Positions 1-37,349 of a stretch of DNA of 37,349 nucleotides are shown in pieces. The notes below the pieces were generated by a model that saw nothing but the letters and a program-made list of their open reading frames with translations, had not been told where the DNA came from and did not search any database. The stretch is from positions 1 through 37,349 of the IMG/VR virus record IMGVR_UViG_3300006078_000003. One strand, written 5' to 3'. The first letter of the stretch is position 1; the number at the start of each line of letters is the position of its first letter. The stretch comes from a virus. Both the position numbers and the translations under genes were made by a program.

Positions 1-1938
1 TCAACTGACGCAACTACTAAAGCGAACGCAGCTCAAGCAGCAGCAGAAGCAACAGCTTCAGCAGACGCAACTACTAAAGCGAACGCAGCTCAAGCAGCAG
101 CAGAAGCAACAGCTTCAGCAGACGCAACTACTAAAGCGAACGCAGCAGAATCAGCGGCATCAGCAACAGCATCAGCATATACTGATACGCAGGTAACTAA
201 TTTAATTGGTGCTTCACCGGCAACGTTAGATACGTTAAACGAATTAGCAGCAGCACTAGGTGATGACGCTAATTTCTCAGCAACGATTACTACAACAATT
301 GCTACTACGGCAAGTAACGCAGCAGCAGACGCAACGGCTAAATCAGACGCAGCAGAAGCAGCGGCAGTAGCAACAGCAGCAGCAGACGCAACTACTAAAG
401 CGAATGCAGCAGAAGCAGCAGCAGAAGCAACAGCATCAGCAGACGCAACGGCTAAAGCAGACGCAGCAGAAGCATCAGCAGAAGCAACAGCTTCAGCAGA
501 CGCAACTACTAAAGCAAATGCAGCAGAAGCAGCAGCAGAAGCAACAGCATCATTAGATGCTACAGCTAAAGCGAACACAGCTCAAGCAGCAGCAGAAGTA
601 ACAGCATCAGCAGACGCAACTACTAAAGCAAATGCAGCAGAGTCAAATGCAGCTTCAACGGCTTCAACTGACGCAACTACTAAAGCAAACGCAGCTCAAA
701 CAGCAGCGGCAACTGACGCAACTACTAAAGCAAACGCAGCAGAAATATCGGCAACAACAACAGCAGCAGCAGACGCAACAGCTAAAGCAGACGCAGCACA
801 AGCAGCAGCTTCAACTGACGCAACTACTAAAGCGAATTCAGCTCAAACAGCAGCAGTAGCAACAGCAGCAGCAGACGCGACTATCAAAGCTAACGCAGCT
901 GAATCAAATGCAGAATCAACAGCTTCAGCAGACGCAACAAATAAAGCTAACGCAGCGGAAGGCAATGCTAAGAGTTACACTGATACAAGAGAAACAGCAA
1001 TCACTTCAGCATACGGTAGCGCAATATCTACAGCTAAATTAGCAGCAGAAGGTGTAGCAGCAGCAGACGCAACAACTAAAGCGAACGCAGCACTTACAAG
1101 TGCTAAAACATATGCTGACACAGCAGTTTCAGATTTAGTAGATGTAGCACCAGCAGCATTGAACACGTTAAACGAATTAGCAGCAGCACTAGGTGATGAC
1201 GCTAACTTTGCTTCAACAGTTACAACTTCAATTGCATCAGCAGAAACAGGCGCAGTAGCAACAGCAGCAGCAGACGCAACTACTAAAGCGAACGCAGCTC
1301 AAACAGCAGCAGAAGCAACAGCATCATCAGACGCAACTACTAAAGCAGACGCAGCTCAAGCAACAGCAATATCAGCAGCTTCAGCAGACGCAACTACTAA
1401 AGCTAACGCAGCAGTAGCAACAGCAGGTGCTTATACTGATACGTTAGGCGATTCATACAGTAACTATAAAAATGTTACTCACGCAGCGACGCATGATGAC
1501 GCAAAAGCTACACATGATACAGTTCATACTAATGAATGGAGTTCACATGATACAGTTCATACTGGAGAATGGAGTTCACATGATACAGTTCATACTACAG
1601 AGTGGGATTCACATGTTACATTACATGCTAGTGAAAAATCTACACATGATGATGTACATACTGGAGAATGGAATACGCATGACGCAGTACATGTTACAGA
1701 ATGGGCAACGTTACAACAGTTCCATAGTACAGTACATACGGTAGTAGGCACTCAAACTGGACTTGCATACTCTGCTACATTTGCAGAAGTAGGTACAGCT
1801 CATGGCTTTAGTGTGTTTGTAAACAGACAGCTACTACGTCCAACTGAATGGTCAGCAAACGGTAATGTATTAACATTTAGTGTAGATTTAATCGCAGCAG
1901 ATGATGAGATTGAAATAACAGGAATTGTTTGTGTATAA
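1..1938 (+). CDS. Ala-rich repeat tail-fibre-like protein (5' truncated)
   Basis: The frame is open from the first base and ends at TAA 1936-1938, so the 5' end lies outside the window (645 codons visible). Residues 1 to about 480 are low-complexity Ala/Thr/Lys/Asn/Asp repeats with a dominant 19-residue period (57 bp at the start of the window), interrupted twice by a module containing LNTLNELAAALGDDANF. Residues about 494-585 are a His-rich 11-residue repeat (S-S-H-D-T-V-H-T-G-E-W type). The last 60 or so residues look like a small globular tip. Long trimeric helical repeats with a C-terminal cap suit a tail fibre or whisker; this is inferred from composition and from two neighbouring fibre genes that share the LNELAA module. 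No enzymatic motif was seen. Confidence 0.75.
   Translation, partial: STDATTKANAAQAAAEATASADATTKANAAQAAAEATASADATTKANAAESAASATASAYTDTQVTNLIGASPATLDTLNELAAALGDDANFSATITTTIATTASNAAADATAKSDAAEAAAVATAAADATTKANAAEAAAEATASADATAKADAAEASAEATASADATTKANAAEAAAEATASLDATAKANTAQAAAEVTASADATTKANAAESNAASTASTDATTKANAAQTAAATDATTKANAAEISATTTAAADATAKADAAQAAASTDATTKANSAQTAAVATAAADATIKANAAESNAESTASADATNKANAAEGNAKSYTDTRETAITSAYGSAISTAKLAAEGVAAADATTKANAALTSAKTYADTAVSDLVDVAPAALNTLNELAAALGDDANFASTVTTSIASAETGAVATAAADATTKANAAQTAAEATASSDATTKADAAQATAISAASADATTKANAAVATAGAYTDTLGDSYSNYKNVTHAATHDDAKATHDTVHTNEWSSHDTVHTGEWSSHDTVHTTEWDSHVTLHASEKSTHDDVHTGEWNTHDAVHVTEWATLQQFHSTVHTVVGTQTGLAYSATFAEVGTAHGFSVFVNRQLLRPTEWSANGNVLTFSVDLIAADDEIEITGIVCV
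7..177 (+). repeat. 57-bp tandem repeats (19-residue period)
   Basis: Near-identical units begin at 7, 64 and 121, each starting gacgcaactactaaagcgaa. They encode D-A-T-T-K-A-N-A-A-Q-A-A-A-E-A-T-A-S-A. Diverged versions of the unit continue in frame to about 1430. The array is coding, not intergenic. Confidence 0.85.
1480..1752 (+). repeat. His-rich hendecad (11-residue, 33-bp) coding repeat
   Basis: About six to seven in-frame 33-bp units encode [ST]-H-D-x-V-H-T-x-E-W, with histidines spaced H-x3-H and a Trp closing most units. The repeat lies just before the C-terminal domain of the fibre-like gene. Hendecads usually form right-handed or straight coiled coils, and aligned His rings in a trimer could bind metal; both points are inference. 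Confidence 0.8.
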
Positions 1939-1939
1939 T
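1910..1939 (+). promoter_or_regulatory. Possible sigma-70-type promoter before the structured leader
   Basis: TTGAAA (1910-1915) is separated by 18 nt from TATAAT (1934-1939). The -10 element straddles the stop codon of the first gene. The predicted start near 1946 would place the hairpin-rich region 1953-2094 in the 5' leader of the next gene. The -35 match is imperfect. Confidence 0.35.
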
Positions 1940-1952
1940 TGTTTAAAAACGT

Positions 1953-1976
1953 AATATTATGATAGTTCATAATATT
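1953..1976 (+). other. AT-rich perfect hairpin
   Basis: aatattatga (1953-1962) pairs fully with tcataatatt (1967-1976) around a tagt loop. It is followed by an A-rich stretch rather than a U-tract, so it is not a clear terminator on this strand. It could be part of the structured leader that follows. Confidence 0.5.
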
Positions 1977-1989
1977 TAATAAAAAAATA

Positions 1990-2094
1990 TTACTAGCCAA
2001 AGGCAAGTGTCTTAAGACAGACACTTGCTGAGGCACTTTAAACGGTGCCAATGGCGTTAATGTGTTTAACATGTTAATTGCTCCGTGCTAGTAA
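1990..2094 (+). ncRNA. Multi-stem structured RNA element in leader of the next gene
   Basis: An 8-bp helix, ttactagc (1990-1997) with gctagtaa (2087-2094), closes a region holding a perfect 10-bp hairpin (gcaagtgtct 2003-2012 with agacacttgc 2019-2028), a 5-bp hairpin (ggcac 2032-2036 with gtgcc 2045-2049) and a weaker ttaa-based hairpin around 2057-2077. The structure ends about 10 nt before the ribosome-binding site at 2104-2108. It is not a tRNA (too long, no T-loop) and lacks the hammerhead CUGAUGA/GAAA core. It may be a leader element, a processed small RNA or a 3'-end structure; its identity is unknown. Confidence 0.55.
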
Positions 2095-2114
2095 CCTCAT
2101 ATAAGGAGAAAAAA

Positions 2115-3290
2115 ATGTCTTCAAGAAAAGTAAAAATTAATGGCGTAATGGTCAAGTTCGATTTTAAAAAGGACAAGAAATACAAGTACGACAAAAAAGG
2201 TAATTTGGAAGAAGTAGGTCATGTTAATTCATCAGTTGATACAGATGATGATATCATATTTTCAGGATCAAAGTCAAGTTTAAGACGTATGGCTGATCTA
2301 GAACGTAACGTTTCAATTCTAGCAACTAGATCGTTGACGTCGTCAACAGTTGATATTGATATCGACGATTTAGATGATTTGTACGATGACTTATTCGACG
2401 AAAAAGTAAAATTTAAAGGCGATGTAAAGTTTAAAGGTGACGAAGTAGTATTCGATGATGATACTACGGTTGAAATCGAAGGCCCTTTGCTTTTGTCAGC
2501 ACCGGCACGAAGCACAATTGATTCATTAATTGACACAAAGATAAATGCGTTAGTTGCAGGTGCTCCAGCAGCATTGAATACGTTAAACGAATTAGCAGCA
2601 TCATTAGCTGATAACGCTAACTATGCTTCAACTATTACTACAGCATTAGCTGGTAAAGTAGATAATAACCAAGTATTAACTAACGTACCAGCAAACGCGA
2701 AGTTTACTGATACTAACACTGATACTGATACTACATATTCATTTATAGCAGGTACAAACATTAGTATATACCAATCGGGTACTAATGTTACATTTTCATC
2801 AACTGACACCAATACAGATAGTAACACTTATGCCACTGGTATGAGCTTTAACACTGGAACTGGTGTGTTAACAACTTCACGCAACGATGGTGGATCTGTA
2901 TCGGTTGATTTAGATGGACGCTTTACTGATAACGGTTATGCTGATGCTATGAATCAACATACAACTACAACATCAAATGTTAACTTCAATACTGTAGTAG
3001 CAGCAGGTGATATTACTGCATATTCAGATGAACGTTTAAAAGAAAATGTTAAGGTTATTGATAACGCAGTAGAAAGAGTACAAGGTGTGACTGGTGTTAC
3101 GTTTACACGTAAGGCTGATGGCTCAACTAGTACTGGTGTTACAGCACAAGAATTACGTGCGGTACTTCCTGAAGCGGTACATGTCGATAAAGACGGTATA
3201 CTTTCAGTAGCATACGGTAACGTAGTTGGTCTTTTGATTGAAGCTGTTAAGGAATTAAAAGCAGATATCGATGAATTAAAGAAGAAGTAA
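2115..3290 (+). CDS. Tail fibre protein with C-terminal S74 self-cleaving chaperone
   Basis: The product has 391 residues. The ATG at 2115 is chosen because aaggag (2103-2108) lies 6 nt upstream; the in-frame GTG at 2085 falls in the structured leader and has no such site. The N-terminal third is basic and then Asp-rich, a LNTLNELAA module follows, then a K-V-D-x-x-x-V-L-T-x-V-P-A-x-A-x-F-T-D-T element, and the C-terminal 90 residues are a peptidase S74/intramolecular chaperone domain. The SDERLK motif places the nucleophile at Ser304 and the partner at Lys309. In this family the domain assists fibre trimerisation and is then cut off just before the Ser. A terminal coiled coil (E-L-K-A-D-I-D-E-L-K) fits. 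The gene probably encodes a receptor-binding or accessory fibre. Confidence 0.85.
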   Translation: MSSRKVKINGVMVKFDFKKDKKYKYDKKGNLEEVGHVNSSVDTDDDIIFSGSKSSLRRMADLERNVSILATRSLTSSTVDIDIDDLDDLYDDLFDEKVKFKGDVKFKGDEVVFDDDTTVEIEGPLLLSAPARSTIDSLIDTKINALVAGAPAALNTLNELAASLADNANYASTITTALAGKVDNNQVLTNVPANAKFTDTNTDTDTTYSFIAGTNISIYQSGTNVTFSSTDTNTDSNTYATGMSFNTGTGVLTTSRNDGGSVSVDLDGRFTDNGYADAMNQHTTTTSNVNFNTVVAAGDITAYSDERLKENVKVIDNAVERVQGVTGVTFTRKADGSTSTGVTAQELRAVLPEAVHVDKDGILSVAYGNVVGLLIEAVKELKADIDELKKK

Positions 3291-3373
3291 TATCTAATTT
3301 AATTTAAGACTTTAAGAAGGAGGCGAAAGCCTCCTTCTTATTCTATGAGTTTTCAACAATAGTGATAGATAAA
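3281..3373 (+). repeat. 93-bp direct repeat, copy 1 (gene end plus terminator)
   Basis: The stretch from gaagaagtaa through gatagataaa is identical to 5342-5434. It covers the last codons and stop of one S74 fibre gene, the terminator hairpin and the sequence beyond it. Confidence 0.95.
3313..3344 (+). terminator. Rho-independent-type terminator after S74 gene
   Basis: taagaaggaggc (3313-3324) pairs perfectly with gcctccttctta (3329-3340) around a gaaa tetraloop: a 12-bp GC-containing stem followed only by a short T-containing tail. An identical copy follows the second S74 gene. Confidence 0.75.
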
Positions 3374-3424
3374 ATAACATATAACTATCCTATAATATAC
3401 ATGTTATTACATCTCAAATAGCAT

Positions 3425-3432
3425 TATAAATA
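3425..3432 (+). promoter_or_regulatory. T4-type late promoter (perfect TATAAATA)
   Basis: TATAAATAC lies 29 nt before the ATG at 3462. With the T4 late box at -13 to -6, transcription starts near 3438, followed by aggag (3449-3453) as ribosome-binding site. Confidence 0.85.
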
Positions 3433-3461
3433 CTAGATTAGAACATATAGGAGTATATACG

Positions 3462-5351
3462 ATGGCAAGACTAACACAACAGGGAGTCGTATTCCCAGAC
3501 GGCAGTGAATTAACCACAGCTACTGGAACAAAAGGCGATACTGGCATACAAGGGCCAGTAGGTGATACTGGCATACAAGGAACAAAAGGCGATACTGGCA
3601 TACAAGGGCCAGTAGGTGATACTGGCATACAAGGGCCAATAGGTATTACTGGTAATACCGGAGCAGATGGCGCAGATGGTAATCTTACTGGACCAATAGG
3701 TCCTATAGGAAACCCAGGCCCAATTGGTCCGCCAGGTATAGACGGGACACCAGGTCTAGACGGAGCATTAAATGCTGTGCCGCATGTAGATGGTACTGCT
3801 ACTGTTGGTAATGCTAGTGGAATGTCTAAGATTAAGTTTTCTGAAACAGCCACACAGCACGGTTTTTTAGAAGCTAAACATGAAGATAGTCAAAGTGGTT
3901 CACCAACTGCTGGATACTCATTTCATTTCTCATCTGATCAACCTACAACAAATGTAGTACTTGATGATGGTGGTAAGTTCATTGGAAATCTTCAAGGTAC
4001 GGCAAGTGGTAACGCTACAGAGGCTTATGTTGATACAGCAGTTTCTAATTTAGTAGACTCAGCACCTGCTACATTAAACACATTAAACGAGTTAGCGGCG
4101 GCATTAGGCGATGACGCTAATCACGTTACTACAATGACTACCTTAATCGGTGGTAAGTTACCTTTAACAGGTGGAACATTAACAGGAGCATTAACTGTTG
4201 CTCATAATGATGGGTTGACTATTAAGAGTCATACTAATGGCGCATATGCGAAATTAAAATTTACTGACAATATTCCATCTGGTGGTCAAAATGGTTGGAT
4301 TCAATATCAACATAGTGATGGTTCTATAGATGCTGGATCAAATGATGGTTTTGTCATTGGTGGAACAGAACCCCATACTATGGTCAGGATTAATGGGTCG
4401 TTAAACATTAACGGCACTGATGTTATTGGTACAGACGCTAAGATTGATGGTGGAAGAATTAAAGGCACGGTACCTAACGCTGGTAGTCTAGATGGTTTAG
4501 ATTCTACTAAGTTTTACAGAGAGGTAAGCACAGGCTCAGGCACGGTAGGACCAGGTTGGATAACAGTTGCTCATTCAGATAGTGGAAGACATAGTGGAGA
4601 AGTAATTGTCTCAGATTCTGAGAGTAGCGACCACGCGTTCATTCGTATTGATTGGATACGTAGTTATGCCGACTCTGCTTTTACAGTTTTAAATTGTGGT
4701 GGTCACTCCAACAGGATAACAGGTGCTAGGGTCTTGCATGAAACTGCTGATAATACATATGGCTGGAAGAAACTACAGGTTTATGTAAGTACATCTTCTA
4801 ACTATAAAGTACAGGTTATGAAGACAGGTGCTACCCCAGGGTGGGGAGACCATAGTACGGTTAACCCTGTACTACAAAACTCTATTACTGGGTACTCACT
4901 ACACGGCAAACAAGTTTCAGATACAGCTAGCTACAACCTCGCGGCTGAAGAGGGTATTTACTCAGGCGGAAACATAAAGGCAGAAGGCCAGTTGTTGGCA
5001 GTGGGTGATGTTATTGCATACTACTCAGATGATAGACTAAAAACCCAGATTGGTAATATTGAGTCTCCCTTACATAAAGTACAGAGCCTAAGCGGGTTCA
5101 TTTACGTGGAGAATGAACTAGCGAACTCCATTGGGTATAATAACCCGGATACACAAGTAGGTGTATCTGCTCAAGAAGTTAAGGCAGTACTTCCAGAGGC
5201 TGTAACCATTGCCCCGTTTGATAGAGACGATCTTGGCAAATCTAAATCTGGCGAGGACTATTTAACAGTAGACTATGCTAAGATGGTCCCGTTACTAATC
5301 GAAGCTATTAAAGAGTTATCAGCAAAGGTTGATGAGTTAGAGAAGAAGTAA
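3462..5351 (+). CDS. Collagen-like tail fibre with C-terminal S74 chaperone domain
   Basis: The product has 629 residues; the ATG is set by aggag 8 nt upstream and a perfect late box. Residues about 22-104 are collagen-like Gly-X-Y triplets (repeated G-D-T-G-I-Q-G-P-V units, later G-P-I-G-P-P-G), which form trimeric rods in phage fibres. A LNTLNELAAALGDDAN module follows at about 205, then a central region with a P-L-T-G-G-T-L-T-G-A-L-T element typical of phage fibre shafts. A C-terminal S74 domain has SDDRLK at Ser522/Lys527. The distal domain is expected to be released autocatalytically after trimer folding. A region around residues 350-480 (W-I-R-S-Y-A, H-S-N-R-I-T) may be the receptor-binding head; its ligand is unknown. 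Confidence 0.88.
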   Translation: MARLTQQGVVFPDGSELTTATGTKGDTGIQGPVGDTGIQGTKGDTGIQGPVGDTGIQGPIGITGNTGADGADGNLTGPIGPIGNPGPIGPPGIDGTPGLDGALNAVPHVDGTATVGNASGMSKIKFSETATQHGFLEAKHEDSQSGSPTAGYSFHFSSDQPTTNVVLDDGGKFIGNLQGTASGNATEAYVDTAVSNLVDSAPATLNTLNELAAALGDDANHVTTMTTLIGGKLPLTGGTLTGALTVAHNDGLTIKSHTNGAYAKLKFTDNIPSGGQNGWIQYQHSDGSIDAGSNDGFVIGGTEPHTMVRINGSLNINGTDVIGTDAKIDGGRIKGTVPNAGSLDGLDSTKFYREVSTGSGTVGPGWITVAHSDSGRHSGEVIVSDSESSDHAFIRIDWIRSYADSAFTVLNCGGHSNRITGARVLHETADNTYGWKKLQVYVSTSSNYKVQVMKTGATPGWGDHSTVNPVLQNSITGYSLHGKQVSDTASYNLAAEEGIYSGGNIKAEGQLLAVGDVIAYYSDDRLKTQIGNIESPLHKVQSLSGFIYVENELANSIGYNNPDTQVGVSAQEVKAVLPEAVTIAPFDRDDLGKSKSGEDYLTVDYAKMVPLLIEAIKELSAKVDELEKK

Positions 5352-5434
5352 TATCTAATTTAATTTAAGACTTTAAGAAGGAGGCGAAAGCCTCCTTCTT
5401 ATTCTATGAGTTTTCAACAATAGTGATAGATAAA
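5342..5434 (+). repeat. 93-bp direct repeat, copy 2
   Basis: Identical to 3281-3373 (offset 2061). Identity runs through the stop codon, the terminator hairpin and about 30 nt beyond it, and breaks just inside the late-promoter-like GATAAATA at 5429-5436. Confidence 0.95.
5374..5405 (+). terminator. Rho-independent-type terminator, second copy
   Basis: The same 12-bp stem and gaaa loop as at 3313-3340, carried within the 93-bp direct repeat. Confidence 0.75.
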
Positions 5435-5436
5435 TA
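5429..5436 (+). promoter_or_regulatory. Late-promoter-like GATAAATA
   Basis: The box ends 5 nt before the ATG at 5442. T4 spacing puts +1 at 5442, the first base of the start codon, giving a leaderless message if the box is used. Confidence 0.5.
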
Positions 5437-5441
5437 CAGGT

Positions 5442-5900
5442 ATGAATACAAAACAACATAATAGTCATACCTCCATTTCTAAATTTAAAAGAATTCAAGA
5501 TGATAGGTATGGCAATTTAACATGGAAAGATATACCATTTGAAGAACTGTATGTAACTGATAGTCAATGGAATAGTTTTGATATAGAACATGTAAAGGAT
5601 ATATTAGACCATTTTCATCCTGCGTTACTCAGAGCGTCCAGCGTGGCGTTAATAGATGGAAAGTATATACTGTGGGAAGGACAACATAGCGCAACTGTAG
5701 CATATCTTGCTGGTATGGATAAAATACATTGTGGTGTATATAAATGTGATGATATGAAGTTCAAAGATGTGCCGAGCGTGGAAAAGTTTTCACAACCACA
5801 ATTAGCAGATTTGATTTATATGTTTATGGAAGATACTGGAATACAGACAATAGATGAAGTTATTAAGTATATAAAAATACCTGACTACATCGCAGAATAA
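5442..5900 (+). CDS. ParB/sulfiredoxin-like domain protein
   Basis: The product has 152 residues. Residues about 44-105 resemble the ParB-like N-terminal fold: a helix (I-E-H-V-K-D-I-L-D-H-F), a beta strand with D-G-K-Y-I-L-W, the E-G-Q-H-S-A-T-V-A loop-helix at 79-87 in the position of ParB G-E-R-R-x-x-A, then an I-H-C-G-V-Y-K strand. Phage proteins of this fold include DNA-binding, nuclease and nucleotide-hydrolysing members, so the activity here is open. The classic Arg residues of ParB box II are replaced by Gln-His-Ser. It sits alone between fibre genes with no good Shine-Dalgarno sequence, and a late-promoter-like box directly abuts its ATG. Confidence 0.65.
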   Translation: MNTKQHNSHTSISKFKRIQDDRYGNLTWKDIPFEELYVTDSQWNSFDIEHVKDILDHFHPALLRASSVALIDGKYILWEGQHSATVAYLAGMDKIHCGVYKCDDMKFKDVPSVEKFSQPQLADLIYMFMEDTGIQTIDEVIKYIKIPDYIAE

Positions 5901-5903
5901 ATA
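5896..5903 (+). promoter_or_regulatory. Late-promoter-like AATAAATA overlapping a stop codon
   Basis: AATAAATA contains the TAA (5898-5900) of the ParB-like gene and lies 31 nt before the ATG at 5935, giving a predicted start near 5909. Confidence 0.5.
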
Positions 5904-5934
5904 TAGTATATAAAATAGGCAAATAATAAATCAC

Positions 5935-6354
5935 ATGGCATTTAGAAAAGTACAAATATCAAATTTACAAAGCACAGACAGCGCACTTGATGATTCTATA
6001 ATTGTGGTAGGGAAGTCCAATACCTCACCTACTGATATTGGAATATTAGGTAAGATTGGAATAAATGAATATGCCGGACTAGTTCGTGATGCTGAAACTT
6101 CAACTTTTTATTTAATTGATAGTTATACAAGTTCTATTGGCAATAATGACATCGATGCAAATAATGTTGTACAAAAAGGATCGTTAGCAGTAGGCACCTT
6201 AGAAGCAGATGTGAGCATTGTAGTACCCTCAGGAACTACCGTAAACCGTCCAAATTCCCCCGTAGCCGGGCAGATATGGTTTAATACAGATACTAGTACA
6301 TTTGAAGGTTACGATGGTTCTCAATGGATCATATTTTTACCAGCAACACTTTAG
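5935..6354 (+). CDS. Small virion/tail protein with G-x-x-W-F...G-x-x-W module
   Basis: The product has 139 residues. It begins M-A-F-R-K-V-Q-I, as many small phage structural proteins do. Residues about 100-135 form a beta-rich module, R-P-N-S-P-V-A-G-Q-I-W-F-N-T followed by F-E-G-Y-D-G-S-Q-W, common in phage tail and collar proteins and also seen here in gp14, gp15 and gp18. No catalytic motif is visible. Its position between fibre genes and a late-type box support a virion role. The ATG has no strong Shine-Dalgarno sequence. Confidence 0.65.
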   Translation: MAFRKVQISNLQSTDSALDDSIIVVGKSNTSPTDIGILGKIGINEYAGLVRDAETSTFYLIDSYTSSIGNNDIDANNVVQKGSLAVGTLEADVSIVVPSGTTVNRPNSPVAGQIWFNTDTSTFEGYDGSQWIIFLPATL

Positions 6355-6369
6355 AAAAATAACACACAC

Positions 6370-6377
6370 GATAAATA
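6370..6377 (+). promoter_or_regulatory. Late-promoter-like GATAAATA
   Basis: GATAAATAC is 30 nt before the ATG at 6408, with a predicted start near 6383 and ttagga upstream of the ATG. Confidence 0.6.
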
Positions 6378-6407
6378 CATTATAATAAGTATATTAGGAA
6401 TATTATA

Positions 6408-9017
6408 ATGGCATTCAAAATTGTAAACCCAGATGGGACAGTAGTAGATCTTGAATTGGGTGAAGTAACATCCAGTATCACTGGCCTAGATGTTGAAATA
6501 TCAGAAGAATCTATAAGAGCAACAGCAGCAGAATTATTACTACAAAATCAAATTGATGATGAAGTACTAACTAGAGCTAATGCTGATACTAGTTTCACGG
6601 GTGTTGTGACGGCATTTGGATCCCAGCTGACAACTAATGTTGACAGTATTAATACTTTAGAAACAAAGGTTCTTGCCTTAGAAACAAATCCATTATTGTC
6701 ATTTGATGATGATGTTATAATTGCTACTGACAAAAAACTAATTTTGGGTAATGCTGAAAATATTACTATGAGCTATAATAGTATAGATACTAGTATTGTG
6801 TTTCAAATTCCACCACGTGTGTCAGATGAGAATTATGTTCCAACATTATCAGTGTTCACTCCAGAAACTCATCCATTAGATCCTATATTTAATGACTTTG
6901 TGGAACCTATAGGAACTGAACCATGGGTTGTGAATACATATTCGCCAATACGAGCTTATGAAGATTTACCCACAAATGTTGATCTTAGAATACATAATTT
7001 AGATATTGATGATCAAGGAAATTCAGGTTCATGTGTTGGTAACGCCACCGCATCTATATTAGAAGTATTAACTGAAAGAATTAATAGAGGACTTGGTTTC
7101 CCTGGTGTATATACTAATTTTTCATTTATGTTCTTATATTGGGAATTAAGAAACGAAATAGGAGAGACAGGAATAGACGGCGGATCATGGCCACATGATG
7201 CGTTTGATGAAGTTAAGGAACATGGTATTTGTGAATTTGATGTGTGGAATAAAGAATCACAAGGTTATGCTAATGCTAGTGATTTTGCATTAATTCAACC
7301 AAGTGCAGCAGCATATACAAATGCTTTGAATTACCGAATAGAAAAAGAAGGCGGGTACAAGAGTATTGATAATTTGAATTTAGTGTTGGATATGAAAGAA
7401 GCACTGTCTAAAGGTCTGCCGGTTATGGCTTCAATTACAGTTACCAACGCCATCTTTGGTATTACTGGACCAATAGCATCACACACATATAGAGGTAGTT
7501 TGGACGGATCTGCCGCTGTAGGCGGACATGCCATGGCAGCATTAGGGTATGATGATTCATTAGGTGGATTTATTGTAGAAAATTCATGGGGATCTTTTTG
7601 GGGCGATGGCGGATATATGTTACTCCCATATGATGTATATGAAGCAGACAGTTATGCTGGTGAAACAGTGGTAACTACTTCATTTATGGGAGTAACATTA
7701 GATGGTGATAATTATATAGATTATGGAGCAAATAATGATATACACTTCAAATCAGGAGATAAGAAATGTTTGTCAATAATAAATTCATCAACACCACATG
7801 TTGAATTATTTAGTAATGGTTATAAAAGACTATCTACTTCAACCGTTGGACTTGATGTTTTTGGACAGTTAACAGCCGATACATTTAAAGGTGATGCATC
7901 ACAAATATCTGGTTTAGAAAATACACTATTTGCTCAGGAATTAAATGCCCAATTTGCCAATAAAGTAGACAGTACAAGAGTTCTTACTGATGTACCAGCT
8001 AATGCGATATTTACAGATACAACATCAACATATGTACATCCAGCAACACATTCTATTACTGAGGTTGCTGAATTACAAACTGCGTTAGACGCAAAAGTAG
8101 ACAGTACAAGAGTTCTTACTGATGTACCAGCAGGCGCGGTATTTACTGATACTGATACTAATAATTATGTAACCGGATTGACATATGTTGATGGTTCTTT
8201 AAACATGCAACAGACTGGTGGATTAGCTGATTTGTCGGTTGTAATAGTGTCAGAATTATTACCAGTAACACCACCTCCAGAAGTGACAATGTCACCAGAT
8301 CAGACTTTTATTGGATCTGCGACTATAACAAATTGGGATACATATTCTCCAGCGGAAGTGTATGTAACTATTTTAGACACCGCAGGCAATCCAGTAATAT
8401 CATCAGCTGATATTACAACTATTGACGGACAAATTTCAATACCGTTAACGGTATTGACTACAGGTGTCAGTTATGTGTGTGAAGTTCGAGTTCTAGAAGT
8501 TGCAAAGACAGTATCTGTTCCGACAGTAATTACATTTGCCAAACAAACCCCTACTTATAGATATTGGAGATTGGCAGGATTTGTTAAAGCAGAAGGTGAG
8601 GTCTCTACTGTGATGATTGGAAATTGGAGTTTGCAAGCAACTGAAGCCGGATTGTTGGCGACATATCCTGAAATTATGACGACAAACACAGCACCATTTC
8701 CATATGTTGCAACAGCCGAATCATATTTTGTTTCTGCTACAACATATGATCCATTCCGTGCGTTTGATAGTCTAACAACCACATCATGGTGGACGTTGGG
8801 AAGTACATCCGCTGCGGCTGATCAATGGTTACAGATTGATTTGGGAGTATCAGTGAGTATAGATTCAATGATAATTACAACTGGATTATTGGCCGGTTAT
8901 GCCCCATCATCGATAACTATTTTAGGAAGTGACACTGGTGAATTTTTAGGAGATGAAGTCAATTTAGGAACATTTTCTATTGATACTACCGTAGCAACTG
9001 ATACTACTATTGGATAA
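6408..9017 (+). CDS. Tail protein with papain-like (C1) protease and discoidin-like domain
   Basis: The product has 869 residues. Residues 1-100 are a fibre-like N-terminus with helical repeats. Residues about 190-425 match a papain-type cysteine peptidase: oxyanion Gln203 and nucleophile Cys209 in D-Q-G-N-S-G-S-C-V-G-N-A, His374 in G-G-H-A-M-A-A-L-G-Y, and Asn392 in E-N-S-W-G-S-F-W-G. All four expected residues occur in the correct order. Two copies of K-V-D-S-T-R-V-L-T-D-V-P-A follow (about 525-585), then a beta-sandwich-like segment and, from about 720, an F5/8 type C (discoidin)-like carbohydrate-binding domain (F-R-A-F-D-S... W-L-Q-I-D-L-G). No signal peptide is seen. Likely roles are digestion of a surface protein during adsorption or processing of neighbouring fibres; which one is not decided by sequence. 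Confidence 0.85.
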   Translation: MAFKIVNPDGTVVDLELGEVTSSITGLDVEISEESIRATAAELLLQNQIDDEVLTRANADTSFTGVVTAFGSQLTTNVDSINTLETKVLALETNPLLSFDDDVIIATDKKLILGNAENITMSYNSIDTSIVFQIPPRVSDENYVPTLSVFTPETHPLDPIFNDFVEPIGTEPWVVNTYSPIRAYEDLPTNVDLRIHNLDIDDQGNSGSCVGNATASILEVLTERINRGLGFPGVYTNFSFMFLYWELRNEIGETGIDGGSWPHDAFDEVKEHGICEFDVWNKESQGYANASDFALIQPSAAAYTNALNYRIEKEGGYKSIDNLNLVLDMKEALSKGLPVMASITVTNAIFGITGPIASHTYRGSLDGSAAVGGHAMAALGYDDSLGGFIVENSWGSFWGDGGYMLLPYDVYEADSYAGETVVTTSFMGVTLDGDNYIDYGANNDIHFKSGDKKCLSIINSSTPHVELFSNGYKRLSTSTVGLDVFGQLTADTFKGDASQISGLENTLFAQELNAQFANKVDSTRVLTDVPANAIFTDTTSTYVHPATHSITEVAELQTALDAKVDSTRVLTDVPAGAVFTDTDTNNYVTGLTYVDGSLNMQQTGGLADLSVVIVSELLPVTPPPEVTMSPDQTFIGSATITNWDTYSPAEVYVTILDTAGNPVISSADITTIDGQISIPLTVLTTGVSYVCEVRVLEVAKTVSVPTVITFAKQTPTYRYWRLAGFVKAEGEVSTVMIGNWSLQATEAGLLATYPEIMTTNTAPFPYVATAESYFVSATTYDPFRAFDSLTTTSWWTLGSTSAAADQWLQIDLGVSVSIDSMIITTGLLAGYAPSSITILGSDTGEFLGDEVNLGTFSIDTTVATDTTIG

Positions 9018-9037
9018 ACATAACAAGAGGATAGAAC

Positions 9038-9265
9038 ATGGCAGAATATCAATTAAGAATTGAATGTAGAGACTGCATATTAACATATGCTGATGAAGAG
9101 ATGCAACGAAACGCGGCATTGACTGGGGAAAATATGGATTATGTAATGACTGTATTGTTTATGTTACGTAATGACTATCAAAGACATATTGAAAGGAATG
9201 ATATTACGTTTGTTCCTGATCAATCAGTCGTAGATTATTTAGAATCAATTAAACCTTGGCTATAA
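9038..9265 (+). CDS. Small hypothetical protein (75 aa)
   Basis: The product is a soluble-looking 75-residue protein of mixed composition. The ATG follows agagga 8-13 nt upstream and lies 20 nt after the protease-bearing gene, so the two are probably co-transcribed. It has two Cys close together (E-C-R-D-C) and a C-terminal V-V-D-Y-L-E-S-I-K-P-W-L. It was not recognised. It could be a chaperone or accessory protein for the upstream tail gene, judged by position only. Confidence 0.6.
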   Translation: MAEYQLRIECRDCILTYADEEMQRNAALTGENMDYVMTVLFMLRNDYQRHIERNDITFVPDQSVVDYLESIKPWL

Positions 9266-9298
9266 CAAAAGCTTGTGGTTATTATACATGATTTTTTT

Positions 9299-9306
9299 AA
9301 TAAATA
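9299..9306 (+). promoter_or_regulatory. Late-promoter-like AATAAATA
   Basis: TAATAAATA lies 34 nt before the ATG at 9341; the predicted start is near 9312 and aaggag (9328-9333) follows. Confidence 0.55.
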
Positions 9307-9340
9307 ACATGTATAAAACAAACATTTAAGGAGATGAATT

Positions 9341-9565
9341 ATGGCATTACCAGCAACTGGATCGCAAATGACGATGGGAACTGTGAGAAACTATTTTGGT
9401 TTAAGCGGAGCTGTTTCGTTATATCAATTAGGAACATACATTACCCCAGCAGTGACGAGCAACATTCGCTTATCAGCTACGTTTGGCGGTTGGCAGAATC
9501 CTAACACTTGGGGTACAACTTCAGGAGTAAACCCTACTGCAGATGATTACGCTCAGTTAGGCTAA
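9341..9565 (+). CDS. Small structural-type protein (74 aa)
   Basis: The 74-residue product starts M-A-L-P-A-T-G-S-Q-M-T-M-G-T-V-R-N-Y-F-G, a start typical of short phage virion proteins in which a Met-Ala-Leu-Pro leader precedes small beta repeats. A strong aaggag lies 7 nt upstream and a late-type box further up. It is Gly/Thr/Ser-rich with no Cys. Its place at the end of the fibre region before a strong hairpin suggests a tail or fibre accessory, but the exact role is unknown. Confidence 0.65.
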   Translation: MALPATGSQMTMGTVRNYFGLSGAVSLYQLGTYITPAVTSNIRLSATFGGWQNPNTWGTTSGVNPTADDYAQLG

Positions 9566-9593
9566 TAACTTTAAGTTATCCAACGTAATAAAT

Positions 9594-9623
9594 CAGAAGA
9601 CATCCATTAATGGATGTCTTCTG
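9594..9623. terminator. Strong 13-bp hairpin, likely terminator
   Basis: cagaagacatcca (9594-9606) pairs perfectly with tggatgtcttctg (9611-9623) around ttaa. No direct U-tract follows, so termination may be weak or the hairpin may act in 3'-end protection. The 9566-9746 gap otherwise holds only the two promoters listed. Confidence 0.6.
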
Positions 9624-9663
9624 GCCTCTGGTCTGAAAGTCTTACTGTTTGAATTTTTTAATG

Positions 9664-9671
9664 TATAAATA
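9664..9671 (+). promoter_or_regulatory. T4-type late promoter (TATAAATA)
   Basis: A perfect TATAAATA lies upstream of the gene at 9747 and 15 nt before an early-type promoter, so this unit may be read both early and late. Confidence 0.7.
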
Positions 9672-9685
9672 TGAATATATTAACA

Positions 9686-9714
9686 TTGACAAAATATAAA
9701 AAATGTATTATAAT
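9686..9714 (+). promoter_or_regulatory. Early (sigma-70-type) promoter TTGACA-17-TATAAT
   Basis: TTGACA (9686-9691) and TATAAT (9709-9714), both consensus, are spaced 17 nt. The predicted start is near 9721, followed by ataggag and the ATG at 9747. Confidence 0.85.
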
Positions 9715-9746
9715 AAAATTTACAATAAGAAAAATATAGGAGAAAT

Positions 9747-10166
9747 ATGAGTATACGTACAAAGTTTGAAATCGAGACGTTTGTTTTAGGTGCACACCCA
9801 ACACAGTCTAGAAAGGCAATGGCATTGATGGAAGAGTTAGAAGAAGCAAGAGCCACTTCTCATCCGGATCTATCGGTACTGGAAGAGATTTATACTGAAT
9901 TTTCGAAAGAAAATGATGTCGAAGCACTAATTTCTGATATTAACAATGATGAAGAACAATATTGGGTTGAAAGATTAGCCAAGCTTGCCGCTATTGATAT
10001 TCTTACAATTGGAAAAGTACAGCCAGAGCATATGAATTATATGGCTAGTTTGTCCGATGACGCATTTGTTGCCGCTGTAAAAGGTGCGACAGTTTTTGCA
10101 AAGAAACTTAATGCACACGTTCGTGATATTGAAGAAGAGTTAAGTGCTGATTTAGTAGCTGACTAA
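9747..10166 (+). CDS. Hypothetical helical protein (139 aa)
   Basis: The product is acidic and predominantly helical (M-A-L-M-E-E-L-E-E-A-R, then long Ala/Glu-rich stretches), with no Cys and no recognised motif. A taggag sequence stands 6 nt before the ATG. It heads a likely operon with the two glycosyltransferase-like genes (2 nt gap to the next), behind both a consensus early promoter and a late box. It could be a virion or early accessory protein; no function is assigned. Confidence 0.65.
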   Translation: MSIRTKFEIETFVLGAHPTQSRKAMALMEELEEARATSHPDLSVLEEIYTEFSKENDVEALISDINNDEEQYWVERLAKLAAIDILTIGKVQPEHMNYMASLSDDAFVAAVKGATVFAKKLNAHVRDIEEELSADLVAD

Positions 10167-10168
10167 TA

Positions 10169-10819
10169 GTGGAGATTCCACGTTTCCATTATAATGGAAA
10201 TAAAAAAGCAGTAGTATCAATATGTGTTCCTGTACGGGATTATGTAACTGCGGCATTCACTTATAGTTTATCATTATTGATGAAGAAGTGTGGAAAGGAT
10301 GATGTACATGTCACACTTCACATGGTAATGGGAAGTGAGATAGCAATGCAACGGCAACAGTTAGTTGATGAAGCATTAGATACTGATTGTACACATATAC
10401 TTTGGCTTGATAGTGATATGGATTTTCCTACTAATTTATTAGATGGATTTTTAAGTCACGATAAGGATATTATAGCATGTAATTATAGTACCCGAGTGCC
10501 ACCACATCGACCGGTGGCATTTAAAAGTGTAAATGATTTAGATGTTAGAATAGTATCAGGTAATGGCATTGAACAGACGTATGCTGTTGGTTTGGGTGCT
10601 ATGTTAGTCAAGAGAGAAGTATATGATACACTTCCGAGACCGCATTTTAGTGTGGAATGGAATGATGATTATACTAGTTTATCAGGTGAGGATATATATT
10701 TTTGTAATAAAGCTAATGAAGCAGGATATAAAATATATATAGAGAATGATTTAAGTAATTTTATAGCCCATATAGGAACAAGGGCATATACAATAAAGGG
10801 TGATTGCACAAATGATTAA
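10169..10819 (+). CDS. GT-A family glycosyltransferase-like protein
   Basis: The product has 216 residues from a GTG start 2 nt after the previous stop. The N-terminus has an I-C-V-P-V-R-D-Y beta strand like family-2 glycosyltransferases. Residues about 76-84 are L-W-L-D-S-D-M-D-F, a D-x-D metal/nucleotide-sugar motif followed by P. Later G-L-G-A-M-L-V-K-R-E-V and S-G-E-D-I-Y-F-C (an acceptor-side E-D motif) match this fold. In phages such enzymes can modify DNA bases or host surface glycans; the substrate is unknown. Lack of a nearby base-modification gene leaves surface or virion glycosylation open. Translational coupling to the upstream gene is likely. Confidence 0.7.
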   Translation: MEIPRFHYNGNKKAVVSICVPVRDYVTAAFTYSLSLLMKKCGKDDVHVTLHMVMGSEIAMQRQQLVDEALDTDCTHILWLDSDMDFPTNLLDGFLSHDKDIIACNYSTRVPPHRPVAFKSVNDLDVRIVSGNGIEQTYAVGLGAMLVKREVYDTLPRPHFSVEWNDDYTSLSGEDIYFCNKANEAGYKIYIENDLSNFIAHIGTRAYTIKGDCTND

Positions 10820-11900
10820 TTTAAAAGATTCACAAATATTAGACTTTACAGGACAAACCATAATTAGTCCTATAGATCGACTTAAGAAATTTATTTTCTC
10901 GAGTTATCCAGTTGTTAAGGTAGAACGAATGCTCTCCTCAGAAGATTTAGAAAAATTGGCAGTTGATTATGCTGCTCAATCTGATATGGTCTGGATTGTA
11001 AAGGAGACGGCAAATATACGTTCAGATTTCCCTTGGCATTATCGCCCTAGTGATAGTGCCCGCAATTTTATTCATGCATTTGCTAAAGCAGTTAAGCGAA
11101 CCGGGCGACCAGTTGCCTGGAATGATATTAAATTAGTACCTACTAGTGGAATTGTGCATGGTGAAGTGCAAAATAAGATTATTTCCAGTTATCATGAAGC
11201 AGATTTTGATATCTATATGATATCATATCATGAGGAAGAAGCAGACTCTAACTTTAATAGATTGAAATCTAGGTTCCCTGACGCCAAACATATTAAAAAT
11301 GTGGAAGGTATAGGGAACGCACATAAAGAAATAGGAAATCAAGCAACCACTGAGATGGTTTATGTGGTTGATGCCGATGCTGATGTAATGGATGATTTCA
11401 AGTTTGATTATATTCCTCCGATGAGTAAACGTGGCAATACTACCTATTGTTGGAGAGCAAGAAATCCAATTAATGATTTGGAATATGGATATGGCGCTAT
11501 TAAGTTATTTCCTAGACAACAGTTATTGGAAATCGGACATGAATTACCAGACTTTAGTACAGGCGCCGCATTTTTCCAACCAGTAACACAGGTATCAAAC
11601 ATTACTAGATTCAATAAGGATCCGTTCCGTACATGGCGAAGTGCTTTCCGTGAGACTGTAAAACTAGCTAGTAACGTAAACCCAAATTCTCCAATAGATG
11701 AAGCATCCGAACGGTTAGAGATATGGTGTTCGGTAGATAACGGTGAAAGATTTGGACGCTATTGTATAAAAGGCGCATTAGAAGGCCGTATATATGGCGA
11801 ACATAATAAAGATGATATTGAAGCCTTAAACAAAATAAATGATTTTGAATGGTTAAGAGAACAGTTTGTTTTAAGTATGAAGAAAAAGATTAGACTTTAG
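10812..11900 (+). CDS. Glycosyltransferase-like protein with D-A-D-A-D motif
   Basis: The ATG at 10812 is preferred (362 aa); it overlaps the previous gene by 8 nt and has aaaggg 11 nt upstream. A GTG at 10800 would add four residues. Residues about 177-200 (T-T-E-M-V-Y-V-V-D-A-D-A-D-V) look like a GT-A D-x-D strand, and N-P-x-N-D-L-E-Y-G-Y-G-A-I-K-L-F fits an acceptor-side segment. The N-terminal 100 residues do not match anything recognised. Overlap with the preceding glycosyltransferase-like gene implies a joint pathway. Its stop overlaps the convergent Nudix gene by 4 nt. The fold assignment is moderate and the sugar donor unknown. Confidence 0.6.
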   Translation: MINLKDSQILDFTGQTIISPIDRLKKFIFSSYPVVKVERMLSSEDLEKLAVDYAAQSDMVWIVKETANIRSDFPWHYRPSDSARNFIHAFAKAVKRTGRPVAWNDIKLVPTSGIVHGEVQNKIISSYHEADFDIYMISYHEEEADSNFNRLKSRFPDAKHIKNVEGIGNAHKEIGNQATTEMVYVVDADADVMDDFKFDYIPPMSKRGNTTYCWRARNPINDLEYGYGAIKLFPRQQLLEIGHELPDFSTGAAFFQPVTQVSNITRFNKDPFRTWRSAFRETVKLASNVNPNSPIDEASERLEIWCSVDNGERFGRYCIKGALEGRIYGEHNKDDIEALNKINDFEWLREQFVLSMKKKIRL

Positions 11901-12349
11901 ATAGTATCTAACCAATTAGGGCCGTCTATTGACATCGTGTCGTAGACGGTCTTTATTTTCTGAGTAAGATCTGGATTATTGAGTTGAGATTTAACTCCTG
12001 GATGCAATGGCTTAGGCCATTTGTTGAATGATACCCAACAATAACCACTACTCTCTTTGTTTAATTTTGGAATAAATTCTGAATACACAGTTACTAAAAA
12101 GCTTTGATACTCAAAGTTTTGATCTTTACTTATATATCGACTGAGTGGATATACTTTATTCATGTTCGGTATATACCCAATTTCTTCTTCAATTTCTCTT
12201 AAAAGTGTTTGAAATGGACGTTCATCACCATTTGATTTACCACCAAAGAAACCCCATGTGTTAGAGTAACTGCCATTGTTGCTTCTTAATTGTAGGATTA
12301 TTCTTCCAGTATCGACCGCAAGAAAAATACAACCACTAGCACGAGTCAT
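11897..12349 (-). CDS. Nudix hydrolase
   Basis: The 150-residue product has a complete Nudix box, G-x5-E-x7-R-E-I-x-E-E-x-G, at residues 37-58 (G-K-S-N-G-D-E...R-E-I-E-E-E-I-G). These enzymes hydrolyse nucleoside diphosphates linked to another moiety with Mg2+; T4 has NudE for ADP-ribose and Ap3A. The substrate here cannot be read from sequence. The start is 6 nt downstream of the gp15 stop on the same strand, so it is probably translated from the gp14-gp15 message, unusual company for a metabolic enzyme. Its stop overlaps that of the convergent gene upstream on the plus strand. Confidence 0.9.
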   Translation of the reverse strand: MTRASGCIFLAVDTGRIILQLRSNNGSYSNTWGFFGGKSNGDERPFQTLLREIEEEIGYIPNMNKVYPLSRYISKDQNFEYQSFLVTVYSEFIPKLNKESSGYCWVSFNKWPKPLHPGVKSQLNNPDLTQKIKTVYDTMSIDGPNWLDTI

Positions 12350-12355
12350 ATAATA

Positions 12356-13717
12356 TTATAGATATAAACGCCAATATCCAGCGTTATATATACCTTCGTA
12401 ACTGTTAAACCACGTATCACCATCCCATTCTAATTGGTCCATAGTAGTATTATTAGATACATATTGTGTATCTGTTATATTTGTTGAGTTAAACGAAACA
12501 ATCCACGTAGTGCCATTATATTCTAATATATCGTGTTTTTCAGCAGTAATATTAGACCAATTAGGAGATAACGGCAAATCAGCAGTCAATAGATATCTCT
12601 GGCCCAGTACGGCGGCGGGAACTGAACCATCGCCAGGATAATTGACTGATGGGTTAATTACAGCAGATATGGCTGTTAATGTATTTGTTGGTAATGTATC
12701 TGTATCAACATCGACAAATAACGCATTTTGATTATCTGGATCAAATCTAAGTCTACCAACAATATCATCATTGTTGTTTTCTATATTATCACCCTTACGT
12801 AGTCTTAATTGACTAATGCCTTCTCTAAGTTCACCAAACGGTAGTAATTCGGTACTCCATTCTAAAATGTTACCGGTACTGTCATGCGTGCCGTTATTCT
12901 TGTTTAACAAATATATTTTGTTATTTTCGAACTTTAGTTTCCTATCCTCATACGTAGTTACGGTGTATTGACGATTGCTAATATCGAAATCTTTAGATTC
13001 TTTGAAAGCATCCAAATCGTCATTATCCAATGTATTGAGGCGAGTTATGATTGTATGAATAAGTTTTTGATGTTTTAATTTTGCTGGTGGATTTATTAAT
13101 ATAGGCATACTATATGTTAATGTCATCACATCTATCATATCATCTATATTACTACCAACAGATCTACTGCTCCATATTATATTGGTATTCTCTACATATG
13201 ATAGGCTACTCCAATCTAAAACATTATTGTTAGTGTGAATATTTAAGCTTGGGTTGAATAACACTCCTAATTGCTCAAATAGTTGAAGCTTTTGGTCTGT
13301 ATTACTAGTCCATATATCAACATTCATTGTCATGTTATAAGGTACCGGCATATGTCTTTCAACTGTATATCTATCGCCTTCGCGGTTTACATATTTACCA
13401 GTAGCACTGTCCAGTTCTTTCTCTACTACTTGAACTTTCTCAACATGTTGCATGTCTAATCGACGTTCAGGAGCCATAGTAAGTTCAGTTACATAGCAAC
13501 TAATAAATGGAACAGTCGCGGTCATATTTTCAGAATTTTCACGTATAATATGAGCGGCCATTCGACTGCTATCGCCATATCTAACTGGAACCTCTTGATA
13601 TAGCGGCATTTTTGTAGTAGGGTGAGTCCCCATCTCTACACTAAATCCGCCAAATAGTCGAATTACTTGTTGTATATATTTTCTTATTTGGTTATCGTAA
13701 AAGTATGGAACTGCCAT
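12356..13717 (-). CDS. 15: gp15-like tail sheath stabiliser / tail terminator
   Basis: The product has 453 residues, longer than T4 gp15 (about 270). The N-terminus P-Y-F-Y-D-N-Q-I-R-K-Y-I-Q-Q-V-I-R-L-F matches the Y-F-Y...R-Y...L-F start of T4 gp15, then V-P-V-R-Y-G, V-P-F-I-S-C-Y and M-N-V-D-I-W-T-S-N-T-D follow in the family order. gp15 forms the hexameric ring that caps the finished tail and joins it to the neck. The extra C-terminal 200 residues carry beta modules with G-T-T-W and G-D-T-W motifs also seen in gp14 and gp18. Its ATG shares one base with the gp14 stop (TAATG), indicating coupled translation. Confidence 0.85.
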   Translation of the reverse strand: MAVPYFYDNQIRKYIQQVIRLFGGFSVEMGTHPTTKMPLYQEVPVRYGDSSRMAAHIIRENSENMTATVPFISCYVTELTMAPERRLDMQHVEKVQVVEKELDSATGKYVNREGDRYTVERHMPVPYNMTMNVDIWTSNTDQKLQLFEQLGVLFNPSLNIHTNNNVLDWSSLSYVENTNIIWSSRSVGSNIDDMIDVMTLTYSMPILINPPAKLKHQKLIHTIITRLNTLDNDDLDAFKESKDFDISNRQYTVTTYEDRKLKFENNKIYLLNKNNGTHDSTGNILEWSTELLPFGELREGISQLRLRKGDNIENNNDDIVGRLRFDPDNQNALFVDVDTDTLPTNTLTAISAVINPSVNYPGDGSVPAAVLGQRYLLTADLPLSPNWSNITAEKHDILEYNGTTWIVSFNSTNITDTQYVSNNTTMDQLEWDGDTWFNSYEGIYNAGYWRLYL

Positions 13718-14784
13718 TATTCGAAATCACTCCGTGGTTTTATTATGTTACTCAATGCTTGTTTTTCAGGAACTTCATCATTGTCAATAATCATTGTATT
13801 GTCATTATCAATAAAGTCACCAGCATTATATGTTCGATCACTCCAGGTTTTATCACTTACGTTGTCGTATAGTCTATGCCACCTGTCTCCACGAAAAGCA
13901 AATAGCCTATTTGGTAAAAAGTCGTGTCGTATAAAGTAATCACCCTCGTTTGGAGCATATGGAAATTGATCACCAGCAGCAATAACTTCGCCATGATCGT
14001 ATTCTTCCGATTCAGTATCACTACCAAACAAATGAGCTATTAGTGGCAATCCCAATGGATCTTCAATTTCAGCTGCATGAACAACCGCCTTAGAAATATT
14101 AAGTTCAGTAGCATAACTACTAATGTCATTTTTAAGACTGTTTGGATCATCAGCTGTTCCTAAAATATCTACAAATTCTTGTCTGTCAGTTAACGGCGAC
14201 ACTTTTATTCTCCATATATGTGGGTACCATGTTTGACTGTAACCTTCACTGCTTCTTGATGCATCTTCTACTGTATAAAATTTATTAATAGCATTTCGTT
14301 CATGATTCAGTAATAAGTCATCACGTAGGTGTGGCAATTCAATTACATCACCTGGCATTAATTTTCTATTTAATTTTTCTACCATATCGTTAATATGAAG
14401 AGTGATGAAAAGAACATCATTGGATAAGAACAATCCAAACTGTGAAAGATCAAAATCATTATCACTTACACTATACACACCACGTAGTTCATATATGTCT
14501 TTGTCGTATTTTCTATCTCGATTCTCCATGAAAAGAAGATCTTGTATTTTTGTTTCATCAACATATCCACCTGGATTTATTTCTTTACCTGTGATCGGAT
14601 CAATTTCTGATCCATTGTGGTAATTGGGCTGTGATGGATCATTTGAATTATTATTCTCTTGTGGACCTAAATATTTATGAACATGAATAGCAGTACCGCC
14701 TATGTCAAACTGTTCCCTAATATTACGATCCATAAACGTGTAATCATCGCCTTTGTGTGGTTTGTATAAACTTAATCGTGGCAT
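13717..14784 (-). CDS. 14: gp14-like neck protein
   Basis: The product has 355 residues (T4 gp14 is 256). The central region E-T-K-I-Q-D-L-L-F-M-E-N-R-D-R-K-Y-D, then L-R-G-V-Y, F-G-L-F-L-S-N-D-V, P-G-D-V-I-E-L-P and later Y-P-H-I-W-R-I-K-V-S-P match the T4 gp14 family in order. gp13 and gp14 build the neck that connects the filled head to the tail and support fibritin binding. The C-terminal part has an added G-D-Y-F-I...R-G-D-R-W module. It is the first gene of a minus-strand unit with gp15, behind a perfect late box on the minus strand (14811-14818). Confidence 0.85.
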   Translation of the reverse strand: MPRLSLYKPHKGDDYTFMDRNIREQFDIGGTAIHVHKYLGPQENNNSNDPSQPNYHNGSEIDPITGKEINPGGYVDETKIQDLLFMENRDRKYDKDIYELRGVYSVSDNDFDLSQFGLFLSNDVLFITLHINDMVEKLNRKLMPGDVIELPHLRDDLLLNHERNAINKFYTVEDASRSSEGYSQTWYPHIWRIKVSPLTDRQEFVDILGTADDPNSLKNDISSYATELNISKAVVHAAEIEDPLGLPLIAHLFGSDTESEEYDHGEVIAAGDQFPYAPNEGDYFIRHDFLPNRLFAFRGDRWHRLYDNVSDKTWSDRTYNAGDFIDNDNTMIIDNDEVPEKQALSNIIKPRSDFE

Positions 14785-14810
14785 ACCAATAATTTAATTT
14801 CTAATATCTG

Positions 14811-14818
14811 TATTTATA
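14811..14818 (-). promoter_or_regulatory. T4-type late promoter for gp14-gp15 (minus strand)
   Basis: The minus-strand reading is TATAAATAC, with predicted start near 14805 and the gp14 ATG at 14784. It is the only clear promoter for the minus-strand neck/terminator unit. Confidence 0.8.
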
Positions 14819-14871
14819 ACTAATGAAAAAACACGAAATCATATAACTAATATATGTAAAAAAAATAAAAC

Positions 14872-14900
14872 TTGACATAGACGCAATTATACATTATACT
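14872..14900 (+). promoter_or_regulatory. Early (sigma-70-type) promoter TTGACA-17-TATACT
   Basis: TTGACA (14872-14877) and TATACT (14895-14900), spaced 17 nt, give a predicted start near 14907 and a short leader with gagga before the ATG at 14932. It is divergent from the gp14 late promoter. Confidence 0.85.
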
Positions 14901-14931
14901 TGCAAATATAAGTTAACAAAACGAGGATGAT

Positions 14932-16185
14932 ATGGCGGCGTTAAAGGGAATAAAAATACCAAAGAAAAAGGCAAGATTGAAGGCCAGAAGAAGGATTGGC
15001 AATACTGAAGTAGATTGGACAGATTCGATGGAACTGACTGGTATTGAATATCATAAAAAGAGAACAGCCGCATTTAACATGTATTATCGTGAATTCAAGT
15101 CAGCTGATTTGGTTTCGAGTATATATAAGTGGATGAAAAACAATGGATACACCTCAGATGAAATTAAGTTTGCAAAGAATGGGAATGGTAAAGTTTCTGT
15201 ACAGACGAGTATTATAGCAAGATGCTTGGTTAACGGTATGCCAGACCTACATGAAGGCCACAATACTTATTGGACAGGATTAGATGGCACGATGTCAGAT
15301 ATCAAACCGGCCAGTGAATATGTTATTGACGCTGTTAAAAAATCTATAGAATATGGCAAGGAGTGTGTAGAAGAAGAAAAAGAAGCAGTCAAAAAATTCA
15401 AGCCAACAATTAAGCAGGTAATGACAGCTACGTCTATAAGCATGGCGAGCAGGATTGATGATTTTGTAGAAGGATTCATTGATGGCGATAAAACCTTAAA
15501 AATTGCTAAGTTTGACCCTGTAAAGATACTGCATGAGGTACAAGCAAAGGCAAACCATGCTCGTATTATTAAATCTTTTTATATACACACATATGATGAT
15601 TTTGTTAAATTGAATAGCATACCAAAATCAAGTGAGTTGAAAAATATGTCAGAGCTTGAATACGATGAATGGGATCAGATTGGAGAAAATTATAATCACT
15701 TGTCAAAAAAGCAAATAAAGGATTATACGACGATCTATACGAAAATTATCAATGCATGCGATATTATTACTGCTGAATCGAAAAGTACCCGTAAACCGAG
15801 GATTACAAAGCCTAAGAGCCCTGAAAAGGTAGTTAGTAAACTTAAATTTAAGGCAAGTGATACAGAATACGGCATTGCGAGTGTCCCACCACACAAGTTG
15901 GTCGGAGCGGTCATGGCTGTGATATTCAACTGTAAAACTAGAAAGTTAGGAGTGTATGTTTCAGAAGATGCAGATGGCTTCACAGTTAAAGGTACATCAT
16001 TGAAAAGATTTGATGAAAACAAAAGTATGCAGAGGACTGTTAGAAAGCCAGAGAACTTATTTTCAGAATATAAGAGACTAACAAAACCTCGATCGTTAAA
16101 GATGTTTAATTCGTTAACTACTACTGAAAAGAAATTAAACGGTAGATTTAATATTGACACTATTCTATTGGCTGTATTTGAATAA
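14932..16185 (+). CDS. Hypothetical protein with basic N-terminus (417 aa)
   Basis: The N-terminus is very basic (K-K-K-A-R-L-K-A-R-R-R), consistent with nucleic-acid binding. A helical middle has Glu/Lys-rich stretches (about 145-160), and the C-terminal third holds Y-G-I-A-S-V-P-P-H-K-L-V-G-A and L-G-V-Y-V-S-E-D-A-D-G-F-T-V-K-G, a beta-rich segment. No known fold was recognised. Its own consensus early promoter, inside an otherwise late region, argues for a non-structural role such as DNA binding or host takeover. gaggatgat provides the ribosome-binding site. The downstream gp13 late box overlaps its stop codon. Confidence 0.7.
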   Translation: MAALKGIKIPKKKARLKARRRIGNTEVDWTDSMELTGIEYHKKRTAAFNMYYREFKSADLVSSIYKWMKNNGYTSDEIKFAKNGNGKVSVQTSIIARCLVNGMPDLHEGHNTYWTGLDGTMSDIKPASEYVIDAVKKSIEYGKECVEEEKEAVKKFKPTIKQVMTATSISMASRIDDFVEGFIDGDKTLKIAKFDPVKILHEVQAKANHARIIKSFYIHTYDDFVKLNSIPKSSELKNMSELEYDEWDQIGENYNHLSKKQIKDYTTIYTKIINACDIITAESKSTRKPRITKPKSPEKVVSKLKFKASDTEYGIASVPPHKLVGAVMAVIFNCKTRKLGVYVSEDADGFTVKGTSLKRFDENKSMQRTVRKPENLFSEYKRLTKPRSLKMFNSLTTTEKKLNGRFNIDTILLAVFE

Positions 16186-16188
16186 ATA
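16181..16188 (+). promoter_or_regulatory. Late-promoter-like AATAAATA overlapping a stop codon
   Basis: AATAAATAC includes the TAA at 16183-16185. The predicted start near 16194 leaves a leader of about 12 nt containing taggag before the gp13 ATG (16206). Confidence 0.6.
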
Positions 16189-16205
16189 CGATAATAGGAG
16201 ATATT

Positions 16206-16943
16206 ATGAGCGTTGTAAACAAATTAATTAAAGAAATGGAACTTCGCCTCGGTGGAGGCATGGTAGATGTTGAACTTGATCCAGAACATTATGAATTATC
16301 AATAACGAAGGCTGTTGAAAAATATAGACAACGTGCTGAGAATAGTGTAGAGGAAAGCTTTTTGGCCTTGCCATTGGTAAAGGAGGTAAGTGAATATACT
16401 TTACCAAATGAGGTTATAGAAGTTCGAGATATTTTTAGACGTACTACTGGTATTAGTAGTGGTTCAGGTAATGATATAGAACCATTCCAAGCAAACTACT
16501 TAAATACATATCTATTAGGAAGTCATAGCACTGGTGGCTTAGCTTCTTTTGATTTCTTACAACAACATCGAGAAACACTTGGTAGATTATTTGGAGCAGA
16601 GTTAATGTTTACTTGGCGCCCACAATCACATAAGTTAATTATTCAAAGAAAAATGAAAGCTGATGATGAATGTATATTACATGTCTATAATTATCGTCCA
16701 TTGGATGAATTGATAAGTGATACGTATGCTGGTCCGTGGTTAAAGGATTACGCATATGCACATGTTCGCTTAATGTTAGCAGAGGCACGTGGAAAGTTTA
16801 CACAGATAGCAGGCCCACAGGGCGGTACTACTATGAATGCTGATCAATTGCGTACAGACGCACAGCAAGAAATTGATAAATTAGAAACAGAACTTACATT
16901 ATATAATGATGGATCTGTTGGTTTAGGATTTGTGATCGGATGA
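16206..16943 (+). CDS. 13: gp13-like neck protein
   Basis: The product has 245 residues, close to T4 gp13 (about 300). The family pattern is visible: an N-terminal helix followed by V-D-V-E-L-D-P-E-H-Y-E-L-S-I-T-K-A-V-E-K-Y, a strand pair ending L-P-N-E-V-I-E-V-R-D-I-F, and a C-terminal helix W-L-K-D-Y-A-Y-A-H-V-R-L-M-L-A-E-A-R-G-K-F followed by G-P-Q-G-G-T-T-M-N. gp13 forms part of the neck below the portal. Here it is on the opposite strand from gp14 and gp15, whereas T4 has 13-14-15 in one direction. The ATG follows taggag by 5 nt. Confidence 0.8.
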   Translation: MSVVNKLIKEMELRLGGGMVDVELDPEHYELSITKAVEKYRQRAENSVEESFLALPLVKEVSEYTLPNEVIEVRDIFRRTTGISSGSGNDIEPFQANYLNTYLLGSHSTGGLASFDFLQQHRETLGRLFGAELMFTWRPQSHKLIIQRKMKADDECILHVYNYRPLDELISDTYAGPWLKDYAYAHVRLMLAEARGKFTQIAGPQGGTTMNADQLRTDAQQEIDKLETELTLYNDGSVGLGFVIG

Positions 16944-17608
16944 TATTGGGAAAATATCATTGCACCATTGATGAGATTACATACGATAGGCTTGAGTTAT
17001 TAGATTTCTATAACGATCATAAACATAATATCATGGATTATGGTGATTATATGCAGTTTCTATCGCCATGGAAGAGAGAATTCAAAAATAAACCAGGAAT
17101 GCATTCTATCGCTGTATTAAAGACTGAAGGAAAGGAAATGTTAGAATATCCAGTAATTCAGAAGTATATAAGCATGTTTAACTTTGAAAAACCTATTCAA
17201 CCACGTGATGTCGATATTATTCATTATAATCCCGGTTTTTCGTTTCATCCACATACTGATCATTATATGCAGTGTGGAATAATGTTACCAATAATACCCG
17301 AAGATACCGGTGTACCTATTAGTTTTTATAGTAGAGATGGGGTAACACCTGTCCCTAATACTAATTATGAATGGGCTACAAGCGGAGATAACCCTGGCGT
17401 ACTACAGCCTGGATTTACTGATGATGATATAGAATACCAACATCATTATAGCAATAAGCATCCAACACTGTTTAATGGGCTACAGATACATGGAGTCCCT
17501 ACTGTTACTGAAGAACGAGCATATCTGCGCATAAAAGTAATAGGAGAACCGTTCGAAAGTGTAATAAGTAAGTTAGAATTAGGCACATTTTGTAACCCAT
17601 CTAAATAA
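16940..17608 (+). CDS. 2OG-Fe(II) dioxygenase-like protein
   Basis: The product has 222 residues and its ATG overlaps the gp13 stop by 4 nt (ATGA). The Fe-binding facial triad is visible: H-T-D at 105-107 in F-H-P-H-T-D-H-Y, and His184 in L-Q-I-H-G-V-P, with Arg193/Arg197 in E-E-R-A-Y-L-R-I positioned to bind 2-oxoglutarate. This is the pattern of the 2-oxoglutarate/Fe(II) oxygenase superfamily. It is more diverged from the four neighbouring paralogues than they are from each other. The substrate is unknown; translation coupled to a neck gene suggests late expression. Confidence 0.75.
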   Translation: MILGKYHCTIDEITYDRLELLDFYNDHKHNIMDYGDYMQFLSPWKREFKNKPGMHSIAVLKTEGKEMLEYPVIQKYISMFNFEKPIQPRDVDIIHYNPGFSFHPHTDHYMQCGIMLPIIPEDTGVPISFYSRDGVTPVPNTNYEWATSGDNPGVLQPGFTDDDIEYQHHYSNKHPTLFNGLQIHGVPTVTEERAYLRIKVIGEPFESVISKLELGTFCNPSK

Positions 17609-17650
17609 TCATTAATATATTTACGTATAATATTTTTAAGGCTTGTTCTG

Positions 17651-17658
17651 TATAAATA
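17651..17658 (+). promoter_or_regulatory. T4-type late promoter (TATAAATA)
   Basis: A perfect box with predicted start near 17664. It overlaps an upstream in-frame ATG (17660) and thereby supports the ATG at 17693 as the true start of the next gene. Confidence 0.8.
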
Positions 17659-17692
17659 TATGAGTAAATATATTTATAGGAGAAAAAAAGCT

Positions 17693-18376
17693 ATGTCAAA
17701 AATAACACTATTGCGTGATGAAAAAATAACGCAACAAGCAGTAATTGAATCAAAGCAGGAAACAAAATTTATGGATGCTCAATATTTCTTTCAAGGCGCT
17801 GGAGATATAGTACCATTAAATATTTGGATGCCTGAGAATGCGTTGGCTGAAGTAAAAGCACTTCATGCAGATAAAGAAGCACACGCTATGTCAAGAAATG
17901 AAAGTGATACAGATGATCACAATTCATATAAAAAAGGCGGAATTGACCTTAAAGAAGTACCATCTAATTGGGGAATCCCAACACATGCTGGCACTGTTGG
18001 TAGTTTAGCATATGATAAGGGAGACTTTTTATTCCCACACCGTGACAAATGGCACAATGTTCAAGAGAACGGTGAATTAAGAGGAAATGGCGGTAATGGC
18101 GTTCGTTTAATTTGTTTTTTAAATAAAACAAGTCCTACAGAATTTCATTTTGTAGTAGATGGCAAGATCACAGTATTAGAGCCTGGACGTTGGTACGCGG
18201 TTAACACTCAACGAGTACATTATGGTTTTAGTTTCGTAGATGACGTATACCACGTTGGTTGTGAACTAAAATTTAATGAAGAGAATAGACAAGAAACATC
18301 TAAGTTCCTTTTAACTGCTCTTGAATTTAACCAACCATTCAACGACCGTAAGGGTGTTGATTGTACACGTAATTAA
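17693..18376 (+). CDS. Fe(II)/2OG oxygenase-like protein, paralogue 1
   Basis: The start at 17693 is set by aggag (17678-17682) and by the late box, whose transcript begins after the earlier ATG at 17660; the product is 227 aa. Metal-site residues are His116-Arg-Asp118 in L-F-P-H-R-D-K-W and His176 in R-V-H-Y-G-F-S-F, in a double-stranded beta-helix context (V-R-L-I-C-F-L-N, F-H-F-V-V-D-G, G-R-W-Y-A-V-N-T). The layout resembles the aspartyl/asparaginyl hydroxylase type, but I see no clear Arg after the distal His to bind 2-oxoglutarate. It ends D-R-K-G-V-D-C-T-R-N, shared with the next gene. Confidence 0.7.
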   Translation: MSKITLLRDEKITQQAVIESKQETKFMDAQYFFQGAGDIVPLNIWMPENALAEVKALHADKEAHAMSRNESDTDDHNSYKKGGIDLKEVPSNWGIPTHAGTVGSLAYDKGDFLFPHRDKWHNVQENGELRGNGGNGVRLICFLNKTSPTEFHFVVDGKITVLEPGRWYAVNTQRVHYGFSFVDDVYHVGCELKFNEENRQETSKFLLTALEFNQPFNDRKGVDCTRN

Positions 18377-18391
18377 TAAAGGAGATTTGAT

Positions 18392-19027
18392 ATGAGTCAA
18401 GTAATAGTAGACGCTGATTATTTTTTTGCTAAGGCAGGAAATATTATAGCGTTAGATCAATGGCTTCCTGAGAATGTAATTGACCAGATTGATGCATTAA
18501 ATGCTGATCAGTCAAAACATTTAAGATGGAGAGAAGAAAACGACAATTTAGATGGAAACGATGACCACGCTGGTAACAAGTATGGCGTTGAATATAATCA
18601 TGTTCCTACAGGATGGGGATTACCAGATCACGCTTCAACTGTTTCTTATCTTGGTTATGATAAGGGAGATATGCTTGCCCCACACAGAGATAAATGGAAG
18701 AGTACAGCAAGAAGAATTGATGCAAATGGTTACATTAAACCAAACAACGGAATGCGTTTAATAAATTTTGCAAACGCTACAAAATCAACAGAATTTCATT
18801 TCGTAGTTGACGGTGAGATATTCCAACCAGAACCAAGAAGATGGTATGCTATAAACACACAATTAGTACACTATGGTTTTAGTTTTGTTGATAATGTTTA
18901 TCACATAACAGCAGATATTACATTTAAAAAGGATCATAGAATGGAGTCTATTAATTATCTTTTAGATAATATGGAATATTCACAAGATCCAATGGATAGA
19001 AAAGGTGTAGATTGTTCTAGAAACTAA
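18392..19027 (+). CDS. Fe(II)/2OG oxygenase-like protein, paralogue 2
   Basis: The product has 211 residues and starts 15 nt after paralogue 1, with aaggag upstream. It is a clear tandem duplicate: Y-F-F-A-K-A-G-N-I-I-A-L near the start, P-H-R-D-K-W with ligands His98 and Asp100, E-F-H-F-V-V-D-G, W-Y-A-I-N-T, His160 in L-V-H-Y-G-F-S-F, and the end D-R-K-G-V-D-C-S-R-N. Conserved metal ligands suggest both copies are active or bind a shared target. The C-terminal Cys, conserved in both, is not part of the metal site. A terminator hairpin follows. Confidence 0.7.
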   Translation: MSQVIVDADYFFAKAGNIIALDQWLPENVIDQIDALNADQSKHLRWREENDNLDGNDDHAGNKYGVEYNHVPTGWGLPDHASTVSYLGYDKGDMLAPHRDKWKSTARRIDANGYIKPNNGMRLINFANATKSTEFHFVVDGEIFQPEPRRWYAINTQLVHYGFSFVDNVYHITADITFKKDHRMESINYLLDNMEYSQDPMDRKGVDCSRN

Positions 19028-19048
19028 ACAAAGTTTTATAAAACAAAC

Positions 19049-19075
19049 AAAAAAGGTACTACGGTACCTTTTTTA
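19049..19075. terminator. Bidirectional rho-independent terminator
   Basis: aaaaaaggtac (19049-19059) pairs with gtacctttttt (19064-19074) around tacg, giving a U-tract on either strand. It sits between convergent genes ending at 19027 (plus) and 19082 (minus). Confidence 0.9.
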
Positions 19076-19081
19076 ATCTGT

Positions 19082-19675
19082 TCAATATTCTTTAGTCATT
19101 GGCAACATTCGCATTATTGTTTTAAGATTCCATTCATTGAGTGGGAGTGACATTACAATATGATAGATGTCATCACTAAACGTAAATGACCCGTGGGTTT
19201 TTCTTGTATTTAAAACATAGGGAACTCCGGGTTTAAATTTGATTAGGTTATCGTCAAGAAAAAACATCCAATCAGTATCATCGGTTCCATTCAATGGTAC
19301 AAAAATTCTAAACTGTTCATTAAACCGCCAAGCATCACGGTGTGGTCTGAAAAAAGAACCACTATTTAATTTGACAGCTCGACATCTTGCTAAAGAGTCA
19401 AATTTATTAAAAAAATCTACAAGTGATGGACAATTATGTAGATTTTCGTTACCCAATTGTCCAAACGAGTGTTTTTTAGTACTATCTCGATCATAAGATA
19501 GTTCTAGATCGTCGATTGGTCCATTCAGGTTGATAGCTTCCTTGTTACCATGTGTTGGAATCCATTGGGTGATATTTTTTAGTTCGCTAATAGTGTCCTC
19601 ATTGAATTTATAATCTAATTCAATGATATCACCATATGAACTTAGAATACTATGAAGACTTTGTACAGTATGCAT
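19082..19675 (-). CDS. Fe(II)/2OG oxygenase-like protein, paralogue 3 (minus strand)
   Basis: The product has 197 residues on the opposite strand from its relatives. It keeps F-F-R-P-H-R-D-A-W (His112, Asp114), a W-M-F-F-L-D-D-N strand, P-Y-V-L-N-T-R-K and His161 in K-T-H-G-S-F-T-F, then D-D-I-Y-H-I-V. It differs from paralogues 1 and 2 in the N-terminal half and lacks the C-terminal G-V-D-C motif. The ATG is supported only by frame and by a late-like box on the minus strand (19704-19711); no strong Shine-Dalgarno sequence was seen. Convergent with paralogue 2, sharing the terminator. Confidence 0.65.
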   Translation of the reverse strand: MHTVQSLHSILSSYGDIIELDYKFNEDTISELKNITQWIPTHGNKEAINLNGPIDDLELSYDRDSTKKHSFGQLGNENLHNCPSLVDFFNKFDSLARCRAVKLNSGSFFRPHRDAWRFNEQFRIFVPLNGTDDTDWMFFLDDNLIKFKPGVPYVLNTRKTHGSFTFSDDIYHIVMSLPLNEWNLKTIMRMLPMTKEY

Positions 19676-19703
19676 TTATATATTATGTAGTTATGTATAT
19701 ACT

Positions 19704-19711
19704 TATTTATT
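19704..19711 (-). promoter_or_regulatory. Late-promoter-like AATAAATA (minus strand)
   Basis: The minus-strand AATAAATA predicts a start near 19698, 23 nt before the paralogue 3 ATG. It is nearly back-to-back with the plus-strand box at 19716-19723. Confidence 0.4.
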
Positions 19712-19715
19712 TAGG

Positions 19716-19723
19716 AATAAATA
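19716..19723 (+). promoter_or_regulatory. Late-promoter-like AATAAATA
   Basis: GAATAAATAC predicts a start near 19729, followed by tggaga and the ATG at 19744. It supports that ATG over the upstream in-frame start at 19636. Confidence 0.55.
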
Positions 19724-19743
19724 CATATTATGGAGATAAAGAT

Positions 19744-20307
19744 ATGTTAGCAGTTGATTTTCACACTTTGTATGGTGATGTGACACCATTGGCTATTTTT
19801 ACCGAATTAGTTCCGCTAGATATGTCGTTGGTCAGAGATGTTCAATATGGTGAAGAATATACTGGAAATAAAACAGTATATCGATATTCATCACCTCCGC
19901 CTGAGATGAATCTGCCCGATAATATTGTTACCAACAAAGCAGTACGTGTTGAAAGTAATCAAGGATCATTTTTCTTACCACATCGTGATTTTATTGGGAA
20001 TGGTATAGATGGCGGAGTTGAACGGGTCAGACTAACATGCTTTGTGAATAATTCGCATCCAGAGGAATGTAGTTTCATTGTAGATGGAAAATTACAACAC
20101 TTTGAAAATAGACGATGGTATGCTTTGAATCCAAGAAAAACTCATTATTCATTTACTCTTAAAGATAATACGGTTCATTATGTAGTAAATATTGATATAA
20201 GTGATGAAACAACTGCATCTTGGTTACATAATAATATTAAATATGTAGGAGCTGCATATTCTAGTCCAGAACGGACAATGAATAGTTCGAGACAAGGGAC
20301 AAAATAG
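19744..20307 (+). CDS. Fe(II)/2OG oxygenase-like protein, paralogue 4
   Basis: The start at 19744 is chosen because tggagat lies 7 nt upstream and a late box precedes it; an earlier in-frame ATG (19636) would run through the divergent promoter region and add a hydrophobic stretch. The product has 187 residues: S-F-F-L-P-H-R-D-F (His80, Asp82), V-R-L-T-C-F-V-N, S-F-I-V-D-G-K-L, R-R-W-Y-A-L-N-P-R-K and His134 in K-T-H-Y-S-F-T-L. It combines features of paralogues 1/2 (strand sequences) and 3 (N-P/T-R-K-T-H). Its stop TAG overlaps the next gene's GTG by 1 nt. Confidence 0.68.
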   Translation: MLAVDFHTLYGDVTPLAIFTELVPLDMSLVRDVQYGEEYTGNKTVYRYSSPPPEMNLPDNIVTNKAVRVESNQGSFFLPHRDFIGNGIDGGVERVRLTCFVNNSHPEECSFIVDGKLQHFENRRWYALNPRKTHYSFTLKDNTVHYVVNIDISDETTASWLHNNIKYVGAAYSSPERTMNSSRQGTK

Positions 20308-20819
20308 TGGACGGTAAATTCTTGACATTTATTGTAGGGATTCCAGGATCAAAAACACACACGCTATTGCGTTCATTGTATTCCGAAGATACGTTGATAT
20401 ATTCTGAAAATAAAAATACTGATCGTTCATTACTCTTTCAAAAGTTTCCAAATCATGTTACATATATAACACCTGACGGAATAAAAATTCCGCATATGTT
20501 TGATAGAATGCGACATATTGAAAATGAGGATACTGCTTGGGATGATATTAATAATAGATTAGGTGAGATATATAAAAAATATAAGAAACAAGTATTAATA
20601 GCTACACATACCCCGATGAATGAAGTACGTTCTCGATATCCAAAGTCGACAATATATTATATTGAGGTTGATATCAATGATATTAACGAATGCCATGCCC
20701 GACATGCAAAGTTCAAAAAATATCATTGGAATAATTTTCATGAGTTTAATGTGGGATATCAGAGAATGATACAATCTAAAAAATACGCCGACCATATTAT
20801 AGAATATTCTGTATTGTAA
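20307..20819 (+). CDS. P-loop-like hypothetical protein
   Basis: The 170-residue product starts at a GTG that shares a base with the previous stop (TAGTG), with aaggga about 10 nt upstream. Near the N-terminus, F-I-V-G-I-P-G-S-K-T-H-T-L-L resembles a nucleotide- or PAPS-binding loop but is shorter than a canonical Walker A. Then Q-V-L-I-A-T-H-T-P and T-I-Y-Y-I-E-V-D look like alternating strands of a P-loop fold (kinase or sulfotransferase type). Translational coupling to oxygenase paralogue 4 suggests a linked job. The fold is tentative and the function unassigned. Confidence 0.5.
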   Translation: MDGKFLTFIVGIPGSKTHTLLRSLYSEDTLIYSENKNTDRSLLFQKFPNHVTYITPDGIKIPHMFDRMRHIENEDTAWDDINNRLGEIYKKYKKQVLIATHTPMNEVRSRYPKSTIYYIEVDINDINECHARHAKFKKYHWNNFHEFNVGYQRMIQSKKYADHIIEYSVL

Positions 20820-20874
20820 GCGACATATTAACTATGTAGTTAAAGCCTGTAAAAGCACGTTTTTACTGATATAA

Positions 20875-20882
20875 TATAAATA
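20875..20882 (+). promoter_or_regulatory. T4-type late promoter for gp18 (TATAAATA)
   Basis: A perfect TATAAATAC with predicted start near 20888, followed by aaggag (20932-20937) and the gp18 ATG (20947). Confidence 0.85.
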
Positions 20883-20946
20883 CTTGTATATGTCGATCTA
20901 GGTAGATTCGGCACTACAATCATCATAAATTAAGGAGATATCTCAC

Positions 20947-23397
20947 ATGGCAAATCTTGTTTCACCTGGAGTACAGGTATCAATTACAGATGAGTCAGTA
21001 TATGGTCCTGCTGGTGCTGGTACCGTTCCAATGATTTTCATTGCGACCGGCCAGGACAAAGTAGATCCAACTGGTACTGAATCAGACGGAATTGCAAAAT
21101 ATACAAAAAAGGAAAACGCTGGAAGCCCAGTTTTAGTTACATCACAAAGAGAATTAACACAATACTTTGGAGACATTGATTTCTTTAAAGAGAGTGGAAC
21201 AGTGCTTCAAGGTGATGAAACAAACGAGTATGGCTTGTTAGCGGCATATAGTTTTTTAGGTCAAAGTTCAGCGGCATGGATTGTGCGTGGCGACACTGAT
21301 TTAACAGGCATGCGTCCAGTCGGAGCAGAGCCTACTGGAAATCCAGCAAATAATACGTATTGGGTAAACCCAACAACCAGTTCTTTTGGTATATTTGAAT
21401 ATCAATTAGTAGCAGGCGGATCTTTAGGTTCTTCTGGAGAGTGGACATTAATTGACCCTACGGTTGTGATAGTTACTAGTCCAACAGCAGGCGCATCGAC
21501 AGTGACTGTAGTAAACGGTGAGTATTTAGTAGAATTAGTAAATGATAACACGGACACAACTGTAATATATTACGTTGGTGTTGGTGGAGTATGGACTGTG
21601 TTAACAACAGCCACGTTTGCTCCTCACTATTCTGAACCTACGTCACCGACAGTTGGTGATGTTTGGGTAAAGACTACAATGCCAGGTAATGGTGTTGATT
21701 TTGATATTTCATTATTTACTGATGATACAGGCTTTATAAGCAAAACACCAGTATATTCACAACTTACTGACCCAACAGGCACAACATCAGATGTATTTGC
21801 TGATGGATCAGCGGCAGTCGCGCGTGTTTTAATGTCTGGAGATATTTTCTTAAACCACGGTGGTGGATCAATAACTATTAAAAGATTTGATGACTTTAAT
21901 TCAGAATGGGATAATATTAGTACTGATTCTGCAACTTCAACTGGCGGACACACGGCAGTTATTAGCATAACTCAACCGACAGGTACACCAACAGATGGTG
22001 CTATGTGGTTTGATGATAGTGTTGACGGGTTAGCAGTATATGAGGTATCTTTAGACGCAGGCGTTCAGAAATGGTTAGCAGTTAGTGGAGTTCAATATGC
22101 TACATCAGCGCCAACTACTGATTTATCAGGCGCCGCTCTTGCAGAGGGTGATTATTGGATTGATACAAACGCAGAAACATATCCTACAATGTATAGACAT
22201 AATGGTACATCGTGGAAGTTAAAAGACAATACAGATCAAACTACAAGTAATGGTGTTGTATTTGGTGATTTAACAGCAAATGCTACAACGGGTGGAACAT
22301 TTGAAACAGATTTATTAGATACTGCTCCAGATTCATTAATATTCCCGGTAGGTACAACTGCTGTAAATATGTGTCGTTCATCTAATACAGTACGTGTATA
22401 TGATGCATCAGCTACTACTTCTTGGAAGTGGAGAAACGAAGCAGGAAACGCAGTAGACGGCGCTGGCAACTTTGGTAGTGCAGCACAGCGTAAAGTTACT
22501 GTAACAGCATTACAAAAAGCATCAACTAGCGATACATTGCGTGAAGAAACAGTTCAATTTAGATTAATTTCAACTCCTGGTTATTCAGAGTTATTTGATG
22601 AAATGGTAACATTAAACAGCGACCGTAATGAAACGGCATTTATTATTGTTGACGCACCATTTAAGAAAACGCCTAATGAAGCACTTGAATGGATTCAAGG
22701 CACGAAGGCAGCAGAAAACGGCAATGATGGTTTAGTTGGAAGAAATACATACGCAGCGGCATATTATCCGAGTGTATTAACAACTAATCCTTCAACTGGC
22801 GATAGCGTTGTTGCTCCAGCATCACATAGTATATTATATACATATGCTTATAGTGATAACGTTAGCTTCCAATGGTTTGCTCCAGCAGGTATGACACGTG
22901 GTGTTGTACAGAATGCGAGTAACGTTGGTTATATTGATAGTGAGAATGAATTTGTTGCGGTAGCAGTTAATCAAGGACAACGTGATGCAATGTATGAAAA
23001 CAAGCTAAACCCAATTGCTAGATTTGTAGCAGAAGGTATTATTGTTTACGGTCAGAAGTCTTTACATCCTAACGCTAGTGCGTTAGATCGTGTAAATGTT
23101 GCTCGTTTGACAGCATACTTGCGTGAGAGATTTGCTGTTATTGGTAGACCTTACTTATTTGAAGCAAATGACGAAAATACAAGAGTTAATGCGAAAGCTA
23201 CGTTTGCTGGATTCATGAATAATATTTTAGCCCAACGTGGTGTGTATGACTTTGTTGTAGTATGTGATACTACAAATAATACGCCGGCACGCATAGACGC
23301 AAATGAATTATACATTGATGTTGCAATTGAGCCAACTAAAGCAGCTGAATTTATATACATTCCAGTACGTATAGTTAATACTGGTGAACTTGGCTAA
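20947..23397 (+). CDS. 18: Tail sheath protein (gp18-like)
   Basis: The product has 816 residues (T4 gp18 is 659). The start M-A-N-L-V-S-P-G-V-Q-V is the sheath hallmark. The C-terminal domain from about residue 690, with N-P-I-A-R-F-V-A-E-G-I-I-V-Y-G-Q-K-S-L and R-L-T-A-Y-L-R-E-R-F, matches the contractile-sheath core that links subunits. Residues about 122-425 are an expanded, surface-type insertion containing four loose copies of a P-T-x-G-D-x-W...W beta module. Sheath subunits polymerise around the gp19 tube and contract on infection. It has a strong ribosome-binding site and a perfect late promoter; a terminator-like hairpin follows. Confidence 0.95.
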   Translation: MANLVSPGVQVSITDESVYGPAGAGTVPMIFIATGQDKVDPTGTESDGIAKYTKKENAGSPVLVTSQRELTQYFGDIDFFKESGTVLQGDETNEYGLLAAYSFLGQSSAAWIVRGDTDLTGMRPVGAEPTGNPANNTYWVNPTTSSFGIFEYQLVAGGSLGSSGEWTLIDPTVVIVTSPTAGASTVTVVNGEYLVELVNDNTDTTVIYYVGVGGVWTVLTTATFAPHYSEPTSPTVGDVWVKTTMPGNGVDFDISLFTDDTGFISKTPVYSQLTDPTGTTSDVFADGSAAVARVLMSGDIFLNHGGGSITIKRFDDFNSEWDNISTDSATSTGGHTAVISITQPTGTPTDGAMWFDDSVDGLAVYEVSLDAGVQKWLAVSGVQYATSAPTTDLSGAALAEGDYWIDTNAETYPTMYRHNGTSWKLKDNTDQTTSNGVVFGDLTANATTGGTFETDLLDTAPDSLIFPVGTTAVNMCRSSNTVRVYDASATTSWKWRNEAGNAVDGAGNFGSAAQRKVTVTALQKASTSDTLREETVQFRLISTPGYSELFDEMVTLNSDRNETAFIIVDAPFKKTPNEALEWIQGTKAAENGNDGLVGRNTYAAAYYPSVLTTNPSTGDSVVAPASHSILYTYAYSDNVSFQWFAPAGMTRGVVQNASNVGYIDSENEFVAVAVNQGQRDAMYENKLNPIARFVAEGIIVYGQKSLHPNASALDRVNVARLTAYLRERFAVIGRPYLFEANDENTRVNAKATFAGFMNNILAQRGVYDFVVVCDTTNNTPARIDANELYIDVAIEPTKAAEFIYIPVRIVNTGELG

Positions 23398-23423
23398 ATA
23401 ACAAGCCCAGGTTAAACCTAAAG

Positions 23424-23453
23424 AATAGCAGTACTAAGTACTGCTATTTTTTT
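23424..23453 (+). terminator. Rho-independent terminator after gp18
   Basis: aatagcagtac (23424-23434) pairs with gtactgctatt (23438-23448), leaving a tight 3-nt loop, and runs into a T-tract to 23453. It separates sheath and tube transcripts. Confidence 0.85.
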
Positions 23454-23465
23454 CTTTCTAAATTG

Positions 23466-23473
23466 TATAAATA
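23466..23473 (+). promoter_or_regulatory. T4-type late promoter for gp19 (TATAAATA)
   Basis: TATAAATAC predicts a start near 23479, followed by aaggag and the gp19 ATG (23516). Confidence 0.85.
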
Positions 23474-23515
23474 CAATATATAATGAAATAATACAGATTA
23501 TTAAAGGAGAATACA

Positions 23516-24088
23516 ATGGCAGTAACAACAAATTTCGGAGTACCAGTCGAGAACGAGGGCGGTGCAACATTAATGCCAAAACTACAATATCGCTTTAGAG
23601 TTAAGTTTATTAACTTAGGCGGACAGTCTGGCACAAAGGCAACTAGAAACGTAGTAAGTGTAAATAAGCCTACTTTGACTCATGAGGAAGTGATAATTGA
23701 TACTTACCACTCTAAGATTTATGTAGCAGGAAAACATGCCTGGGAAGCAATTAGTATCACATTACGAGATGATGTTGATAGTGAAGTAGTTTCATTGTTA
23801 GGAGCACAGTTAAATCAACAGGTCAATCATCATGACCAGTCAGCCCCTATGGCGGCAGATGCTTATAAATTTGGAATGGTAATAGAAACATTAGATGGCG
23901 GCAGAGACGAAGGTGACTTTAATGTATTAGATGCATGGGAAGTTGAAGGATGCTTCTTAACAAACGTAACTTATGGTGAATTTAATTACGCTACTAGTGA
24001 GTCGGTAATAGTTACAGCTACTATACGTTTTGATAACGCTAGTCACGAAATTGATGGTCACGATGTATTGAGTCAAATCGAACACTAA
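23516..24088 (+). CDS. 19: Tail tube protein (gp19-like)
   Basis: The product has 190 residues, near T4 gp19 (163). It reads L-Q-Y-R-F-R-V-K-F near the N-terminus, then V-S-V-N-K-P-T-L-T-H-E-E, W-E-A-I-S-I-T-L-R-D-D-V, W-E-V-E-G-C-F-L-T-N-V-T-Y-G-E-F and V-I-V-T-A-T-I-R-F-D-N-A in the order of the gp19 beta-barrel family. It forms the inner tube through which DNA passes. It directly follows gp18, as in T4, but with its own late promoter and a terminator between them. Confidence 0.92.
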   Translation: MAVTTNFGVPVENEGGATLMPKLQYRFRVKFINLGGQSGTKATRNVVSVNKPTLTHEEVIIDTYHSKIYVAGKHAWEAISITLRDDVDSEVVSLLGAQLNQQVNHHDQSAPMAADAYKFGMVIETLDGGRDEGDFNVLDAWEVEGCFLTNVTYGEFNYATSESVIVTATIRFDNASHEIDGHDVLSQIEH

Positions 24089-24118
24089 TACGTATATTAT
24101 CTAAAATGGGTAGATAAA

Positions 24119-25027
24119 ATGCATTCATCAATGAGTAAGGCCCGCTCAAAATTTGGGCAGGATACTATACATGGAAATAAAGAAAATCAGATACTTGTGC
24201 CTCGGCACAAGTTTCAGTTCGATCTAAAGATAAATTATGGTGCTGGTACCAATGCTGGAGTTTTAGATACTAAAGAAACAGCAAGTACTGAGAATTTAAG
24301 AATATCAAGTGTAGATCTACCAGCACATTCATTCAATGTGGCGACATTTAACGCCTATAATAGAAAGAGATTAGTACAGACGGGTGTAACATACGCTCCT
24401 ATTACACTTGTGGCATATGACACTGTAGATGGAACAATAGAGAAATTCCTACAATTATATAGTAATTATTACTATGGCGACGGTACGATGACAGTTGTTG
24501 ATGAAAAATTTAAGGGCGGAGACTTTACATCTACTAGTAGCCAAGATAATAAACCAGGGTTTAGGGCACCTGCTAAGATTAATGGTATAGGAGATGAACG
24601 ATACTTCATTACTGAATTTGTGATTACTCGAAGTACCTCACCGGAGGATAAAAACGAGTTTACATTATTTAATCCATTAATAACTAACATTAATGCTGAT
24701 AAATTGGCATATGCTGATAGTGGTCTGATTGAATATCAGATACAACTTCAGTATGAAGGATATCATGTCGACAATAGTTATACAGCTAAAAATTCGGCTG
24801 GAGAAACAATATTAGATAATAGTAAATATAATAATCCAAACGAGTCGACAGGGCCAAGCTCGCCCGTACCTAAAAATTCGGCTGGAGAAACATTCATTGA
24901 TACTTGGAAATATAATAATCCAGACGAGTCGATCGGAACAGAGGCCGGAATCATAGACGCAGCTGGCGCAGGCTCTTTAGATAATTTTTTATGGGATAAC
25001 CCAAATGATCCAAATATTGTTATCTAG
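24119..25027 (+). CDS. Second tail-tube-fold protein (gp19/gp54-like) with C-terminal repeats
   Basis: The product has 302 residues, begins 30 nt after gp19 and is probably co-transcribed with it. F-Q-F-D-L-K-I-N-Y, I-S-S-V-D-L-P-A-H-S-F-N, Y-A-P-I-T-L-V-A-Y-D-T-V-D and S-G-L-I-E-Y-Q-I-Q-L-Q-Y-E-G-Y follow the tail-tube barrel order, so it may be a baseplate tube initiator (gp54/gp48 type) or an extra tube protein; which one is unclear. The C-terminal 75 residues hold three copies of K-N-S-A-G-E-T-x-x-D...N-P-x-E-S, the last degenerate, with an 84-bp DNA period for the first two. An alternative start is Met5 at 24131. Confidence 0.6.
   Translation: MHSSMSKARSKFGQDTIHGNKENQILVPRHKFQFDLKINYGAGTNAGVLDTKETASTENLRISSVDLPAHSFNVATFNAYNRKRLVQTGVTYAPITLVAYDTVDGTIEKFLQLYSNYYYGDGTMTVVDEKFKGGDFTSTSSQDNKPGFRAPAKINGIGDERYFITEFVITRSTSPEDKNEFTLFNPLITNINADKLAYADSGLIEYQIQLQYEGYHVDNSYTAKNSAGETILDNSKYNNPNESTGPSSPVPKNSAGETFIDTWKYNNPDESIGTEAGIIDAAGAGSLDNFLWDNPNDPNIVI
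24786..24936 (+). repeat. 84-bp-period coding repeat (K-N-S-A-G-E-T units)
   Basis: Two units start ctaaaaattcggctggagaa at 24786 and 24870. A third, degenerate protein-level copy (D-A-A-G-A-G-S-L-D-N...N-P-N-D) runs to the gene end. Confidence 0.8.
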
Positions 25028-25032
25028 ATAAC

Positions 25033-25476
25033 ATGCCTAAGTTTATTCAAGGTGTATACACTCCAAAACATCCTAAAAAATACCTAGGAAAAGGAATGCC
25101 GAGATATAGAAGTGGCTGGGAATTAGCAGTTTTTAGAATGTGTGATAATCATCCTTCAATTTTAGGATGGGGTAGCGAAACACATCGTATACCGTATCAG
25201 CATCCAATCAAGGGAAAAATGTCAACATATGTTCCTGATTTATTAATGGTATATAAAGATAGAAATGGAAAAAACCATGCTGAAATGGTTGAGATAAAAC
25301 CAGCAAGTCAAACACTAAATGAGGCAAAATCACAGGCCGACAAAACACAGGCAGTAATCAATCATTATAAATGGAAAGCAGCAACCGCATGGTGCAAAGA
25401 AAAGGGGATAGGATTTCGAGTTATTACAGAACATGAGATTTTTAACAAGCCAAAGAAAAGGCGTAAACGGAAGTAG
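25033..25476 (+). CDS. 4: Head completion nuclease (gp4-like)
   Basis: The product has 147 residues (T4 gp4 about 150). The pattern R-Y-R-S-G-W-E-L (Glu30), R-I-P-Y-Q-H-P, T-Y-V-P-D-L-L (Asp69) and E-I-K-P (Glu87, Lys89) is the TnsA-like endonuclease core, followed by W-K-A-A-T-A-W-C-K-E-K-G-I-G-F-R-V-I-T-E. T4 gp4 acts with gp50 after packaging to finish the head before tail joining. It starts 5 nt after the tube-fold gene and ends 3 nt before gp16. The C-terminus is strongly basic (K-K-R-R-K-R-K). Confidence 0.88.
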   Translation: MPKFIQGVYTPKHPKKYLGKGMPRYRSGWELAVFRMCDNHPSILGWGSETHRIPYQHPIKGKMSTYVPDLLMVYKDRNGKNHAEMVEIKPASQTLNEAKSQADKTQAVINHYKWKAATAWCKEKGIGFRVITEHEIFNKPKKRRKRK

Positions 25477-25479
25477 ATT

Positions 25480-26019
25480 ATGACTAAACGATTGGAAGAA
25501 GAATTTAATTTAGAATCAATTGATGAGATTATGCGAGATCCATTGAATACAAAAGAACATAAAGAAGAACGTTCATTGGATACAATTAAGCATGAAATAT
25601 CAGAATATGAAGATCAAGTTGTGATTTCTGAAAGAATAGATGGGGCATTGCCTGCGGTACATGGATTAGACCAAGTAGATATCGAATTAAATGGATATGC
25701 CAATAAAGCAATGGAAACTTTTGATGAACTTGTAGATTTAGGCAGGAATGTAGAAGATAGACATGCTGCTGCTGTATATGATAGTGCTAGTAAAATGTTA
25801 CAATCAGCACTTCAAGCAAAACAAAGCATTTTGGATAAAAAATTGAAGATGGTAGAACTACAAATGAGAAAGGCCAAGCTTGATTTAGATGAGAAAAAGG
25901 CGAATGCTAGTTTAGATATTCGTGATCCAAATTCACCTGAAGCAGAAGGCGTAATAATTGGAGATAGAGCCAGTTTACTCAGCGAGATTATGGGTAAAAT
26001 AAAAGATGTAGATAAATAA
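25480..26019 (+). CDS. 16: Terminase small subunit (gp16-like)
   Basis: The product has 179 residues (T4 gp16 is 164). A variable acidic N-terminus precedes two long helices (Y-A-N-K-A-M-E-T-F-D-E-L-V-D-L-G, then A-A-A-V-Y-D-S-A-S-K-M-L-Q-S-A-L-Q-A-K and a Lys-rich helix), the central coiled-coil organisation of T4 gp16, and a C-terminal V-I-I-G-D-R-A-S-L-L-S-E-I like the gp16 F-V-G-S-P-T-E-L-M-D-E-I. It recruits the DNA and stimulates gp17. It lies 3 nt after gp4. Here gp17 is about 2.7 kb downstream rather than adjacent. Confidence 0.75.
   Translation: MTKRLEEEFNLESIDEIMRDPLNTKEHKEERSLDTIKHEISEYEDQVVISERIDGALPAVHGLDQVDIELNGYANKAMETFDELVDLGRNVEDRHAAAVYDSASKMLQSALQAKQSILDKKLKMVELQMRKAKLDLDEKKANASLDIRDPNSPEAEGVIIGDRASLLSEIMGKIKDVDK
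26011..26018 (+). promoter_or_regulatory. Late-promoter-like GATAAATA overlapping the gp16 stop
   Basis: The box shares bases with the TAA at 26017-26019. The predicted start is near 26024 and the next ATG is 26047. Confidence 0.5.
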
Positions 26020-26046
26020 TATTATACGATAAACTACAAAATTATT

Positions 26047-26595
26047 ATGAAATCATTCAAGCAATATTTAAAAGAAAGCGAAGCTATATATACTTTTAGA
26101 ATTAAAGCAGCCAGGGAACTTACAGACGACGAGTTGACTAAAATAGAGAATCATTTAGTTAAATATGATGTCCAAACATTTAGTTCACCTAAAAAATTAA
26201 TGCTACAAACTACACCATATGATTTCCCTCAATTGAGAGGATACGAGATTTATGTTATTGAGTTTTCTACTAGTTTGCCAGCAAGTGCTTACCAGATACA
26301 GACAGAAATAACAAATTTAATACCAATTACTGATGGTCATTTAAAAGTAAGATCTGACAACGAACCATTAGAAAAACGAGAGCAGGAAATTTTAAATGCG
26401 GTAGATAGCGAGATCGGTTCATTATTAGGCGATCCGAAGTATGGAGAAGCAGATGATGTCAACGGTGAAGATTATTACGGTGACAAATATAATACTACAT
26501 TTGTACAAGAGCTTTTGAAAATGAGAAAGAATTCAGAACCGCAGCAGGTACCTGAAATTATGAATGAAGCAGATGACACACGTCCAGAAGACTAA
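26047..26595 (+). CDS. Hypothetical protein with capsid-targeting-like N-terminus
   Basis: The 182-residue product begins M-K-S-F-K-Q-Y-L-K-E-S-E-A, close to the capsid-targeting peptide of T4 internal proteins (M-K-T-Y-Q-E-F-I-A-E-A), which directs proteins into the prohead core and is removed by the gp21 protease. If the likeness is real, this is an internal head protein possibly injected with DNA. The C-terminus is acidic (E-A-D-D-V-N-G-E-D-Y-Y-G-D) and otherwise unrecognised. No strong Shine-Dalgarno sequence is visible. It sits between the two terminase genes and is followed by another unknown large protein. Confidence 0.6.
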   Translation: MKSFKQYLKESEAIYTFRIKAARELTDDELTKIENHLVKYDVQTFSSPKKLMLQTTPYDFPQLRGYEIYVIEFSTSLPASAYQIQTEITNLIPITDGHLKVRSDNEPLEKREQEILNAVDSEIGSLLGDPKYGEADDVNGEDYYGDKYNTTFVQELLKMRKNSEPQQVPEIMNEADDTRPED

Positions 26596-26610
26596 CGTTA
26601 GGAGAATAAC

Positions 26611-28329
26611 ATGAACGAATTAGACAGACTTAAACAGTTAGCAGGCCTTGAGACTTCTAGCACATCTATATTACGGGAAGATGAATGGGATCAAAAGTTG
26701 CGAGCAGCAGGTGACACTCAACGAATGATGCATCAGGACTACGAAGTAGATCAATTTAGTGATAGAGAAGATGTGGCGGCAGCAACCGCTCTAGCAGGTC
26801 AACAAGATCGAGAATTAAGTGATATGCTTGGCGCTGCTGATGACACTCAACGAATGATGCATCAGGACTACGAAGTAGATCAAGAACCAACGTTGGCTGG
26901 ATTACAATCAAACAATCAACAACAGAATCAAGATCAAGTAGTACAAGCAATACAAAAAGGTGATGACGAAATTGCACAAGCAGAAGTTAAAGCTGGTGAA
27001 AAGGTAGTAGGTGTACAACAGGCACAAGCAGATGCTGATGTACAAATTAAGAAGATTGAAGCAGATGCGGTTGATCAAGCTACGAAAGTTGGCATGAATA
27101 AAGATGTCAATGTAGCAGCGGCAATTGATGGGCCATCGGCCGATTTAGATCAACTCGCTGTAGATACTGATCCTAATGCATTCGGTAGAATGGGAGAAGA
27201 AGAGTTTGAGGAGTTTGTTTCAAATCAAGTGACTGAATTAATGATACAATATAGTGGTGTTGATGACGACGACGCGTGGGAAGATGAGATATATGATGAC
27301 GCATGGCATAAAACTTCTGATGATATAGATCAACTGTATGCAGAGCGTGCCAAACAACAAGGCAATATACAATGGTTAGACGCACATAATGCTGCATCTG
27401 ATACTGACGATTTTGGTAATCCATTACAAGATACAGATGACTTTGGTAATTACGGTTACGATGAACGTGTTGAAAGAACAAATCGTCGTTTGGATCATCC
27501 TAATCGACTATTCCAAGACGATGAACAACTATGGAATCCGTCTTTTGAATCAGTAAATAAATGGTTAAGTGGTATGTTTGATGATTCACAAATATCAGTG
27601 ATAAATGAGAAATTAAATGAATCTCCGGACTATGCGGATGTCATTAAGACTATGAGAAATGCAGGGTTATCACATGATCTTGTTATAGCTAGAATTACCG
27701 AATGGGCAAATACTCCAGATGGCGTTGGTGAAGTTGAACCTAGAGAACATGGTGATGCTTATGATATGGCTCAAGGTGTAAATTTAAGTCTTAAGCGATA
27801 TTTGAATGCTGAAGATATGAAAGTGACCGTTACTGAGCATAGTGTAGAACGTATGCATGCGTTATATGAGAACTTTAAAAAAAAAAAAGTAACTGAGACA
27901 ATTAGAGATGGTGATGTATTCGATGAGATACAGGCCATTGCATATTTTAAGAACGAACGTAGTGACTTTGAATCTTCCGACTTGGTAAAATTTAAAAACA
28001 CCGGCGGCGAAGTAGTCGATCACTGGCAGGATAAAGAAACTGGTGAATTAATACAGGCTGCTGAACAGACAGAATTGGCCGCCAATCGAGATCGATATAC
28101 TGTATTAGCAAATAATGATGATTATGAATTTTTGAAGGACACTCTTGAAGATGTCAATTATGTCACATACAAGGGCCAAGTCATTGCCACCGGCGATTTT
28201 GATTACGGTGCTGATGGTTGGTGGTTAAATATTACTGATGCTAACGACAATGACAGCACTAATCAAGAGTTCTTCGGTGATGCGGCAAACGTCGTTGATT
28301 ACTTTGCCAAGCATAACATAACGGGGTAA
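26611..28329 (+). CDS. Large acidic protein between terminase genes
   Basis: The product has 572 residues and taggag precedes the ATG. It begins M-N-E-L-D-R-L-K-Q-L-A-G-L, a start I associate with head-related proteins in marine T4-like phages (from memory). Two copies of D-T-Q-R-M-M-H-Q-D-Y-E-V-D-Q lie near residues 35 and 78, then a Gln/Asp/Ala-rich helical linker (about 97-170), acidic clusters (D-D-D-D-A-W-E-D-E) and a more globular C-terminal 200 residues. A run of 12 A at 27877-27888 encodes F-K-K-K-K. It may be a prohead-core or injected protein; no enzymatic motif is seen. Confidence 0.65.
   Translation: MNELDRLKQLAGLETSSTSILREDEWDQKLRAAGDTQRMMHQDYEVDQFSDREDVAAATALAGQQDRELSDMLGAADDTQRMMHQDYEVDQEPTLAGLQSNNQQQNQDQVVQAIQKGDDEIAQAEVKAGEKVVGVQQAQADADVQIKKIEADAVDQATKVGMNKDVNVAAAIDGPSADLDQLAVDTDPNAFGRMGEEEFEEFVSNQVTELMIQYSGVDDDDAWEDEIYDDAWHKTSDDIDQLYAERAKQQGNIQWLDAHNAASDTDDFGNPLQDTDDFGNYGYDERVERTNRRLDHPNRLFQDDEQLWNPSFESVNKWLSGMFDDSQISVINEKLNESPDYADVIKTMRNAGLSHDLVIARITEWANTPDGVGEVEPREHGDAYDMAQGVNLSLKRYLNAEDMKVTVTEHSVERMHALYENFKKKKVTETIRDGDVFDEIQAIAYFKNERSDFESSDLVKFKNTGGEVVDHWQDKETGELIQAAEQTELAANRDRYTVLANNDDYEFLKDTLEDVNYVTYKGQVIATGDFDYGADGWWLNITDANDNDSTNQEFFGDAANVVDYFAKHNITG
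26712..26883 (+). repeat. 43-bp exact direct repeat within a coding region
   Basis: 26712-26754 and 26841-26883 are identical and 129 bp apart, in the same frame, encoding D-T-Q-R-M-M-H-Q-D-Y-E-V-D-Q. Confidence 0.95.
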
Positions 28330-28331
28330 TT

Positions 28332-28643
28332 ATGCGTATAACAGATATTATACCTGCAGATATTATACCTGAAGGATTTATTAATGATATTAGTAAAATA
28401 CTTTTACCAAAGGCATGGGTTCATAAATTCAAACGAGCAGTTCATGCTAAAAAATATCAACAGGCGTTGAAACTGTATCATCAAATGATACTACATTACA
28501 ACCGTAATCCAGAGGCACAATCAATGCCAGGCGTATTTGTCGCTAATCCAAAGGGATTGGCATTATCAAAAGCTGCACAGATGGTTGGTATTTCGACAAA
28601 AGAATTAAAAAAAGTACTAGATAGAGATACCCGCTATACATAA
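28332..28643 (+). CDS. Hypothetical protein (103 aa)
   Basis: The product starts 2 nt after the previous stop. It is basic and helical (W-V-H-K-F-K-R-A-V-H-A-K-K-Y-Q-Q-A-L-K), has an I-I-P-A-D-I-I-P-E duplication at the N-terminus, and a C-terminal L-S-K-A-A-Q-M-V-G-I-S-T-K-E-L-K-K-V-L that resembles a helix-turn-helix. It could bind DNA during packaging, inferred only from that motif and from its place just before gp17. Confidence 0.6.
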   Translation: MRITDIIPADIIPEGFINDISKILLPKAWVHKFKRAVHAKKYQQALKLYHQMILHYNRNPEAQSMPGVFVANPKGLALSKAAQMVGISTKELKKVLDRDTRYT

Positions 28644-28668
28644 AATCAAGTTCTGCTGTCTGAATTTA

Positions 28669-28676
28669 ACTAAATA
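28669..28676 (+). promoter_or_regulatory. Weak late-promoter-like ACTAAATA
   Basis: ACTAAATA, a poorer match, has T4 spacing that puts +1 at 28682, the first base of the gp17 ATG. No Shine-Dalgarno sequence is present. Confidence 0.35.
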
Positions 28677-28681
28677 ATTTT

Positions 28682-30244
28682 ATGCCAGCAGATACTAAAT
28701 TAGTAAAAACCCCACACCAACAAGAAGAATATACAGAAGCCCAATTGATTGAGTTAGCCACATGCGCTACTGATCCTAAATACTTTCTGACTGAATTTTG
28801 TTGGATTCAACATCCAACTCAGGGTAGAATAAAGTTTGATCTTTATGATTTCCAACGGGATTTGATAGACACTTATCATGATAATAGATATAGTATCTCT
28901 ATGTTGGCTAGACAAACTGGAAAATCAACATGTGCAGCTGGATATCTGTTATGGTATGCTATGTTTAATCCTGATCAAACAATACTCATTGCAGCTCATA
29001 AATATTCAGGTGCTCAAGAGATTATGCAGCGTATTCGATTTGCGTATGAAACATTACCAGATTATATTAGAGCAGGCGCCACATCATATAATAAAGGAAG
29101 TTTGGAATTTGATAATGGTAGTCGAATAATAGCACAAGCAACTACTGAAAATACAGGACGTGGTTTATCCATTTCATTGGCATATTTAGATGAGTTTGCG
29201 TTTGTTAGACCTACCATCGCCAGAGAGTTTTGGACTTCATTATCACCGACATTAAGTACAGGTGGTAAGTGTATTATTACTAGCACGCCAAATCAAGATG
29301 ATGACCAATTCTCGCATATTTGGCGAGAGGCAAGAAAAACTGTTGATGAGTTTGGTAATGAAAATGATACCGGCGTAGGCATGAATGGATTTGCGTCATC
29401 ACTAGCAACTTGGTCAGCTCACCCAGACCGAGATGATGAATGGGCTCACCTTGAACAACAAAAGATTGGTGAGGAACGATTCCGTAGAGAACACAATTGT
29501 GAGTTTATTGCTTTTGACGAAACGCTAATTAATAGTATAAAATTACATAGTATGCGAGCCAGAGACCCATATGCTGTCATGGGGCAGGTTAGATGGTATA
29601 AACCAGTTGAGCCTGATAAGATATATGTTATTGGATTAGATCCAAGTCTTGGCACCGGTGGCGATGCTTCAGCAATACAAGTATATGAATTACCTGGAAT
29701 GAAGCAGGTTGCTGAGTGGCAACATAATAGAACTCCAGTACAACAACAGGTTAAAATATTACAACAGATAAGCAAGTATATAGATAATGAAGCTGACGGT
29801 GAAAGTGAGATATATTATAGTGTTGAAAATAATACATTAGGTGAAGCCGCATTGGTTGTAATTCAAGAGATTGGCGAAGAGATGATACCAGGTACATTTC
29901 TAACAGAGCCAAAAAAGAGGGGAAATAAAATAGGTAGACGAGGCTTTACAACTACACACAAAACAAAGATAGCTTCATGTGCTAAACTTAAACAATGGGT
30001 AGAAAGTGAAAAAATAGAAGTAGCAAGTAATAATTTATTACGTGAGTTGAAAACATTTATTTCAAGAGGAAACAGTTTCTCAGCTAAGGAAGGAGAGCAT
30101 GATGATCTAGTCATGTCACTGATATTAGTTATACGCATATCACAAGAGATAATGAAGTATGAAGAGTCAGCGTATGAGTACTTACAAGATACCTACGAAG
30201 ACGGCGACGACGGCATTGAACCAATGCCCTTCAGCTTTTTATAA
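28682..30244 (+). CDS. 17: Terminase large subunit (gp17-like)
   Basis: The product has 520 residues (T4 gp17 is 610). The ATPase domain shows a Walker A variant A-R-Q-T-G-K-S-T (76-83), Walker B L-A-Y-L-D-E with catalytic Glu171, and the coupling motif T-S-T-P-N at 200-204. The C-terminal RNase H-like nuclease has Asp320 in V-I-G-L-D-P-S-L-G-T-G-G-D and Asp474/Asp475 in G-E-H-D-D-L-V-M. It drives DNA translocation into the prohead and cuts at the end. It appears complete and intact. There is no ribosome-binding site, and the predicted start of a late-like box coincides with the ATG. Confidence 0.95.
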   Translation: MPADTKLVKTPHQQEEYTEAQLIELATCATDPKYFLTEFCWIQHPTQGRIKFDLYDFQRDLIDTYHDNRYSISMLARQTGKSTCAAGYLLWYAMFNPDQTILIAAHKYSGAQEIMQRIRFAYETLPDYIRAGATSYNKGSLEFDNGSRIIAQATTENTGRGLSISLAYLDEFAFVRPTIAREFWTSLSPTLSTGGKCIITSTPNQDDDQFSHIWREARKTVDEFGNENDTGVGMNGFASSLATWSAHPDRDDEWAHLEQQKIGEERFRREHNCEFIAFDETLINSIKLHSMRARDPYAVMGQVRWYKPVEPDKIYVIGLDPSLGTGGDASAIQVYELPGMKQVAEWQHNRTPVQQQVKILQQISKYIDNEADGESEIYYSVENNTLGEAALVVIQEIGEEMIPGTFLTEPKKRGNKIGRRGFTTTHKTKIASCAKLKQWVESEKIEVASNNLLRELKTFISRGNSFSAKEGEHDDLVMSLILVIRISQEIMKYEESAYEYLQDTYEDGDDGIEPMPFSFL

Positions 30245-30250
30245 TATATA

Positions 30251-30258
30251 GATAAATA
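30251..30258 (+). promoter_or_regulatory. Late-promoter-like GATAAATA
   Basis: The box predicts a start near 30264, before the ATG at 30284, and argues against an in-frame TTG at 30260. Confidence 0.55.
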
Positions 30259-30283
30259 GTTGACAACAACTATACTAGTAATT

Positions 30284-32038
30284 ATGGACGAAATATCTCA
30301 AGAAATATTTAATTTGTTAAAGGGTGCTAACTATAAACTACGGTTATTCACACAAGATGGTCACAAAACATTAGAACCATCTGAAGCTTCAAGATTTTAT
30401 GTCTTTGAAAAGGATCTAATGGTAACAGTGCGGCAGGATGATGGTAGTTATGAAGTAGTAATACAAGCAGGCAACGGCTTTAATATTTCAGATCACTTAG
30501 ATTTGATGGATAGTCTAAAGAAGATTGTACATTCACATTTAGGTAATTTTTCTGTTAGAAAATTTGATAAAACATTAGAACCTAAAGACTTTAAACATCA
30601 AAATGTACAAGAGAGTCAGGTATTCAGCCGTCCGTTTGGTACAATTAAGACCAGCTATGTCAAAGCCCCAAATAGAACAAAGTTAATAGTAAAGCACTCA
30701 AAACGTGTTGATGAAGAAAAGCGCGGATCACGAAGTAGACATATTCACAAGATTTTTATTGAAAATAAAAAAGGTGAAAAGTTTTCTTTCCCTTATCCAT
30801 ATGTAACTGGCGCCAAGGCTATGACACGACATGTATCGGAAGGCGGAACACCATACGATAACAGAGGTATGACTATTTTACAGATGTGTGAAGATTTATT
30901 CGTTATGAAAAATATGTTAAAAGGTGTCAGACATGGCAAGTTAATTAATGAGGAGAACGCTGGCACCGTTGAACACATTAAGGAAACAATCTCACTTATA
31001 CAAAAAGGCTTGCGTAATTCGATATCGAAAAGTGGATATAATAATGTTCAGGAAAATATTTTAGAAAGATATCTTGACAACGATGGTAATCACGTGTATA
31101 ATGTAACAACTAAGGAGATGTTAGAAGAAGATGAACATCAATGGTATAATAAAGTTAGATCCGCCATTGACCGTACTTTTAATTGGGGTAAAATTGTGCC
31201 ACCTGATTCAATTGCCAATCGTAGGCAACAATCTACAGATGTGACACCGGCAACTACAGATGTAACGCCGGTTGTAACACCGGTAACAAGATCGACTGAA
31301 GTCATCGATAATGCGCCATTGCCAATTGTAGGATACTCAGACATACCTCTAGACTTTCCAGTTCATTTGGATAAGAGAGATCCATTTTACAAAGAGAGAC
31401 TTCAATCTTGGATGATACAGAATGTAATGTCTAATCAATATGACACGTTTTTAGAAAAAGAAGAGTTGTATAGAAAGGCTACAGAGGATAGATATAAAAA
31501 AAATGGTATTAGTATAACGGATGTAAAAGCCAGAATCAGATATGAAGCGGAACAATTACGCATTTTGCGGGCAAAACAACGAGAAATACAGAGAGAGAAA
31601 TTTAGATCTAAAATAGGAGAAGCTATGGGTAACACAGAAGATACAACGAGGGAACATTTTCAAACTAGATTAGTATCAGCGATGCTGGAATTGTTTAAAG
31701 ATCGTGCAAATTTAAAAATGGAGATTGATCCAAACGATCCAGAACATCCTAATAATGAAGATCCAGGAAAGTACGCAAGTGCAATGGGTGAAGTAGCTAA
31801 ATTGAGTTCTTTACTTTCATTCCTCGCAATGCGTACAAAGAATGATGAAGCATTCGGTGTATTAACTGAACTAAGTGAGAGAATACACGATATGGAACCT
31901 GAGGCTATGGTAATGGTATATAAGATGGCACATGCTATGGATAAGTCAGCACAGGCAAGTCCTACGAAGACAGAAGAATCAACAATGGTATCAATTGAAG
32001 AGAGTATAATTAATACATTGACAGCAGTGATACGTTAA
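30284..32038 (+). CDS. Large hypothetical protein, marine T4-like family (584 aa)
   Basis: The ATG at 30284 is preferred over an in-frame TTG at 30260, which would precede the predicted transcription start. Residues about 110-240 contain R-P-F-G-T-I-K-T-S-Y-V, I-V-K-H-S-K-R-V-D-E-E-K-R-G-S-R-S-R-H-I and S-E-G-G-T-P-Y-D-N-R-G, which I recall as a segment conserved in marine T4-like phages without a known function. A Thr/Pro-rich linker (T-D-V-T-P repeats) lies near 320-345, then a long charged helical region and a C-terminal helix bundle. No membrane segment or enzyme motif was seen. A late-type box suggests a virion or assembly role. Confidence 0.65.
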   Translation: MDEISQEIFNLLKGANYKLRLFTQDGHKTLEPSEASRFYVFEKDLMVTVRQDDGSYEVVIQAGNGFNISDHLDLMDSLKKIVHSHLGNFSVRKFDKTLEPKDFKHQNVQESQVFSRPFGTIKTSYVKAPNRTKLIVKHSKRVDEEKRGSRSRHIHKIFIENKKGEKFSFPYPYVTGAKAMTRHVSEGGTPYDNRGMTILQMCEDLFVMKNMLKGVRHGKLINEENAGTVEHIKETISLIQKGLRNSISKSGYNNVQENILERYLDNDGNHVYNVTTKEMLEEDEHQWYNKVRSAIDRTFNWGKIVPPDSIANRRQQSTDVTPATTDVTPVVTPVTRSTEVIDNAPLPIVGYSDIPLDFPVHLDKRDPFYKERLQSWMIQNVMSNQYDTFLEKEELYRKATEDRYKKNGISITDVKARIRYEAEQLRILRAKQREIQREKFRSKIGEAMGNTEDTTREHFQTRLVSAMLELFKDRANLKMEIDPNDPEHPNNEDPGKYASAMGEVAKLSSLLSFLAMRTKNDEAFGVLTELSERIHDMEPEAMVMVYKMAHAMDKSAQASPTKTEESTMVSIEESIINTLTAVIR

Positions 32039-32077
32039 TTTAACGACGCGATATTGATGAAAATCAAAAAGAAAAAG

Positions 32078-32085
32078 TATAAATA
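32078..32085 (+). promoter_or_regulatory. T4-type late promoter upstream of gp32 (TATAAATA)
   Basis: A perfect TATAAATAC in the 234-nt gap before gp32, so gp32 can also be made late. Confidence 0.7.
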
Positions 32086-32103
32086 CACAAACTAAAAGGT
32101 TTA

Positions 32104-32132
32104 TTGATTTTTTCCTATTATTATGTTATAAT
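32104..32132 (+). promoter_or_regulatory. Early-type promoter TTGATT-17-TATAAT
   Basis: TTGATT (32104-32109), a 17-nt spacer, then TATAAT (32127-32132). It is the weaker of two early-type promoters before gp32. Confidence 0.6.
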
Positions 32133-32175
32133 ATGCATAAGATAAAAAAAATCTAAAAAAATGTATAAGATGGTA

Positions 32176-32204
32176 TTGACAAACAATGAAATACCGTATA
32201 TACT
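32176..32204 (+). promoter_or_regulatory. Early (sigma-70-type) promoter TTGACA-17-TATACT
   Basis: TTGACA (32176-32181) and TATACT (32199-32204), spaced 17 nt. The start near 32211 gives a leader of about 62 nt that is A-rich and poor in structure before ataggag and the ATG. T4 gp32 represses its own message by binding such an unstructured leader. Confidence 0.85.
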
Positions 32205-32272
32205 ACTAAGGCAAAGGCAATTTTTAGAAATAAAAAATAAAATAAAACAAAGGCTATTATAGGAGAAATAAT

Positions 32273-33331
32273 ATGGCAACACTAGCAGAGATCAGAGCGA
32301 AGCTTCTCGCACAAGAAACAAGAACTACATCAACATATTCTTCAACCGGAGATAACGCGATTTTCGCACACTGGAACATTCCAGAAGGTACAACAACAAC
32401 TTTAAGATTCCTACCAGACGGTGATGATACTAATACATTCTTTTGGCGTGAACGTCAGATGATGAGATTTCAATTCCCCGGCGTAAAAGGACAAGATGAG
32501 AACAAGCAAGTAACAGTACAAGTACCATGTGTAGAAATGTGGGGAGATACATGTCCCGTACATGCTGAAATTAGACCATGGTTCAAAGATCCGTCTTTAG
32601 AAGATATGGCACGTAAATATTGGAAAAAGCGTAGTTATGTTTTCCAAGGATACGTAGTTGATTCAGAATTGGTAGAAGATACAAAACCAGAAAACCCAAT
32701 TCGTAGATTTGTAATTAGTCCACAGATTTATAAGATTATTTCAGCAGCTTTAATGGATCCAGATTTCCAAGAAATCCCAACAGATTATGAGTTAGGCACT
32801 GACTTTAAGGTAACAAAATCTACAAAAGGACAATATGCTGATTATTCAACAAGTAATTGGGCAAGACGTGAACGTGGCCTTGATCAACCGGAAAGAGACG
32901 CAATTAATACAAATGGTCTATTTACGTTAAATGACTACTTACCAAAGAAACCTTCAGCAGAAGAATTAGCCATTATTTACGAAATGTTTGAAGCAAGTGT
33001 TGACGGTCAGTTATATGATCCAGAACGTTTTGGTGATTACTACCGTCCATACGGTGTAGACGCTCCAGGCAAACGAAATGTAGCGGCATCAGCTGTTACG
33101 ACTACTACAACAACAGCTACTCCAGTAGCAGCCCCAGCAGTTGAAGCAGCTCCAGTAGCAGCAGCTCCGGTGGTTGAAGCAGCTCCGGCAGCAGCTCCGG
33201 TAGCAGCAGCTCCGGTAGCAGCAGCTCCGGTGGTTGAAGCAGCTCCGGTAGCAGCTCCAGTAGCGGAGACCTCTGACAAGGCAAGCGCACAGGATATCTT
33301 AGCAATGATTCGTCAACGCAAAGAAGCTTAA
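32273..33331 (+). CDS. 32: Single-stranded DNA-binding protein (gp32-like)
   Basis: The product has 352 residues (T4 gp32 is 301). The core matches gp32: T-L-R-F-L-P-D-G, F-F-W-R-E-R-Q-M-M-R-F-Q-F-P-G and a Zn-binding segment with Cys86, Cys94 and His97 (T4 uses His-Cys-Cys-Cys). The end of the core has L-Y-D-P-E-R-F-G-D-Y-Y-R-P-Y-G. Residues about 283-332 form an Ala/Pro/Val repeat linker (A-P-V-A-A-A-P-V-V-E), unlike the acidic T4 tail, ending in a short S-A-Q-D-I-L-A-M-I-R-Q-R-K helix. It coats ssDNA in replication and recombination. Three promoters and a long leader precede it. Confidence 0.93.
   Translation: MATLAEIRAKLLAQETRTTSTYSSTGDNAIFAHWNIPEGTTTTLRFLPDGDDTNTFFWRERQMMRFQFPGVKGQDENKQVTVQVPCVEMWGDTCPVHAEIRPWFKDPSLEDMARKYWKKRSYVFQGYVVDSELVEDTKPENPIRRFVISPQIYKIISAALMDPDFQEIPTDYELGTDFKVTKSTKGQYADYSTSNWARRERGLDQPERDAINTNGLFTLNDYLPKKPSAEELAIIYEMFEASVDGQLYDPERFGDYYRPYGVDAPGKRNVAASAVTTTTTTATPVAAPAVEAAPVAAAPVVEAAPAAAPVAAAPVAAAPVVEAAPVAAPVAETSDKASAQDILAMIRQRKEA
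33130..33270 (+). repeat. In-frame Ala/Pro/Val coding repeats in gp32 tail
   Basis: Repeated gcagctccggtagca-type units encode A-A-P-V-A and A-P-V-V-E-A blocks. Such a tract is prone to copy-number change between relatives. Confidence 0.8.
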
Positions 33332-33337
33332 TATTTA

Positions 33338-33367
33338 AGTTGGGGAGTAATCCCCAATTATTTTATT
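33338..33367 (+). terminator. Terminator-like hairpin after gp32
   Basis: agttgggga (33338-33346) pairs with tccccaatt (33351-33359; one G-U) around gtaa, followed by a T-rich stretch. It may lower read-through into uvsX, which has no promoter of its own. Confidence 0.8.
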
Positions 33368-33383
33368 GTTGTAGGAGGTTATG

Positions 33384-34466
33384 ATGGCACGACCATTTGA
33401 CGTAAGTAAATTTAGAAAAGGAATAACAAAATCTGTTCCTGGGCTAAGTGTTGGATTTAATGATCCTGATACCTGGATTTCTACAGGTAATTACACACTA
33501 AACAAATTAATTAGTGATGACTTTAATAGAGGAATTCCATTAGGAAAAGTATCAGTATTGGCTGGAGAGTCAGGCTCTGGTAAATCATTTATTGCCGCAG
33601 GTAACATTGTGCGCGAAGCACAAGGTCAAGGTATTTTTGTAGTATTAATTGACAGTGAAAACGCATTGGATGAAAAATGGCTACATGCTTTAAATGTAGA
33701 TACTAGTGATGATAAGTTATTAAAACTTAACATGGCTATGATTGATGATGTTGCTAAGGTAATTAGTGATTTTATGAAAGCATATAAAGTAGACTATGTT
33801 GACATGGATGAAGAAGAAAGACCAAAGGTACTATTTGTGGTTGATTCTTTAGGAATGTTAATGACACCAACAGATCTCGATCAGTTTAATAGAGGTGATT
33901 TGAAGGGTGATATGGGACGTAAACCAAAAGCTCTAACTGCTCTTGTAAGAAACTGTGTCAATATGTTTGGTGAATATAATGTTGGATTGTTGGCAACAAA
34001 CCATACATATGCTTCTCAAGATATGTTTGATCCAGATGCTAAGATTAGTGGAGGACAAGGATTCATCTATGCTTCAAGTATTGTAATTGCGATGCGCAAA
34101 CTTAAATTGAAAGTAGATGCTGACGGCGTAAAAACTTCAAAGGTTCATGGAATTAGAGCGGCATGCAAGGTGATGAAAACACGATATGCTAAACCGTTTG
34201 AAGATGTACAATTAGAAATTCCATATGAAACTGGTATGAGTCCATATAGTGGACTTGTTGAGTTTTTTGAAGCAAAAGGCACACTTCAAAAGAAAGGTAA
34301 TAGGTTAGAGTATACTAGTGTTGTCACTGGTGAAATAATAATCCAGTTTAGAAAGGTTTGGGCTAAAAACGAAAACAATTGTTTGGATTTGGTAATGGAA
34401 GAATTTGATAAGACTTCAGAGAAATTAGAAGTTGTAACAGAGATAGAGGAGACAGTAAATGATTGA
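33384..34466 (+). CDS. uvsX: UvsX recombinase (RecA-like)
   Basis: The ATG at 33384 is preferred over one at 33381 because aggagg (33373-33378) then has a 5-nt spacing; the product has 360 residues. Walker A is G-E-S-G-S-G-K-S (61-68), Walker B lies in V-L-F-V-V-D-S-L-G, then N-H-T-Y-A-S-Q-D-M-F and S-G-G-Q-G-F-I-Y-A-S match UvsX L1/L2-region motifs, with G-M-S-P-Y-S-G-L near the end as in T4. UvsX performs strand exchange with UvsY and gp32 for recombination-dependent replication. It overlaps the next gene by 8 nt. Confidence 0.93.
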   Translation: MARPFDVSKFRKGITKSVPGLSVGFNDPDTWISTGNYTLNKLISDDFNRGIPLGKVSVLAGESGSGKSFIAAGNIVREAQGQGIFVVLIDSENALDEKWLHALNVDTSDDKLLKLNMAMIDDVAKVISDFMKAYKVDYVDMDEEERPKVLFVVDSLGMLMTPTDLDQFNRGDLKGDMGRKPKALTALVRNCVNMFGEYNVGLLATNHTYASQDMFDPDAKISGGQGFIYASSIVIAMRKLKLKVDADGVKTSKVHGIRAACKVMKTRYAKPFEDVQLEIPYETGMSPYSGLVEFFEAKGTLQKKGNRLEYTSVVTGEIIIQFRKVWAKNENNCLDLVMEEFDKTSEKLEVVTEIEETVND

Positions 34467-34695
34467 GTGTGATGTAGAATTTTTAGTTGCGATGTATGAC
34501 TCGTCGGTGACATATATAAAAACAACTGATAGACAAAAGTTTGCGGGTGATTTTATTGCGATGATATCCGATCATGAAATGGACACTGGTGATATTTATG
34601 AAGAATTATCAGACCATGATGGTTATTTAGAAATCGCCATAGATAATACTGTAGAAGACGAGTATGACGAAGAAGATGACGACGACGAGTTTTAA
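34459..34695 (+). CDS. Small acidic protein between uvsX and uvsY
   Basis: The 78-residue product overlaps uvsX by 8 nt (ATGATTGA), indicating coupled translation. The C-terminus is extremely acidic (D-E-E-D-D-D-D-E-F), a feature of DNA-mimic or SSB-tail-like proteins. The gp32 here lacks an acidic tail, so a partner role with the recombination proteins is possible but unproven. Not recognised otherwise. Confidence 0.65.
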   Translation: MIECDVEFLVAMYDSSVTYIKTTDRQKFAGDFIAMISDHEMDTGDIYEELSDHDGYLEIAIDNTVEDEYDEEDDDDEF

Positions 34696-34698
34696 TTA

Positions 34699-35157
34699 AT
34701 GAGTATATGGTTTAGAAAAGTAGTCAATAATCTCGGTAATATTATCGATGCGGTAACTCATTTTGAAAAAGAGATAGCAGAAGCGAGGTTTTCTTGCAGT
34801 ATGAAAGGAAATTTAGAAAAGCAAAGTTCTGAAATGCCGGGGATTGTTGAACACCGATTTAATCAACTTCAGGAAGTAGAAGCAATCCTTGAACATTTAA
34901 ATATTGAAATGAGAAGAACACGCAGTAAGTTCTTTCGTAAGTATTTAGAAAATTATAATAGACAGTTAAGCAGTCGAGACGTTGAAAAATTTGTCGATGG
35001 CGAAGAAGAGGTAGTAGCATTGCAGTTGTTGATTAATGAATTTAGCTTAGTTAGAAATAGATTCATGGGAATAATTAAAGCCTTAGAGGCCAAGCAATTC
35101 CAAATCAATAACATAGTGAAATTACGCGCCGCAGGACTTGAAGATATATCGTTATAA
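34699..35157 (+). CDS. uvsY: UvsY-like recombination mediator
   Basis: The product has 152 residues (T4 UvsY is 137). The helical pattern R-S-K-F-F-R-K-Y-L-E-N-Y-N-R, then R-D-V-E-K-F-V-D-G-E-E-E-V-V and a final Q-I-N-N-I-V-K-L-R-A-A-G-L-E-D-I resembles marine T4-like UvsY proteins as I recall them, and the setting between uvsX and uvsW agrees. UvsY loads UvsX on gp32-coated ssDNA. No strong ribosome-binding site is seen; it begins 3 nt after the acidic protein, so coupling is likely. A terminator follows. Confidence 0.75.
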   Translation: MSIWFRKVVNNLGNIIDAVTHFEKEIAEARFSCSMKGNLEKQSSEMPGIVEHRFNQLQEVEAILEHLNIEMRRTRSKFFRKYLENYNRQLSSRDVEKFVDGEEEVVALQLLINEFSLVRNRFMGIIKALEAKQFQINNIVKLRAAGLEDISL

Positions 35158-35178
35158 TTAATAAATGATTCACAAATT

Positions 35179-35199
35179 AGGCCGCTTGCGGCCTTTTTT
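35179..35199 (+). terminator. Rho-independent terminator after uvsY
   Basis: aggccgc (35179-35185) pairs with gcggcct (35188-35194), then a six-T tract (35194-35199). A GC-rich stem in an AT-rich genome. Confidence 0.9.
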
Positions 35200-35215
35200 G
35201 TATGTGACAAATAAG

Positions 35216-35268
35216 TAAGACATCTTGTTAAATATCTGAAATAAAAGGTTGACAGGTAAGACGTCTTA
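35216..35268 (+). promoter_or_regulatory. Operator-like palindrome pair
   Basis: taagacgtctta (35257-35268) is a perfect 12-bp palindrome inside the -35/-10 spacer of the promoter below. A second, one-mismatch copy (taagacatctt, 35216-35226) has its centre 41 bp upstream, about four helical turns, so both sites face the same side. This fits a dimeric repressor or activator binding pair. Confidence 0.55.
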
Positions 35269-35277
35269 TGCTATAAT
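35249..35277 (+). promoter_or_regulatory. Early (sigma-70-type) promoter TTGACA-17-TATAAT
   Basis: TTGACA (35249-35254) and TATAAT (35272-35277), both consensus and spaced 17 nt. The predicted start near 35284 precedes aagggg and the ATG at 35316. Confidence 0.9.
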
Positions 35278-35315
35278 ATGCATATATTAAATAATAAAGC
35301 TAAGGGGCAAAAGAT

Positions 35316-36161
35316 ATGACAACAAAGAGAAAATATAAAACGAAAAAATCATTAATTGAAACGGTTGATGTACCAAAGAAAAAGTTAGTGGAAACTGACG
35401 AGCAAATTGGAGAACGTTTAGCAGAAAGATTTCAAATATTAGATGACATGACACAAGCTAGTGTCAACGGTGTTGTTCGTGGCATGGTAGTTACAGGTCC
35501 TCCTGGTGTAGGTAAATCATATGGTGTTGAAAAGATATTAGATCAAAACAATATGTTTGATAAAATCGCCGGAAATAAATTAAGATATGCGGTTGAGAAA
35601 GGAGCAGCATCAGCAGTTGGTTTATATAAATTACTTTATAACTATTCAGAGAAGAATAATGTATTAGTACTTGATGATTGTGACACTGTATTATATGATG
35701 AAACATCATTAAATTTATTAAAGGCAGCATTGGATTCAGGTAAGAAGAGACGCATTAGTTGGAATACAGACAGTGCTCTTTTGCGACGTGAAGGCATTCC
35801 TGGAAGTTTTGAATTTAAAGGTAGTGTTATTTTTATTACTAATCTTAAATTTGATAGTGTCCGTGGCAAATTAAAAGATCACTTGGCGGCGCTTATGTCA
35901 AGATGTCACTATTTAGATTTAACTCTTGACACTGTTCGTGAAAAACTTATTCGTTGTAGACAAATTGTAGATGCGGGTATGTTGGAAGAGTACGGATTTA
36001 CAAAGGAAGAAGAATATGAAGTTTTGAATTATGTTATTGATAACCAAACTCGCATGCGTGAGATTAGTTTAAGAATGATAACCAAGGTTGCTGATCTTAA
36101 GCAAAGTATGCCAGAAAAATGGGAACGCATGGTAGAGTGTACGTGTATGAAGCGAGTATAA
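35316..36161 (+). CDS. AAA+ ATPase
   Basis: The product has 281 residues. A basic N-terminal tail leads to Walker A G-P-P-G-V-G-K-S (61-68), Walker B V-L-V-L-D-D-C-D (116-123) and a sensor-1-like strand V-I-F-I-T-N-L, then helical C-terminal parts with R-M-R-E-I-S-L-R-M. The Walker B has Asp-Asp rather than Asp-Glu, so hydrolysis may be slow or atypical. It is not the clamp loader gp44 by sequence. It sits between UvsY and UvsW with its own consensus early promoter and an operator-like palindrome, suggesting a regulated early role in DNA metabolism. Confidence 0.8.
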   Translation: MTTKRKYKTKKSLIETVDVPKKKLVETDEQIGERLAERFQILDDMTQASVNGVVRGMVVTGPPGVGKSYGVEKILDQNNMFDKIAGNKLRYAVEKGAASAVGLYKLLYNYSEKNNVLVLDDCDTVLYDETSLNLLKAALDSGKKRRISWNTDSALLRREGIPGSFEFKGSVIFITNLKFDSVRGKLKDHLAALMSRCHYLDLTLDTVREKLIRCRQIVDAGMLEEYGFTKEEEYEVLNYVIDNQTRMREISLRMITKVADLKQSMPEKWERMVECTCMKRV

Positions 36162-36178
36162 AAAAAGTAGGTATTATA

Positions 36179-36207
36179 TTGACAAACCACACGTTATCAA
36201 GTATAAT
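36179..36207 (+). promoter_or_regulatory. Early promoter TTGACA-17-TATAAT abutting uvsW ATG
   Basis: TTGACA (36179-36184) and TATAAT (36202-36207), spaced 17 nt. Standard spacing puts +1 at 36214, the A of the uvsW ATG. Confidence 0.85.
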
Positions 36208-36213
36208 TGTAAT

Positions 36214-37349
36214 ATGAATTGCACTATAACATTAAAAGACGAAGTCAATTGTAAAATTGAAGGGGTTGGATTAACTACTCGCAGAAAGTTAGAAAACGAA
36301 GTAAAGTTTTTCTTACCACATGCGTTTCATGTTCCATCTTATAAGTTAGGAAGATGGGACGGATGTGTCAGGTATTGTACTGTTGGCGGAGTCACATATA
36401 TTAGTTTATTAGATCGACTTTTGCCAATACTTATTGAGGATGGATATTCTATTGAGGTAGATGATAGAAGAGACCAACATCAATTCGAATTTACTGCGGT
36501 TGATGAGGAAACATTTGCTCACAAGTCCTGGCCAGCAGGCCACGTAGTAGAAGGGCAACCTGTAGTCTTGCGAGATTACCAGATTTCCATTGTAAATAAG
36601 TTCTTAGAAAATCCACAATGTATTCAAGAAATTGCTACGGGTGCTGGTAAGACATTAGTCACAGCCGCATTGAGTAATACTGTTGAACAGTACGGCAGAA
36701 GTATTGTAATAGTACCAAACAAGGACCTTGTACGTCAGACGTATGAAGATTATTTGAATCTCGGGTTAGATGTTGGTGTTTATTATGGTGACAAAAAAGA
36801 ACTAGGAAAAACCCACACCATTTGTACATGGCAGAGTCTTAATAGTATTAAGAAGCGATTTAAAGAAGCTAAGAGTGATATGAGCTTGCGAGAGTTTGCT
36901 GAAGATGTTGTATGTGTTATTGTCGATGAGGTACACCAAGCAAAGGCTGATGTGCTAAAGGATATATTAACTAAAGATTTCTCAAATGTACCTCTTCGTT
37001 GGGGATTAACTGGAACTATTCCAAAAGCAGATCATGAAAAGATAGGATTGCATGTAAGTCTCGGTGATGTAGTTAATAAGTTAGCGGCAAGTGAGTTACA
37101 AGATATGGGCGTATTGTCCAATTGTCATGTTAATATTGTACAGTTAAAGGAAACGGCGATATATGCTAATTATCAAAGCGAGTTAAGTTATTTAACGACA
37201 GATGATAAGAGGATAGATTATATTAGCGGACTAATTGATTCTATATCTGACTCTGGCAATACATTGGTACTTGTTGATAGAATTAAAGCAGGTCAAAAGA
37301 TTGTTGAAAATATCGAAAAGGCAGTGTTTGTTAGCGGTATAACAAAAGC
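36214..37349 (+). CDS. uvsW: UvsW-like DNA/RNA helicase (3' truncated)
   Basis: The frame is open to the window end (378 codons visible; T4 UvsW is 587 aa). The N-terminal domain aligns with UvsW in R-W-D-G-C-V-R, then L-R-D-Y-Q-I (Q-motif-like, about 119-124), Walker A A-T-G-A-G-K-T (141-147), I-V-P-N-K-D-L-V-R-Q-T, D-E-V-H (238-241) and L-T-G-T-I-P (265-270), an SF2 helicase signature. UvsW drives branch migration and unwinds R-loops, switching replication from origin to recombination mode. No ribosome-binding site precedes the ATG. Confidence 0.92.
   Translation, partial: MNCTITLKDEVNCKIEGVGLTTRRKLENEVKFFLPHAFHVPSYKLGRWDGCVRYCTVGGVTYISLLDRLLPILIEDGYSIEVDDRRDQHQFEFTAVDEETFAHKSWPAGHVVEGQPVVLRDYQISIVNKFLENPQCIQEIATGAGKTLVTAALSNTVEQYGRSIVIVPNKDLVRQTYEDYLNLGLDVGVYYGDKKELGKTHTICTWQSLNSIKKRFKEAKSDMSLREFAEDVVCVIVDEVHQAKADVLKDILTKDFSNVPLRWGLTGTIPKADHEKIGLHVSLGDVVNKLAASELQDMGVLSNCHVNIVQLKETAIYANYQSELSYLTTDDKRIDYISGLIDSISDSGNTLVLVDRIKAGQKIVENIEKAVFVSGITK

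Follow-up and report, generated by a model that had tools for sequence, protein, structure and literature searches.

A C1A (papain-type) peptidase domain embedded in a probable phage tail fibre

The fibre locus and its sister loci

The window, i.e., the whole stretch of DNA analyzed, comprises the 37,349 bases of an IMG/VR record. It contains a cluster of fibre genes, the last of which is an open reading frame on the plus strand that runs from an ATG at 6408 to a stop codon ending at 9017, has no internal stop and encodes 869 amino acids; a purine-rich stretch lies 5' of it. The features of the locus are as follows, with the evidence for each in brackets; L numbers denote other viral contigs, and the slot is the gene position between the homologs of 5935–6354 and 9747.

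2085–3290, plus strand: neighbouring tail fibre with an S74 chaperone C-terminus (Pfam, PHROG)
3462–5351, plus strand: neighbouring collagen-repeat tail fibre with an S74 chaperone (Pfam, PHROG)
5442–5900, plus strand: small conserved fibre-cluster gene, a position marker (52–57% identity in L260, L263, and L264, in the same order)
5935–6354, plus strand: short fibre-type protein (MAFRK...) just upstream of 6408 (homologs at the same place in sister loci)
6408–9017, plus strand: probable 869-aa tail-fibre protein with an embedded C1A peptidase (ORF; Pfam and PHROG matches; synteny with sister tail fibres)
6408–6452, plus strand: N-terminal start MAFKIVN..., common to the slot fibre of the sisters, probable virion attachment end ([MVL]AFK[ILV] start once per sister locus)
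6504–6671, plus strand: residues 33–88, helix predicted at low confidence, possibly a coiled-coil stem (full-protein model, pLDDT ~50)
6951–7703, plus strand: C1A (papain/xylellain-type) peptidase domain, residues ~182–432 (PF00112, xylellain match, models, structural alignment)
7014–7016, plus strand: Gln203, oxyanion-hole residue (translation; alignment of relatives)
7032–7034, plus strand: Cys209, catalytic nucleophile (translation; alignment of relatives)
7527–7529, plus strand: His374, catalytic base (translation; alignment of relatives)
7581–7583, plus strand: Asn392, catalytic orienting residue, in VENSWG (translation; alignment of relatives)
8013–8240, plus strand: phage-tail repeats (PTR-like), residues 536–611 (identity to sister tail fibres; PHROG 24456; Alteromonas phage R22Y)
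8295–8507, plus strand: beta-rich, possibly Ig-like segment, residues ~630–700, low confidence (secondary structure of the model)
8709–8966, plus strand: discoidin-like (F5/8 type C) tip, residues 768–853, C-terminally short (Pfam; PHROG 17517 tail protein)
9747–10166, plus strand: conserved gene closing the fibre slot, right-hand marker (56–67% identity beside the slot in L257–L266; 32% in the more distant L267)

The large terminase of the window shares 55% identity with its counterpart in the Pseudomonas jumbo phage PA5oct group, and a terminase scan of IMG/VR yielded sister contigs, one with 100% identity (L168) and the rest mostly with 66–76%. L168 stops before the fibre genes, so it offers no confirmation of the ORF at 6408–9017. 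Eleven sister fibre regions were taken around the conserved tail-sheath-completion gene. Window and sister contigs have the same marker order (5442, 5935, slot gene, 9747, 10169, 10800, 11897, 12356); L260 matches the window on both sides of the slot, with a single large gene between the two flanking homologs, and L265 has one additional gene between the slot gene and the 9747 homolog. A slot gene with the start [MV]AFK[IVL] was found in eight of the 11 sister loci, which is every locus where the gene is visible, exactly once per locus; this start turned up three times among 4,309 ORFs (≥100 aa) taken from other loci, each time in a copy of one unrelated gene. An assembly chimera at 6408–9017 was considered and thought unlikely, given the single continuous ORF, the even G+C content, and the L260-like gene order on both sides.

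Gene position and N-terminal start are thus common to the ORF and the slot fibres of L258, L260, L263, L264, L265, and L266, and those of the L258/L259 and L263 lineages also have the PTR repeats in common with it. The sister slot proteins end in S74 in seven of seven distinct cases (Pfam; L259 nearly duplicates L258) and have no C1 domain, whereas the window protein has the C1 domain and a discoidin-like end and gave no Pfam match to S74 (PF13884). Scanning 30 sister contigs, themselves fragments, for PF00112 gave no match. Because slot, start, and repeats are those of the sister fibres, we read the ORF as the slot fibre with a protease inserted and its tip exchanged. By these comparisons it is very probably the slot tail fibre of its phage lineage, and the protease appears as a lineage-specific swap in which middle and tip changed and the shared tail repeats were kept. 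The sequence-only reading had assigned the protein to a tail fibre from its neighbours and shared repeats; synteny, the shared N-terminus, and the repeats in common with sister fibres now lend this assignment strong support, and the virion location that we infer stands on much better ground than the earlier neighbour argument gave it.

The fibre-type repeats noted earlier were confirmed: residues 536–611 are 48–53% identical to the repeats of sister tail fibres and match PHROG 24456 tail fiber (E 1.9e-9), and residues 511–582 are 50% identical to an Alteromonas phage R22Y protein, which also contains these repeats. The C-terminal part matches PHROG 17517 tail protein. The discoidin-like C-terminus proposed for this part scored just over the cut-off when it was scanned alone (F5/8 type C, 29.9 bits against a cut-off of 27.8, E 8.8e-7; a weak and short match that covers positions 2–68 of the 91 in the profile and leaves its end unmatched) and fell below the cut-off in the scan of the full protein. 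No continuation of this tip was found in other reading frames downstream. Loss of S74 by a frameshift was rejected, as no S74 remnant was recognized in any frame of 8900–9760. A search of IMG/VR with the whole protein returned only two close relatives, both at the discoidin end, and the N-terminus gave only weak matches to phage genomes, the best being a Vibrio phage tail fiber (E 0.02).

The absence of S74, which is terminal in the sister slot fibres, together with the presence of a protease in cis might suggest that the peptidase trims its own or neighbouring fibres during assembly and so replaces the missing chaperone. Maturation of neighbouring fibres had already been raised in the earlier reading. 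We disfavour it and regard such a maturation protease as improbable because the sister phages assemble orthologous fibres and no C1 domain was found on their contigs; moreover, the other fibres of the window keep S74 domains of their own, and the role of S74 is to chaperone folding, for which a protease would be no substitute.

Several minor features accompany the slot. Its distance to gene 9747 is ~730 bp in the window vs. ~360–450 bp in most sister loci, and two small ORFs (9038–9265, 75 aa; 9341–9565, 74 aa) lie in this gap. For the first, neither PHROG nor phage sequences nor 28 sister contigs gave a match; it could be a cassette partner, for example a chaperone or an inhibitor. The second weakly matches the PHROG family phrog_30374 (E 0.00024). 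Between the fibre cluster and gene 9747 lie a 13-pair hairpin (9594–9623) and a perfect TTGACA-17-TATAAT promoter match (9686–9714), possibly the boundary of a fibre operon. The slot fibre of L264 (4530–6962, minus strand) has a weak Ntox15-like match at residues 177–285 (19.0 bits, cut-off 22.5), probably a repeat artefact. Elsewhere in the window, at 17660–20307, several consecutive small proteins (197–238 aa; 17660, 18392, 19082, and 19636) look by eye like one family, with a common text of about HRD.W...VDG...WYA.NT..H that resembles repeated dioxygenase-like genes.

The peptidase domain

Residues 187–408 match Pfam Peptidase_C1 (PF00112) over positions 1–204 of the 220 in the profile (E 2.5e-10, 41.2 bits, cut-off 20.7). 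The catalytic set Gln203, Cys209, His374, and Asn392, described earlier as intact, holds for all four residues: the translation has Q, C, H, and N at these positions, and no other residue occurs there in any of the 83 aligned sequences, which were drawn from the window, viral contigs, and prokaryote genomes. The best sequence match of the domain in the PDB is xylellain from Xylella fastidiosa (3ois; E 4.7e-16, residues 178–412), which has the same catalytic set, and C209, H374, and N392 fall on its GSC, GGHA, and NSWG motifs, a placement made by sequence alignment.

An AlphaFold model of residues 165–444, built with the alignment of relatives, reached pLDDT 80 and pTM 0.82, with 136 of the 280 residues at pLDDT ≥90; in the full-length model, high confidence is confined to residues ~182–432. 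Xylellain is also the best structural match of the domain model (Foldseek E 7e-19; structural alignment Z 27.6, rmsd 2.4 Å over 236 residues), followed by many cathepsins at Z ~23. The papain fold that had been proposed for residues 185–430 is thus borne out by the model as well as by the above-cut-off PF00112 match, and that residues ~182–432 adopt the C1A papain-type fold is close to certain. Peptidase_C39-like (PF13529) scored 19.8 bits, under its cut-off of 24, and neither NlpC/P60 nor CHAP was listed at E ≤ 1 in the HMMER search of the ORF product, the filters of which drop most weak matches.

The domain differs from xylellain in its setting. Xylellain comprises 291 aa in the PDB entry, is not a fibre, and is of the type with a PDxRD-like segment, whereas the window domain lies inside an 869-aa fibre and no PDxRD-like motif was found in the 75 residues before its core. 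Of the relatives, 54 of 80 viral and 48 of 66 bacterial ones have this segment ahead of the C1 domain, which makes it typical, not universal. With the segment apparently absent, the protein is not filed here as a xylellain ortholog. In the tree of C1 domains the window sits on a long branch (end branch 1.6) beside the viral relative L009 and two Bacteroidota sequences, a placement that is uncertain; the domain is divergent and long-branch joining is possible, hence no origin is claimed. A phage C1 protein in BFVD (A0A6J5LAR6, 829 aa) has the same fold, 33% identity over the domain, and a similar length, and by these measures may be similar in build.

Just before the catalytic NSW the window protein has Glu where nearly all relatives among the 83 sequences have Arg. 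Swapping of lectin-like modules is common on fibres, and such swapping, together with this substitution, could indicate that the C1 fold serves only as an adhesin, its catalysis dispensable or lost. This appears quite improbable, as all four catalytic residues are in place, GGHA, NSWG, and WGDGGY are preserved, and L009 has the same Glu yet a full catalytic set. We consider the C1A domain likely to be catalytically active.

Proposed function

The enzymes carried by phage fibres are commonly taken to be hydrolases of polysaccharides or cell walls. The best reading of the present protein, which we hold to be moderately probable, is a fibre-borne C1A protease of a large T4-like myophage that acts on a host surface protein at adsorption. 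The peptidase domain would sit on the shaft of a tail (or side) fibre, with the N-terminal attachment end proximal and the repeats, the beta-rich segment, and the discoidin-like tip distal. On the virion the fibre would probably be a trimer and so present three proteases, and its tip might bind a cell-surface glycan or lipid. The tethered protease could then cut a surface or matrix protein of the host, such as an S-layer, pilus, outer-membrane, or sheath protein, and this cleavage might either clear the path to the final receptor or let the particle detach. Such a system would do to proteins what the depolymerases of fibres and tailspikes do to polysaccharides: both place an enzyme on the adsorption organelle, but those depolymerases cut glycans, whereas the domain described here has a protein-cutting fold.

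Several points count against this reading: the protease is placed toward the N-terminus of the fibre and not at the tip, the discoidin match is weak and short, the C1 domain is divergent, Glu stands in for the usual Arg before NSW, and the neighbour tally given below includes closely related phages. Being on the virion side of the repeats, the protease would act on what the fibre lies against. We infer attack on a host surface protein as the most economical explanation, and a substrate of this kind seems somewhat more probable than not. If true, some phages cut host protein layers during adsorption, which would matter for host range, for phages of protein-coated bacteria, and for anti-biofilm enzymes.

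NlpC/P60 and CHAP domains on tails cut peptidoglycan cross-links, and the protein could likewise be a virion-associated lysin whose C1 domain cuts peptide cross-links of peptidoglycan during entry. Some phage proteins of the same fold are indeed named endolysin, peptidoglycan-binding protein, or muramidase, the C1 gene of THSA-485A adjoins a GH25 lysozyme, and the nearest viral relative, L009, adjoins genes reading like lysis genes. However, the window domain scores as C1, its C39-like match remaining below cut-off, and its top structural match is a named cysteine protease. Moreover, it is located on a fibre and not on a tail hub or needle, and from a fibre it would not be expected to reach peptidoglycan under an outer membrane; no cell-wall-binding domain was found in the ORF product. 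A lysin is therefore unlikely, and cleavage of a host surface protein is preferred.

A study on Klebsiella phages describes polysaccharide depolymerase enzymes on adsorption organelles (PMC6872550), and the papain-like domains mentioned for jumbo phages are of the NlpC/P60 type only and sometimes tail-associated (PMC7824862). Enzyme-bearing fibres are thus already known; a C1A protease as the fibre enzyme was not found described in the literature searched, which most subscription journals lay beyond.

C1 peptidases in other phages

The protease domain as sole query found no close relative in IMG/VR, and an alignment-based search was therefore needed. A scan of viral contigs with the domain alignment gave at least 428 relatives among the 600 pattern matches listed. 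Among the best 80 of these, 77 are stand-alone genes of ~233–305 aa and three are long. That most phage C1 peptidases among the matches listed stand alone would also suit an intracellular protease that merely happens to sit in the fibre cluster, but for the window protein this is highly improbable, as it has the slot, N-terminus, and repeats of the sister tail fibres.

A fibre-borne protease has parallels in which C1A is likewise joined to adhesin modules of phages. L026 and L029, two contigs encoding one identical protein, have Laminin_G_3 fused to C1, and in L027 C1 is fused to collagen repeats with a fibre tip. These are other phages with other partner modules and with C1 at one end, whereas C1 is embedded in the window protein. 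The same partners also occur as separate genes. A collagen fibre homologous to that of L027 is encoded in L385 by a gene of its own adjoining the C1 gene, and a LamG protein in L270, 96% identical over 246 aa to the LamG fused to C1 in L026, stands alone on a contig where no C1 was found. L270 and L026/L268 form a with/without pair, the LamG gene of L270 being followed by another LamG-like gene. A LamG-C1 fusion suspected in L278, L282, and L284 was rejected; C1 has its own ORF there.

In a tally of 112 proteins from genes adjoining phage C1 genes, 12 carry LamG, 10 belong to the baseplate wedge-tail fiber connector family and four to a baseplate wedge subunit family, and three have the Mtd N-terminal domain (Mtd_N); these are raw counts without a matched control, many of them come from related phages, and one protein may count in more than one class. 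Genes that are fused in some genomes and adjacent in others usually have a functional link. Both arrangements occur with adhesins here, and we favour the view that these peptidases belong functionally to the adsorption apparatus. It is conceivable, if somewhat short of probable, that C1A peptidases form a recurrent, swappable module of adsorption organelles, a "proteolytic depolymerase" of tail fibres cutting host surface proteins that is sometimes built into the fibre, as in the window, and more often encoded beside LamG or collagen adhesins. In L018 (2–1585), a gene for a subtilase (Peptidase_S8) sits immediately upstream of the C1 gene, a hint that other proteases, too, occur near such genes.
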